This document shows positions 1-47,929 of a DNA stretch of 47,929 nucleotides, piece after piece. The stretch comes from an uncultured Oscillospiraceae bacterium. Its GTDB lineage: Bacteria > Bacillota > Clostridia > Oscillospirales > Oscillospiraceae. Under the pieces are notes generated by a model that saw nothing but the letters and a program-made list of their open reading frames with translations, had not been told where the DNA came from and made no database searches. The position numbers were made by a program, and so were the translations under genes. The stretch's first letter is position 1. Each line of letters opens with the position of its first letter. The stretch lies in assembly GCA_947625965.1 (NCBI GenBank), contig CANQQO010000006.1:1-47929 (forward strand), in the 5' to 3' direction.

Positions 1-2
1 CC

Positions 3-530
3 ATCGAGTGCATCGACAAGCTGCGGGACACCATGCAGTCCCACGAGCGCTGCTCCGTGGTGGAGGTCATGGGCCGGAACGCCGGGTACCTGGCCTTGTA
101 CGTGGGCCTGGCGGTGGGCGCCACGGCGGTGCTGGTTCCAGAGGAGCCCATCGATTTTGAGCGGGACGTGATCGAGAAGATCCGTCAGGCCCGGTTCAAC
201 GGCTTCACCCACTACATGATCGTGGTGGCGGAGGGGGCCGGCTCCGCGGCGGACATCGCCAAGCAGATCAAGGAGACCATCGACCTGGACCCCCGGGTGA
301 CGGTGCTGGGCCACATCCAGCGGGGCGGCACCCCCACCGGCCGGGATCGGGTCAACGCCACCAAGATGGGCTATCTGGCGGTGGAGCTGCTGAACCAGGG
401 CAAGACCAACCGAATCGTCTGCACCAAAGACGGCGGCTATCTGGACGTGGACATCGACGAGGCGCTGTCCATGAAGAAGGGCATCCAGCGGATGGAAGAA
501 GACGTTCTGGCGGCCATGACCGGCTTCTGA
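3..530 (+). CDS. pfkA: ATP-dependent 6-phosphofructokinase, C-terminal part (5' end outside window)
   Basis: Reading frame is open from the window start (IECIDKLRDTMQSHERCSVVEVMGRNAGYLAL); VLGHIQRGGTPTGRDR motif of PfkA. Confidence 0.93.
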   Translation: MECIDKLRDTMQSHERCSVVEVMGRNAGYLALYVGLAVGATAVLVPEEPIDFERDVIEKIRQARFNGFTHYMIVVAEGAGSAADIAKQIKETIDLDPRVTVLGHIQRGGTPTGRDRVNATKMGYLAVELLNQGKTNRIVCTKDGGYLDVDIDEALSMKKGIQRMEEDVLAAMTGF

Positions 531-544
531 GAACACACCGCAAG

Positions 545-577
545 TAAAGAGGCGCGGGATTCCCCGTGCCTCTTTTA
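545..577. terminator. Probable bidirectional rho-independent terminator between convergent genes
   Basis: AAAGAGGC...GCCTCTTT inverted repeat with T/A-rich flanks between pfkA and the 575-907 minus-strand ORF. Confidence 0.7.
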
Positions 578-907
578 CTTTTCCTCCTGGTGGGGATACC
601 GGTATGTCACCGTTTTGCCCGTGGCCTGGGCGTAGGCGATTTCCGACGCGGTGCTTTTCCCAATATAATCCCCCGGATTGATCACACAGATCCCATCGGA
701 CAGGTCTATTTTCCGCTTATGCATATCGTCCAGCATTTCCTTGACCTGGGGCGTTACTTCCCTGCCGTGCTTATGGTCGGCATGACCGAACAGGCCCACG
801 GAAAGCACGATTTTCCCTGCCAGCGTCAACTCCTCCTGGGCTTCCAGAAATTCCTTCTTGAACCGTGTGCTGCCGCACAGCGTGATAACCTGGTACTCCC
901 CGATCAT
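575..907 (-). CDS. Small nucleoside 2-deoxyribosyltransferase-like / DUF4406-like protein
   Basis: 110 aa; ITLCGSTRFKKEF N-terminus and DGICVINPGDYIGKSTASEIAYA pattern. Confidence 0.6.
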   Translation of the reverse strand: MIGEYQVITLCGSTRFKKEFLEAQEELTLAGKIVLSVGLFGHADHKHGREVTPQVKEMLDDMHKRKIDLSDGICVINPGDYIGKSTASEIAYAQATGKTVTYRYPHQEEK

Positions 908-1563
908 TTTACGGTCCTGCCAGAGGCCAATTCAAAATGGTATTTGACGATCCCCAGATCTACGTTGACAAAAGGTCCGGCGGCGCTGGCCTTCAGGTGC
1001 GCCTCCCCGTTTTCGTCCAGAGTGAAGCGGAATTTCTGCTGATTCACGGCGGTGGGGGCCAGCAGTGCCGCTTCGACGCCCTTCTGAAACCAGTCCGGGG
1101 CCTCCCCTTTCAGCTCCGTCACCTGCTGGAACGTCTTACTCTTCCGGGGCTTGCCCTGGGTGGCGCCGTAACCAACCGCGATGGTCAGCACCAGCCTCTC
1201 CCCTTCCCCGATCTGGGCCCAGACCTGCTTGGCCCGGAAAATGCCCGCCCAGCAGGTATTCAGTCCCAGCGTCTGGGCATAGAGAACCAGCTTTTCCCCG
1301 TAATAGCCGCATTTTTCCTCCAGCTTGGGCCCCTCGGGACCCACCAGAGCGAAATAGCTGGGCACATTCCGCCAGCCGGAGAGGCGGGAAATGGGGCTGC
1401 CGTAGACCCCGTCCGCCTCCTCCATGAGCTGGATGTGGAGCCCGGACTCCCCATTGATCTGGCCTACCTTCTCCCGGAGTTTTTTCAGCGTCTCCGGGGC
1501 GATGGGCTTGTCCAGATAGCCCCGCACCGAATGTCGGGCCTGGATCGCCTCCAATTCCGTCAT
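904..1563 (-). CDS. Nitroreductase family protein
   Basis: MTELEAIQARHSVRGYLDKPI N-terminus, typical nitroreductase RHSVR motif; 4-bp overlap with downstream ORF. Confidence 0.85.
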   Translation of the reverse strand: MTELEAIQARHSVRGYLDKPIAPETLKKLREKVGQINGESGLHIQLMEEADGVYGSPISRLSGWRNVPSYFALVGPEGPKLEEKCGYYGEKLVLYAQTLGLNTCWAGIFRAKQVWAQIGEGERLVLTIAVGYGATQGKPRKSKTFQQVTELKGEAPDWFQKGVEAALLAPTAVNQQKFRFTLDENGEAHLKASAAGPFVNVDLGIVKYHFELASGRTVK

Positions 1564-1635
1564 GACCGTATGCCTCCTTTTCCTTTTTGTTTTCATTATA
1601 GCACATTTTTTCCCCTTGTCCACTCCCCTGTCATG

Positions 1636-1672
1636 AAAAAAGACATCCCCCGCCGCAGGGGATGTCTTTTTT
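1636..1672 (-). terminator. Rho-independent terminator downstream of xerD-like gene
   Basis: Perfect 15-bp stem AAAAAAGACATCCCC / GGGGATGTCTTTTTT with 7-nt loop. Confidence 0.88.
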
Positions 1673-1725
1673 CGGTGAAAAATACACCGGCTCAGAGGGT
1701 CGTGGGAACCACCCTCCGGCGGGAA

Positions 1726-2610
1726 TCAGGCTTTGGGATGAAATTTTTCGTAGGCGGTCTTCAATTTCTGATTGATCATGTGGGTATAGACCTGGGTGGA
1801 GGAAATGTCGCTGTGACCCATGAGCTCCCGGACGGAGCCCAGGTCCGCGCCGTTTTCCAGCAGATGGACCGCGAAGCTGTGCCGCAGGGTGTGGGGGGTG
1901 ATCTCCTTGTCAATGTGGGCGGTGGCCTGGTAGTGCTTGAGGATCTTCCAGAAGCCCTGCCGGCTCATCCGCACCCCGCTGACGTTGACGAAGAGCGCCT
2001 GCTCCTCGGGAGAGGCCAGCATTCCGCCCCGGATCTCCCGCATATACACCGACAGCGCCTTGAGGGCCTGGGGGTACAGGGGGATCGCGCGGCTCTTCTT
2101 GCCGTTGGAGCACTTGACGACGCCCTGGTCCAGATTCACATCGTCCACGTCCAGATCGATGAGCTCCGTTACCCGCATACCGGTGGCGTACATCACCTCC
2201 AGCATGGCCTTGTCCCGGTAGCCCTTGGGGTCCACGCAGACAGGCTGGGCCAGGAGCAGCTCGATTTCCCGGCCGGTGAGGATCTGGGGCAGCTTCTTCT
2301 CCCCCCGGTCCACCTTGATGTCGGTCACCGGCGTCTTTTCCAGGAAGCCGGAGGAAACCAGATAGGCATAGAAATTCCGAAGACTGGCCAGGCACCGGGA
2401 GACGGTCGCCGCGGAACGGCCATCCGACTCCAGATAGGACAGGTAATCGCTGATATTCAGTTGCTGCGCGTCCACCACATCCATCTCCTCCGTATCCTGG
2501 AGCCACCGGCTGAACTGCCGGATGTCCCGCAGATAGGATGCCACGGTGTTGGCCGACGCCTGCTTCACCTTGGTCAGGTAATTTTCATAGGCGTGAATCA
2601 GATCCAACAT
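1726..2610 (-). CDS. xerD: Site-specific tyrosine recombinase XerC/XerD family
   Basis: Catalytic motifs ATGMRVTEL, HTLRHSFAVHLL, LMGHSDISSTQVYTH; start chosen at MLDLIHAYENYL. Confidence 0.85.
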   Translation of the reverse strand: MLDLIHAYENYLTKVKQASANTVASYLRDIRQFSRWLQDTEEMDVVDAQQLNISDYLSYLESDGRSAATVSRCLASLRNFYAYLVSSGFLEKTPVTDIKVDRGEKKLPQILTGREIELLLAQPVCVDPKGYRDKAMLEVMYATGMRVTELIDLDVDDVNLDQGVVKCSNGKKSRAIPLYPQALKALSVYMREIRGGMLASPEEQALFVNVSGVRMSRQGFWKILKHYQATAHIDKEITPHTLRHSFAVHLLENGADLGSVRELMGHSDISSTQVYTHMINQKLKTAYEKFHPKA

Positions 2611-2641
2611 GAATTTTGCGTACCTTTCCTGAGAAATCTTT

Positions 2642-3157
2642 TTATAGGAGCGACGCCAGAAACGGCGAGATCGCACAGTAGTCCAGCCAGGCAGCCGTCA
2701 GGGCCAGGACGGCGCAGACAGCCAGATCCCGCCAGAGGGTCTGCCGGCCCAGGAGCCGGCGGATACAGAACCAGCACAGCAGGGGCAGACACACCCAATC
2801 CGTAAAAAGAAACAGCAGTCTAGCCAGCCAGCCGGCGGAGCCAAAGGCCGCGCCCAGGGCGGCGCCCAGCAGGCCGAAGCAGAAGCCCTTCCCCAGGCAC
2901 ACCAGGATCGCCAGCCCTTCCAGCTCCAGGGCGGCGGCCGCCGCCGTCAAGAGGAATGGAAGGAGGGCCATTGTGGCAAGGGCCAGAGGGGCAGCCGGGG
3001 ATCGGGCCCCAATGGGCAGCAGCGCCAGGCCCTCCCGAGGCAGAAGCCCCGAGGCCTGAACGCCTGTCCCGAGGCCGAAAGCCAGGGAAAACGCAAGAAG
3101 CACAATGCAAGTCCTGCGCCGCGCGGGCGGGGTGAGGGAGATCGATAGACTGTTCAT
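2642..3157 (-). CDS. Membrane protein, probable stage II sporulation protein M-like
   Basis: 171 aa multi-TM protein immediately upstream of xerD, the position of spoIIM in Bacillus/Clostridia; family assignment weak from sequence alone. Confidence 0.5.
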   Translation of the reverse strand: MNSLSISLTPPARRRTCIVLLAFSLAFGLGTGVQASGLLPREGLALLPIGARSPAAPLALATMALLPFLLTAAAAALELEGLAILVCLGKGFCFGLLGAALGAAFGSAGWLARLLFLFTDWVCLPLLCWFCIRRLLGRQTLWRDLAVCAVLALTAAWLDYCAISPFLASLL

Positions 3158-3480
3158 GCCGCTTTCTCCTTTCCATGGGAGTCTCCAAATTTATAAATTG
3201 GGAGCACAGCGGCCTGGAAGCTAAGATTATGGGGGACTTGTCCCCTGTTTCCCTTCGCAAGGATACTATACTCCAAAATCAACACAATTTCAAGCCCCTT
3301 TTGGGTATTTTTACGATTTTTGTAAATTATGACTATTTTTATGTCAACATCATTATGTCAACTCACGCAACCAACCCGAAATTTAGTTTTACCATTTTCA
3401 ATTATTTTCCAAGATATGGGGATGCCTACCGGATCTTGGCACTAAATATTGTTTTTGCAAGGAATCCTGCATACAAGAAT

Positions 3481-3507
3481 TAGTGGGTAAATTTTATTTA
3501 CCCACTA
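3481..3507. repeat. Perfect 11-bp inverted repeat (hairpin or operator)
   Basis: TAGTGGGTAAA-TTTTA-TTTACCCACTA. Confidence 0.75.
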
Positions 3508-3523
3508 TGGCAATTTGTACAAC

Positions 3524-3955
3524 TTAACGAGAAGTTATGTGCCGCCGGCGCCCTTTCGGACCTGCGGAGCCCTTCAAACCCAGGAGAACCCCCAGGCTCC
3601 CTCCCAGCACCACCAGAGCCGTCACGCCCAGGCCCTGATACCGCCCGTCGAAGAGCAGCGCGGTCATCCCCAGCAGAAGCAGGTAGTACCCCAGCCCCGC
3701 CAACAGACACACCGCCATGCGCTGATGGCCCACCAGCGCGGACGCCGTCCAGGCCCCCGCCGCCGACGACAGCAGCAGGACCGCCGCGCAGCCGTAACCC
3801 ATGGTCGATTCCGCCAGCCGCTCCCCGGCGATGAGCCAGGCCAAGACCCCGGCTCCCGCCAGGGTCACCAGCAGCGCGGTCCCCATTCCCAGGGCCACCC
3901 CGGCGGGCAGGCCCATCTGTTTTCCCGTGACACGTTGTTTTCCACCCATGTCCAT
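3524..3955 (-). CDS. TIGR04086-like multi-TM membrane protein
   Basis: 143 aa, four hydrophobic segments, basic C-terminus. Confidence 0.55.
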   Translation of the reverse strand: MDMGGKQRVTGKQMGLPAGVALGMGTALLVTLAGAGVLAWLIAGERLAESTMGYGCAAVLLLSSAAGAWTASALVGHQRMAVCLLAGLGYYLLLLGMTALLFDGRYQGLGVTALVVLGGSLGVLLGLKGSAGPKGRRRHITSR

Positions 3956-4117
3956 GCCCCCTTCCCTACACCCTATTCACCCGGGGACAAAATATGAATA
4001 ACGGAGCGCCGCCCAAAAGGGCCGCCCCGAAGGGCGGCGCCGAGGATTTGGAACCTATGCGGAGAACGGCCTCTATCGTCTCAAAATACTATGGAGTGCT
4101 GTCGATTTGAGAGAATA

Positions 4118-4161
4118 GCAAAAAACGGCTGAAATCAGGTAGATTCCTGATTCCAGCCGTT
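4118..4161 (-). terminator. Rho-independent terminator downstream of 4234-4671 gene
   Basis: AACGGCTG...CAGCCGTT stem plus inner ATCAGG/CCTGAT; T-run on minus strand. Confidence 0.78.
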
Positions 4162-4233
4162 CTTTTAACTGATTTAGAAGCACGCTTTGAAAAATGAGAA
4201 TTCCGAATTTTCGGCGCGGCCTTCGCTTTTCGG

Positions 4234-4671
4234 CTACCGGCCGGTGACCGCCTCCCAGACCGTTTTCCCCATGCAGATGAGGGCGTTGGCCAGCATTGCC
4301 CCCAGGATCCCACAGACCTCGGTACCGCAGAGCTGGATCACCGCTGTGGCGCACAGATAGATAACGCTGCTGACTGCGTCGTATTTCGCCGGGAGCCCGC
4401 CGCAGATCGACGCGGCGATCTCTCCCAAGATCAAACCGATCAGCATCAGCACAAATGGCAGCATCACCAGAATGAACTGCTCCACATTTCGCCAGAGGAT
4501 CAACTGAATGGCAAAGGCGTAGAGAAGCACGATCAGCTCAATATTAAACGTCCGCCCCAGAAAGATCCGGGACAGCGCCATGGCGATCATGGGCAGCACG
4601 GTATATAGCAGCACGATCACCCAACCGGACAGGACCGGCCGGCGGTCGGTGATCTCTCTCAGGAAGCGCAC
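4234..4671 (-). CDS. Hypothetical multi-TM membrane protein
   Basis: 145 aa hydrophobic ORF, coding-like, no family recognised. Confidence 0.55.
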   Translation of the reverse strand: MRFLREITDRRPVLSGWVIVLLYTVLPMIAMALSRIFLGRTFNIELIVLLYAFAIQLILWRNVEQFILVMLPFVLMLIGLILGEIAASICGGLPAKYDAVSSVIYLCATAVIQLCGTEVCGILGAMLANALICMGKTVWEAVTGR

Positions 4672-4740
4672 TTCTCCCCTCCCCTTTCGGACGGGCCGCG
4701 TCCGTGCGGCCCTGCCGCACGGACGCGGGTCACGGAAAAG

Positions 4741-6438
4741 TTACTTGGACATCTGGGCCACCATAGCGTCCAGGAGGGCCTGAGCGTCGGCCTTGGTCTG
4801 GCCCACGGCGGTGTAGTAGAACTTGACCTTGGGCTCCGTGCCGGAGGGACGGGCAATGACGCTTCCTTTGCCGTCCAGCAGGAACTCCAGCACATTGGAT
4901 TTGGGCAGGGCGATGGCCGTGACGGTGCCATTTTCCAGGTCCTTGGCCTCGCTGGACCGGTAGTCCCGGACGCCGGTGACCTTCGCGCCGCCGATGGAGG
5001 CGGGGATATCGGCCCGGAGATCGGCCATGAGCTTGGCGGCCTTCTTCATGGCGTCCGCGCCGGTCAGGGCGATGCTCTGAACGTAGGCCAGGTAATAGCC
5101 GTACTTGGCATAGAGGTCCTCCATGGCGTTCAGGATGGACTTGCCCTCCTTCTTCAAGGAAGCGGCCAGCTCGCAGGTCAGAAGGGATGCCACCATGGCG
5201 TCCTTATCCCGGGCGTAGGTACCCTTTAAGTAGCCGCAGCTCTCCTCAAAGCCGAAGAGGAATTTCTTCTCCTCTCCCCTGCCCTCCAGCTCCAGGATCT
5301 CGCCGCCGATGTACTTGAAGCCGGTGAGGACCGTCTTCATGGTCACGCCGTAGTTGGCGGCGATCTTGTCCGCCAGGGGGGAGGATACAATGCTCCTCAC
5401 GGCCTCGGCGCCCTCGGGGATGGTGCCCTTGGCGGTGCGGGCCTTGAGAATGTAGTCCAGCAGGAGGCAGCCCAGCTCGTTGCCGCTGAGCTTCTGAAAG
5501 CCGCCCTTGCCGTCGGGGACGGCGATGGCCAGCCGGTCGGCGTCGGGGTCGGTGCCCAAAATCACGTCGCAGGGGGCGTCCTGGGCCACCTTGTAGCTCT
5601 CGTTCAGAGCCGCGTCGGTCTCCGGGTTGGGGTACTCGCAGGTCTTGAAGTCCCCGTCGGGCTTCTCCTGGCACTTGACCACGGTGATGTTCACACCCAG
5701 GCGGCCCAGGATGGTGCGGACAGGCTCGTTGCCGGTGCCGCACAGGGGGGTGTAGACGATGTTCAGACCGGCGGAACGGAGCATCTCCGGGTCCACGGCC
5801 TCGCCCATGACGGTCTGATAGTACTTCTCCCAGATGTCCTGGCCAATGTAGGAGATCAGGCCCTCGTCCATGTACTCCCGGAAGCTCTTCTTCTCGGGGA
5901 CAAAGTAGGGAATGGTCTCGATCCGCTCCGTCACCACGGCGGCGGGCTCGTCGGTGAGCTGACAGCCGTCGGGGCCGTAGCACTTGACGCCGTTGTAGGC
6001 GCCGGCGTTGTGGCTGGCGGAGATCACGATGCCGCAGCCGCAGCCCAGCTCCCGGACGGCGTAGGACAGCATGGGAGTGGGGGCCAGACGGTCATAGAGC
6101 CAGGCGTGGATGCCGGCCTCGGCAAAGGCGACGGCGCAGACCTCCGCGAAGAGTTGGGAATTGTGCCGGGAGTCGTAGCCGATGGCGGCCCGCTGGGGCA
6201 GATCCGTGGAGGACAGCCAGGCGGCCATGCCCTGGGCGGCCCGGCGGACGGTATAGCGGTTCAGGCGGTTGCTGCCCACGCCCATGAGGCCCCGCATACC
6301 GGCGGTGCCAAACTGCAGGTCCCCGGAGAAAGCGCCCTTGAGCTCCTCGGGGTCGGCCTTCACCGCATTCAGGGACGCCTGAACGTCCTGGGGCAGTCCG
6401 GCGTTCCGCCAAAAATCGTAGTTTTCCAGATAAGTCAT
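4741..6438 (-). CDS. Phosphoglucomutase/phosphomannomutase (alpha-D-phosphohexomutase family)
   Basis: 565 aa; ISASHNAGAYNGVK active-site Ser loop, GTDPDADR metal loop, RPSGTEPKVKFY phosphate loop. Confidence 0.93.
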   Translation of the reverse strand: MTYLENYDFWRNAGLPQDVQASLNAVKADPEELKGAFSGDLQFGTAGMRGLMGVGSNRLNRYTVRRAAQGMAAWLSSTDLPQRAAIGYDSRHNSQLFAEVCAVAFAEAGIHAWLYDRLAPTPMLSYAVRELGCGCGIVISASHNAGAYNGVKCYGPDGCQLTDEPAAVVTERIETIPYFVPEKKSFREYMDEGLISYIGQDIWEKYYQTVMGEAVDPEMLRSAGLNIVYTPLCGTGNEPVRTILGRLGVNITVVKCQEKPDGDFKTCEYPNPETDAALNESYKVAQDAPCDVILGTDPDADRLAIAVPDGKGGFQKLSGNELGCLLLDYILKARTAKGTIPEGAEAVRSIVSSPLADKIAANYGVTMKTVLTGFKYIGGEILELEGRGEEKKFLFGFEESCGYLKGTYARDKDAMVASLLTCELAASLKKEGKSILNAMEDLYAKYGYYLAYVQSIALTGADAMKKAAKLMADLRADIPASIGGAKVTGVRDYRSSEAKDLENGTVTAIALPKSNVLEFLLDGKGSVIARPSGTEPKVKFYYTAVGQTKADAQALLDAMVAQMSK

Positions 6439-6582
6439 TTTGAAAAACCTCCTAAAAAATTATGAGATTTCGCTTGCCAATGAGAATTTGTGGGACCTCT
6501 TGAATGCCATTCAAGTTGTCTTCCCTGGGGGCGCTTTTCGTATCCGCCCAAACGCCGGTGGGAAAGCGCGGACCGGCCGTGC

Positions 6583-7098
6583 TTACGCCGGGTTCTGCTG
6601 CTGGGGCTCCGCAGCCACGGGAGGCCGCTTCTCCTGGGCCTCGATGAGGGCCCGGAACTGGACCCGAGTGTCCCGCACCTGGCCCAGGGACGCCGCGATG
6701 GCCTCTTCGGTCCGGCGAAGGGCGTCGTCCATATATTCATTGCTGGCCCGGCGGAGCTCGGCGATGCGGAGCTGGGTATTATTCACCATCTCCTGGCACT
6801 GGCGGCGGGCCTCCTGGTAGATGTTCTCCTGGGTCACCATCTGACGGGCCTTGGCCTGGGCGTCCTTCAAAATATTCTCCGCCTCTCGCCGTGCCTGGCC
6901 GATGATGTCGTTCCGGGACTCCACAATGGCCCGGGACTCCTTCAGATCCGAGGGCATCTGGGCGATGAGCTCGTCCAGCATATCCAGCACCTTGTCCCGC
7001 TCCAGAACGCACTTATCCGCCGCAAGGGGCACGGAACGGGCGTCCTGCACCATGTCGTAAAGGCTGGTGACGATATCTTCCATATTTTTCTGACTCAT
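6583..7098 (-). CDS. Coiled-coil protein (DivIVA/ATP synthase b-like)
   Basis: 171 aa rich in long charged helices (RREAENILKDAQAKARQMV); 4-bp overlap with coaD. Confidence 0.55.
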   Translation of the reverse strand: MSQKNMEDIVTSLYDMVQDARSVPLAADKCVLERDKVLDMLDELIAQMPSDLKESRAIVESRNDIIGQARREAENILKDAQAKARQMVTQENIYQEARRQCQEMVNNTQLRIAELRRASNEYMDDALRRTEEAIAASLGQVRDTRVQFRALIEAQEKRPPVAAEPQQQNPA

Positions 7099-7598
7099 TG
7101 ACTGTTTCCTCCTTGTCGTATGGTGGCGATACGGTTCTTAAAGTCCGGAATGATCTGCGCGGGCAGAAAATCCGAAAGGTCCACATCATATTCCCCCAGC
7201 TCCTTGACAGTGCTGGAGCTGAGGTAAGTATACTGGTGCTCGGCGGTGAGGAACATAGTGTCCAGCCCCGGATTGATCTTCCGGTTGATCAGGGCCATCT
7301 GGAACTCATATTCAAAATCCGAGCCGGCCCGGAGACCCTTGACAATGACGCAGTTGCCCTTCTCCCGGGCGTACTCCGCCAGCAGGCCGCTGAACGCGTC
7401 CACCTCCACATTGGGCAGGTCCGCCGTGACCCGCCGCAGAAAGTCCACCCGCTCGTCCAGGGTGAACATGGGATTCTTCGCCCCGTTGACCATGACGCAG
7501 ACAATGAGCCGGTCGAAAATGGCCGAGGCCCGGCGGATGATGTTTCGGTGGCCGATGGTGACCGGGTCAAAGCTGCCCGGATAGATGCCTATTTTCAT
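7095..7598 (-). CDS. coaD: Pantetheine-phosphate adenylyltransferase
   Basis: MKIGIYPGSFDPVTIGHRNIIRRA and YTYLSSSTVKEL motifs. Confidence 0.96.
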   Translation of the reverse strand: MKIGIYPGSFDPVTIGHRNIIRRASAIFDRLIVCVMVNGAKNPMFTLDERVDFLRRVTADLPNVEVDAFSGLLAEYAREKGNCVIVKGLRAGSDFEYEFQMALINRKINPGLDTMFLTAEHQYTYLSSSTVKELGEYDVDLSDFLPAQIIPDFKNRIATIRQGGNSQ

Positions 7599-7601
7599 AG
7601 C

Positions 7602-8153
7602 TTACTCCCCCGCTTCCCTTCGGTAGAGGGTCAGCAGTGTTTTTCCGTACCGATAGTCCCTGGAACGCTGAAAACCGGGGATCTGCGCCGGCAGCTCCTT
7701 ACCCAGGGGACGTTCCGCAATTATTATACCACCTGAATACAAAATGTCAATTTCTGTTATTATTTTTATCGCTTTTTCCAAAAAATCTTCCCGGTAAGGC
7801 GGGTCCAAAAAGACGATGTGGAACTTTTCCCGGCAGGCGAGGAGGTATTTTTGATAGTCCCCCCGGATCACTTTGGCCTTTTCGGTCAGGCGGGTCCGGC
7901 GGAGGTTCTCCCGGATGACGCCGCAGGCCTCCTCGCGGGCGTCCACGAAGACAGCGCCGGCCGCGCCCCGGCTCAGAGCCTCGATGCCGAGCTGCCCCGT
8001 ACCGCCAAAGAGGTCCAGGACCCGGCTGCCGGGGAGGTCAAATTGAATGACGCTGAAAAGCGCCTCCTTGACCTTTTCCGCCGTGGGGCGGGTCTCCATG
8101 CCCTTGGGCGTCTTCAAGGTCACGCCCCTGGCGGAGCCTGTGATCACCCGCAT
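7602..8153 (-). CDS. rsmD: 16S rRNA (guanine966-N2)-methyltransferase
   Basis: MRVITGSARG, VLDLFGGTGQLGIEALSRGA, FLDPPY motifs; adjacent to coaD. Confidence 0.94.
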   Translation of the reverse strand: MRVITGSARGVTLKTPKGMETRPTAEKVKEALFSVIQFDLPGSRVLDLFGGTGQLGIEALSRGAAGAVFVDAREEACGVIRENLRRTRLTEKAKVIRGDYQKYLLACREKFHIVFLDPPYREDFLEKAIKIITEIDILYSGGIIIAERPLGKELPAQIPGFQRSRDYRYGKTLLTLYRREAGE

Positions 8154-9974
8154 TTAGGTCGCCTCCTGTGGATGAAAATGTTGATAGACCGCCGCCGCGG
8201 CGTCCTTGGGCAGGAGCCGCTCCAGCTCCGGAACACTGGCCTGGCCCATGGCGGATAGGGACTTGAAGGTCCTGAGAAGCAACTGCTTCCGCTTGGGGCC
8301 CACCCCGGGGATGGCGTCCAGCTCCGAATAGCGCAGGCGCTTGCTGCGAAGCTGCCGGTGATAGGTGATGGCGAAGCGGTGAGTCTCCTCCTGGATGGAG
8401 CCGACCAGGGCGAACACCGCCGGCTCCCGGTCGATGGCGATCTCCCGGCCCTCCGGGGTCACCAGGGCCCGGGTCCGGTGCCGGTCGTCCTTCACCATGC
8501 CGAAGACCGGGAAGGACAGGCCCAGGTCCTCCAGGACCCCCAGGGCCGCCCCCGCGTGGGCCACGCCGCCGTCGATGAGCAGCAGGTCCGGGGCCTGGTC
8601 AAATCCCTTGTCCCCCGCCTGGTAGTGGACGAAGCGGCGGCGGACCACCTGGCGCATGGCGCCGTAGTCGTCCTGCCCTTCCATGTTTTCCAGTTTGAAG
8701 CGTTTGTAGTCACTACGGCGGGGCTTGCCGTCCTCGAAGACCACCATGCTGGCCACCATGTCGGCACCGGAGATGTTGGAAATGTCAAAGGACTCCACCC
8801 GATGGGGCGGGGCCATATTTAACGTCTTGCCCAGAAGGGCCAGAGCGCCGGAGACCTTCTCCTCCCGGCTGGTGACCCGGCGGGCCTCCTCCAGGGCGTT
8901 CTTGTTGGCCAGGTCCATCAGGCGCATATTCTCCCCCCGCTGGGGGACCCGGAGGGTGACCTTTTTGCCGTATTCCTTTTCCAGGAGCTGGGTAAACAGC
9001 TCCCCGTCCTCCACCGGGAAGGGCAGGAGAATGGTCCTGGGAGCCATGCCCCGGGAGAGATAGTACTGCTCCATCAGGCTCTCCACCGCCTTCTCCGCGT
9101 CGTCCGGGACGGGGAAGACCTGATAATCTTTATCCACAAGGTTCCCGCCGGAGACATGGAGGACCGCGAAGCAGGCTTTGGCCTCGGTCTGGCCGTAGCC
9201 CACCACGTCCGTATCCGTGGCCGCGCCGGCGGTGACGGTCTGCTTCTGGCCCAGGGCCTCCACGGCATTTAAGCGGTCCCGGTAGCTGGCCGCCAGTTCA
9301 AATTCCATATCCTCCGCGGCGGAAAGCATCTTGCCCCGCAGGTCCTCCGCCACGGCCTTGTAGTTCCCCAGCAGGAGCTGGCGGGCCTGCTCCATGGTCT
9401 GGCGGTAGATCTCCTGGGTCAGGCCCTCCTGGCACCAGCCGGCGCACTGGTTCATGTGGTAGCGCAGGCAGGGGCGGCTTTTTCCGATGTCCCTGGGGAA
9501 TTTTTTCGCGCAGTCCGGCAGACGGAGGGTCTGGCGGATCGCGTCGATGACGCTCTGGGTCACGCCCCGGCTGCCGTAAGGGCCGTAATACACCGCCCCG
9601 TCCTCCTCCAGGCGGCTGGCAAGGGTGATGGCCGGATAGGGCTCCCGCATATCCAGGCGGATATAGGGATAGCCCTTGTCGTCCTTCAAAAGAATGTTGT
9701 ATTTGGGAAGGTAGCGCTTGATGAGGGAACATTCCAGCACCAGCGCCTCAAATTCCGAGGCGGCCACGATCACGTCGAAGTGGTCGATCCGGCTCACCAT
9801 GAGCCGGGTCTTGGGGGTGTGGGAGGCGGTGTCCTGGAAATACTGGCTCACCCGGTTTTTCAGCTTTTTGGCCTTGCCCACGTAGATGACCTTGTCGGTC
9901 TTGTCCCGCATGATGTAGACCCCCGGGGCGTAGGGCAGGCCCAGCGCCTTCTCCTTCAATTCCTCAAAACACAT
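8154..9974 (-). CDS. uvrC: Excinuclease ABC subunit C
   Basis: GIY-YIG domain (PGVYIMRDKTDKVIYVGKAKKLKNRVSQYF), UvrC C-terminal RNase H-like and HhH regions. Confidence 0.95.
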   Translation of the reverse strand: MCFEELKEKALGLPYAPGVYIMRDKTDKVIYVGKAKKLKNRVSQYFQDTASHTPKTRLMVSRIDHFDVIVAASEFEALVLECSLIKRYLPKYNILLKDDKGYPYIRLDMREPYPAITLASRLEEDGAVYYGPYGSRGVTQSVIDAIRQTLRLPDCAKKFPRDIGKSRPCLRYHMNQCAGWCQEGLTQEIYRQTMEQARQLLLGNYKAVAEDLRGKMLSAAEDMEFELAASYRDRLNAVEALGQKQTVTAGAATDTDVVGYGQTEAKACFAVLHVSGGNLVDKDYQVFPVPDDAEKAVESLMEQYYLSRGMAPRTILLPFPVEDGELFTQLLEKEYGKKVTLRVPQRGENMRLMDLANKNALEEARRVTSREEKVSGALALLGKTLNMAPPHRVESFDISNISGADMVASMVVFEDGKPRRSDYKRFKLENMEGQDDYGAMRQVVRRRFVHYQAGDKGFDQAPDLLLIDGGVAHAGAALGVLEDLGLSFPVFGMVKDDRHRTRALVTPEGREIAIDREPAVFALVGSIQEETHRFAITYHRQLRSKRLRYSELDAIPGVGPKRKQLLLRTFKSLSAMGQASVPELERLLPKDAAAAVYQHFHPQEAT

Positions 9975-9984
9975 GGCGTCCTCC

Positions 9985-10022
9985 AAAAGAGGCCGCCTCA
10001 GCGCCTATGCGCCGAGGCGGCC
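9985..10022 (-). terminator. Terminator-like hairpin between HPr gene and uvrC
   Basis: GGCCGCCTC...GAGGCGGCC stem followed by TCTTTT on the minus strand. Confidence 0.65.
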
Positions 10023-10035
10023 CGATCTGACAAAA

Positions 10036-10296
10036 TCAGTAAATATCCCGCTGCAGCAGCGCTTCCAAAGCGTTGACCGCCTTTTCCGCGTCCGCGCCCT
10101 CCGCGGTGAGGGTCACCACCGCGCCGGTGACCACGCCCAGAGACATGATGCCCAGAAGACTCTTTGCGTTCATCCTGCGGGAACCGGATTCCAGCCAAAT
10201 GGAGCAGGGAAACTCGTTGGCTTTTTGCACAAAGTATGTAGCCTGCTTATTGTGCAGCCCGGACTCGCATCTGACGACGACTTCCTTTGTGTACAT
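10036..10296 (-). CDS. HPr family phosphocarrier protein with non-canonical active-site loop (GLHNKQA)
   Basis: 86 aa; His in GLH motif and regulatory-Ser region NAKSLLGIMSLGV present. Confidence 0.85.
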   Translation of the reverse strand: MYTKEVVVRCESGLHNKQATYFVQKANEFPCSIWLESGSRRMNAKSLLGIMSLGVVTGAVVTLTAEGADAEKAVNALEALLQRDIY

Positions 10297-10422
10297 AATG
10301 CAACACTCCTTTTCACCACGGCGCCCTGTCGCACCTGTGGCTTTTCCTCTTTGCGTTTTTTATCATACCAAAAATATCGATTAAAGTCAACTGATTTTCC
10401 TTCAAATCTTGCCGCTTTCCCG

Positions 10423-12795
10423 CTATTTTAACTCCGCGATGGTCACGCCGTCCTCGCCCTCGCCGTAGACGCCCAGGCGGAAGCTCTTGACCAGCTTGTT
10501 TTTCCGCAGCATTTGATGGACCGCCGCCCGGAGCGCGCCGGTGCCCTTGCCGTGGATGATCCGGACCGAGGGCGTGTTCCCGCGCATGGCCTCGTCCAGG
10601 TAGCGCTCCAGAACTGAGGTGGCCTCGATGGTGTCCATGCCCCGCAGGTCCACTTCTCCGGGGGTGGGTTCCAGCTTCATCTCCCGGCCGGAGTGGGCCG
10701 GATGGGCCGGCTTCTGGGCATAGGGATTGGCGTTTTCCAGAAGGTAGATCTCGTCCGCCCTGGCCGTCAGCTTCAAGATGCCGGCCTGGAGCTGGTAAGT
10801 CCCGTCCTTGTTGATCGCGATGACGCTGGCCCGGGTCCCCAGCTTGAGCAGCTCCACCGTGTCCCCCACCAGGATGGGACGGCTGGGCTTCTCCCGCTTC
10901 TTTTCCTCGGGGGTCCCCCGGAGGCGGCTCTCCGCCTCGTTGAGGCTCCGGCGAAGCTCCGCTTGGCGCTGGTTCAGATTGGCGGCGTCGCCCCCCTCCT
11001 GGAGCTGGCGGCGGAGGGCCTTGAGCTCCTCCGAGGCGGCGTTGGCCGTCCGGCGGGCGTCCTCGATGATGGCCTGGGCCTGGCGGCGGGCGGATTCCAG
11101 GGCCTTGTCCTTCTCCTTTTGAAGCTGGGCGCTGTATTCCTCGCTGCTTTGCTTGATTCTCTCCGTCTCCTGCCGGAGGCGCTCCGCCTCCAGGCGGGCG
11201 GACTCCATCTGCTGGCGCTGCTGCTCCAACTGGGACAGGACGTCTTCAAAGTCCTTATCGTTCTTTCCCACCAGCTCGCCGGCCTTTTTGAGGATCCCCT
11301 CCGGCAGGCCCAGCCGCCGGGAGATGGCAAAGGCGTTGGACTTGCCGGGAATGCCGATGAGCAGACGATAGGTGGGCTGTAACGTCTCCACGTCAAACTC
11401 GCAGGAGGCGTTGATGACCCCCTGGGTCCGCATGGCGTAGAGCTTCAACTCGGCGTAATGGGTGGTGGCCACCACCCGGCTGCCCATGGTTCGGCAAAAC
11501 TCGATCAGGGCCACGGCCAGGGCCGCGCCCTCCGCCGGGTCCGTGCCGGCGCCCAGCTCGTCAAAGAGGACCAGGGTCCGGCTGTCGCACTGGTTCACGA
11601 TCTCCACGATGGTCCGCATATGGCTGGAAAAGGTGGAGAGGCTCTGGGCGATGGACTGCTCGTCGCCGATGTCCGCCAGGATCGCGTCGAAGGTGGAGAT
11701 CTGGCTCCCCTCCCCGGCGGGGATGTGGAGGCCGCACTCGGCCATCAGGGTCAGCAGCCCCACGGTTTTCAGCGTCACGGTCTTGCCGCCAGTGTTGGGG
11801 CCGGTGACGATCATGGTGTCAAAATCCGTCCCCAGCCGGAGGGATACGGGCACCACCTTTGCCGGGTCGATGAGGGGATGGCGGGCCCGCTTTAGGTCCA
11901 CCCTGCCCTCCCGGTTGATCTCCGGGGCCCAGGCCCGCATCTGGAAGGCCAGACGGGCCTTGGCGAAGATCACGTCCAGCCGGATGAGCATGGAAAGGCT
12001 CTGGCAGATGTCCTCCCGGTGGACCGCCGCCTCGTTGGACAGCTCCGCCAGGATCCGCTCGATCTCCTTCTTTTCCTTCAACTCCAGCTCCCGGAGGGCG
12101 TTGTTCGCGTTCACCGCCGAGATGGGCTCCACAAAGAGGGTGGAGCCGGTGGCGGACACGTCGTGGATCAGGCCCGGCACGTCGGCCTTGCACTCGCTCT
12201 TCACCGGCACCACATACCGGCCCTGGCGGATGGTGATGATGGGCTCCCGCAGATACTTGGAATAGGCGGGAGAGGAAATGACCTTTTGCAGGCTGTCCCG
12301 GATCTTGGCGGATTGCTGGCGCATATGCCGCCGGATGTCGGCCAGGGCGGGACTTGCGGTGTCCGCGATCTCCTCCTCGGAGAGGATGGCCCCGGTGATC
12401 CGGTCCTCCAGGTATTTATTGGGGATCAGGGCCTGGAACAGGGGCGTCAGGGCCGTGGGCTCCTCTGTGTCATAGCTCTTGACGGACCGGGCGCAGCGGA
12501 GCACCCCGGCGATGGAGAGCAGCTCCACCGGCTGGAGGCAGCCGCCCCGCTCCGCCCGTTCCAGGGAGGCGGTGACGTCCTTCACCGCGTCAAAATAGGG
12601 ATTCCCCTTCCGCTCGCAGATCTTGGCCGCCGCCCCCGTCTCCTCCAGGAGCCGGCGGACCTCCTCCGGGTCCGTTTCGGGGCGGAGGACCCGGCAGGCG
12701 GCCTTGCCCTCCTGGCTCCCGGCGCACTGGGCCAGCAGCTCCAGGACCTGGTCCAGCTCCAGCTTTTTCAGGGATCGTTCATATAAATCAGACAT
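10423..12795 (-). CDS. mutS2: Endonuclease MutS2
   Basis: VTGPNTGGKTVTLKTVGLL Walker A, DELGAGTDPAEGAALA, C-terminal Smr domain (VRIIHGKGTGALR). Confidence 0.95.
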   Translation of the reverse strand: MSDLYERSLKKLELDQVLELLAQCAGSQEGKAACRVLRPETDPEEVRRLLEETGAAAKICERKGNPYFDAVKDVTASLERAERGGCLQPVELLSIAGVLRCARSVKSYDTEEPTALTPLFQALIPNKYLEDRITGAILSEEEIADTASPALADIRRHMRQQSAKIRDSLQKVISSPAYSKYLREPIITIRQGRYVVPVKSECKADVPGLIHDVSATGSTLFVEPISAVNANNALRELELKEKKEIERILAELSNEAAVHREDICQSLSMLIRLDVIFAKARLAFQMRAWAPEINREGRVDLKRARHPLIDPAKVVPVSLRLGTDFDTMIVTGPNTGGKTVTLKTVGLLTLMAECGLHIPAGEGSQISTFDAILADIGDEQSIAQSLSTFSSHMRTIVEIVNQCDSRTLVLFDELGAGTDPAEGAALAVALIEFCRTMGSRVVATTHYAELKLYAMRTQGVINASCEFDVETLQPTYRLLIGIPGKSNAFAISRRLGLPEGILKKAGELVGKNDKDFEDVLSQLEQQRQQMESARLEAERLRQETERIKQSSEEYSAQLQKEKDKALESARRQAQAIIEDARRTANAASEELKALRRQLQEGGDAANLNQRQAELRRSLNEAESRLRGTPEEKKREKPSRPILVGDTVELLKLGTRASVIAINKDGTYQLQAGILKLTARADEIYLLENANPYAQKPAHPAHSGREMKLEPTPGEVDLRGMDTIEATSVLERYLDEAMRGNTPSVRIIHGKGTGALRAAVHQMLRKNKLVKSFRLGVYGEGEDGVTIAELK

Positions 12796-13555
12796 GGTTT
12801 TCTCCTATGCCCTCCATAAGTAGTGATTTGTAAAAATCCAGGGTGGAAAAGCCCCGCTCCAACTGGGTGGCCAGATACGCCTCCGTCACCCGGGCCAGGC
12901 GGCGGCAGCTCTCCTCCGGCAGGCGGAAGGAAAAGAGCTTTTTGGGCTCGCAGACACACAGATATCGCATGGCGTCCAGCTCCCCCGGCCGCAGAGGCAT
13001 CCGCAGGCCCCCGGAGCGGTCGGAACGGCAGTTCACGCACTCCAAACGGCCGGCGGACAGATCGAACCGGTCCGCCTCCGCCCGTCCGCAGACGTGACAG
13101 CCCGACAGGTCCGGGGTATACCCCGCCAGGCAGGCCACCCGCAGCTCGAAGACCGCCTTCACCATGGCCTCCGGCAGGGAAAGGGCCGTCAGAGCGTGGA
13201 GGCAGTTCAGCGTCAGACTCAGCAGCTCCGGGTTGGGCAGGTCCTCCTGGGAGATGACCTCCGCCACTTGAGCGAAATAGGTCCCCAGGGCCAGCTTCTG
13301 AAGGTCCTTCCGCAGGCCCAGAAAGGGCTCCACCGGCGCGGCCTCGTTGATGGTGTACATCCCCCGGTACTCAAACAGGGTAAATTCCCCCAGGGTCAGC
13401 AGTTGGCAGACCCCCGAAAGGGGGCTGTTCCGCCGGCGGAGGCCCCGGGCCTTGACCGTGAGCTTTCCGTGGCCGCCGGTGAGCAGGGTCAGCAGGGCGT
13501 CCCGGTCATTGTAGTCCGTGACCCGCAGGACCAGGCCCCGGATCGTCAAATACAT
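12788..13555 (-). CDS. recO: DNA repair protein RecO
   Basis: MYLTIRGLVLRVTDYNDRDALLTLLT N-terminus; CxxC...C Zn site (CHVCGRAE..LECVNC). Confidence 0.9.
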   Translation of the reverse strand: MYLTIRGLVLRVTDYNDRDALLTLLTGGHGKLTVKARGLRRRNSPLSGVCQLLTLGEFTLFEYRGMYTINEAAPVEPFLGLRKDLQKLALGTYFAQVAEVISQEDLPNPELLSLTLNCLHALTALSLPEAMVKAVFELRVACLAGYTPDLSGCHVCGRAEADRFDLSAGRLECVNCRSDRSGGLRMPLRPGELDAMRYLCVCEPKKLFSFRLPEESCRRLARVTEAYLATQLERGFSTLDFYKSLLMEGIGENHV

Positions 13556-13649
13556 TCTTTTCCTCCATCTGCCGGGCACGGTGGTACCACAGGTACGCCT
13601 CCGGCGCGCCGGTCTCCAAAAAAAGCTGCCAAAGCTCCTTCGCGTCCAT
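13506..13649 (-). CDS. yqzL: 47-aa YqzL-like small protein (below the ORF-track cutoff)
   Basis: Hand translation: MDAKELWQLFLETGAPEAYLWYHRARQMEEKNVFDDPGPGPAGHGLQ*; lies between era and recO as in Bacillus and overlaps the recO start. Confidence 0.7.
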   Translation of the reverse strand: MDAKELWQLFLETGAPEAYLWYHRARQMEEKNVFDDPGPGPAGHGLQ

Positions 13650-13670
13650 TTTTCATCCCTCCGGTCATTG

Positions 13671-13736
13671 GGAAACTCTGAAGAAATCGTCATTGGCCGA
13701 CTTGAAAAATCTCTCGCCGGTTTGATCAGAGTTTCC
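13671..13736. repeat. Inverted-repeat-bounded ~66-bp intergenic element
   Basis: GGAAACTCTGA (13671-13681) and its exact reverse complement TCAGAGTTTCC (13726-13736). Confidence 0.6.
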
Positions 13737-13816
13737 TTAGAGAACTCTTTTCGGTTTTGCGTTTCCCTTAGTGTTCGCCTGACCGGGCGGGGTTACTCCT
13801 GGAAATCTTTTCTTTC

Positions 13817-14707
13817 TTATTGATCCGTATACCCAAAGCCCCGGACCAGGCGGTCGCTGTCCCGCCAGTTTTCCTTGACCTTCACCCAGGTGGTCAGGTA
13901 CACCCGCTCTCCCATGAACTTTTCGCAGTCCGCCCGGGCCAGGGTGGAGATCTTTTTCAGCATGGCCCCCTGCTTGCCGATGATGATGCCCTTATGGCTG
14001 GCCTTTTCGCAGTAAATGGTGGCGTCGATGTCAATGATACCGTTGTCCCGCTGGGAAAAGCGGTCGATCTCCACCGCCGTGCCGTGGGGGATCTCCTTGT
14101 CCAGGCACCAGAGGAGCTTCTCCCGGATGATCTCCGCCATGACCTGCCGCTCCGGCTGGTCCGTGGTGGCGTCCTGGGGAAAGAGAAAGGGACTGTCCCC
14201 GGCGTAGGTCTGGCACTGGGCCAGGAGCTCGTCCAAGCCGTCGCCGGTCTTGGCGGAGATGGGGATAATGGCGTCGAATCTCGCCGCCTGGGAATAGACG
14301 GCCATGACCTCCAACAGTTTGTCCTTCTCCACCGTGTCGATCTTGTTGATCGCCAGCACCGCCGGGCAGCCCCGGGCGGCGATCTGGTCCAATAGGCCCT
14401 TCTCCTGGCGGCCCACCGTCGGGATGGGCTCCACCACCAGCACCGTGGCGTCCACGTCGGCGATAGACTCCCTGGCCACATTGACCATGTAGTCCCCCAG
14501 CTTGGTCCTGGGCCGGTGATATCCGGGGGTGTCCAGGAACACGAATTGAACCTCCCCCTGGGTCAGCACGCCCCGGATGCGGCTCCGGGTGGTCTGGGGC
14601 TTGTGGGAGACAATGGCGATCTTCTCCCCCACCAGGGCGTTGAGCAGGGTGGATTTCCCCACATTGGGCCGGCCCGCCAGGGCGATCATGGCTACTTTCG
14701 TTGACAT
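13817..14707 (-). CDS. era: GTPase Era
   Basis: ALAGRPNVGKSTLLNALVG, DTPGYH, NKID, KH-domain GKQGAMLKKIS. Confidence 0.96.
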   Translation of the reverse strand: MSTKVAMIALAGRPNVGKSTLLNALVGEKIAIVSHKPQTTRSRIRGVLTQGEVQFVFLDTPGYHRPRTKLGDYMVNVARESIADVDATVLVVEPIPTVGRQEKGLLDQIAARGCPAVLAINKIDTVEKDKLLEVMAVYSQAARFDAIIPISAKTGDGLDELLAQCQTYAGDSPFLFPQDATTDQPERQVMAEIIREKLLWCLDKEIPHGTAVEIDRFSQRDNGIIDIDATIYCEKASHKGIIIGKQGAMLKKISTLARADCEKFMGERVYLTTWVKVKENWRDSDRLVRGFGYTDQ

Positions 14708-14720
14708 AACATTTACCTCG

Positions 14721-14945
14721 TCACTTTTTCGACTTCTTTTTCTTCTTGTCCGGCTCCACCAGGTCCGTCAAGTCCTGCTCGTAGGACAGTCCGGTCCCCG
14801 GCAGGCTCACCGTGGCCTTGGTCTTTCCCTTGGCGCTGCGGCCCACCCGGAAGCCCTTCACCCCCAGGCTGAAGCCAACCCCGGATTTGCTGAAATTGAT
14901 CCTGAGGGGGCCGATATTGACACTCTTCCGAAACCGAAATCCCAT
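14721..14945 (-). CDS. DUF4236 domain-containing protein
   Basis: MGFRFRKSVNIGPLRINFSKSGVGFSLGVKGFRVGRS signature. Confidence 0.85.
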   Translation of the reverse strand: MGFRFRKSVNIGPLRINFSKSGVGFSLGVKGFRVGRSAKGKTKATVSLPGTGLSYEQDLTDLVEPDKKKKKSKK

Positions 14946-14957
14946 GGCTTGTCCTCT

Positions 14958-15455
14958 CTATGTACGCGCCATGCCCGAAATGGTGGAGGCGATGGCCTCC
15001 TCCCGGGCGCGCATTCTGGCCTTCTCCGGTCCCTCGTCCAGGTGGTCGTAGCCCAGCAGATGGAGCATGGAGTGGATGGTCAGATACCCCACCTCCCGGC
15101 GGAAGCTGTGGCCAAACTGGCGGGCCTGCTCCGCCGCCCGGGGCAGGCACAGGCACATATCCCCCAGGGCGCACAATCCCGTGTCCGGGTCCAGGTAGGG
15201 CGTCCAGTCCCCGGGCAGCTCCCCGGGCGTGAAGGAGAACATGGGAAAACTCAGCACGTCCGTGGCCGCGTCCACGCTCCTTGCCGCCTTATTCACCGCC
15301 CGGATGCCCTTCTCATCCGTCACCAGGACGTTGATCTCGCAGTCCGTCCCCACTCCCTCGGCGGAAAGGACCGCGTCCACGCAGCGGCGGATGATGCCCT
15401 CCGTCATGCCCTTGCGGAGGGTCAGCACGTCGAATTGGATATTCACCTGATTCAT
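14958..15455 (-). CDS. ybeY: Endoribonuclease / rRNA maturation factor YbeY
   Basis: HSMLHLLGYDH Zn motif, TDVLSFPMF. Confidence 0.94.
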   Translation of the reverse strand: MNQVNIQFDVLTLRKGMTEGIIRRCVDAVLSAEGVGTDCEINVLVTDEKGIRAVNKAARSVDAATDVLSFPMFSFTPGELPGDWTPYLDPDTGLCALGDMCLCLPRAAEQARQFGHSFRREVGYLTIHSMLHLLGYDHLDEGPEKARMRAREEAIASTISGMART

Positions 15456-16471
15456 GTCTTATTCCTCCCGGTCCGGCCCCGAAGGGGCTTTTTCTCTTTT
15501 CTGGGCTCCTGGGGCTTGTCCGCGCGCTCATAGGCGTTGATGATCTCCTGGACCAGGGCGTGGCGCACCACGTCGGCGGAGGTCAGGCGGCAGATGGCGA
15601 TGTCCCGTACCCCTTCCAGGACCCGGACGGCGTCCTTGAGGCCGGAGATCTTGTCCGCAGGCAGGTCGATCTGGGTCACGTCTCCGGTGATGACGATCTT
15701 CGACCCGAAGCCAAGACGGGTCAGGAACATCTTCATCTGCTCCCGGGTGGTGTTCTGGGCCTCGTCCAGAATGATGAAGCTGTCGTCCAGGGTCCGGCCC
15801 CGCATATAGGCCAGAGGAGCCACCTCGATGGAGCCCCGCTCCTGGTACTTCTGGAAGGTCTCCGCCCCCAGCATATCGTAGAGGGCGTCGTACAGGGGCC
15901 GGAGATAGGGGTCCACCTTGTTCTGCAGGTCCCCGGGCAGGAATCCCAGCCGTTCCCCCGCCTCCACCGCCGGACGGGTGAGGATGATCCGGTTCACCGT
16001 CCGATCCCGAAAGGCGGCCACCGCCGCCGCCACCGCCAGGTAGGTCTTGCCGGTACCGGCGGGACCCACGCCGATGGTGACGGTGTTCTTCCCGATGGCC
16101 TTCATATAATTCTGCTGGCCCACGGTCTTGGCCTTGATGGGCTTGCCCTTGGCGGTGATGCACACCACGTCCCGGGCCATTTGACTGACCTGGTCCTCGT
16201 TGCCCTCCCGGACCAGGGTGATCAAGTAGCGGACCCGCTGCTCGTCGATGGTCTCCCCCTTGGCCGCCAGGGCCAGAAGGCCCTCCAGGGTCCGGGCCGC
16301 TTTATCCACCGCTTCCTCCTCGCCGGTGACCTTCAGGTCCCCGCCCCGGTTCACGATGGCCACATTCAGCGCCGACTCGATCCGGTGGATGTTCTCATCA
16401 AAGGAGCCGAATACCGCGATGATGTCCTCCACCCGTTCGGCGTTGACCGTGCGTTCAGTGATTTTTCCCAC
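15452..16471 (-). CDS. phoH: PhoH family ATPase
   Basis: GPAGTGKTYLAVA, ILTRPAVEAGERLGFLPGDLQNKVDPYLRPLYDAL, DEAQNTT, VITGDVTQIDLP. Confidence 0.95.
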   Translation of the reverse strand: MGKITERTVNAERVEDIIAVFGSFDENIHRIESALNVAIVNRGGDLKVTGEEEAVDKAARTLEGLLALAAKGETIDEQRVRYLITLVREGNEDQVSQMARDVVCITAKGKPIKAKTVGQQNYMKAIGKNTVTIGVGPAGTGKTYLAVAAAVAAFRDRTVNRIILTRPAVEAGERLGFLPGDLQNKVDPYLRPLYDALYDMLGAETFQKYQERGSIEVAPLAYMRGRTLDDSFIILDEAQNTTREQMKMFLTRLGFGSKIVITGDVTQIDLPADKISGLKDAVRVLEGVRDIAICRLTSADVVRHALVQEIINAYERADKPQEPRKEKKPLRGRTGRNKT

Positions 16472-17648
16472 TTTCTATCATCTCCTCGCTGCGGACCCTG
16501 CCGATCATCTCCTGGCAGGCGTAGACCCCCGTCAGCCGGTAGACGCCGCTTTCGCAGTCAATGGTCTCCCGGTCCTCCAAAACGGAGCCCGCCACCATCT
16601 GCCGGGCCAGGTAGTCCTTGGAAAATTCCGTCAGGGTCCGGCCGGCCTCCTCCTGGGTCTGACGCGACGGGGCCGTCTCCCGATAGACCCAGGTCTCCAC
16701 CGCCAGCGCCACCGGCAGCTCAAACCCGCCCGGCAGGGTCAGCGTGTACTGTGCATACATTTTATCACATCCGGCACTGAAAATTCCACTGTCTTTGAAG
16801 AAATTTATGCGGTTTTTTCCCAAAATCAGGCTATATTTTTTCTCCGTCCGGGCGACGGCCCCCTTGCTCAGGCAATTTTCCGGGCTGACGGCCTCCATTT
16901 CCCGTTGGGTGCGGGCAAAAATCTCCGCTTCGGCCTGGGTGGCCTGGATGCACAGGCCCACATCGGTGTAGCCCGACACCAGCACCTCCCCCGCCTGGAC
17001 CGCCTGGCCCACCCGGCAGAGCTGGTTCCCCCGGAGGACCGTGCAGGAGGAAATGACCCCGTCCCGGGACGCCACGATGCTGCACACGCCCCCGGTCTTC
17101 TCCACCGGCTCGGCCTGGGTCCGCTCCCGGACGGAGATCACCGCGACACAGCCGGAGGTGTTCACCCCCGCCCACTGAAGCTCCGGGATGGCCTCCAAAA
17201 GGGCGTTTTTCATCTTTTCGCTGCGGACCTCCCGGCGGGAGGCTCCAAAGCCGATGCCGCATTGCGCCGCCTGCTCCACGATCAGCCGGGCCGGGACATT
17301 CCCGTTTCCCTCCACCTGGACAAAGAGGACCCGAGTGGGCAGGAAGATCGCCAGCGCCAGCAGCGCCGCCAGCCCGCAGACCAAAACCGGTCTTTTCCGC
17401 AGACCCGCCAGGGGCCAAAAGGCCCCCTCCCGGCCCAGGATCTCCAGCTTTTCCCCCCGGCGCTCAAAGAGCGCGGCGGCCCTGGGATAATCCCGGCGGG
17501 CCAGGACCATGGTCAGGTCCAGGGGACCGGTCGGATCTGCCTGGTAGACCGAGATGCCGCGCTCCCCCAGGGCGGAAAGGGCCCCCGCCAGGTCCGCGCT
17601 GGTGAGCCGGACCCGGACGGAGCCCGCCAGTGACCGAAAGATACCCAT
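16455..17648 (-). CDS. yqfD: Sporulation protein YqfD
   Basis: YqfD-like (LPTRVLFVQVEGNGNVPARLI); start MGIFRSLAG chosen; position next to phoH. Confidence 0.85.
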   Translation of the reverse strand: MGIFRSLAGSVRVRLTSADLAGALSALGERGISVYQADPTGPLDLTMVLARRDYPRAAALFERRGEKLEILGREGAFWPLAGLRKRPVLVCGLAALLALAIFLPTRVLFVQVEGNGNVPARLIVEQAAQCGIGFGASRREVRSEKMKNALLEAIPELQWAGVNTSGCVAVISVRERTQAEPVEKTGGVCSIVASRDGVISSCTVLRGNQLCRVGQAVQAGEVLVSGYTDVGLCIQATQAEAEIFARTQREMEAVSPENCLSKGAVARTEKKYSLILGKNRINFFKDSGIFSAGCDKMYAQYTLTLPGGFELPVALAVETWVYRETAPSRQTQEEAGRTLTEFSKDYLARQMVAGSVLEDRETIDCESGVYRLTGVYACQEMIGRVRSEEMIESGKNH

Positions 17649-17650
17649 TA

Positions 17651-17929
17651 TTATTTCCCCCTTATCAGCGTCACACTGTCGATGCGGCCGGCAATGACCA
17701 ACTGCTCCTTCGTCATCCGGGCCAACTCCATTCCCCCGCCGCAGACCAGGATCTGACCGTACCGGACCCGGACCCGGATCTGTTCCCGGCCGTACTCCGT
17801 CACGCCCCGATGGTTTTCGATCAGTACCCTCCGGTCCCCCGCCAGCTCCACCAGCGGCTGGCCCGGCAGGGGCTCCGCGGGCAGGTCCGCCCCCTCCGTC
17901 AGCCGCTGCAATAGATTTTTTCCCGGCAT
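17651..17929 (-). CDS. yqfC: Sporulation protein YqfC
   Basis: PLVELAGDRRVLIENHRGVTEYGREQIRVRVRYGQILVCG; upstream of yqfD. Confidence 0.85.
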   Translation of the reverse strand: MPGKNLLQRLTEGADLPAEPLPGQPLVELAGDRRVLIENHRGVTEYGREQIRVRVRYGQILVCGGGMELARMTKEQLVIAGRIDSVTLIRGK

Positions 17930-18011
17930 GGCCGCACCCCCTTGGCAGAAGCATATGCCCGGGTTGGGATTTTTTTCCAGGAAGGGCCATAGATTCTTCC
18001 GAGGTGATCCC

Positions 18012-19031
18012 ATGCAGAATCGTTCCAAATCCTGCGCCGCCGTCTTTGCAGCGGGGGCCATGGCCCTGCTGATCCTGGACGCCAAGACCGCCCTGGCCGG
18101 AGCGCGGGAGGGGCTGGCCATCTGTATACAGACGGCGATCCCATCTTTGTTTCCCTTCTTTTTCCTCTCCACCCTGCTGACGGGAGCCCTGGTGGGGGCC
18201 AAAATGCCCCTGCTGCGGCCCCTGGGGCGGCTCTGCGGCGTCCCGGAGGGAGCCGAGTCCCTGCTGGCCGTGGGCTTTCTGGGGGGCTATCCCACCGGCG
18301 CGGCCAATGTGGCGCAGGCGGAGGCGGCCGGTCAACTGGACAGGGCGTCGGCCCGAAGGATGCTGGGCTTTTGCAGCAACGCCGGGCCCGCTTTCCTCTT
18401 CGGAATGACCGCTGGGTCCTTTTCCGGGCCCCACATTCCCTGGATCCTCTGGGCCGTCCACATTACTTCCGCTCTGCTGACCGCCTGGTCCCTGCCCGGA
18501 AAGGAGGCGGCCAGGGCCGCCCTGCCCCCCTCCCGTCCGCCGGACGCCCGGCAAGCTCTGAATCGGGCCATAACCGCTATGGCCGGGGTCTGCGGATGGG
18601 TGATCCTGTTCCGGGTGCTGCTGGCCGTTCTGCGGCGGTGGTTCCTTTGGATGCTGCCCAAGCCCCTGCAGATCGCGGTTGCGGGGGCGCTGGAGCTGGT
18701 GGGCGGCGTCTGCTCCCTGGGGGAGCTTCCCGGGGAGGGTATGCGCTTTGTCCTCTGCGCCGGGATGCTGGCCTTTGGAGGGGTGTGCGTGGGGATGCAG
18801 ACCCTATCCGTCACCGGAGAGCTGGGACTGGGGATGTATCTGCCCGGCAAGGGACTGCAAACCCTGTTCAGTCTTCTGCTGGCGGAGGCGCTGTTGCCGG
18901 CGCTGTATCCCCAGGAGGCGGGGCTTCCCGCTCCCGTGTGCCTGGCGGTCCTGGCCGGGGCGGTCCTGCTCCCCGCTTTTTTCGGGAAAAGGGAAAAAAG
19001 AAGTGGCAATTCCGCCGCTCTGGGTGTATAA
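18012..19031 (+). CDS. YlbJ/nucleoside-recognition-like sporulation integral membrane protein
   Basis: Multi-TM, IPSLFPFFFLSTLLTG, GFLGGYPTGAANVAQ, FCSNAGPAFLFG motifs. Confidence 0.75.
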   Translation: MQNRSKSCAAVFAAGAMALLILDAKTALAGAREGLAICIQTAIPSLFPFFFLSTLLTGALVGAKMPLLRPLGRLCGVPEGAESLLAVGFLGGYPTGAANVAQAEAAGQLDRASARRMLGFCSNAGPAFLFGMTAGSFSGPHIPWILWAVHITSALLTAWSLPGKEAARAALPPSRPPDARQALNRAITAMAGVCGWVILFRVLLAVLRRWFLWMLPKPLQIAVAGALELVGGVCSLGELPGEGMRFVLCAGMLAFGGVCVGMQTLSVTGELGLGMYLPGKGLQTLFSLLLAEALLPALYPQEAGLPAPVCLAVLAGAVLLPAFFGKREKRSGNSAALGV

Positions 19032-19059
19032 TGGAGAAAATACGAAGGAGGCGGAAACC

Positions 19060-19269
19060 ATGCTCTTCCGAAAAAACCAACCCCGCTCCTGTCTGTACTG
19101 CGCCCGTGGGACGAAGCTCGAGGATGGCGGCGTCCTCTGCGCGAAAAAGGGCCTGCGCCAGGGCGACGACCCCTGCCGGGGCTTCCGCTACGACCCCCTC
19201 AAGCGGATCCCTCCCAAACCCAAGGCCCTGGACTTTGACAAGTACCAGGAAGAGGATTTTTCCCTGTAA
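19060..19269 (+). CDS. Small cysteine-containing hypothetical protein
   Basis: 69 aa MLFRKNQPRSCLYCARGTKLEDGGVLCAKKG...; RBS AAGGAGG upstream. Confidence 0.7.
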   Translation: MLFRKNQPRSCLYCARGTKLEDGGVLCAKKGLRQGDDPCRGFRYDPLKRIPPKPKALDFDKYQEEDFSL

Positions 19270-19276
19270 AAAATGC

Positions 19277-19300
19277 AAGGCCGGGCATTTGCCCGGCCTT
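19277..19300. terminator. Bidirectional terminator between convergent genes
   Basis: AAGGCCGGGC-ATTT-GCCCGGCCTT perfect stem. Confidence 0.85.
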
Positions 19301-19303
19301 AAC

Positions 19304-20896
19304 TTACTCCGCTTGGAGCATCCCATTTTGTGTCTTCTGAAAATAGAACAGCAAGATCTGCTGGTTTCTGACGCCGTTGTTTTGGAGTACCGGGCACCCA
19401 TCCAGCATGGTGTAGCCGCCGTCCCCGTAGAGGAGCAGTCCGCAGCTCCCCGCCAGGGTGTACTTGGAGGCGCGGGCCAAAGGCGTTCCGTTGACCCGGA
19501 CGTTGGACACCCGGCGCGGTCCCTGGACCTCCACAAAATCCCCGTTGCCGTCCAGCAGAACGCCGGAGGGAATAGTCTCGTCCACGTCGTAGGTCAGTCC
19601 CGCCCCGTTCAGGCAGGGAGTTTCCCCGCCCATGGCCGCCATTTCCAGCAGATCCAAAAGCTGTTGGCCGGTGATCTCCACTACGCAGGCACAATCCTCC
19701 GCCGGCAGGAGACTCAGCAAGTCCCGGTGGGTCACGGTCCCCTTTCGGATCTCGCCGGTCAGGTCGCTGCCCAGAACCAGAGCGATGTTCGTCCCCAGGA
19801 CGGACCGGTACGCCTCGGCGCAGAATCGTCCCAGGTCCGAGGGCTCGTCCGTATCCAGCGGCAGGTCCCGCCCGGAGCGGCCGGCGGAGCGGTTCTTCCA
19901 CTTTTCCAGATCGTCCTGGATCCTCCCGACCTGGCTCTCCACCTCCGGGTCCGGCGTGAGGGCATCCGGGGCGGATTCCCGCTCCACGGTTTTCCGCGAA
20001 AGATCCACCCGCAGAGCGGCCGTTTCGCCGGGAGCCGGAGCGCAGAGGTACACGGTGTTGCCGTCCTTGTCCTTGACCCGCTCCACGCCGGGGGCGGAGA
20101 CGGAATTGCCATCCAAGTAGACAAGCATTCCCGTGGTGTTGGCGATGATCTCGGCGGAGGTCCAGGGCATACTGTCTAAGTCCAGGCCCGTGTGGCCGAT
20201 GCAGATGACGTAGTCCGCCCCCTCGGTTTTGGCCTGGTCGATGGCGGACTGGACCCGGTCGTAGAGGGCCTGGCCGTCGTCTTCTGCGCAGAAGGAATAA
20301 CGGGGCGAGCCCTTTCCGTCGGTAAAATCGGCAAAGATCGCCTTATCCTGGGTCTGGGGGGCGCAGACGCCTATAAAAGCCACCTGATACTCCCCAAAGC
20401 TGCGGATCGCGTAGGGGGAGAACACGGGCTCCCCGGTGGTCAGGTCGATCCAATTGCAGGCGAGGAAGGAAAATTTCGCCTGCCGTGACGCCCGGAGCAA
20501 CGCCTCCACCCCGCCGTCGAAATCATGCTCTCCCGGCACGGCAAAGTCAAAGCCCGCCGCGTTCATCAGCGCGGCCGCGTAGTCTCCCTCCTCCGGCAGG
20601 CCAAGCTGGTCCTCGGAGAGGGTGTCGCCGCCCCCCAGGAGCAGCGTATTCTCCCCCTGGGCCTTCCAGGCGGCCAGAGCGGCCCAGTCGGTCTCCGACG
20701 CCTCCGCCGGCAGACCGGTGCATTGACTTCCGCCGGTAAACAACAGGAGCAGCTCCCCCGCCTCCTGGCCGGCGGCCTGGGTCTGGGCCGGGAGGGTCTC
20801 CCTGTTCGACGGCTCCGTGGGGTCCGCCGGGTCCTTGGCGCAGCCGGTGAGCAGCAGAGCCAGAATGAGAATGATCGAAAACCAGCGCTTTGCCAT
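19304..20896 (-). CDS. Lipoprotein bifunctional metallophosphatase/5'-nucleotidase
   Basis: Lipobox ILALLLTGC; PGEHDFDGG, YVICIGHTGLD and 5'-nucleotidase C-terminal domain features. Confidence 0.85.
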   Translation of the reverse strand: MAKRWFSIILILALLLTGCAKDPADPTEPSNRETLPAQTQAAGQEAGELLLLFTGGSQCTGLPAEASETDWAALAAWKAQGENTLLLGGGDTLSEDQLGLPEEGDYAAALMNAAGFDFAVPGEHDFDGGVEALLRASRQAKFSFLACNWIDLTTGEPVFSPYAIRSFGEYQVAFIGVCAPQTQDKAIFADFTDGKGSPRYSFCAEDDGQALYDRVQSAIDQAKTEGADYVICIGHTGLDLDSMPWTSAEIIANTTGMLVYLDGNSVSAPGVERVKDKDGNTVYLCAPAPGETAALRVDLSRKTVERESAPDALTPDPEVESQVGRIQDDLEKWKNRSAGRSGRDLPLDTDEPSDLGRFCAEAYRSVLGTNIALVLGSDLTGEIRKGTVTHRDLLSLLPAEDCACVVEITGQQLLDLLEMAAMGGETPCLNGAGLTYDVDETIPSGVLLDGNGDFVEVQGPRRVSNVRVNGTPLARASKYTLAGSCGLLLYGDGGYTMLDGCPVLQNNGVRNQQILLFYFQKTQNGMLQAE

Positions 20897-20968
20897 AGTG
20901 TGCCTCCCGTTTCTTTCATAGTAGGAAGTATAGCACACATTTGTGAATAAATCTACCCAAAAAAATAA

Positions 20969-20993
20969 GCCCGGACGGAGTTTCCGTCCGGGC
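20969..20993 (-). terminator. Rho-independent terminator of the anti-sigma-like gene
   Basis: GCCCGGACGGA-GTT-TCCGTCCGGGC; followed by TTATTTTTTT on the minus strand. Confidence 0.87.
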
Positions 20994-21001
20994 GTTGTCG
21001 A

Positions 21002-21739
21002 TCAGACGCGCTCGTCGTAAAGGAACAGAAAGTAGCCGTAGTCTGCCAGGGCCGGGAAATTCACCAGTTGATCGTAGGTGGCGTGGAGCGTGAAAGCATA
21101 GTGATTTTGCTCCCCGTCAAAGTAAGTTTCATAGGCCACGATATAGCCCAGGCCGAACAGGCGCTCCCTCTCGCCCTGGACCCAGGACCCGTCCTGGGGC
21201 TGCTGCTCGCCGTTTTGAAATACGTCCACATAGACCCGGTAGCACCGATCCGCGCCGTATTCCTCCAGGGCTCCCCGGAGGGGCATGGAGAAACCGACCT
21301 GACCGTTCTCCGGGGCGGCGTAGCAGGCGGACTCGCCCCCGCCGTAGCCCGAGATCAGCTCCATCGGATCGTCGATTGGAAAGCTGGGGTCCCCCACGCC
21401 CACAAAGGGCCCGGCAGCCGCACCCTGCCCCTGGGCAGCGGGCGGCGACGGCTCTGTCGTCTCATTTTGAGACTGGGTCTGGGAAGGAAAACGGACCTGC
21501 GGTCCGGACGCGGCTCCGGGGCCGATCGTGTCCGTCTGGCTCGGCTTTGGCACATAGCCTGGGGCAAACTGGGACGCGCTCTGGCCGGGCAGCATCCAGA
21601 GCTTCAGTACAAGCAGCAGGGCCAGACAGGCCGCCGCAGCTCCGATGGATGTCAGCAGCCGCGCCCCCCAGCGGCGGCGACGGCGGATCTGATCGCTGCG
21701 GGCGAGGACCCGCTCGGCGACTTCTTTAGGATCCCTCAT
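21002..21739 (-). CDS. Single-TM protein, probable anti-sigma factor partner of the upstream ECF sigma
   Basis: N-terminal cytosolic basic region, one TM (SIGAAAACLALLLVLKLWML), Pro/Gln linker, extracytoplasmic domain; overlaps sigma gene end. Confidence 0.6.
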   Translation of the reverse strand: MRDPKEVAERVLARSDQIRRRRRWGARLLTSIGAAAACLALLLVLKLWMLPGQSASQFAPGYVPKPSQTDTIGPGAASGPQVRFPSQTQSQNETTEPSPPAAQGQGAAAGPFVGVGDPSFPIDDPMELISGYGGGESACYAAPENGQVGFSMPLRGALEEYGADRCYRVYVDVFQNGEQQPQDGSWVQGERERLFGLGYIVAYETYFDGEQNHYAFTLHATYDQLVNFPALADYGYFLFLYDERV

Positions 21740-22268
21740 GAAAATAACCCTCCTTTTCAAGCTGCGTTTTCAGACTCAGGCGGCCCCGGTGGAGGAGATT
21801 TTCCACCTGGCGCTTGGTCTTCTTCATGACGGCGGCCACCTGTTCGTTGCTCATGTCCTCAAAATAGGACAGGTGCAGGGCCTGGCGGTACTCGGGGTTC
21901 AGCTTGGAAAGGGCCCGGTGGACTTCGATGCGCTCCTCCTGGCGCAGATACGCCGCTTCCAGGCTTTCCAGTTCCCCCTGGTCCTCCTCCAGGGACGCGT
22001 CCCGGCGGTGGCGGCGGAGATAGTCGATGGCCAGGTGCCGGCCGATGGTGTAGAGCCAGGTCTTGAAGGTGTGCTTTTCCGAGAACCGGGGGCGGTCCGC
22101 CGCCAGTTTTACAAAAGTATCCTCCATCAGGTCCTCTGCGGCGGAGAGATCGCCGGTGATCCCCGCGAGATAGAGGGTCAGTCCCTGCTGGTAGTCCCGA
22201 ATGATCTCCACCAGGGCCTCTCTGTCCCCACCCAGAAAACGGCGGTAGCTACTTGCACCGTTGTCCAT
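21726..22268 (-). CDS. RNA polymerase sigma factor, ECF sigma-70 family
   Basis: Region 2 (AEDLMEDTFVKLAADRP..FKTWLYTIGRHLAIDYLRR) and region 4 (LHLSYFEDMSNEQVAAVMKKTKRQVENLLHRGR). Confidence 0.92.
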   Translation of the reverse strand: MDNGASSYRRFLGGDREALVEIIRDYQQGLTLYLAGITGDLSAAEDLMEDTFVKLAADRPRFSEKHTFKTWLYTIGRHLAIDYLRRHRRDASLEEDQGELESLEAAYLRQEERIEVHRALSKLNPEYRQALHLSYFEDMSNEQVAAVMKKTKRQVENLLHRGRLSLKTQLEKEGYFHEGS

Positions 22269-22344
22269 TCTCTCCCCTCCTTTCAAAAGGCCTTGAGGAT
22301 GCCTTTCACCTATTAAACGCAGAAGGGCGGGATTTCTCTCACCC

Positions 22345-22383
22345 ACTGGAAAAAAATTTTTGCCGGGGGACCCGGCAAAAATT
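22345..22383 (-). terminator. Rho-independent terminator between recR and the ECF sigma gene
   Basis: 13-bp perfect stem AATTTTTGCCGGG / CCCGGCAAAAATT with T-run on the minus strand. Confidence 0.82.
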
Positions 22384-22498
22384 CGCTCTTCCTTTTCAAA
22401 CACGGTATGCGCCTGGACATCTCACAGGCGGCGGTGATGGGCGGGCAAAAACGCCGCGCCCCTTCCGGCCGGTCCCGTACCTGGCCGGGGCCGCTGAG

Positions 22499-23098
22499 TC
22501 ATATCTCCTGCCGGCCCTCCAGGGCCCGGGAGAGGGTCACCTCGTCGGCGTATTCCAACTGGCTGCCGGCGGGAACGCCGTAGGCCAGGCGGGTCACCTT
22601 GACCTCCAGGGGGCGCAGAAGGCGGGAGATGTACATGGCCGTCGCCTCTCCCTCCGTGTCCGGGTTGGTGGCCATGATGACCTCCCGGACATTCCCGGCG
22701 GCCACACGGGTCAGAAGCTCCTTGATGCGGATGTCGTCCTGGGTCACGTGGTTCAGCGGCGAGATCACCCCGTGGAGGACGTGGTAGACCCCGTCAAATT
22801 CTCTGGCCCGCTCCATGGCGATCACGTCCCTGGGCTCGGCGACCACGCAGATGAGACTGTGGTCCCGGGTGTCGTCGTCGCAGATGGGACAGATGTCCCG
22901 ATCCGTCAGATTTTGGCAAACGGGGCAGGTGTGGACCTCCTGTTTGGCGGCCAGAATGGCGTCCGCCAGGGCCTGGGCGTCTTCCAGGGGGAGGCTCAGC
23001 ACATGGAACGCCAGACGCTGGGCCGTCTTGCCGCCGATGCCGGGCAGCCGCGCAAACTGGTCCGCCAGGTCTTGGAGCGCCGCGGGAAAATACTGCAT
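22499..23098 (-). CDS. recR: Recombination mediator protein RecR
   Basis: LPGIGGKTAQRLAFHVL, CPVCQNLTDRDICPIC zinc finger, Toprim ATNPDTEGEATAMYISRLL. Confidence 0.96.
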   Translation of the reverse strand: MQYFPAALQDLADQFARLPGIGGKTAQRLAFHVLSLPLEDAQALADAILAAKQEVHTCPVCQNLTDRDICPICDDDTRDHSLICVVAEPRDVIAMERAREFDGVYHVLHGVISPLNHVTQDDIRIKELLTRVAAGNVREVIMATNPDTEGEATAMYISRLLRPLEVKVTRLAYGVPAGSQLEYADEVTLSRALEGRQEI

Positions 23099-23107
23099 GG
23101 CGCCTCC

Positions 23108-23452
23108 TTAGAACAGCCCGCCCAGGTTCAGCCCGCCGGTGAGACGGGACATGGAGTTGGCGGAGTCCGTCTCCGCCGCCCGCAGGGCCTCGTTTACAGC
23201 GGCGATGACCATGTCCTGGAGCATTTCCACGTCGTCGGGGTCCACCGCCTCGGGCTTGATCTCCAGGTTCAAAAGCTGATGCTTGCCGTTGACCGTGGCG
23301 GTGACCATCCCGCCGCCGGCGGCGGAGGAATAGGTCTTGGTCTCCATTTCTTCCTGAATACGCAGCATCTCCTGCTGCATTTTTTGGGCCTGCTTCATCA
23401 TCGCGGCCTGATTCATTCCGCCGGGCATCCCCCGGAATCCACCTTTTGCCAT
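23108..23452 (-). CDS. ybaB: YbaB/EbfC family nucleoid-associated protein
   Basis: MMKQAQKMQQEMLRIQEEMETK..., between dnaX and recR. Confidence 0.94.
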   Translation of the reverse strand: MAKGGFRGMPGGMNQAAMMKQAQKMQQEMLRIQEEMETKTYSSAAGGGMVTATVNGKHQLLNLEIKPEAVDPDDVEMLQDMVIAAVNEALRAAETDSANSMSRLTGGLNLGGLF

Positions 23453-23463
23453 GGTAACAACTC

Positions 23464-25074
23464 CTAGTCTTTAATATTTATGATCTCTGAATGGTCCCGG
23501 CCGAAGCGGAGGAGCCGCTCCATGGGACCGTTGTTCGCGGGTCTGCTCGACAGGTCCACCGCCGCAGCGCCCACCTGCCGGTTCAGAATGGCGCCGGCCT
23601 TCTGGGCGACCAGGCTCAGGATCTCCGGCTTGTTGACCATCTGATAGGTAAACGAATTGGTACATTGCAATACCACCTGACCGTCCCGGTAGACGCCCTT
23701 CACGGGGGCGTTGTCCGTGGCGGAAAAGAAGCCGGAGGCCGGCGGGGACAGGCTTTTCCGCACTGCGGCGGCCACCTCGGTCCAGAAGCCCAGAGGGACC
23801 TCCTCCGCAGGAGGCTCCGGCGGGACCTCGGTCTCCGGCTCCGGCACCGCTTCGGGTCCTTCGGACCGGGCCGGGGCGGGGCCGCTCACCGGGGTGCCGG
23901 GCTGCGGCTGGGGGGCGGGGAAATCGCCCCTTTGGAGGCGTTCCTCCAGACGGGTCAAACGGGAATTCATGGCCTGGGCGTCCAGGGACAGCTCCGGCTG
24001 GCACAGCTTCAGAATACACAGCTCCGCGTCCATCCGGCGGCTGGCGCTGCGGACAAAGCCGGCGGCGCACGTTTGAAGCTCCTCCATTATCCGGGCCAGC
24101 TCCCCCGTGGAGAAGCGGCCCGCAAGGGTCTGGGCGTCCCGGTCGTCGGCCACGCCGGAGAGCATGGGAAGCCCCGCGTCCCCGGCGGTCTTCAGGATCA
24201 GCAGGTCCCGGGTCAGGCAGGCCAGCTCGTCCAGGAGAGCCCCCAGGTCCTTCCCCTCGGAATAAAAGCGGTTGAAGAGGGCCAGGGCACCCTTCGTGTC
24301 CCGGTCCGCCACGCGGCTCAGGAGGGCGGCGCTGCCCTGGATGCCGGCAATACCCAGGCAGTCGCACACGGTCTGGGCGTTCAGCTCGCCGGAGGTGGCG
24401 GAGGCGCACTGATCCAGCAGACTCAAAGCGTCCCGCATACCGCCGTCGGCCAGGCGGGCCAGGGTCCGGGCGGCGGAGTCGTCCAGGTCGATACCCTCGT
24501 GATACGCCACGTATTGGAGCCGTGCGGCGATCTCCTCCGCGCTGATGCGCCGGAAGGCAAAGCGCTGGCACCGGGACAAAATGGTGGCGGGGACCTTGTG
24601 CAGCTCCGTGGTGGCCAGGATGAACAGCAGATGCTTGGGCGGCTCCTCCAGGATCTTCAGCAGGGCGTTGAAGGCGGAGATGGAGAGCATATGGACCTCG
24701 TCGATGATATACACCCGCATCTTCACCTGGGAGGGGGTGTAGACCGCGTCGTCCCGCAGGTCCCGGACGTTGTCCACCCCGTTGTTGGAGGCGGCGTCGA
24801 TCTCCAAAACGTCCATGCAGGAGCCGGAGTCGATGGCCTGGCAGGCGGCGCAGCGGTTGCAGGGGTTGCCGTCCTGGGGGTCCAGGCAGTTCACCGCCTT
24901 GGCCAGGATCTTGGCGCTGCTGGTCTTCCCGGTGCCCCGGGAGCCAGTGAACAGATAGGCGTGGCCCAGGCGGCCGGTGGCGATCTGGTTTTTCAGGGTC
25001 TGGGTCACCGCCCGCTGGCCCACCACATCGTCAAAGGTCTGGGGACGGTATTTACGGTAGAGAGCCTGGTACAT
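23464..25074 (-). CDS. dnaX: DNA polymerase III subunit gamma/tau
   Basis: MYQALYRKYRPQTFDDVVGQRAVTQTLKNQI; GSRGTGKTSSAKILAKAVNC; the ORF-track N-terminal extension runs into the SRP RNA and was rejected. Confidence 0.95.
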   Translation of the reverse strand: MYQALYRKYRPQTFDDVVGQRAVTQTLKNQIATGRLGHAYLFTGSRGTGKTSSAKILAKAVNCLDPQDGNPCNRCAACQAIDSGSCMDVLEIDAASNNGVDNVRDLRDDAVYTPSQVKMRVYIIDEVHMLSISAFNALLKILEEPPKHLLFILATTELHKVPATILSRCQRFAFRRISAEEIAARLQYVAYHEGIDLDDSAARTLARLADGGMRDALSLLDQCASATSGELNAQTVCDCLGIAGIQGSAALLSRVADRDTKGALALFNRFYSEGKDLGALLDELACLTRDLLILKTAGDAGLPMLSGVADDRDAQTLAGRFSTGELARIMEELQTCAAGFVRSASRRMDAELCILKLCQPELSLDAQAMNSRLTRLEERLQRGDFPAPQPQPGTPVSGPAPARSEGPEAVPEPETEVPPEPPAEEVPLGFWTEVAAAVRKSLSPPASGFFSATDNAPVKGVYRDGQVVLQCTNSFTYQMVNKPEILSLVAQKAGAILNRQVGAAAVDLSSRPANNGPMERLLRFGRDHSEIINIKD

Positions 25075-25097
25075 GATGTCCCCCTTTCCAGAATAGG

Positions 25098-25396
25098 GAC
25101 CGGTTCCTAACAAGATCGCACACCCACATTTGAGCCAGCCGAACACCCGGTTTGCGGGCAGCCAGCTCAGGAACGGTGACCCCACGGCACACGAGATGAT
25201 CCGCTTAATGCTGCTTGGTTCCCCACCTGACATGGTTCACGGGATCTCGTTGCGCGGGACCGGTCCATCAACGCCGCTTACCCGCGCCTGACGGCACTCG
25301 GACAAGCCCTGGTGTGGGGATTCATCCCTGCTAGAGCGGATTGCAGGCGACAGGGCACCGCTATCTCCCCGACTAGTGCGACCTTGCTACGAACCG
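25098..25396 (-). ncRNA. ffs: Signal recognition particle RNA (large, Bacillus/Clostridium type); ends approximate
   Basis: Minus strand contains GTCAGGTGGGGAACCAAGCAGCATTAAG (GGAA-tetraloop helix 8 domain) and complementary ends GGTTCGTAGCAAGG.../...CTTGTTAGGAACC; upstream of dnaX as in Clostridia. Confidence 0.88.
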
Positions 25397-25423
25397 GTCC
25401 TTCGCGCAAGGAAATATGAAAAT

Positions 25424-25645
25424 TCAGCCCAGCTTGGACTCAATAAAGTCCGCCAGCTCCTGGAAGGTAGTGATCTTCTGATCCTCCATATCCAGTTCCA
25501 CGCCCAGCTCGCTCTCCAGGTCCATGATCATTTCCACCACGTCCAGGGAATCAATGCCAAGGCTTTCAAAGGTGCTGTCCGGCTGGATCTGTTCGGGCTC
25601 CAGCTCCAACTGCCGCGAGGCATAGTCAACTAGCTTTTCATACAT
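25424..25645 (-). CDS. acpP: Acyl carrier protein
   Basis: LGIDSLDVVEMIMDLE phosphopantetheine site. Confidence 0.94.
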   Translation of the reverse strand: MYEKLVDYASRQLELEPEQIQPDSTFESLGIDSLDVVEMIMDLESELGVELDMEDQKITTFQELADFIESKLG

Positions 25646-25682
25646 AGCGCGTTCCTCCTAGTTCAAATACCTGGAACGTATT

Positions 25683-26954
25683 TTAATACAAATCCTGGCG
25701 TTTGTCAATCTCTGTTTTTTCGCCTGCGGCACGACCGGCGGCAAAGCCCGTGGCCCAGGCGATCTGAAGGTTAAAACCGCCGGTGTAGGCGTCGCAATCG
25801 ATGATCTCTCCGGCAAAATAAAGGCCGGGGACCTTTTTGGAGGCCATGGTCCTGGGGTCGATCTCCGAAACGGCCACACCGCCGGAGGTGACGATGGCCT
25901 CGGCCACGGGCCGCCTGCCTGTGATGACCACCGGGAAGGCTTTCAGAAGGGCGCAGAGGGCCTGGCGGTCCCGCCGGGTCAGGGCGTTGGCGCTGAGCTC
26001 CCCGTCCAGGCTCAGACGGCGGAGAAACACGGGGATCATGGACCGGGGCAACAGGGCGGACAATATGTGGGCCAGGCTCCGGTTGGGGAATGCGCCCAGC
26101 TCCCGCAGGAGGCGGGCGTCCAGCTTTTCCGGGGTCAGGGCTGGCTTCAAATCAATGAAAAGGGTGCATTTCCCCGTCAAATGGGCGCTGGCGCTGAGGA
26201 CCGTGGGCCCCGAAACGCCGAAATGGGTAAACAGAAGTTCCCCGAAGTCCTCATAGAGGACCTTCCCCCGGCTGTCCTTCAGCTTGACGGCCACGTTTTT
26301 CAAGGAAAGTCCCTGCATTTCCGGGCAGTCCGGGCCCTCGGTCTCCAGGGGGACCAGACTCCCCTGCCCCGGGACCACGGTATGCCCCAGGGCGGCGGCA
26401 AGGGCGTAGCCGTCGCCGGTGGAGCCGGTGGCGGGATAGGAGAGGCCGCCGGTGGCCAGGATCACCCAGCCGGCGGAATAGACTTCCCGCTCCGTTCGAA
26501 CGCCGCAGACGGCGCCGTTTCCGGTGAGGATCTCCTCCACCCTGCCCTGCTCCACGCGGACGCCCCCACGTCTCAGCGCGGTTTCCAGGGCGGCGAGGAC
26601 GCTGGCGGAACGGTCGGAGACGGGAAAGACCCGGCCTCCCCGCTCGGTCTTCACCGGACAGCCGTTGGCCTCGAAAAAGGCCATCACCCGCTCCGGCGGG
26701 CAGGCAGCCAGGGCGCTGTGGAGAAAGCGGGGGTTCCGGGGGACGTTTTCCAGCACCTCCCGGGCAGAGCAGTTGTTGGTCAGATTGCACCGGCCCTTGC
26801 CGGTGATCAGCAGCTTCCGGCCCAGGCGGCCGTTCCGTTCCAGGAGAAGGACCCGCTGGCCCCGTTCCCCAGCGGCGATGGCGGCGAACATCCCCGCCGG
26901 GCCGCCGCCCACCACGATCCCGTCAAACGCCGTCGGGACGCTTTTCGTAGACAT
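25683..26954 (-). CDS. NAD(P)/FAD-dependent oxidoreductase (HI0933/YhiN family)
   Basis: GIVVGGGPAGMFAAIAAGERG, LLITGKGRCNLTN, ASKKVPGLYFAGEIIDCDAYTGGFNLQIAWATG. Confidence 0.92.
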   Translation of the reverse strand: MSTKSVPTAFDGIVVGGGPAGMFAAIAAGERGQRVLLLERNGRLGRKLLITGKGRCNLTNNCSAREVLENVPRNPRFLHSALAACPPERVMAFFEANGCPVKTERGGRVFPVSDRSASVLAALETALRRGGVRVEQGRVEEILTGNGAVCGVRTEREVYSAGWVILATGGLSYPATGSTGDGYALAAALGHTVVPGQGSLVPLETEGPDCPEMQGLSLKNVAVKLKDSRGKVLYEDFGELLFTHFGVSGPTVLSASAHLTGKCTLFIDLKPALTPEKLDARLLRELGAFPNRSLAHILSALLPRSMIPVFLRRLSLDGELSANALTRRDRQALCALLKAFPVVITGRRPVAEAIVTSGGVAVSEIDPRTMASKKVPGLYFAGEIIDCDAYTGGFNLQIAWATGFAAGRAAGEKTEIDKRQDLY

Positions 26955-27783
26955 GGTACTCCTCCCAAATGTGCTCCAGCCGGTCGAAGGTCTTGGCGAG
27001 CTCCCCCTCCCGCTTGGCGGCCAGGGCCACGATCAGGGCGTTGATCACGCTCAGAGGGGCCACCAGGGTATCCACCAGGGAGAGCATATCGCTCTTTGCA
27101 AGAAGCACATAGTCACAGTTTTGGCCCAGGGGGGACAGGCTGCTGTCCGTCAGGCCGATGACCGTGGCGCCGGTGGAGCGGCAGTAAGCGGCGCCCTTGG
27201 CGGTGGAGGAGGAGTAACGGGGAAAGCTCAGGGCGATGACCGCGTCCTGATCCGTCACGCCGGCGATCCGCTCGAACATCTCGCTGGAGCCGGTGGTGAT
27301 GATGTGGACGTTTTGGAACATATAATTGAGGTAGTAGCCCAAGAAATTGGCCAGGGCCCCGGCGGAGCGGACCCCCAGGATGTAAATGCGCTTGGCCTTC
27401 AAAATGGCTTCCACCGCCGCGCCGAAATCCCGCCGGGACAGGGTCTCCTCGGTCTGGCGGAGCTTGTCCATGTCCGACTGAAGGACCAGGGACACCACGT
27501 CCTGGGTACCGATGCGGTGGCTGGCCACTTCCAGGCGCTGCACCGAGGTCAGCCGGTTCAGAACCATCTCCTGCATAGCCTTCTGCATGGTGGGATAGCC
27601 GTCGTAGCCCAGCTCTACGGCGAAGCGGACCACCGTGGACTCCGAGACCCCCACGGTCTTGCCCAGGCGGCTGGCGGTCATGAAGGCGGCCTTGTCATAG
27701 GACTCCGTGATAAATTTGGCAATGGCCCGCTGGCCTTTGGAAAACCCCGGCGACCTGGTCTCCAGGGCGGTGAGTATGTCCAT
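26923..27783 (-). CDS. MurR/RpiR family transcriptional regulator
   Basis: N-terminal HTH_6 (FSKGQRAIAKFITESYDKAAFMTASRLGKTVGVSESTVVRFAVELGYDGYP) and SIS domain. Confidence 0.92.
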   Translation of the reverse strand: MDILTALETRSPGFSKGQRAIAKFITESYDKAAFMTASRLGKTVGVSESTVVRFAVELGYDGYPTMQKAMQEMVLNRLTSVQRLEVASHRIGTQDVVSLVLQSDMDKLRQTEETLSRRDFGAAVEAILKAKRIYILGVRSAGALANFLGYYLNYMFQNVHIITTGSSEMFERIAGVTDQDAVIALSFPRYSSSTAKGAAYCRSTGATVIGLTDSSLSPLGQNCDYVLLAKSDMLSLVDTLVAPLSVINALIVALAAKREGELAKTFDRLEHIWEEYHVYEKRPDGV

Positions 27784-27802
27784 TCCGGAAGCACCTCCGT
27801 TT

Positions 27803-28513
27803 TCATTCTTCTTGGAGAAGACGCCCGACTTCCTCCTCCGTCAGGTAGCGCCACTGTCCCGGGGGCAGGTCCCCCAGCGGGAGGCTCCCCTCCCGCTCCC
27901 GACGGAGGCGGGTCACCGTAAGCCCCGCCAGGCCGCACATCCGGCGGACCTGACGGTTCCGGCCCTCGCCGATGGTCACCAGCAGCTCCGCCCGGTCCTG
28001 GCGGGCGGAGACAAGCCGGACCTTGGGCGGACGGATCGCATAGCCGTCCAGGACCACGCTTTGGGACAGTGGGAGCAGCTTTTCCGGGGAGTATCCCCGG
28101 ACCCAGACCCGGTATTCCTTCTCCACCCCGTTGCGGGGATGGGCAAGGGCCTGGGCAAAGGCGCCGTCGTTGGTAAACAGAAGGAGCCCCTCCGAATCCA
28201 TGTCCAAGCGGCCCACGGGATAGACCCGAACGCCGCAGCCGGACACCAGCGAGGCCGCGTTTCTGCGGCCCAGCTCGTCGGAGAGGGTAGTGACATAGCC
28301 TCTTGGCTTATGAAGCAGGATGTACACCCGCCGCCCCAGGGGCGGCAGGGATCTGCCGTCGATCTCGATCCGATCCGTCTCGGGGTCGGCCCTGTCCCCC
28401 AGGGACGCGGGCCGGCCGTTGACCGTCACCTTCCCGGCGGCGATCAGGGACTCCGCCTCCCGGCGGGAGGCCACCCCCCGCTGGGACAGGAGCTTTTGCA
28501 GCCGCTCAGTCAT
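27803..28513 (-). CDS. rluB: Pseudouridine synthase RluB-like
   Basis: S4 domain MTERLQKLLSQRGVASRREAESLI, PVGRLDMDSEGLLLFTNDGAFAQ, EGRNRQVRRM. Confidence 0.92.
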   Translation of the reverse strand: MTERLQKLLSQRGVASRREAESLIAAGKVTVNGRPASLGDRADPETDRIEIDGRSLPPLGRRVYILLHKPRGYVTTLSDELGRRNAASLVSGCGVRVYPVGRLDMDSEGLLLFTNDGAFAQALAHPRNGVEKEYRVWVRGYSPEKLLPLSQSVVLDGYAIRPPKVRLVSARQDRAELLVTIGEGRNRQVRRMCGLAGLTVTRLRREREGSLPLGDLPPGQWRYLTEEEVGRLLQEE

Positions 28514-29609
28514 GGGCAGCGCCTCCAAACCATTGTTTCCAGAAGGGGACCTTTTGCTCCGGCTCGGCCAGCCGTTCCACAGTCTCACCGCAGAGCAGCG
28601 GCACCTGGCCGATCTCCGTGTCCCCCAGCATCAGATGGGCGACGCCCGCCGCCTGGCCCTCCGCCACCGGGGCATAGAGGAACCCGGGGCCGGGCAGAAC
28701 CACCCGCACCTGTTCCTCCGGGGCCAGGGCATAGGAAAAGCCGGTCTGGGCCAGCAGACGCACCTGGCTCGTCTCCCCGCCGGCCACCTCGGCCACCCCC
28801 AGGCATTCCCCCGGGGACACCAGGGTCTGGACCGCGTAGCGGGTAAAGCACTCCTCCAGAAGGGCCTTGTGGTCGGCCCAGTCGTTGGGATCGTTCATGG
28901 TGACTGCGATGAGCCGCCGCCCCTGCCGGGTAGCGCTGGACACCAGGATCCGGCCCGCCGCCTTGGTGTAGCCGGTCTTGACCCCCTCGGCGCCCTCCAA
29001 CTGCCAGAGCAGCTTGTTGTGGTTCCGCAGGCTCCGGTTCCCGACGGTGACGGTCTTGGTGGACACCGTCTGTCGGAAAATGGGATTCTCCATGGCATAG
29101 GCCGCCAGCACCGCCATATCCCGCGCGGTGGAATAGTGGCCGGGAGCGTCCAGCCCGTTGGGATTTACAAAGTGGGAGCCGGTCATCCCCAGTTGACGGG
29201 CCTTGTCGTTCATCAGACCGGCAAAGCCCTCCACGGTGCCGCCGCAGTAGATGGCCAGGGCCACCGCCGCGTCGTTACCGCTTTGGAGCATCAGGCCGTA
29301 GAGCAGGTCCTGGAGGGTCAGGACCTCCCCCTCCTTCAAATACATGGAGGAGCCCTCGATGCCCACCGCCTCCTTGGGGATCCGCATCCGGTCCAGGACG
29401 TTGCACTGTTCGCAGACGATGAGGGCCGTCATGATCTTGGTGGTGCTGGCAATGAGGCTCCGGTCGAAGCCGTTCTTTTCATACAAGAGTCTGCCGGTCT
29501 GGGCGTCCAGCACCACGGCGCTGTGGGCGGAGACCGCCGAGACCCGGGCAGGCGTCAGCATGGCGGCGGCCAGAAAGGCCGCGGCCAAACAGGAAATCCA
29601 TCGTTTCAT
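28506..29609 (-). CDS. dacF: D-alanyl-D-alanine carboxypeptidase (DacF/PBP5 type)
   Basis: SxxK (IASTTKIMTA), SGN (QSGNDAAV), KTG (VKTGYTKAAGRI); signal peptide. Confidence 0.92.
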   Translation of the reverse strand: MKRWISCLAAAFLAAAMLTPARVSAVSAHSAVVLDAQTGRLLYEKNGFDRSLIASTTKIMTALIVCEQCNVLDRMRIPKEAVGIEGSSMYLKEGEVLTLQDLLYGLMLQSGNDAAVALAIYCGGTVEGFAGLMNDKARQLGMTGSHFVNPNGLDAPGHYSTARDMAVLAAYAMENPIFRQTVSTKTVTVGNRSLRNHNKLLWQLEGAEGVKTGYTKAAGRILVSSATRQGRRLIAVTMNDPNDWADHKALLEECFTRYAVQTLVSPGECLGVAEVAGGETSQVRLLAQTGFSYALAPEEQVRVVLPGPGFLYAPVAEGQAAGVAHLMLGDTEIGQVPLLCGETVERLAEPEQKVPFWKQWFGGAAHD

Positions 29610-29650
29610 TATTTCTCACCCCGGCCTAGGTTTTGCCAGGGCGGGAAAAA

Positions 29651-30040
29651 TTATTCGGCGGGTTTCTCCGTCCGGGAGTCCAGGAAGGCGGCCACCTTGT
29701 CCAGCACGTCGGGGACCATCTCCACCACCCGGTCGGCGGTGGTATTGGCGGGCGCGGCCACGGGCAGCATCCGCACGGAGCCGTCCTTCACCACCAGAAA
29801 GGCGATGGGCGTCACCTTCACCCCGCCGCCGGCGCCGCCGCCGAAGGGGTTTTCCTGCTTGTTCGCGTTCTTGGACACAAAGTCGGACCCGCCTCCGGCG
29901 AAGCCCACGCTGACCTTGGAGATGGGGATGATGGTCACGTCCCCTGTTGTGATGGGCTGCCCCACCACGGAGTTGACGTCGATCATTTCGCGAATTTTCG
30001 CGATGGTGTTTTCCAGCATATTGGGAAGAGTTTGGCTCAT
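29651..30040 (-). CDS. ytfJ: GerW/YtfJ family sporulation protein
   Basis: TTGDVTIIPISKVSVGFAGGGSDF...GGGAGGGVKVTPIAFLVV. Confidence 0.93.
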   Translation of the reverse strand: MSQTLPNMLENTIAKIREMIDVNSVVGQPITTGDVTIIPISKVSVGFAGGGSDFVSKNANKQENPFGGGAGGGVKVTPIAFLVVKDGSVRMLPVAAPANTTADRVVEMVPDVLDKVAAFLDSRTEKPAE

Positions 30041-30675
30041 GTTGTCGCACCGCCTTTTCTTTGATTCATAATTTTAATCAGTCGCGCCGCCGCCCGCAGG
30101 CCGTGCCACCCGGTGACACGGAGCAGACGGCCCACGGTGATGGTGATTTGGGCCCGGAGGAACAGGGTCGTCTCCTCCGCCGTGAAGTCGCACTGGACGT
30201 CGATATTTCGCTTCTTAATGACGAAGTACCGCTCCAGTCTGGGCCAGAGATTGCCGATGGCGGCCCAGGCCCGGCCATAGTTTTCCGCCAAGTCCGCCGG
30301 GTCCTCGCCCGCCAGCATGACCCTGCACTCCACGATATCCAGCCGGAGATTTTTCCGGTAGCCGTTCAGCAGGTCCAGAAGGATCCGCACCAGGGGCAGA
30401 AAATCCGTGACGCTGCCGCCGGAGGGCTGAGATTTCTGAGCGGAGCTCTTTTCCGGCGCTTTTTTCCCCTGCTTGTCCTCCTTGGGAGGCTCTTTTTTCG
30501 GCTTTTTCTCCTCCTCGCCGGGAAGGGGCTTCTTCTTTTTCCCGGGGAATACCCGGACCTTGACCGGTCCCGCCACCAGACTGATCCGGGGGCCGCCGCT
30601 GTCATAGACCACGCGGATGCCCAAGGGGAGAATGGCGATGAGGACCAGGATGGCGAGGGCGATCCACCAACCCAT
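30037..30675 (-). CDS. DUF2953 domain-containing protein
   Basis: N-terminal TM, lysine-rich linker, next to ytfJ and scpB as in Clostridia. Confidence 0.82.
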   Translation of the reverse strand: MGWWIALAILVLIAILPLGIRVVYDSGGPRISLVAGPVKVRVFPGKKKKPLPGEEEKKPKKEPPKEDKQGKKAPEKSSAQKSQPSGGSVTDFLPLVRILLDLLNGYRKNLRLDIVECRVMLAGEDPADLAENYGRAWAAIGNLWPRLERYFVIKKRNIDVQCDFTAEETTLFLRAQITITVGRLLRVTGWHGLRAAARLIKIMNQRKGGATT

Positions 30676-31226
30676 TATTCCCCCTCCTCCCCGGCAAATT
30701 CCACCTTTTCAATGGAGGGCAGTTCCTCCAGAGAGGACAGGCCAAAGGTTCGGAGGAAATCCGGCGTGGTCCGGTACTGGATGGGCCGGCCCGGCACCGC
30801 CAGGCGGCCCGCCTCCTCGATGAGTTTCTTATTTAGCAGGGAGGCGATGGTATACCCGCTGTCCACTCCCCGGAGCTGCTCCACCATGGCCCGGGTGGCA
30901 GGCTGGTAGTAGGCGATGACCGTCAGGGCCTCTAACTGGGCCGCGGAGAGCTTAGGCGGCTTCCGGGTCTCCAGCGCCCTGGCGACCAGGTCCCCCATCT
31001 CCCCGGAGGACACCATTTGATAGCCGTCCTCCAGCTTGAGGACCCGGATGCCCCGCCGGTCAAAGGCCAGTTGATCCGCCAGAGTGTCGGCGGCGAGGGC
31101 CACGTCCTTTTTGTCCGCGCCCAGGGCGGCGGCCAGGCGGTTCAGCTCTACCCGTTCCCCGGCGGCGAAGAGGATGGCCTCGATGCCCCGCTGAAGCTCC
31201 ATCTGGCTCAGCTCCAATTGTTCCAT
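30675..31226 (-). CDS. scpB: Segregation and condensation protein B
   Basis: IEAILFAAGERV...LSAAQLEALTVIAYYQPATRAMVEQLRGVDS. Confidence 0.94.
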   Translation of the reverse strand: MEQLELSQMELQRGIEAILFAAGERVELNRLAAALGADKKDVALAADTLADQLAFDRRGIRVLKLEDGYQMVSSGEMGDLVARALETRKPPKLSAAQLEALTVIAYYQPATRAMVEQLRGVDSGYTIASLLNKKLIEEAGRLAVPGRPIQYRTTPDFLRTFGLSSLEELPSIEKVEFAGEEGE

Positions 31227-32008
31227 CAGACCGTTTCCTCCTTCCCTTCGGGATTCAGCCGGACCTGGGGCTCCTCTGCCCCGTCCTCCAGGATCACCTT
31301 CCGCTGGCGGCAAAGCTCCAAAATGGCCAGGAACGTGGCCACGATCTCCGACCGGCTCCGGCTGCCCCGGAACAGATTTTTCAGCTTCTCCATCCCCCGC
31401 AGCACCAGCCGGCGCAGGACCTCCCCGGCCTTCCGAGTGACGGGATAGGGCTCCTTGCCCACGATGCCCCGGAAATTGCCCCTAGGAGGGGGCAGACTCC
31501 GCTGGATCCGCTCGGACATGGCAGCCAAGGCGGCGCTCAGATCGGACAGGGGATGGCGGTATTGGTAGGTCCCATCCCGCTTAAGGGGCTCCGGGCCCTT
31601 GATGAACTGACTGCGGCCGATCTCGTTCCTGGGCTCCAAGACCGTCACGGCCATACGGATCTGCTCCATGGCCTCCCGGCGCTGACGCTGGGCAAGGCCC
31701 TGGCGAAGCACATCCAGCTCGCTCTCCGCCTCCTCCCGCTCCGCCTGGGAGAGGAGCATTTTCGTTTTAATGAGCATCAGGTGGGAGGCCATGGCGATAA
31801 ATTCGCTGGCAATATCCATATCCAGCCGCTTCCGCTCCTCCAGGTAGGCAAGATACTGCTCCAAGATCGCGGAAATGGACACGTCCTGGATCTCGATCTT
31901 GTTCTTGCTCAAAAGCAAGAAGATCACGTCCAGGGGACCTTCAAAATCCTCCCGCAAGTCGTTTTTCGTGTGAACGATGCCCTCCAGATGGTACTGCGGT
32001 TCTGCCAT
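31226..32008 (-). CDS. scpA: Segregation and condensation protein A
   Basis: FEGPLDVIFLLLSKNKIEIQDVSISAILEQYLAYL...ASHLMLIKTKMLL. Confidence 0.95.
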   Translation of the reverse strand: MAEPQYHLEGIVHTKNDLREDFEGPLDVIFLLLSKNKIEIQDVSISAILEQYLAYLEERKRLDMDIASEFIAMASHLMLIKTKMLLSQAEREEAESELDVLRQGLAQRQRREAMEQIRMAVTVLEPRNEIGRSQFIKGPEPLKRDGTYQYRHPLSDLSAALAAMSERIQRSLPPPRGNFRGIVGKEPYPVTRKAGEVLRRLVLRGMEKLKNLFRGSRSRSEIVATFLAILELCRQRKVILEDGAEEPQVRLNPEGKEETV

Positions 32009-32045
32009 AGCGGAATTCTACCCTCTTGACTGTATATTCGTGCCT

Positions 32046-32074
32046 ATTATAGCATTAAATTTCCACTTACGCAA
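32046..32074 (-). promoter_or_regulatory. Predicted sigma-A promoter of scpAB
   Basis: Minus strand TTGCGT-N17-TATAAT (-35 at 32069-32074, -10 at 32046-32051). Confidence 0.75.
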
Positions 32075-32077
32075 GTA

Positions 32078-32096
32078 TTTGAAAGAATCTTTCAAA
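32078..32096. promoter_or_regulatory. 19-bp perfect palindrome next to the scpA promoter
   Basis: TTTGAAAGA-A-TCTTTCAAA. Confidence 0.65.
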
Positions 32097-32100
32097 ATTA

Positions 32101-32120
32101 TTGCATTTTGGAAAAAAATG
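32101..32120 (+). repeat. Left att core (attL)
   Basis: ttgcattttggaaaaaaatg, identical to 39340-39359. Confidence 0.8.
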
Positions 32121-32240
32121 CAACTAAATAAGCTCCCTCATTTTCATGCCACAATATATTGTGTCCATTGTTCCTAATTCCTGATTTTTTCCACAATATG
32201 TAGAACCATCAAATTCCCATGTCATTGACTCACGAAGGAT

Positions 32241-32262
32241 TTACTAAAAATTTACTAAAAAT
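32241..32262 (+). repeat. Tandem 11-mer (ttactaaaaat x2), probable integrase arm-type site
   Basis: Same motif appears twice at the other end (39161-39182). Confidence 0.65.
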
Positions 32263-32285
32263 CATGAAGACCAGTACAAGTATGA

Positions 32286-32312
32286 GGGAGGGCTGCAAAA
32301 CGCGGCCCTCCC
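32286..32312. terminator. Hairpin/terminator-like structure inside element
   Basis: GGGAGGGC...GCCCTCCC; a second hairpin AGGGGC/GCCCCT at 32328-32347. Confidence 0.55.
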
Positions 32313-32885
32313 ATTTTGCAAAAAGGGAGGGGCCCATAAGAGCCCCTCTAGATAAGGTACAATAAGTTACGCAAATTGCATATTGCAAAGAAGTAGACAC
32401 GGCTTGCGGTCTTTGGTACAATAAAGTTGCTACACAAACATAGGACATTACGGATGCACTATGAGGCAACAAAAAGTACATGAGCACGAAGCACTTGGAG
32501 ACCATGGAATCTCTGATGATGTGCTGGTAAGTTAGCAGACAGCCAAAGCGGTTTCACCGACTAAGGTAACGGATTTCTACCAGACTTATAACAGGCTTAT
32601 AAAATTTGTGCATAACTCTTGACAGTACCCGGATGTCCCGATTCAATCTCTATTACTGCATTTTTCTCTGCACGGCGACAGCATTTATTTTTTTCTTGCG
32701 CCAGAACCGGACAGACTATCCCTTAACGAGGGGCTTTCTATGTCAAATTCGGTTACTTTTTATTTACTCAAACGAGTAGCTTGCATAAAGATTCGTAAAA
32801 TCTGCGCGATTATGGATGAATAAAAGTAAATGCTTTTGCCGTGTTTTTCTCTACCCCAACTATTGACATAGAACCTAAATTCATG

Positions 32886-33557
32886 TTAGTATAAATCTTG
32901 AGCAAGAAGCATTTCCACATGCTCATCTGTAAGATAATTGGAGTGCGTAGGTTTTATCTCAGGATGCTTAAGAAAATACTTCAGCCTGGAGCGTTCCTCG
33001 ATCCCATTAAGAATATGCGCAAATGAAAGCAAGTTATAAGCGCCATCCTGCCTGATCTGATATAACTCACGCTCCCAATCGTCACGCTCTTTAGCTGTAA
33101 TTGGAACACCGGATGCAAATATATCTCTGTCTTCTTCGCAAACATCTTCAAAAATAGCTCGAGATACAGGCTTTCCGCAGAATGCGTAATCCACTCTTGC
33201 ATAAATAAAGGTGCAAAGAAGAGAAAGAGCTACAGTGATTGCTAGGTGTTCATTAAATGGCCACGTGAGCAAGTGACCATTTTCGTCCGGTTTATAATAT
33301 ATTGGATCAATTTTCTTTATTGGCTTCACTTTTAAAATGGCAATCATCATCGCAGAAGCCACTTTATGCCGATTTAAGACACCATTTTCATCCATCATAT
33401 AATGCTCTTTTGCGTATGCAATAATTTCATTATAGTTTTTTCTTATTTCTTCTGCTGTGCAGTCAGGGAGACATAACTTGCCATGGGTAGTTAATAAACT
33501 ATCATATGTAGGCAAAATAACTTTGTCCCATATTTTATAAAATGTAGATTCTTTCAT
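32886..33557 (-). CDS. Hypothetical protein (223 aa), third gene of AT-rich cassette
   Basis: Clean ORF with balanced composition; AT-rich coding; no family assigned. Confidence 0.75.
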   Translation of the reverse strand: MKESTFYKIWDKVILPTYDSLLTTHGKLCLPDCTAEEIRKNYNEIIAYAKEHYMMDENGVLNRHKVASAMMIAILKVKPIKKIDPIYYKPDENGHLLTWPFNEHLAITVALSLLCTFIYARVDYAFCGKPVSRAIFEDVCEEDRDIFASGVPITAKERDDWERELYQIRQDGAYNLLSFAHILNGIEERSRLKYFLKHPEIKPTHSNYLTDEHVEMLLAQDLY

Positions 33558-33574
33558 TTCCTGAAGTCCTTCAA

Positions 33575-33754
33575 TTAGTTGATATTAGTCAAACGTAAAT
33601 ACTTTTCACAAATATCATCCAAATAAACATCTCCATTTTGTTCTCGCTCTTGTGCGCATATTGTTTTGTTATGTATAACGACTCTATATGCAGCGTAAAA
33701 GGAAAGAGAAGCTATAACACATATTGCAATAATAATTATTATAACGTCAGTCAT
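33575..33754 (-). CDS. 59-aa single-TM small protein, second gene of cassette (just below ORF-track cutoff)
   Basis: Hand translation MTDVIIIIIAICVIASLSFYAAYRVVIHNKTICAQEREQNGDVYLDDICEKYLRLTNIN*; ATGA overlap with the stop of the upstream gene. Confidence 0.75.
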   Translation of the reverse strand: MTDVIIIIIAICVIASLSFYAAYRVVIHNKTICAQEREQNGDVYLDDICEKYLRLTNIN

Positions 33755-34224
33755 TTTATATCAACCTTACCCTTTTTATAATTGTTTGCTTTTTTATGTG
33801 CATATTGGGTAATCCTGCGCTTCCCAAAATTTCGATTGAAAAGTTGCATTATGCAAACGCCAAGTGGATAAAATTTAATTGGCAAACTCGCGATCGGAAG
33901 AATTATAATTAACATGCGTATTCCTGGTGAAACTGATTCCTGAAAAGAATTAGCGGGTATTATAATAAGACAAGACAAAAGAAGTACCAAATGAATTATT
34001 CCGATAGCGAAACAAACAACTAATGCCCAGAATACATTAGCATTGCCAATTCGCAAAGATTGAAAGTCTTCGCAGAAATCTACAAATAAAGGGAAAAAAT
34101 AAATTAGCGCTGTAAGAATTATAAGTATCCTATTATCATTAGAAATTGCGTAAGCATATGCGATATACCCTGCAACGCAGAAAATCAATGACAGACTCGA
34201 TCCAGTAATTGATTTAGCTCTCAT
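33751..34224 (-). CDS. Multi-TM membrane protein (157 aa), first gene of cassette
   Basis: About four hydrophobic segments, basic C-terminal tail (RNFGKRRITQYAHKKANNYKKGK). Confidence 0.75.
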   Translation of the reverse strand: MRAKSITGSSLSLIFCVAGYIAYAYAISNDNRILIILTALIYFFPLFVDFCEDFQSLRIGNANVFWALVVCFAIGIIHLVLLLSCLIIIPANSFQESVSPGIRMLIIILPIASLPIKFYPLGVCIMQLFNRNFGKRRITQYAHKKANNYKKGKVDIK

Positions 34225-34575
34225 AATTTACCATACCTCATATGTCATAATCAAATCTTTTCTGCTTGTGATTATACCATATATTTTCCGTTTTTCAATA
34301 GTTTTTTTCCAATTTCTTTCATATTTTTTTAAAAAAAGACATATTTATGTAAACTGGTCATCAAAATATTGCCGAAAACGAACGGTTCTTTCACCCTGCG
34401 GTGTGGCATCCCACTTTTTCCCGAAGCAGTTTATAAAGTTATTGTCCTTTTGATTGTATTGTCCTATGTACAGCATTGCAATATATATGAGACTCAGGGG
34501 GGGATAGAAAAAGGCGATTGAGTTCGTTAGAATAACGTTCCCACACACGATTCTGAACGAGAGCACCCAATCGCC

Positions 34576-34689
34576 ATGAACAGTGTAGCACAAGACAGGA
34601 AAAAAGCACAAGAGATATTTGCCGCACGAGCTAACGGCATGGATACATTCGGTAGAACTGTACCAGCAAACGAAAGATATTGGGTTTAA
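34576..34689 (+). CDS. 37-aa small ORF of unknown status
   Basis: Hand translation MNSVAQDRKKAQEIFAARANGMDTFGRTVPANERYWV*; protein-like composition but weak RBS. Confidence 0.3.
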   Translation: MNSVAQDRKKAQEIFAARANGMDTFGRTVPANERYWV

Positions 34690-35230
34690 CAATCATCAAT
34701 AGCTCCCCGCCAACGTGGGGGTGGGCGGCAGGCTTGTTACTCGGGAGGAGAGGGGCCCATACCGTATGGGGCGTGCCATACGTTAATTTCGTCCCGTCAT
34801 CCACGACGCACCACTGCTCGATGATCTGTCTGGTATCTCTGGAGATCCATTTCAGAAGGTGGTTGCATTGTATCAGCTTCGCCCGGGTATACACCGTGGT
34901 GTTGGCGTCCCGTTCGTTCACCAGCCAGTAGTTCTCCATCCAGTAGACCAGCGAACCCAGCTTAATGTCCTCGTGGGGAAGGGAGAAGATCGACTTCTCG
35001 TTTAAGTTGTCCGAATTGATAATGGCCACATTTTGGGTGATCTTGTGTTCCTGCGCCTCCTGGGAGGTGATGTTGTACCCGTAGGCGCTAGGGTAGATCT
35101 CCGCCGTGTGGTAGGACAGGCTGTCCGGCAGCTTCGTGTTCAAAAAGCGGTATTCCCGCTCCAGGGTTGCCCCTCGCTTTGTGCCGCCGTGGGCGTCCAC
35201 CCTGCTTTGGTAAAGGCCCCACATTCCCAT
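34631..35230 (-). pseudogene. Phage head-tail connector/structural protein, apparently truncated at its 3' end
   Basis: Coding-like to about YGTPHTVWAPL; the C-terminal ~40 aa look unrelated and run into the AT-rich junction. Confidence 0.5.
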
Positions 35231-35231
35231 T

Positions 35232-35564
35232 TCAGCCAGCTCCTTTGTACTGCTCCCGCATTTGCTCGCAGACCCGGATGGCCTTGAACACCTCCCGCTT
35301 CACGGTTGGCACCGTGGCGGTGGGGCTCTCGATCAGGAACTGTAAAATCGCCAGGAGCTTAAGGAACCTGGAGTCCAGGGCCAGCCCGTCGATCAGATCC
35401 CCGCAGCCCATCAGCTCGTTTCGCAGGCTCTCCATGTAAACCGTCAGGCTTGGCTCGTTGCTCTCCCGAATGGGCAGGATCTTGAAGAAGCTGTTGATCA
35501 GCGAGTCAAAGAAACGCCCAACCAGCTCATCCGAAACCGGCGTACCCGCCGCCGTCTCGATCAT
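35232..35564 (-). CDS. Phage structural-region hypothetical protein
   Basis: 110 aa, 1-bp overlap/packed with neighbouring phage genes. Confidence 0.6.
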   Translation of the reverse strand: MIETAAGTPVSDELVGRFFDSLINSFFKILPIRESNEPSLTVYMESLRNELMGCGDLIDGLALDSRFLKLLAILQFLIESPTATVPTVKREVFKAIRVCEQMREQYKGAG

Positions 35565-36007
35565 TAGTGCAGCTCCGTCAGAGCGCCATGGTTGTAGCTG
35601 TACTCTCTGACCATCTGGACGTAATCCCTCTGGGCCTTTTCATAGGTCGTCCGTACCTGTTTGGAGAGCTCCGCCGGGGAGTAGGTGGTAAAGTCCCTGG
35701 TGTTCAGCGCGTTTTCCAGCAGCTCCTGCTTGTAGATGTAGGGTTTCAGCCATTGGACGATCATCCCCTCGGACAGGATCTCCACCAGCTCGTCGGCGTC
35801 CTCCTCCAGGAAGTCCGGTGTAAATTCCCGGGTCACGTCGTCCACCGCCGTCAGGTCGTATTTGCAGTTTTTCCTAAAACCGCTGGCGGCCCGTTTCAGA
35901 TACCCGTCCAGGAGGGTAGTCCGTCCTCCCTCCGGGATCTTCAGCAGCTCGAACTCTGTGATTTTGGACAGGAACGCGTCTTCGATCACATCATAGGAAA
36001 TCGTCAT
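35564..36007 (-). CDS. Phage structural-region hypothetical protein (head-tail adaptor-like context)
   Basis: 147 aa, tightly packed downstream of capsid gene. Confidence 0.6.
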   Translation of the reverse strand: MTISYDVIEDAFLSKITEFELLKIPEGGRTTLLDGYLKRAASGFRKNCKYDLTAVDDVTREFTPDFLEEDADELVEILSEGMIVQWLKPYIYKQELLENALNTRDFTTYSPAELSKQVRTTYEKAQRDYVQMVREYSYNHGALTELH

Positions 36008-36016
36008 AGTCCCTCC

Positions 36017-36568
36017 TTACCGCTCGATCAGCTCGATGTTCAAAGCCTCCTCGATGGCGTGGATCACCGAAAGGGAATCGATCTCGTTGTCCCGAATCAG
36101 CTCCTTGGCCCGGTAGGCGACGGAGCGCTTCTGTCCGTCAGACATCTCCTTCAGCACCCGCTTCAGGTCTGCCGCCTTCATCTTGAACAGATCGTCGAAC
36201 CGGTCGATGGGCACGGCGTTCCGGTAGTATTGCCGCACGCCCAGATAGTCCACGATCCACGGCTCGTCGAACATGAACCAGTTGCTCTCGAAGAACTTCT
36301 TGCTGGTGTTCTTGGCGTTCCGCAATTCCCGAAGCTCCATCTCCTGCTCATCTCCAAAGGCGCCCCAGACGAACTTCTCGCCGGTGCGGGAGCTGCGGTA
36401 GATCAGCTTCCCGTGGAACCCGTTCCGCACGGTTACATACTGGTTCGGGTCAACCTCCTTGGGGACGATGGGCTGCGCGGGCTGCTCCTGGACCACTTCC
36501 TCCGGGGTCGGGGCGGCGGTCTCCGCCTTCTTGGCGGCGCTTCTCTTTCTTGTGTTGGTGGTTGCCAT
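36017..36568 (-). CDS. Phage structural-region protein directly downstream of capsid gene
   Basis: 183 aa; charged N-terminal tail then VTVRNGFHGKLIYRSSRTGEKFVWGAFGDEQEMELRELRNAK. Confidence 0.65.
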   Translation of the reverse strand: MATTNTRKRSAAKKAETAAPTPEEVVQEQPAQPIVPKEVDPNQYVTVRNGFHGKLIYRSSRTGEKFVWGAFGDEQEMELRELRNAKNTSKKFFESNWFMFDEPWIVDYLGVRQYYRNAVPIDRFDDLFKMKAADLKRVLKEMSDGQKRSVAYRAKELIRDNEIDSLSVIHAIEEALNIELIER

Positions 36569-36623
36569 AGTTCATATCCTTTCTTTCAAGCCCGGCGGAA
36601 CACCGCCGGGCGTATGTAGATGC

Positions 36624-37793
36624 TTAGGTCATCTCGTAGCGGCCAATGCCGGTGTTCCGGCCGGCCAGCAGGATGCCCATGCCGTACTTCTCGGCGTACA
36701 GGTACTCCTGGGTCAGGTCCGCGTTAGTCATGGGGTTGCCCAGCAGGACCAGAGGATCGCCCTCGTAGACCACCTTGATGGGCTTGGAGTCGCCGGCGAT
36801 CACGGTCACATAGTCGTCGGCCATGATGAAGTCGGTGGTGCCCACCTTGTAGCGCTGAGGCACTACGGCCACGGGCGTGCCGTAGAACTTGCCGGCGTAG
36901 CCCATCGCGTGGAGCTCGTCCTTGGCGCCGTCGCTGTCGATGCTCTCCTTGATTTTCCGCAGAGCCTTCTTGGTGCCGACGATGGTGGCAGGCTTGCCGC
37001 CGGCGGCGGCTTCCACATGGGCAACCAGATCCAGCAGCTCGTCCTCGTCGAAGGCGCCGGCCTGGGGGAAGTAGGTCTCGCCGCCGAACTGGTCGGCAGT
37101 GGCGCCGCCCCACAGGGTGTAGATGTCGTTGAGCAGCTTCTGGCGGAAGGACTCGGACACCCGGGTGATAAAGGTGTTGAAGTCCACCCGACCGGCAAGG
37201 ACCCGGTTCAGCTCCTCGTAGATGCGGACCGCCTTCATGGAGGTGGGGATGGTGGTGGAGGTGGAACCGCTCAGCCGCTGGCGGCGGATGCCCTGGGTGC
37301 CGTCGGCAACCTCGGCCACCACATACAGGTCGTAGTCCTCCACGATGAACTCGGGGGAGTCGCCCTGGGCCACGTTGCGGAACTCCACGAAGCTGTTGAA
37401 GTATTCGTCGCCCTGCAGACCTTCCACCACAGTCACGTTCAGAATCTGTTCGATGATGGAGAACAGGCCGACGCACTTGCCGTCCCGGATGTCTCGGATA
37501 TCCAGGTAGGTCTTGCCGTTGTTGGCTTCGATCAGCGCCTGGCGCAGGGCTTCCTGGCTCTGGCCGACGGAATACTTCTCGACCTTACCACGGAACCCAT
37601 CGATGCCCAGCTTGACGATAATCTTCTCGCTTGGTTCCACGAATCTGGTGCGTGGGCAAGCATTCTTTATTCGCTCCGCCTCATCCAGATATACCGCCAC
37701 ATAAATAAACCGCTTCTCCGGATGGGCATTGATAAATCGAATGGCAGCGCTGAACTTCCCGGAGCCCATGATCGCATCACACACATAGATCAC
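36624..37793 (-). CDS. Chimeric ORF: P-loop (helicase-like) N-terminus fused in frame to phage major capsid protein
   Basis: aa 1-~58 MIYVCDAIMGSGKFSAAIRFINAHPEKRFIYVAVYLDEAERIKNACPRTRFVEPSEK resembles a phage helicase N-terminus; the remainder (VVAEVADGTQGIRRQRLSGSTSTTIPTSMKAVRIYEELNRVLAGRVDF...IYTLWGG...VVYEGDPLVLLGN) resembles a major capsid protein. Confidence 0.7.
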   Translation of the reverse strand: MIYVCDAIMGSGKFSAAIRFINAHPEKRFIYVAVYLDEAERIKNACPRTRFVEPSEKIIVKLGIDGFRGKVEKYSVGQSQEALRQALIEANNGKTYLDIRDIRDGKCVGLFSIIEQILNVTVVEGLQGDEYFNSFVEFRNVAQGDSPEFIVEDYDLYVVAEVADGTQGIRRQRLSGSTSTTIPTSMKAVRIYEELNRVLAGRVDFNTFITRVSESFRQKLLNDIYTLWGGATADQFGGETYFPQAGAFDEDELLDLVAHVEAAAGGKPATIVGTKKALRKIKESIDSDGAKDELHAMGYAGKFYGTPVAVVPQRYKVGTTDFIMADDYVTVIAGDSKPIKVVYEGDPLVLLGNPMTNADLTQEYLYAEKYGMGILLAGRNTGIGRYEMT

Positions 37794-37812
37794 AGGTCTG
37801 CACCGTCCTTAC

Positions 37813-37850
37813 CGCAATACGATATAATGGGTCTACATACTTGTATTGCG
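37813..37850. promoter_or_regulatory. Integrase promoter region with operator-like inverted repeat
   Basis: CGCAATAC (37813-37820) / GTATTGCG (37843-37850) flanks the plus-strand -10 TATAAT (37823-37828). Confidence 0.65.
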
Positions 37851-37875
37851 TCTTTCCTCTTGAAAGGAGGCTCTT

Positions 37876-39144
37876 ATGTCTGAAAGACGCGACAACAAAA
37901 ATCGCAAACTCAATCCTGGAGAATATCAGAAGTCAGACGGGCGGTATATGTACCGCTATAAAAGCGCCAGCGGGGAGACTCGGTTCCTGTACAGTTGGAC
38001 CCTGACGCAGACGGACCGCACGCCAGCCGGAAAGCAGCCCGGTCCATGTCTTCGGGAGCTGGAGCGGGACGCTCTCAAAGACGTGTCGGACAATATCGAC
38101 GCCGGGCGGGCCAAGCGGGCAACACTGAACCAGCGAATCGAGGAATTTCTGGCGCAAAAGCAAAAAATCGTCCGGCAATCCACCTTCGCCGATTACTACA
38201 GTTTCTGGAAGAAACATATCTGCCCAGATCCAATCGGGAGGATGGAACTGACAAAGGTCCGCTACAGCGACGTGAAAAAGCTCTATTTTCATCTGCGTTA
38301 TGATGTGGGGCTTCGGGCAAGATCTATTGGCAAGGTTCAGCTTATTCTCTCGCAGGTGTTTGACATCGCTGTGCGGGACGGACTTATCCGCATGAACCCC
38401 GCGTCCCATGCTATGGACGAAATCCTGGCGGCTGACCGGCCGGAAAAGCGCCGCGCCCTCACTATTGATGAGCAAACAGCCTTTTTGGGTTTCGTGCGGA
38501 ACGATCCACGAGCCAAAGGTCTGCTACCGTTTTTCATCTTCCTATTCGGCACTGGCTGCCGATTTGGTGAAGCGGCCGGCCTTACCTGGAACGACTGCGA
38601 TTTTGAGCACGACATTATATCCATCAATCATGGGTCCACCTATATTAAGCCTGTCGGCGAGAGCAAGACGCGGCATTTCATCATCCCGTGTAAAACCAGT
38701 GCAGGCAACCGAGTTATACCCATGCTGCCGGAGGTACGAGAGGCGCTGATGAATATTCGTAGGATGCAAATGAGCTCCGGTTTCAGCAATCTTTGTATCG
38801 ATGGCTATTCCGGTTTTGTATTTATAAGCAAACATGGAAATCTTTTACTTAGATCGGTTGTAGATTATGATATCCTAAAAATTATCGAGCGCTATAATGA
38901 ACAGGAGACTGCCCACGCCAAGAAAGAGCATCGCTCCCCGCTGATTCTGCCCCGCTTTTCGGCGCATAACATCCGCCACACCTTCTGCACCCGCTTATGC
39001 GAGAACATCTCCAACATCAAGGTTATTCAGGAGGTAATGGGGCACGCCAACGCTTCCGTGACCATGAATATCTACAGTGAAGCCACCATGGATGCTAAAA
39101 AGCAAGCCTTCCAATCCTTAGATTCTAAAGCCCTGGCCTTGTAA
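37876..39144 (+). CDS. int: Phage/ICE-type tyrosine integrase (Tn916 Int-like)
   Basis: N-terminal arm-binding region (NPGEYQKSDGRYMYRYKS), FGTGCRFGEAAGLTW, HNIRHTFCTRL, VMGHANASVTMNIYSEAT; strong RBS AAAGGAGG. Confidence 0.94.
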   Translation: MSERRDNKNRKLNPGEYQKSDGRYMYRYKSASGETRFLYSWTLTQTDRTPAGKQPGPCLRELERDALKDVSDNIDAGRAKRATLNQRIEEFLAQKQKIVRQSTFADYYSFWKKHICPDPIGRMELTKVRYSDVKKLYFHLRYDVGLRARSIGKVQLILSQVFDIAVRDGLIRMNPASHAMDEILAADRPEKRRALTIDEQTAFLGFVRNDPRAKGLLPFFIFLFGTGCRFGEAAGLTWNDCDFEHDIISINHGSTYIKPVGESKTRHFIIPCKTSAGNRVIPMLPEVREALMNIRRMQMSSGFSNLCIDGYSGFVFISKHGNLLLRSVVDYDILKIIERYNEQETAHAKKEHRSPLILPRFSAHNIRHTFCTRLCENISNIKVIQEVMGHANASVTMNIYSEATMDAKKQAFQSLDSKALAL

Positions 39145-39160
39145 AATGCGCTAAGGTCCG

Positions 39161-39182
39161 TACTAAAAATCGTACTAAAATT
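39161..39182 (+). repeat. tactaaaaat / tactaaaatt repeats, probable integrase arm-type sites at right end
   Basis: Same orientation and motif as the left-end pair 32241-32262. Confidence 0.65.
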
Positions 39183-39339
39183 CAGTAGCCAAAATGAGAA
39201 ATTTTAAGAAGTTTTAAGAAAACCCAAAACGCAGGAAAAAAGAGGCCACATCCAAAATCGCAATATATTGTGTTATGCTCAAATTAAATCTACCATATCT
39301 TGCGTCAATCACCCTCTCTATTTTACAACATACAAAGCC

Positions 39340-39359
39340 TTGCATTTTGGAAAAAAATG
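39340..39359 (+). repeat. Right att core (attR)
   Basis: ttgcattttggaaaaaaatg, identical to 32101-32120. Confidence 0.8.
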
Positions 39360-39368
39360 TGATATAGT
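39340..39368 (+). promoter_or_regulatory. Predicted promoter of 39410 gene, overlapping attR core
   Basis: TTGCAT (39340-39345)-N17-TATAGT (39363-39368); second TATAGT at 39373 from 10-bp tandem repeat gatatagtat. Confidence 0.65.
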
Positions 39369-39409
39369 ATGATATAGTATTTTTACCAAGTAATGTGGGA
39401 GGGATCTTC

Positions 39410-39991
39410 ATGGCAAGAAAGCGGAACCGGTATCGGGAAATGGAACAATTCATGACCTATTTCCTGATTGGAGACGGCGTGGTCTTTCTTCTGTTTTTGC
39501 TGGCCTCGGCTTTCGGCGTGACCTGGCTGAAGGTCATTACGGCGCTGCTGTGCCTGGGCGTTTCCGCGCTGGGCATTGGATATCTGTACTTAAGCGGGGA
39601 GCTGCTGCGGCCCAGAAGCCGCTGGATGAGCATCGGCTTCGCGGCGGTGCTGCTGTGCCTGCTGGTGTCCCTTCTGCTGCGGTATCCCAGCCCGGATCCC
39701 AACGTTGTGAAAACCCCCGGCTCCACCCAGACCAATCCGAACGGCTCCGGCACGAGCGGCGTAAGCCCAAGCGGCACCGGCGGACAGGGCAGTCAGCAGT
39801 CCGATCCCCAGGGCGGTCAGGAGAGCAATCCCCAGGGCGGCCAGGAGGGCGATTCGCAATCCGGCCAGCAGGGTACTCAGGGCAGCGACCAGGGCGGCCA
39901 GCCCTCTGAGTCCCAGGGCGCATCCGGCGCCAGCGAGGGGAACGATTCCACCGGCCAGCAGGGTACCCAGGGCAGCGGCCAGAGCGCCTAA
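39410..39991 (+). CDS. Membrane protein with Gly/Gln/Ser-rich repetitive C-terminal tail
   Basis: RBS GGGAGGG; TM segments then PQGGQESNPQGGQEGDSQSGQQGTQGSDQGGQ repeats. Confidence 0.75.
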   Translation: MARKRNRYREMEQFMTYFLIGDGVVFLLFLLASAFGVTWLKVITALLCLGVSALGIGYLYLSGELLRPRSRWMSIGFAAVLLCLLVSLLLRYPSPDPNVVKTPGSTQTNPNGSGTSGVSPSGTGGQGSQQSDPQGGQESNPQGGQEGDSQSGQQGTQGSDQGGQPSESQGASGASEGNDSTGQQGTQGSGQSA

Positions 39992-40007
39992 TTCCATAAG
40001 GACACTT

Positions 40008-40038
40008 TGACCCCACCGAAACGGTGGGGTCAGGTTTT
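40008..40038 (+). terminator. Rho-independent terminator
   Basis: TGACCCCACCG-AAA-CGGTGGGGTCA followed by GGTTTTTT. Confidence 0.88.
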
Positions 40039-41739
40039 TTATCGGTAGAAGCTGTTTCCGCCGATAAACTCCCGGACCAGGCTGGTGGGAGGGATCTCGT
40101 CGTCCACATCCGCCTCCTGGACGAAATTCAAAATCTTCACGATGCCCCGGACCTGGTCATAGCAGCTCTGCTCCGGCTCCACGGCGGTGAGCAGGGGGAA
40201 GATGTGCTTTTTCAGCACCGCCAGCTCGTAGAGGGTGGAACTGTTGAAGATCACGTCCGCTTTCTCCTGGAAGGGGAAGATCCATCGCTTCTCCCCCCTG
40301 CGGACCGAATCCCACATGGAGATGGTATGCTCCACCGAAGCGCCCCGGGTCTCATAGTCCCGGACGATGCGCCGGAGAAGCCGGAGGTAGCTGGTGGGGA
40401 TCCGGTTGTGGTCGTCCAGGTTCAGGGGCAGCAGAGGGCTGACGTACATCTTGAAAACGAGGTTTTTGCTCAGGCCCTCCGGAAGAAGGACCGGGTTCAG
40501 CCCGTGAAGGCCCTCTACAATGATCACCGCGTCTTCTTCCAGACGGAGCCGCCTGCCGCTCCAGACCCGCTTGCCCGTCAGGAAATCAAAAGCGGGCAGC
40601 TCCACCGTCTCCCCCGCCAGGAGCTGGGAGAGCTGACTGCGGAACAGATCCGTGTCGATGGTGTTGATGTGCTCCAGGTCCAGCTTGCCATCGGGGCCCG
40701 GGGCGATCTTGTCCCGATCCAGGTAGTAGTCGTCCAGGCTCATGAGGATGGGCTTTTTCCCGTGGACCCGGAGCTGGGTGGCCAGGCGGTGGGCGGAGGT
40801 GGTCTTGCCGGAGGAGCTAGGTCCCGCCAGCATCACGGCCTTGGCCCCCTGGGCGCAGACCAGGTCCGCCACCTGGGAAAAGCGCTTCTCGTGGAGGGCC
40901 TCGTTGACCCGGATCAGCTCCCGGATGCCGCCCCCCAGGGTCAGGTCGTTCAGGTCCGCCACGGTCTCACACTCCATCAGGCGGCACCAGCGCTCGCCCT
41001 CGGCGTAGACCGCGTAGAAATTGGGCATTTCCTCAAAGGGCGCCACCCGGTCCGGGTCTCGCTCGTCAGGAAACAGGAAGACGAAGCCCCCCTCGGCGGG
41101 CATCATGTCCCACACCGACAAAAAGCCGGTGCTGGGCGCCAGCTCGCCGTAATAGTAATCCAGGAAATCCTCATAGCCGTAGGCGTCGAAGTCCGGCTCC
41201 GCCCGCCAGGCCAGGAGGCGGGCCTTGTCCGTCTGGCCGGCGGCGGCAAAGCGATCGATGGCGGTCCGGGTGGGCATTCTCCGGCGGATCAGGGGGATGT
41301 CGGCGGCCACCAGGGCGCGCATCTCCTCCTTGAGGGCCTGGGCGGAGAAGGTGGGGGCGTTCAGGACCTGGACGTAGAGTCCGGGGCCCACGGTGCAGTC
41401 CATCTTCCCCCTGGCCTGGGGCCAGAGGCGGGAAATGGCCAGGAACATGACGAACTGAGCGGTGCGGACATAGACGTCCCGGCCCGTGGGGTCGGTGATC
41501 CGAAGTAGCTGGACCTGGCCCCTGGACGCGGCCATGGCGCGGCGGATGGAGGGCCGCTCCCCCGCGTTTTCTTGCTCCCGGACGGGAATATAGTTGAGGT
41601 TGAACACCTCCCCGGCCAGCTTGGCCGCCAGAGGCCGCTGGGACAGCCGATCCCCTTCCATCCCCAGCTCCCGGACCAGGTCCCAGAGATTCTGGCCGGA
41701 CCGGGGAGTGATCTTCCTGCCGTCAATGCAAAGTTCCAT
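40039..41739 (-). CDS. Nucleoside (uridine-type) kinase with N-terminal TGS/SAD-like domain
   Basis: LAGPSSSGKTTSAHRLATQL Walker A, LMSLDDYYLDRD, EDAVIIVEGLHGLNP. Confidence 0.88.
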   Translation of the reverse strand: MELCIDGRKITPRSGQNLWDLVRELGMEGDRLSQRPLAAKLAGEVFNLNYIPVREQENAGERPSIRRAMAASRGQVQLLRITDPTGRDVYVRTAQFVMFLAISRLWPQARGKMDCTVGPGLYVQVLNAPTFSAQALKEEMRALVAADIPLIRRRMPTRTAIDRFAAAGQTDKARLLAWRAEPDFDAYGYEDFLDYYYGELAPSTGFLSVWDMMPAEGGFVFLFPDERDPDRVAPFEEMPNFYAVYAEGERWCRLMECETVADLNDLTLGGGIRELIRVNEALHEKRFSQVADLVCAQGAKAVMLAGPSSSGKTTSAHRLATQLRVHGKKPILMSLDDYYLDRDKIAPGPDGKLDLEHINTIDTDLFRSQLSQLLAGETVELPAFDFLTGKRVWSGRRLRLEEDAVIIVEGLHGLNPVLLPEGLSKNLVFKMYVSPLLPLNLDDHNRIPTSYLRLLRRIVRDYETRGASVEHTISMWDSVRRGEKRWIFPFQEKADVIFNSSTLYELAVLKKHIFPLLTAVEPEQSCYDQVRGIVKILNFVQEADVDDEIPPTSLVREFIGGNSFYR

Positions 41740-41801
41740 GGATTTCCCTCCTAAAATTACAACACTTTTAGTATTATACTACCACACTTTTGTCAAAAAA
41801 A

Positions 41802-41832
41802 CAAGTTTTGGCCCCGCTTTTGGCGGGGCCAA
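41802..41832 (-). terminator. Rho-independent terminator downstream of glycerate kinase
   Basis: TTGGCCCCGC...GCGGGGCCAA with downstream T-rich tract on the minus strand. Confidence 0.8.
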
Positions 41833-41835
41833 GGG

Positions 41836-43068
41836 TCATTTTTTCAAGAGAAGCACGGAAATATCGTTGACATTGGTGCCCGTGGGGCCGGTTTTGAGCA
41901 GGCCGCCGCACTTTTCCAGAGCGTGGTAAGCGTCGTTGTCCTGGAGGACGGTAAAGATGTCGATCCCCTGCCCTTTCAGCGTTTCCGCCGTTGCGCTGTC
42001 CACATAGCCGCCGGCGGCGTCGGTGGGCCCATCGGTACCGTCGGAGCCCAGGGAGAACACCGCCGCGCCGGGAATGCCCGCGATGCCGGGGGCCGCCGCC
42101 AGGGCGATCTCCTGGTTCCGGCCGCCCTTGCCGTGGCCCGTCAGGTGGACCACTGTCTCGCCGCCGGCGATGAAGGCCAGGCTCTCGGGACTGTCCCGGT
42201 AATACTGAGCGATGTTGGACAGCATCACGCCCGCGTCCCGGGCGGTGCAGGACAGGCTGGCGGTGAGGACCGTGGGCCGGTAGCCCAGCTCCCGGCAGAC
42301 CGTCTCCGCCGCGGCGCAGAGCTGGCGGACGGACCCGGTGATCTGGGTCCGGACGTTGTCCAGCCGCTTGGGGGTCTCCACGGAAAGGAGCCGTTCCATC
42401 TCCGGCGTCAGGGTCAGATGGTATTTCCTGACCACCTCCCACGCCTGCCCGGCGGTGGAGGAGTCGGGATAGGCCGGACCTGAGGCGATCATGTCCAGGG
42501 GGTCGCCGATGATGTCGGAGAGGACCACCGCCTGGACCTGCGCCGGGGCGCAGAGGGATGCGAATTTCCCGCCCTTCACGGCGGAAAAGCGCTTGCGGAC
42601 CGTGTTCATCTCCGTGATCTCCGCCCCGCAGGCCAGAAGCTCCTTGGTCAGGCGGGACAGGTCCTCCGGGGGGATCAGAGGCTTTTCAAAGAGGGCCGAC
42701 CCGCCGCCGGAGAGCAGGAACAAAACCGTGTCCTCCTCCGTCAGGCCCGTAACGGCGTCGATTGCCGCCTGGGTGGCCCGGTAGGAATTTTCGTCCGGCA
42801 CCGGATGACCGGCCTCGTAGATGTCGAGGCGGCCCAGGGGGCCGTTGCTGTGGCCGTATTTCGTCACCACAACGCCGCCGTCGATCCGGTCGCCCAGCTC
42901 GGTCACGGCGGCGCTGGCCATCTGCCAGGCGGCCTTTCCGGCGGAGATCAGGATCAGCTTTCCGGGGCCGAAGTCGGCGGAGGCCAGGGCTTTTTTCACG
43001 GCGGTGTCCGGCATGGCGGCTTGGAGAGCGGAGCGGAGGATCCGGTCCGCGTCCTGGCGCAAAGTCAT
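41836..43068 (-). CDS. Glycerate 2-kinase (DUF4147/MOFRL family)
   Basis: ISAGKAAWQMASAA, EAGHPVPDENSYRATQ, LLSGGGSALFEKP, GSDGTDGPTDAAGGYVD. Confidence 0.93.
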   Translation of the reverse strand: MTLRQDADRILRSALQAAMPDTAVKKALASADFGPGKLILISAGKAAWQMASAAVTELGDRIDGGVVVTKYGHSNGPLGRLDIYEAGHPVPDENSYRATQAAIDAVTGLTEEDTVLFLLSGGGSALFEKPLIPPEDLSRLTKELLACGAEITEMNTVRKRFSAVKGGKFASLCAPAQVQAVVLSDIIGDPLDMIASGPAYPDSSTAGQAWEVVRKYHLTLTPEMERLLSVETPKRLDNVRTQITGSVRQLCAAAETVCRELGYRPTVLTASLSCTARDAGVMLSNIAQYYRDSPESLAFIAGGETVVHLTGHGKGGRNQEIALAAAPGIAGIPGAAVFSLGSDGTDGPTDAAGGYVDSATAETLKGQGIDIFTVLQDNDAYHALEKCGGLLKTGPTGTNVNDISVLLLKK

Positions 43069-43094
43069 TTTTTACAACTCCCTTCTATGTGGAA

Positions 43095-43389
43095 AGGCCG
43101 CCGCGCCGGCTGGCGCGGCAACCTCAGCTTGTCAAAAAAGCCTTTCCGAGTTTGCCGTCCGCAGACGGCAAATGGTTTTTAATCATTTTTTGCCAGGGCG
43201 TGTACCTGGCAAAAAATACCTCTCAGGCTGAGAGTGTGCGAGCTGTGCGCTCCGGCGTACAGCGAGTGCGCGGGTCAGCCTGCATTCCCCTCCAAATGGG
43301 AGCCCAGCGAAGCGGGTCCCATTTGGGAGGCTGTCAAAAACCTTCGTTTTTGACAGCCTCAGGCCGCCGCGCCGGCTGGCGCGGCGGCC
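43095..43389. repeat. Palindrome mosaic: seven inverted repeats in ~295 bp, including a 25-bp direct repeat at its edges
   Basis: Hairpins at 43100-43119, 43151-43172, 43185-43217, 43220-43234, 43292-43326, 43327-43360, 43362-43389; aggccgccgcgccggctggcgcggc at 43095-43119 and 43361-43385. Confidence 0.85.
43265..43360 (+). repeat. Dispersed ~96-bp repeat, copy 1
   Basis: Near-identical (about four mismatches by eye) to reverse complement of 47834-47929. Confidence 0.9.
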
Positions 43390-43402
43390 CAATCTTATGG
43401 AC

Positions 43403-44758
43403 TTACACGAACAGAGAAATGACAAACACCACGATAATGACCGTAACGCCCATGACGGCGGTCATACCGGTCTGGCACTTGTAGGCTTCCTCGGTCTTCA
43501 TGTCGGAGAACTGAGAAACCACCCAGAAGTAGGAGTCGTTGGCATGGGAGGCCACCATGGAGCCCGCGCCGATGGCAAGGACCACCAGGACCTTGGCAAG
43601 GGGGCTGGTGAGGCCCATGCTCTCCATCATCGGCGCCATCATGCCGGCGGTGGTGATCATGGCGACGGTGGAAGCGCCCATGGCCAGCTTCAGGATCATG
43701 GCGATGATGAAGGGGATCAGCACGCCCAGGCCGGAATTGACCAGCCCGCCGACGGAGTCGGCAATGGGCAGGGCCTTCAGGATCTCGCCGAAGGAGCCGC
43801 CGGCGCCGGTGATCGCCAGAATGGCGGCGGAATCCACAACGCCCTGGGTGACCCATTTCAGGGTATTCTCCTTCTCCTGCTTGGGGATCAGAGTCATAGC
43901 CAGGAACACGCCCAGCATCAGGGCGACCACGGGATTACCGATGAACATGATGATCTGATACACAACGCCGGTGCCCAGGGGCTTGCTGGGGAAGTCCACG
44001 ATGGAGGCGATGGCGATCAGGATGATGGGCAGCAGCAGCGGCGCAAAGCTCTGCAGCGGAGAGGGCAGCTTGCCGTACTTTTCCTTTAGCTGCTCCAGGG
44101 TGTACTCGGAGTTTGCCGGGATCTTGACGGTGCCGGCCACCTTCTTGGCGTAGATAATGGCCACGGCGGTGGCGGGGATGGACACCAGCAGGCCCACCAG
44201 AATGGTCAGGCCCAGGTCGGCGCTCAGGGTACCGGCCATGGCGATGGGTCCGGGAGTGGGAGGCACCAGGCAGTGGGTGGCGTACAGGCCGCCGGAGAGG
44301 GCCGTCGCCATCACGGCTAGGGAGGTGTTGGACTGCTCCGCCAGAGCCCTGCTGATGGGAGAGAGCACCACGAAGCCGGAATCGCAGAACACGGGGATGC
44401 CGGTGACATAGCCCACGGCGCCCATGGCGACCACGCTGTTCTTCTCACCGACGAGCTTCAAAATGGTGTTCGCCATGGTGAGGGCGGCGCCGGTCTTCTC
44501 CAGAATGGTGCCGATGATGGTACCGCAGAGAATGACGATGCCGATGCTGGTCATGATGTTGCCGAAGCCGCTCTTGACCTTGTTGACCACCTCAACGGGG
44601 GTCAGGCCCGAATCCGGGTAAATGGCGCCCCAGATCAGACCCACGGCCATGGCAATGACGACCATGACGATGAACGGGTGCATCTTCAGCTTGGAAATCG
44701 CGAGGACCATCAGCACGACCGCAAGGATGATGATGCCAAACAGTAAGAACGTTTGCAT
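43403..44758 (-). CDS. GntP family permease (gluconate/glycerate:H+ symporter)
   Basis: 451 aa multi-TM; FCDSGFVVLSPI, GLYATHCLVPPTPGPIAMAG motifs. Confidence 0.93.
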   Translation of the reverse strand: MQTFLLFGIIILAVVLMVLAISKLKMHPFIVMVVIAMAVGLIWGAIYPDSGLTPVEVVNKVKSGFGNIMTSIGIVILCGTIIGTILEKTGAALTMANTILKLVGEKNSVVAMGAVGYVTGIPVFCDSGFVVLSPISRALAEQSNTSLAVMATALSGGLYATHCLVPPTPGPIAMAGTLSADLGLTILVGLLVSIPATAVAIIYAKKVAGTVKIPANSEYTLEQLKEKYGKLPSPLQSFAPLLLPIILIAIASIVDFPSKPLGTGVVYQIIMFIGNPVVALMLGVFLAMTLIPKQEKENTLKWVTQGVVDSAAILAITGAGGSFGEILKALPIADSVGGLVNSGLGVLIPFIIAMILKLAMGASTVAMITTAGMMAPMMESMGLTSPLAKVLVVLAIGAGSMVASHANDSYFWVVSQFSDMKTEEAYKCQTGMTAVMGVTVIIVVFVISLFV

Positions 44759-44782
44759 GATTTCTACCTCCTGATTTTTTTA

Positions 44783-45919
44783 TTACAAAGCCCGCAGGCC
44801 CTGCTTACGCTTATACAGCTCCGCCAGGAGCCGGATAAAATATTCCCGCTGGAATTCCCCGGACCGGTCCAGCCCCAGGGCGCTTTGCAGCCGCCGGACC
44901 CGGTATTGGAGGGTGTTTTTGTGAATGAACAGCTCCGCGGCGGCCTTATTCACCGCCCGGCCGGAGTCATAGTAGCATTCGGCGCTTTTCAGCAGGGTCC
45001 GCCGCTCCTCCGGGGAGAATTCCCGGCACAGCCGGTCGTAGAGGGTGCTCAAAAAGGGAGCCTCCGTCACGGCGGCGTGGGCCAGCATATACCGGCACCG
45101 GGTGGATAGCTGCTGGATGTCGTTGCAGACATCCGGGGAGGTGGCGTCCAGGATCAGGGCCTGCTCATAGGCCCAGCGGATGTCCAGCAGGGATCTGCAC
45201 ATTTCCCCGAAGCTGATCCGATAGCTGCTCAGCAGCGCCGCTTCCCCGCTTTCGCTCCGGCGGAGCCTGGCGGCCAGGGGCTGGGCCCGGTCGCTCATCA
45301 CCAGCACCAGCCGGTCGTCCACCACGCCCCAGACGTCCGCCTGGGGGTCCAGGTAGCTTCCCAGGGCCCCCGCCAGGGGCTCCTGGGGGAAGGTCACCGG
45401 CGCGCCGCTGAGGTGGGAGATCACCGCCACGGCCACGGGGAAAGTCAGTTGAATTTTGTGGGATGCCATCAGCGCCAGGGCGTTGGTCACGGCGGTCTCC
45501 GAGGAGTTCAGAAGATATCCCAGCACCCGGCCCCGCATTTCGTTTTCCGCAAGCCTTGGGCTTGCCATGGCCTCCAACTGGTAATACTTGGCGGCATAAA
45601 CCTCCAGCAGATGGGCAAGGGGCTGTATTTCGCTGGGGTCGCCGTAGATGCCCACCACGCCGATGATGGACCCGCTGACCCGCAGGGGCATATTGCAGCC
45701 CTCCTTGGCGCCGGGGTACTGGGCCAACTGATCCCGGCGGATGTTCACGGTCTTGCCGGTCTGCACCGCCTCCAGAGCCCCCTGGTGGAAGGTGCCGATC
45801 CGCTCCGTCTCCGTGGAGGCGATGATGATGCCGTCGGTATTCATGATATTGATGGTCCGGCCCCCCACCAGGGCGGAGGTGACGGACACCAGTTCTTTTG
45901 CCAGGGATTCCAGGAGCAT
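44783..45919 (-). CDS. CdaR/sugar-diacid-recognition family transcriptional regulator
   Basis: N-terminal diacid recognition domain (NIMNTDGIIIASTETERIGTFHQGALEAV) and C-terminal PucR HTH (AAAELFIHKNTLQYRVRRLQSALGLD). Confidence 0.92.
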   Translation of the reverse strand: MLLESLAKELVSVTSALVGGRTINIMNTDGIIIASTETERIGTFHQGALEAVQTGKTVNIRRDQLAQYPGAKEGCNMPLRVSGSIIGVVGIYGDPSEIQPLAHLLEVYAAKYYQLEAMASPRLAENEMRGRVLGYLLNSSETAVTNALALMASHKIQLTFPVAVAVISHLSGAPVTFPQEPLAGALGSYLDPQADVWGVVDDRLVLVMSDRAQPLAARLRRSESGEAALLSSYRISFGEMCRSLLDIRWAYEQALILDATSPDVCNDIQQLSTRCRYMLAHAAVTEAPFLSTLYDRLCREFSPEERRTLLKSAECYYDSGRAVNKAAAELFIHKNTLQYRVRRLQSALGLDRSGEFQREYFIRLLAELYKRKQGLRAL

Positions 45920-45928
45920 TTTGTTACC

Positions 45929-46759
45929 TCACGGGAAGAAGACGCAGTCGCCCACGGCCATATGGCAGCTCTGGACGGTTGGGTCCCGGCCGATGGCGCA
46001 CTCGGCGTCGGCGCCGGAACAGTGGCTCAGGCCCAGCACCTCCAGGCCCCAGTCCTTCAGAGCCTCCACGGTGGCCTTCACCCGGGCACTGTCCGCCTCA
46101 ACCAGGTGGGTCCCGCCGAACACCGCCCACACGGGCATTTGCAGCGCGTTGTAGACCCGCCGGATCATGTTCAGGATCCCGGGATGGGAGCAGCCCACCA
46201 GCACCGCCAGCTTGCCCCCCACATCCAGGGCCAGGCAGATCTCATCGTGAAAATCGTCGGGAACGAAGCCCTCCGGCGTCCTGCGGACGAACCGGGCCGG
46301 GATGGTCTCAAAATCATGGACCCGGGGGAAATCCGCCACCAGGTAGATCCCCTGGGCGATCTCCGTCACATCCGTGACCACTTCCTGCCGCACCTGATGG
46401 GCCAACAGGAACGCCCCGCCGAAGCCGCAGGAGAGGTCCGTGTATTTTCTGCCGTCATAGGCATATTTCCGCTGGAAAAAGTCGGGACCGGTGTAGAGCT
46501 TCTTGCTGCCGCCGCCCTGCTCCAGCAGATCCCGGTAACCGGCGGCGTGATCATAGTGGCTGTGGCTCAGGACCACGGCGTCCAGCCCCGCCACGGAGAG
46601 TCCCAGCTTCCGGGCGTTGCGCCAGGGGGCCTCCCCAGCGCCGCAGTCGAACAGGATGCGCTCCTCCCCCCGCTGGATCAGGTAGGACAATCCGTGTTCG
46701 TTCACGAGGGCCTTGTGCTCGGAGGGCAAATTGTCCATCAGTGCTGTTATACATACCAT
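45929..46759 (-). CDS. MBL-fold metallo-hydrolase
   Basis: VVLSHSHYDHAAGY motif; VGCSHPGILNMI. Confidence 0.9.
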   Translation of the reverse strand: MVCITALMDNLPSEHKALVNEHGLSYLIQRGEERILFDCGAGEAPWRNARKLGLSVAGLDAVVLSHSHYDHAAGYRDLLEQGGGSKKLYTGPDFFQRKYAYDGRKYTDLSCGFGGAFLLAHQVRQEVVTDVTEIAQGIYLVADFPRVHDFETIPARFVRRTPEGFVPDDFHDEICLALDVGGKLAVLVGCSHPGILNMIRRVYNALQMPVWAVFGGTHLVEADSARVKATVEALKDWGLEVLGLSHCSGADAECAIGRDPTVQSCHMAVGDCVFFP

Positions 46760-46956
46760 TCCGCGTCACCAGCCTTCCTCAGACATTTATGCAAAGTTCA
46801 CATGATTTCCTAAGGCGTTCCCTTAAAACATATACATTATAACTTATTTCGACAAAAAAGGAAACCCCTATTCTTCGTTACAGAAAACAAATAATAGAAT
46901 TTATTTTAGCCGAACTTTGTGACGGGTACAAAATATCCCAAAATCGCGGATAAATC

Positions 46957-46985
46957 TTGCAAAACCCACTGAGATATCGTATAAT
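46957..46985 (+). promoter_or_regulatory. Predicted sigma-A promoter for 47014 gene
   Basis: TTGCAA-N17-TATAAT. Confidence 0.75.
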
Positions 46986-47013
46986 GTAGAAAAACTCCAA
47001 GGGAGGACATGAC

Positions 47014-47835
47014 ATGACCCAGGGATTTTGGCAGAGCCGGCTGGCCTTTTGGGGCACCATGGCGGCGGCGCTGGTTTTGGCGGTGCTGATCTGGTTCCGG
47101 GATCAATCCTATCCGATCTATCTATCGGCCATCTCCACCGTGGCGGCCTTGGCGGTGGGCTATATTGCCGCCCGGCTGCTGTCCAGCGTGGTGGCCAATC
47201 AGGTCCAGACCAAGCTGCTGGGCATCCTCCATGTGGACATGGATCCCAAGCTGTTTGTGGAGCGCTACCGGGACGTGCCGGAGCGGCTGCGGCATGACAG
47301 CGCCAGCTATATCATTGCCCGGGCCTATCTGGCCGACGGCTACGCCGCCGACGGGGACTTCCGCAAGGCCATGGAGACTCTCTGCCCTCCGGACGATCCC
47401 GCCTATGCCAAGGATATTGCCCTCCGGGGTTTGTATTACAACAATTACAGCCGCTACTGCCTGGGCGACGGGGACATGGAGGGCGCCGCCAAGGCCATCG
47501 GGTCCCTTTCCCAGGTGGTGGAGGCCGCCAGGGCAAGCAAGCCCGCCCTGTCCCGGAATCTGGCGGAGAGCCTGCGCCTCCACAGGAACCAGGCGGCCTG
47601 CATCACCGGGGAGCCGGTGGAGGCGGAGTGGCTGAAGGAACAGTGCGACCATGCCCAGTACCTTCTCCGGCGGATGGACGCCGCCCAGGCCCTGGCCCAG
47701 GACGCCATGAACCGGGGCGACACCCCGACCGCCCGGGAATACCTTCACATTCTCCAGCGGGAGGGCGGAAGGACCTACTTTAGCCGCTGGGCCTCCCGTC
47801 AGGAAAACCGTCTGGGAGCGGCCGCTGGCCGCTGA
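47014..47835 (+). CDS. Membrane-anchored protein with TPR-like helical repeats
   Basis: Two N-terminal TM segments then alanine-rich helical region; RBS GGGAGGA. Confidence 0.7.
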   Translation: MTQGFWQSRLAFWGTMAAALVLAVLIWFRDQSYPIYLSAISTVAALAVGYIAARLLSSVVANQVQTKLLGILHVDMDPKLFVERYRDVPERLRHDSASYIIARAYLADGYAADGDFRKAMETLCPPDDPAYAKDIALRGLYYNNYSRYCLGDGDMEGAAKAIGSLSQVVEAARASKPALSRNLAESLRLHRNQAACITGEPVEAEWLKEQCDHAQYLLRRMDAAQALAQDAMNRGDTPTAREYLHILQREGGRTYFSRWASRQENRLGAAAGR

Positions 47836-47929
47836 GGCTGTCAAAAACGAGCGTTTTTGACAGCCTCCCAAATGGGACCCGCTTCGCTGGGCTCCCATTT
47901 GGAGGGGATTGCAGGCTGAACCGCGCACT
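47834..47929 (-). repeat. Dispersed ~96-bp repeat, copy 2 (inverted relative to copy 1; may continue beyond window)
   Basis: GAGGCTGTCAAAAAC-GAGC-GTTTTTGACAGCCTC and CCAAATGGGA...TCCCATTTGG hairpins as in copy 1. Confidence 0.9.

Follow-up and report, generated by a model that had tools for sequence, protein, structure and literature searches.

An ATPase–capsid fusion reading frame, very probably left by a deletion in a defective SPbeta-like prophage

A YonV-like ATPase and a capsid protein of the phrog_4088 family are common to SPbeta-like phages (Spbetavirus; SPBc2/phi3T and relatives) and to related gut phages in IMG/VR, as are a YonO-like single-chain RNA polymerase, a YonF-like terminase and a portal in the position of YonE. 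For transcription of its structural cluster, SPbeta uses YonO (PMC8270828). The yonV gene of SPBc2 is encoded on the other strand from this cluster, whereas in the gut relatives the ATPase gene is found on the same strand, upstream of the cluster, which makes an in-frame join between the two regions possible. Here, we describe such a join in a stretch of 47,929 nt from an uncultured Oscillospiraceae bacterium (contig CANQQO010000006.1; hereafter the window).

A reading frame made of two phage genes

The original prediction, made from the DNA letters and a list of ORFs, had described a 389-aa ORF at 36624–37793 without naming a strand; this extent was exact, and the ORF lies on the minus strand (Table 1). 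With PHROG profiles, residues 2–49 aligned to positions 10–57 of phrog_2467 (profile length 502; E = 4e-7) and residues 56–377 to positions 4–323 of the 332 positions of phrog_4088 (E = 4e-73). By tblastn, the N-terminal 64 residues matched SPBc2 YonV and its relatives, and the rest matched structural or major capsid proteins of SPbeta-like and other large phages. Sequence and profile searches of the PDB returned no match for either half, nor did a DNA search of annotated phages yield one. Judging from these alignments, the 389-codon ORF is a real chimera, in which codons 1–57 are the predicted beginning of a P-loop ATPase of the YonV-like kind known from SPbeta-type phages and codons 59–389 are an HK97-fold major capsid protein minus its first few residues. 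Since each half matches an intact gene of its own on a single related phage contig (88% and 96.7% DNA identity), the fusion is not a chance resemblance. The capsid assignment of the original prediction was thus borne out by both phrog_4088 and the near-parent gene described below. Its proposed phage P-loop helicase start proved to be a phrog_2467/YonV-like ATPase; the word helicase reflects family resemblance (P-loop, DE and QWIWRSAIR motifs), and none of the curated helicase models matched this part.

Table 1. Features of the fusion ORF and of the element around it (window coordinates)
Feature	Position	Strand	Remarks
att repeat, left copy (TTGCATTTTGGAAAAAAATG)	32101–32120		perfect 20-bp direct repeat with right copy
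223-aa gene, AT-rich accessory module	32886–33557	−	70% identical homolog in G043
59-aa gene, AT-rich accessory module	33575–33754	−	59% identical homolog in G043, same order
157-aa gene, AT-rich accessory module	33751–34224	−	54% identical homolog in G043
Head gene 5, truncated (exon 1 and ~26 nt of group I intron)	34760–35230	−	ORF continues to 34631
Head gene 4, 110 aa, intact	35232–35564	−	phrog_5523; order as in L041, L005–L010
Head gene 3, 147 aa, intact	35564–36007	−	phrog_3853; order as in L041
Head gene 2, 183 aa, intact	36017–36568	−	phrog_13983; order as in L041
Fusion ORF, 389 aa	36624–37793	−	GTG start at 37793, stop at 36624
Major capsid part (native gene minus first codons)	36624–37620	−	L041:10000–10996, 97% identical protein
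Deletion junction	37620/37621		22,593 bp of near-parent absent
ATPase part (first 57 codons and 2 nt)	37621–37793	−	L043:665–837
Gene upstream of ATPase, last codons (GKDGADL stop)	37794–37814	−	L043:644–664
Tyrosine integrase, Tn916-type DNA-binding domain	37876–39144	+	PF02920, PF00589
att repeat, right copy (TTGCATTTTGGAAAAAAATG)	39340–39359		perfect 20-bp direct repeat with left copy

The original prediction had named full-length homologs with the same N-terminus in intact phages as the finding that would speak for a normal capsid gene. In our scan of the capsid family (71 loci, 50 of them with a full-length capsid ORF), the helicase N-terminal segment was present in none of the 50 full-length viral relatives. 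All 50 carried the native start (M..x.DIV), in a sample that leans to native starts because one of the two search patterns contains this start, while the other does not. A Shine–Dalgarno word lay within 25 nt of the native start in 39 of the 50, and the in-frame space before it never exceeded 49 codons and was mostly below 15. These 50 proteins, like the 97%-identical one of the near-parent, start 6–7 residues before the fused part. Together with the separate genes of the near-parent, the native starts refute the idea that the N-terminal part is a natural domain of the capsid protein, a reading for which we found no support and whose probability is negligible.

Some capsid genes of the family were irregular in other ways. 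At eight loci the capsid match began only at residue 77 (L008, L105, L112, L113, L115, L124, L127 and L131), and in three IMG/VR relatives (L109–L111) the capsid gene was split. Both patterns suggest that introns or homing elements interrupt the major capsid gene in several IMG/VR relatives.

The near-parent phage and the deletion junction

Both halves of the fusion were found on a 37-kb contig (CANQSU010000005.1; loci L041 and L043) of the MAG uncultured Oscillospiraceae bacterium Lapin-026 bin114, which we refer to as the near-parent. Here, the ATPase and capsid genes are each separate and complete, on one strand and 22.6 kb apart. The ATPase gene (contig bases 665–1942) has a GTG start and 425 codons, and the gene before it (63–668) ends in GKDGVDL, overlapping this GTG. 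The capsid gene encodes 337 aa from a start, MNNIDDIVKLGIDGF, at ~23,414 that is preceded by the ribosome-site word AAGGAGG; its product begins with MNNIDDIVKL. Read on the minus strand, window positions 37814–37621 correspond to near-parent bases 644–837 (170 of 194 identical, 88%) and positions 37620–34760 to bases 23431–26291 (2766 of 2861 identical, 96.7%, gap-free). The two matches abut with no overlap and no inserted base, so that both breakpoints could be mapped and the junction fell between 37621 and 37620, inside the interval of 37595–37625 anticipated by the original prediction. Not a single nucleotide was shared at the register of the junction and the longest common word nearby in the near-parent sequences was 7 nt, values that are measured against a mosaic relative rather than the true parent. 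The synonymous divergence (dS) from the near-parent was 0.64 for the ATPase half, which has only 38 synonymous sites, and 0.13 for the capsid half. As the halves differ in their identity to the near-parent, the true parent was a mosaic relative of it, which makes the deleted length an estimate.

In near-parent coordinates, the deleted span comprises the rest of the ATPase gene, a YonO-like RNA polymerase (PF05183; 25% to YonO, E = 6e-27), a terminase (43% to YonF) that is interrupted by group I introns, and a portal (phrog_2739), in addition to a calcineurin-like phosphoesterase, a tyrosine recombinase, an HU-like protein and two more head genes. Terminase and portal were the two genes whose loss had been expected from the window alone. 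Group I introns abound in the late genes of the near-parent: three interrupt the terminase gene (L041:3277–4872), and one in head gene 5 is followed by a homing-endonuclease-like ORF (MEGMETAANKSCWKVYVHVNKNNGKRYVG) that is GIY-YIG-like by eye, both within L041:12853–13861.

The same gene order was seen in four IMG/VR contigs of 119, 115, 50 and 53 kb, each with a complete ATPase gene and then a complete capsid gene on one strand, their starts ~15.0, 16.2, 16.5 and 15.3 kb apart, respectively. The two genes lie on opposite strands on a fifth contig (108 kb), and this arrangement is recorded for the SPbeta-like contig G155 (L010, L026 and L062).

Taken together, these data make it very probable that the fusion is the scar of an in-frame deletion in a now defective SPbeta-like prophage. 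The phage, or its remaining part, would have sat between two 20-bp att repeats beside scpA, with its ATPase and capsid genes on one strand and in that order. Illegitimate recombination without shared sequence would then have removed ~22.6 kb and joined ATPase codon 57 to capsid codon 6, the join happening to keep the frame. Further losses would have taken the region before the ATPase start and, beginning inside the intron of head gene 5, all that followed, leaving a relic unable to make phage, with terminase, portal and YonO-like RNA polymerase gone.

The exact junction sequence was absent from the viral contigs searched, and neither the fusion nor the capsid had a copy among the genomes of 148 relatives. 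The fusion comes from a draft assembly (110 contigs, 92% completeness), where fusion and capsid are single copy, and wrongly joined reads or contigs of one phage could have created it without its being present in the cell. However, there is no shared sequence at the join and therefore no repeat to mislead an assembler, the reading frame is kept across it, and the host sequence on either side is matched in same-genus genomes without the element. Nor did the assembly contain a second capsid copy or any trace of the phage portal, the latter in a search of this 92% complete genome that was run without a positive control. An assembly chimera is therefore very unlikely.

The integrated element around the fusion

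The fusion is part of a 7.26-kb element (32101–39359) beside scpA. Three same-genus genomes lack the element; in these, scpA adjoins the gene at 39395, with a single attB of similar sequence (TTGCATTTTAGGGAAAAGTATG) between them; together with the perfect att repeats at both ends, these empty sites identify 32101–39359 as an integrated element. From left to right, it consists of an AT-rich module, head genes 5 (truncated), 4, 3 and 2, the fusion and the integrase. With att repeats, an integrase and an empty site in relatives, the element qualifies as a defective prophage; five head genes are all that it retains of the phage's lytic program, and other essential lytic genes are missing. A capsid-carrying satellite of the cfPICI-like type was considered and rejected, since genes for terminase, portal, protease and replication are all absent from 32101–39359, leaving no complete packaging or head module.

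The integrase, which points to the right end, has kept its catalytic residues R, HxxR and Y in a motif check; given these and the perfect att repeats, the relic might still excise. The att core holds a TTGCAT that resembles a −35 element for the gene at 39395 (window 39340–39385), and integration duplicates this hexamer, so that the host promoter may be kept.

On both sides of the fusion, the phage homology stops abruptly. It ends on the right at 37814, forming a third junction at 37814/37815, and on the left at 34760, where the homology of head gene 5 to the near-parent stops at L041:12860, within a group I intron annotated by Rfam (12853–13137). Exon 2 of head gene 5 is missing from the window, in which Rfam detected no remaining group I intron. 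At least two other joins or breaks therefore flank the fusion, pointing to more than one deletion.

These ends are also what would be expected if an integrative element unrelated to the phage, made of the integrase, the att repeats and the AT-rich module, had captured a 3-kb phage fragment that was already fused. The integrase had no match in near-parent-like phage contigs except one at 39% identity, and searches of viral contigs with the integrase and the 223-aa protein gave nothing. The 157/59/223-aa module occurs in G043, a genome of another species of the genus, outside a recognizable phage context. On the other hand, the one integrase match, of the same Tn916 type, is carried by the SPbeta-like contig G155 (none of the other contigs examined had such an integrase), and accessory genes adjoining the att site are usual in prophages. 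We consider capture unlikely, though it is the most serious competitor of a scar in a prophage whose integrase would have come from the same phage. As neither the integrase nor the left AT-rich module has a close match in phage contigs, the element may be a mosaic instead of one decayed phage.

In G043, the module is found on two contigs, is conserved in order and sits downstream of a 297-aa ORF that is ParB-like by eye. No known defense or phage family matched the module at 32886–34224, the 223-aa gene had no match in PHROG, Pfam, NCBIfam or PADLOC, and PADLOC found no known defense gene within the element.

Integrity, expression and comparison with known prophages

The Walker A motif of the fusion reads GSGKF, compared with GSGKS in the near-parent, a serine-to-phenylalanine change that departs from GxGK[ST]. 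The DE box and the QWIWRSAIR motif, both kept in L043, L004 and SPBc2 YonV, were deleted. With its single Walker motif altered and the other two motifs gone, the ATPase part is predicted to be unable to work.

In the capsid part, 57 helicase codons replace both the native N-terminus, M(A)xMxDIVKL, and the gene's own ribosome site. A first AlphaFold model (7 sequences) had a mean pLDDT of 45 and was set aside. The model from 38 sequences mostly reached pLDDT 70–85 at residues 54–389 and had no usable confidence at residues 1–53. The best Foldseek matches of the capsid model were the P. furiosus virus-like particle, encapsulins, HK97 and lambda, with E down to 1e-9 and TM up to 0.54 by target. 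The HK97-like fold for which the original prediction had suggested a check is thus predicted for the capsid part by a model of moderate quality.

The capsid part shows no sign of decay. Compared with the near-parent, the five head genes have omega values of 0.035–0.074 and neither stops nor indels over 2.86 kb; the window capsid has zero private changes at 93 conserved columns, and at four of its six differences from the near-parent it agrees with the family majority. Either functional phages account for nearly all of this divergence, which would make the deletion recent, or selection is still acting. The same data, along with an integrase and att repeats that look intact, would fit a functional chimera, in which selection keeps the capsid and next head genes in the truncated element, for example as a satellite-like set of head genes or because the protein interferes when superinfecting relatives assemble. 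But a recent deletion predicts the same pattern, Walker A has been lost and head gene 5 cut short, a promoter-like site was not found upstream, and the fusion is absent from all other genomes and viral contigs searched. Retention by selection is therefore highly improbable. Even less probable is its narrower version, an expressed fusion kept as a superinfection-resistance gene, the 58 foreign N-terminal residues poisoning the heads of incoming SPbeta-like relatives. Returning to the deletion scar, the lack of decay in the capsid part suggests that the deletion is probably recent, a simpler account than ongoing selection.

We found no support for the original suggestion that the fusion places capsid protein under the control of an early gene. 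Only ~21 nt remain of the sequence that preceded the ATPase start, and a search of 37600–37950 detected no sigma-70-like promoter site. As the YonO-like polymerase has been deleted as well, expression of the fusion is unlikely, and the late genes of the relic are most likely silent.

As a scar of prophage decay, the fusion is thus unusually clean but ordinary in other respects. Since in-frame joins are expected in one third of random deletions between same-strand genes, it is tidy rather than surprising, and the general picture is unchanged by it. It does provide a base-resolved case in which the decay of a prophage gave rise to a new chimeric ORF, and for which both intact parent genes and unoccupied integration sites are known. 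It also serves as a warning for annotation, as the ORF would be named a P-loop-containing capsid protein, a combination found in no phage. The closest parallels are the cryptic or 'grounded' prophages Rac, e14, DLP12 and Qin (PMC6379469), which have likewise kept integrase and att repeats, and in which, as here, large deletions took replication, packaging and most structural genes; the relic in the window measures 7.26 kb compared with >100 kb for its phage relatives. What sets the relic apart from cryptic prophages such as Rac is that a single deletion fused two coding regions without loss of frame, so that a complete ORF resulted.
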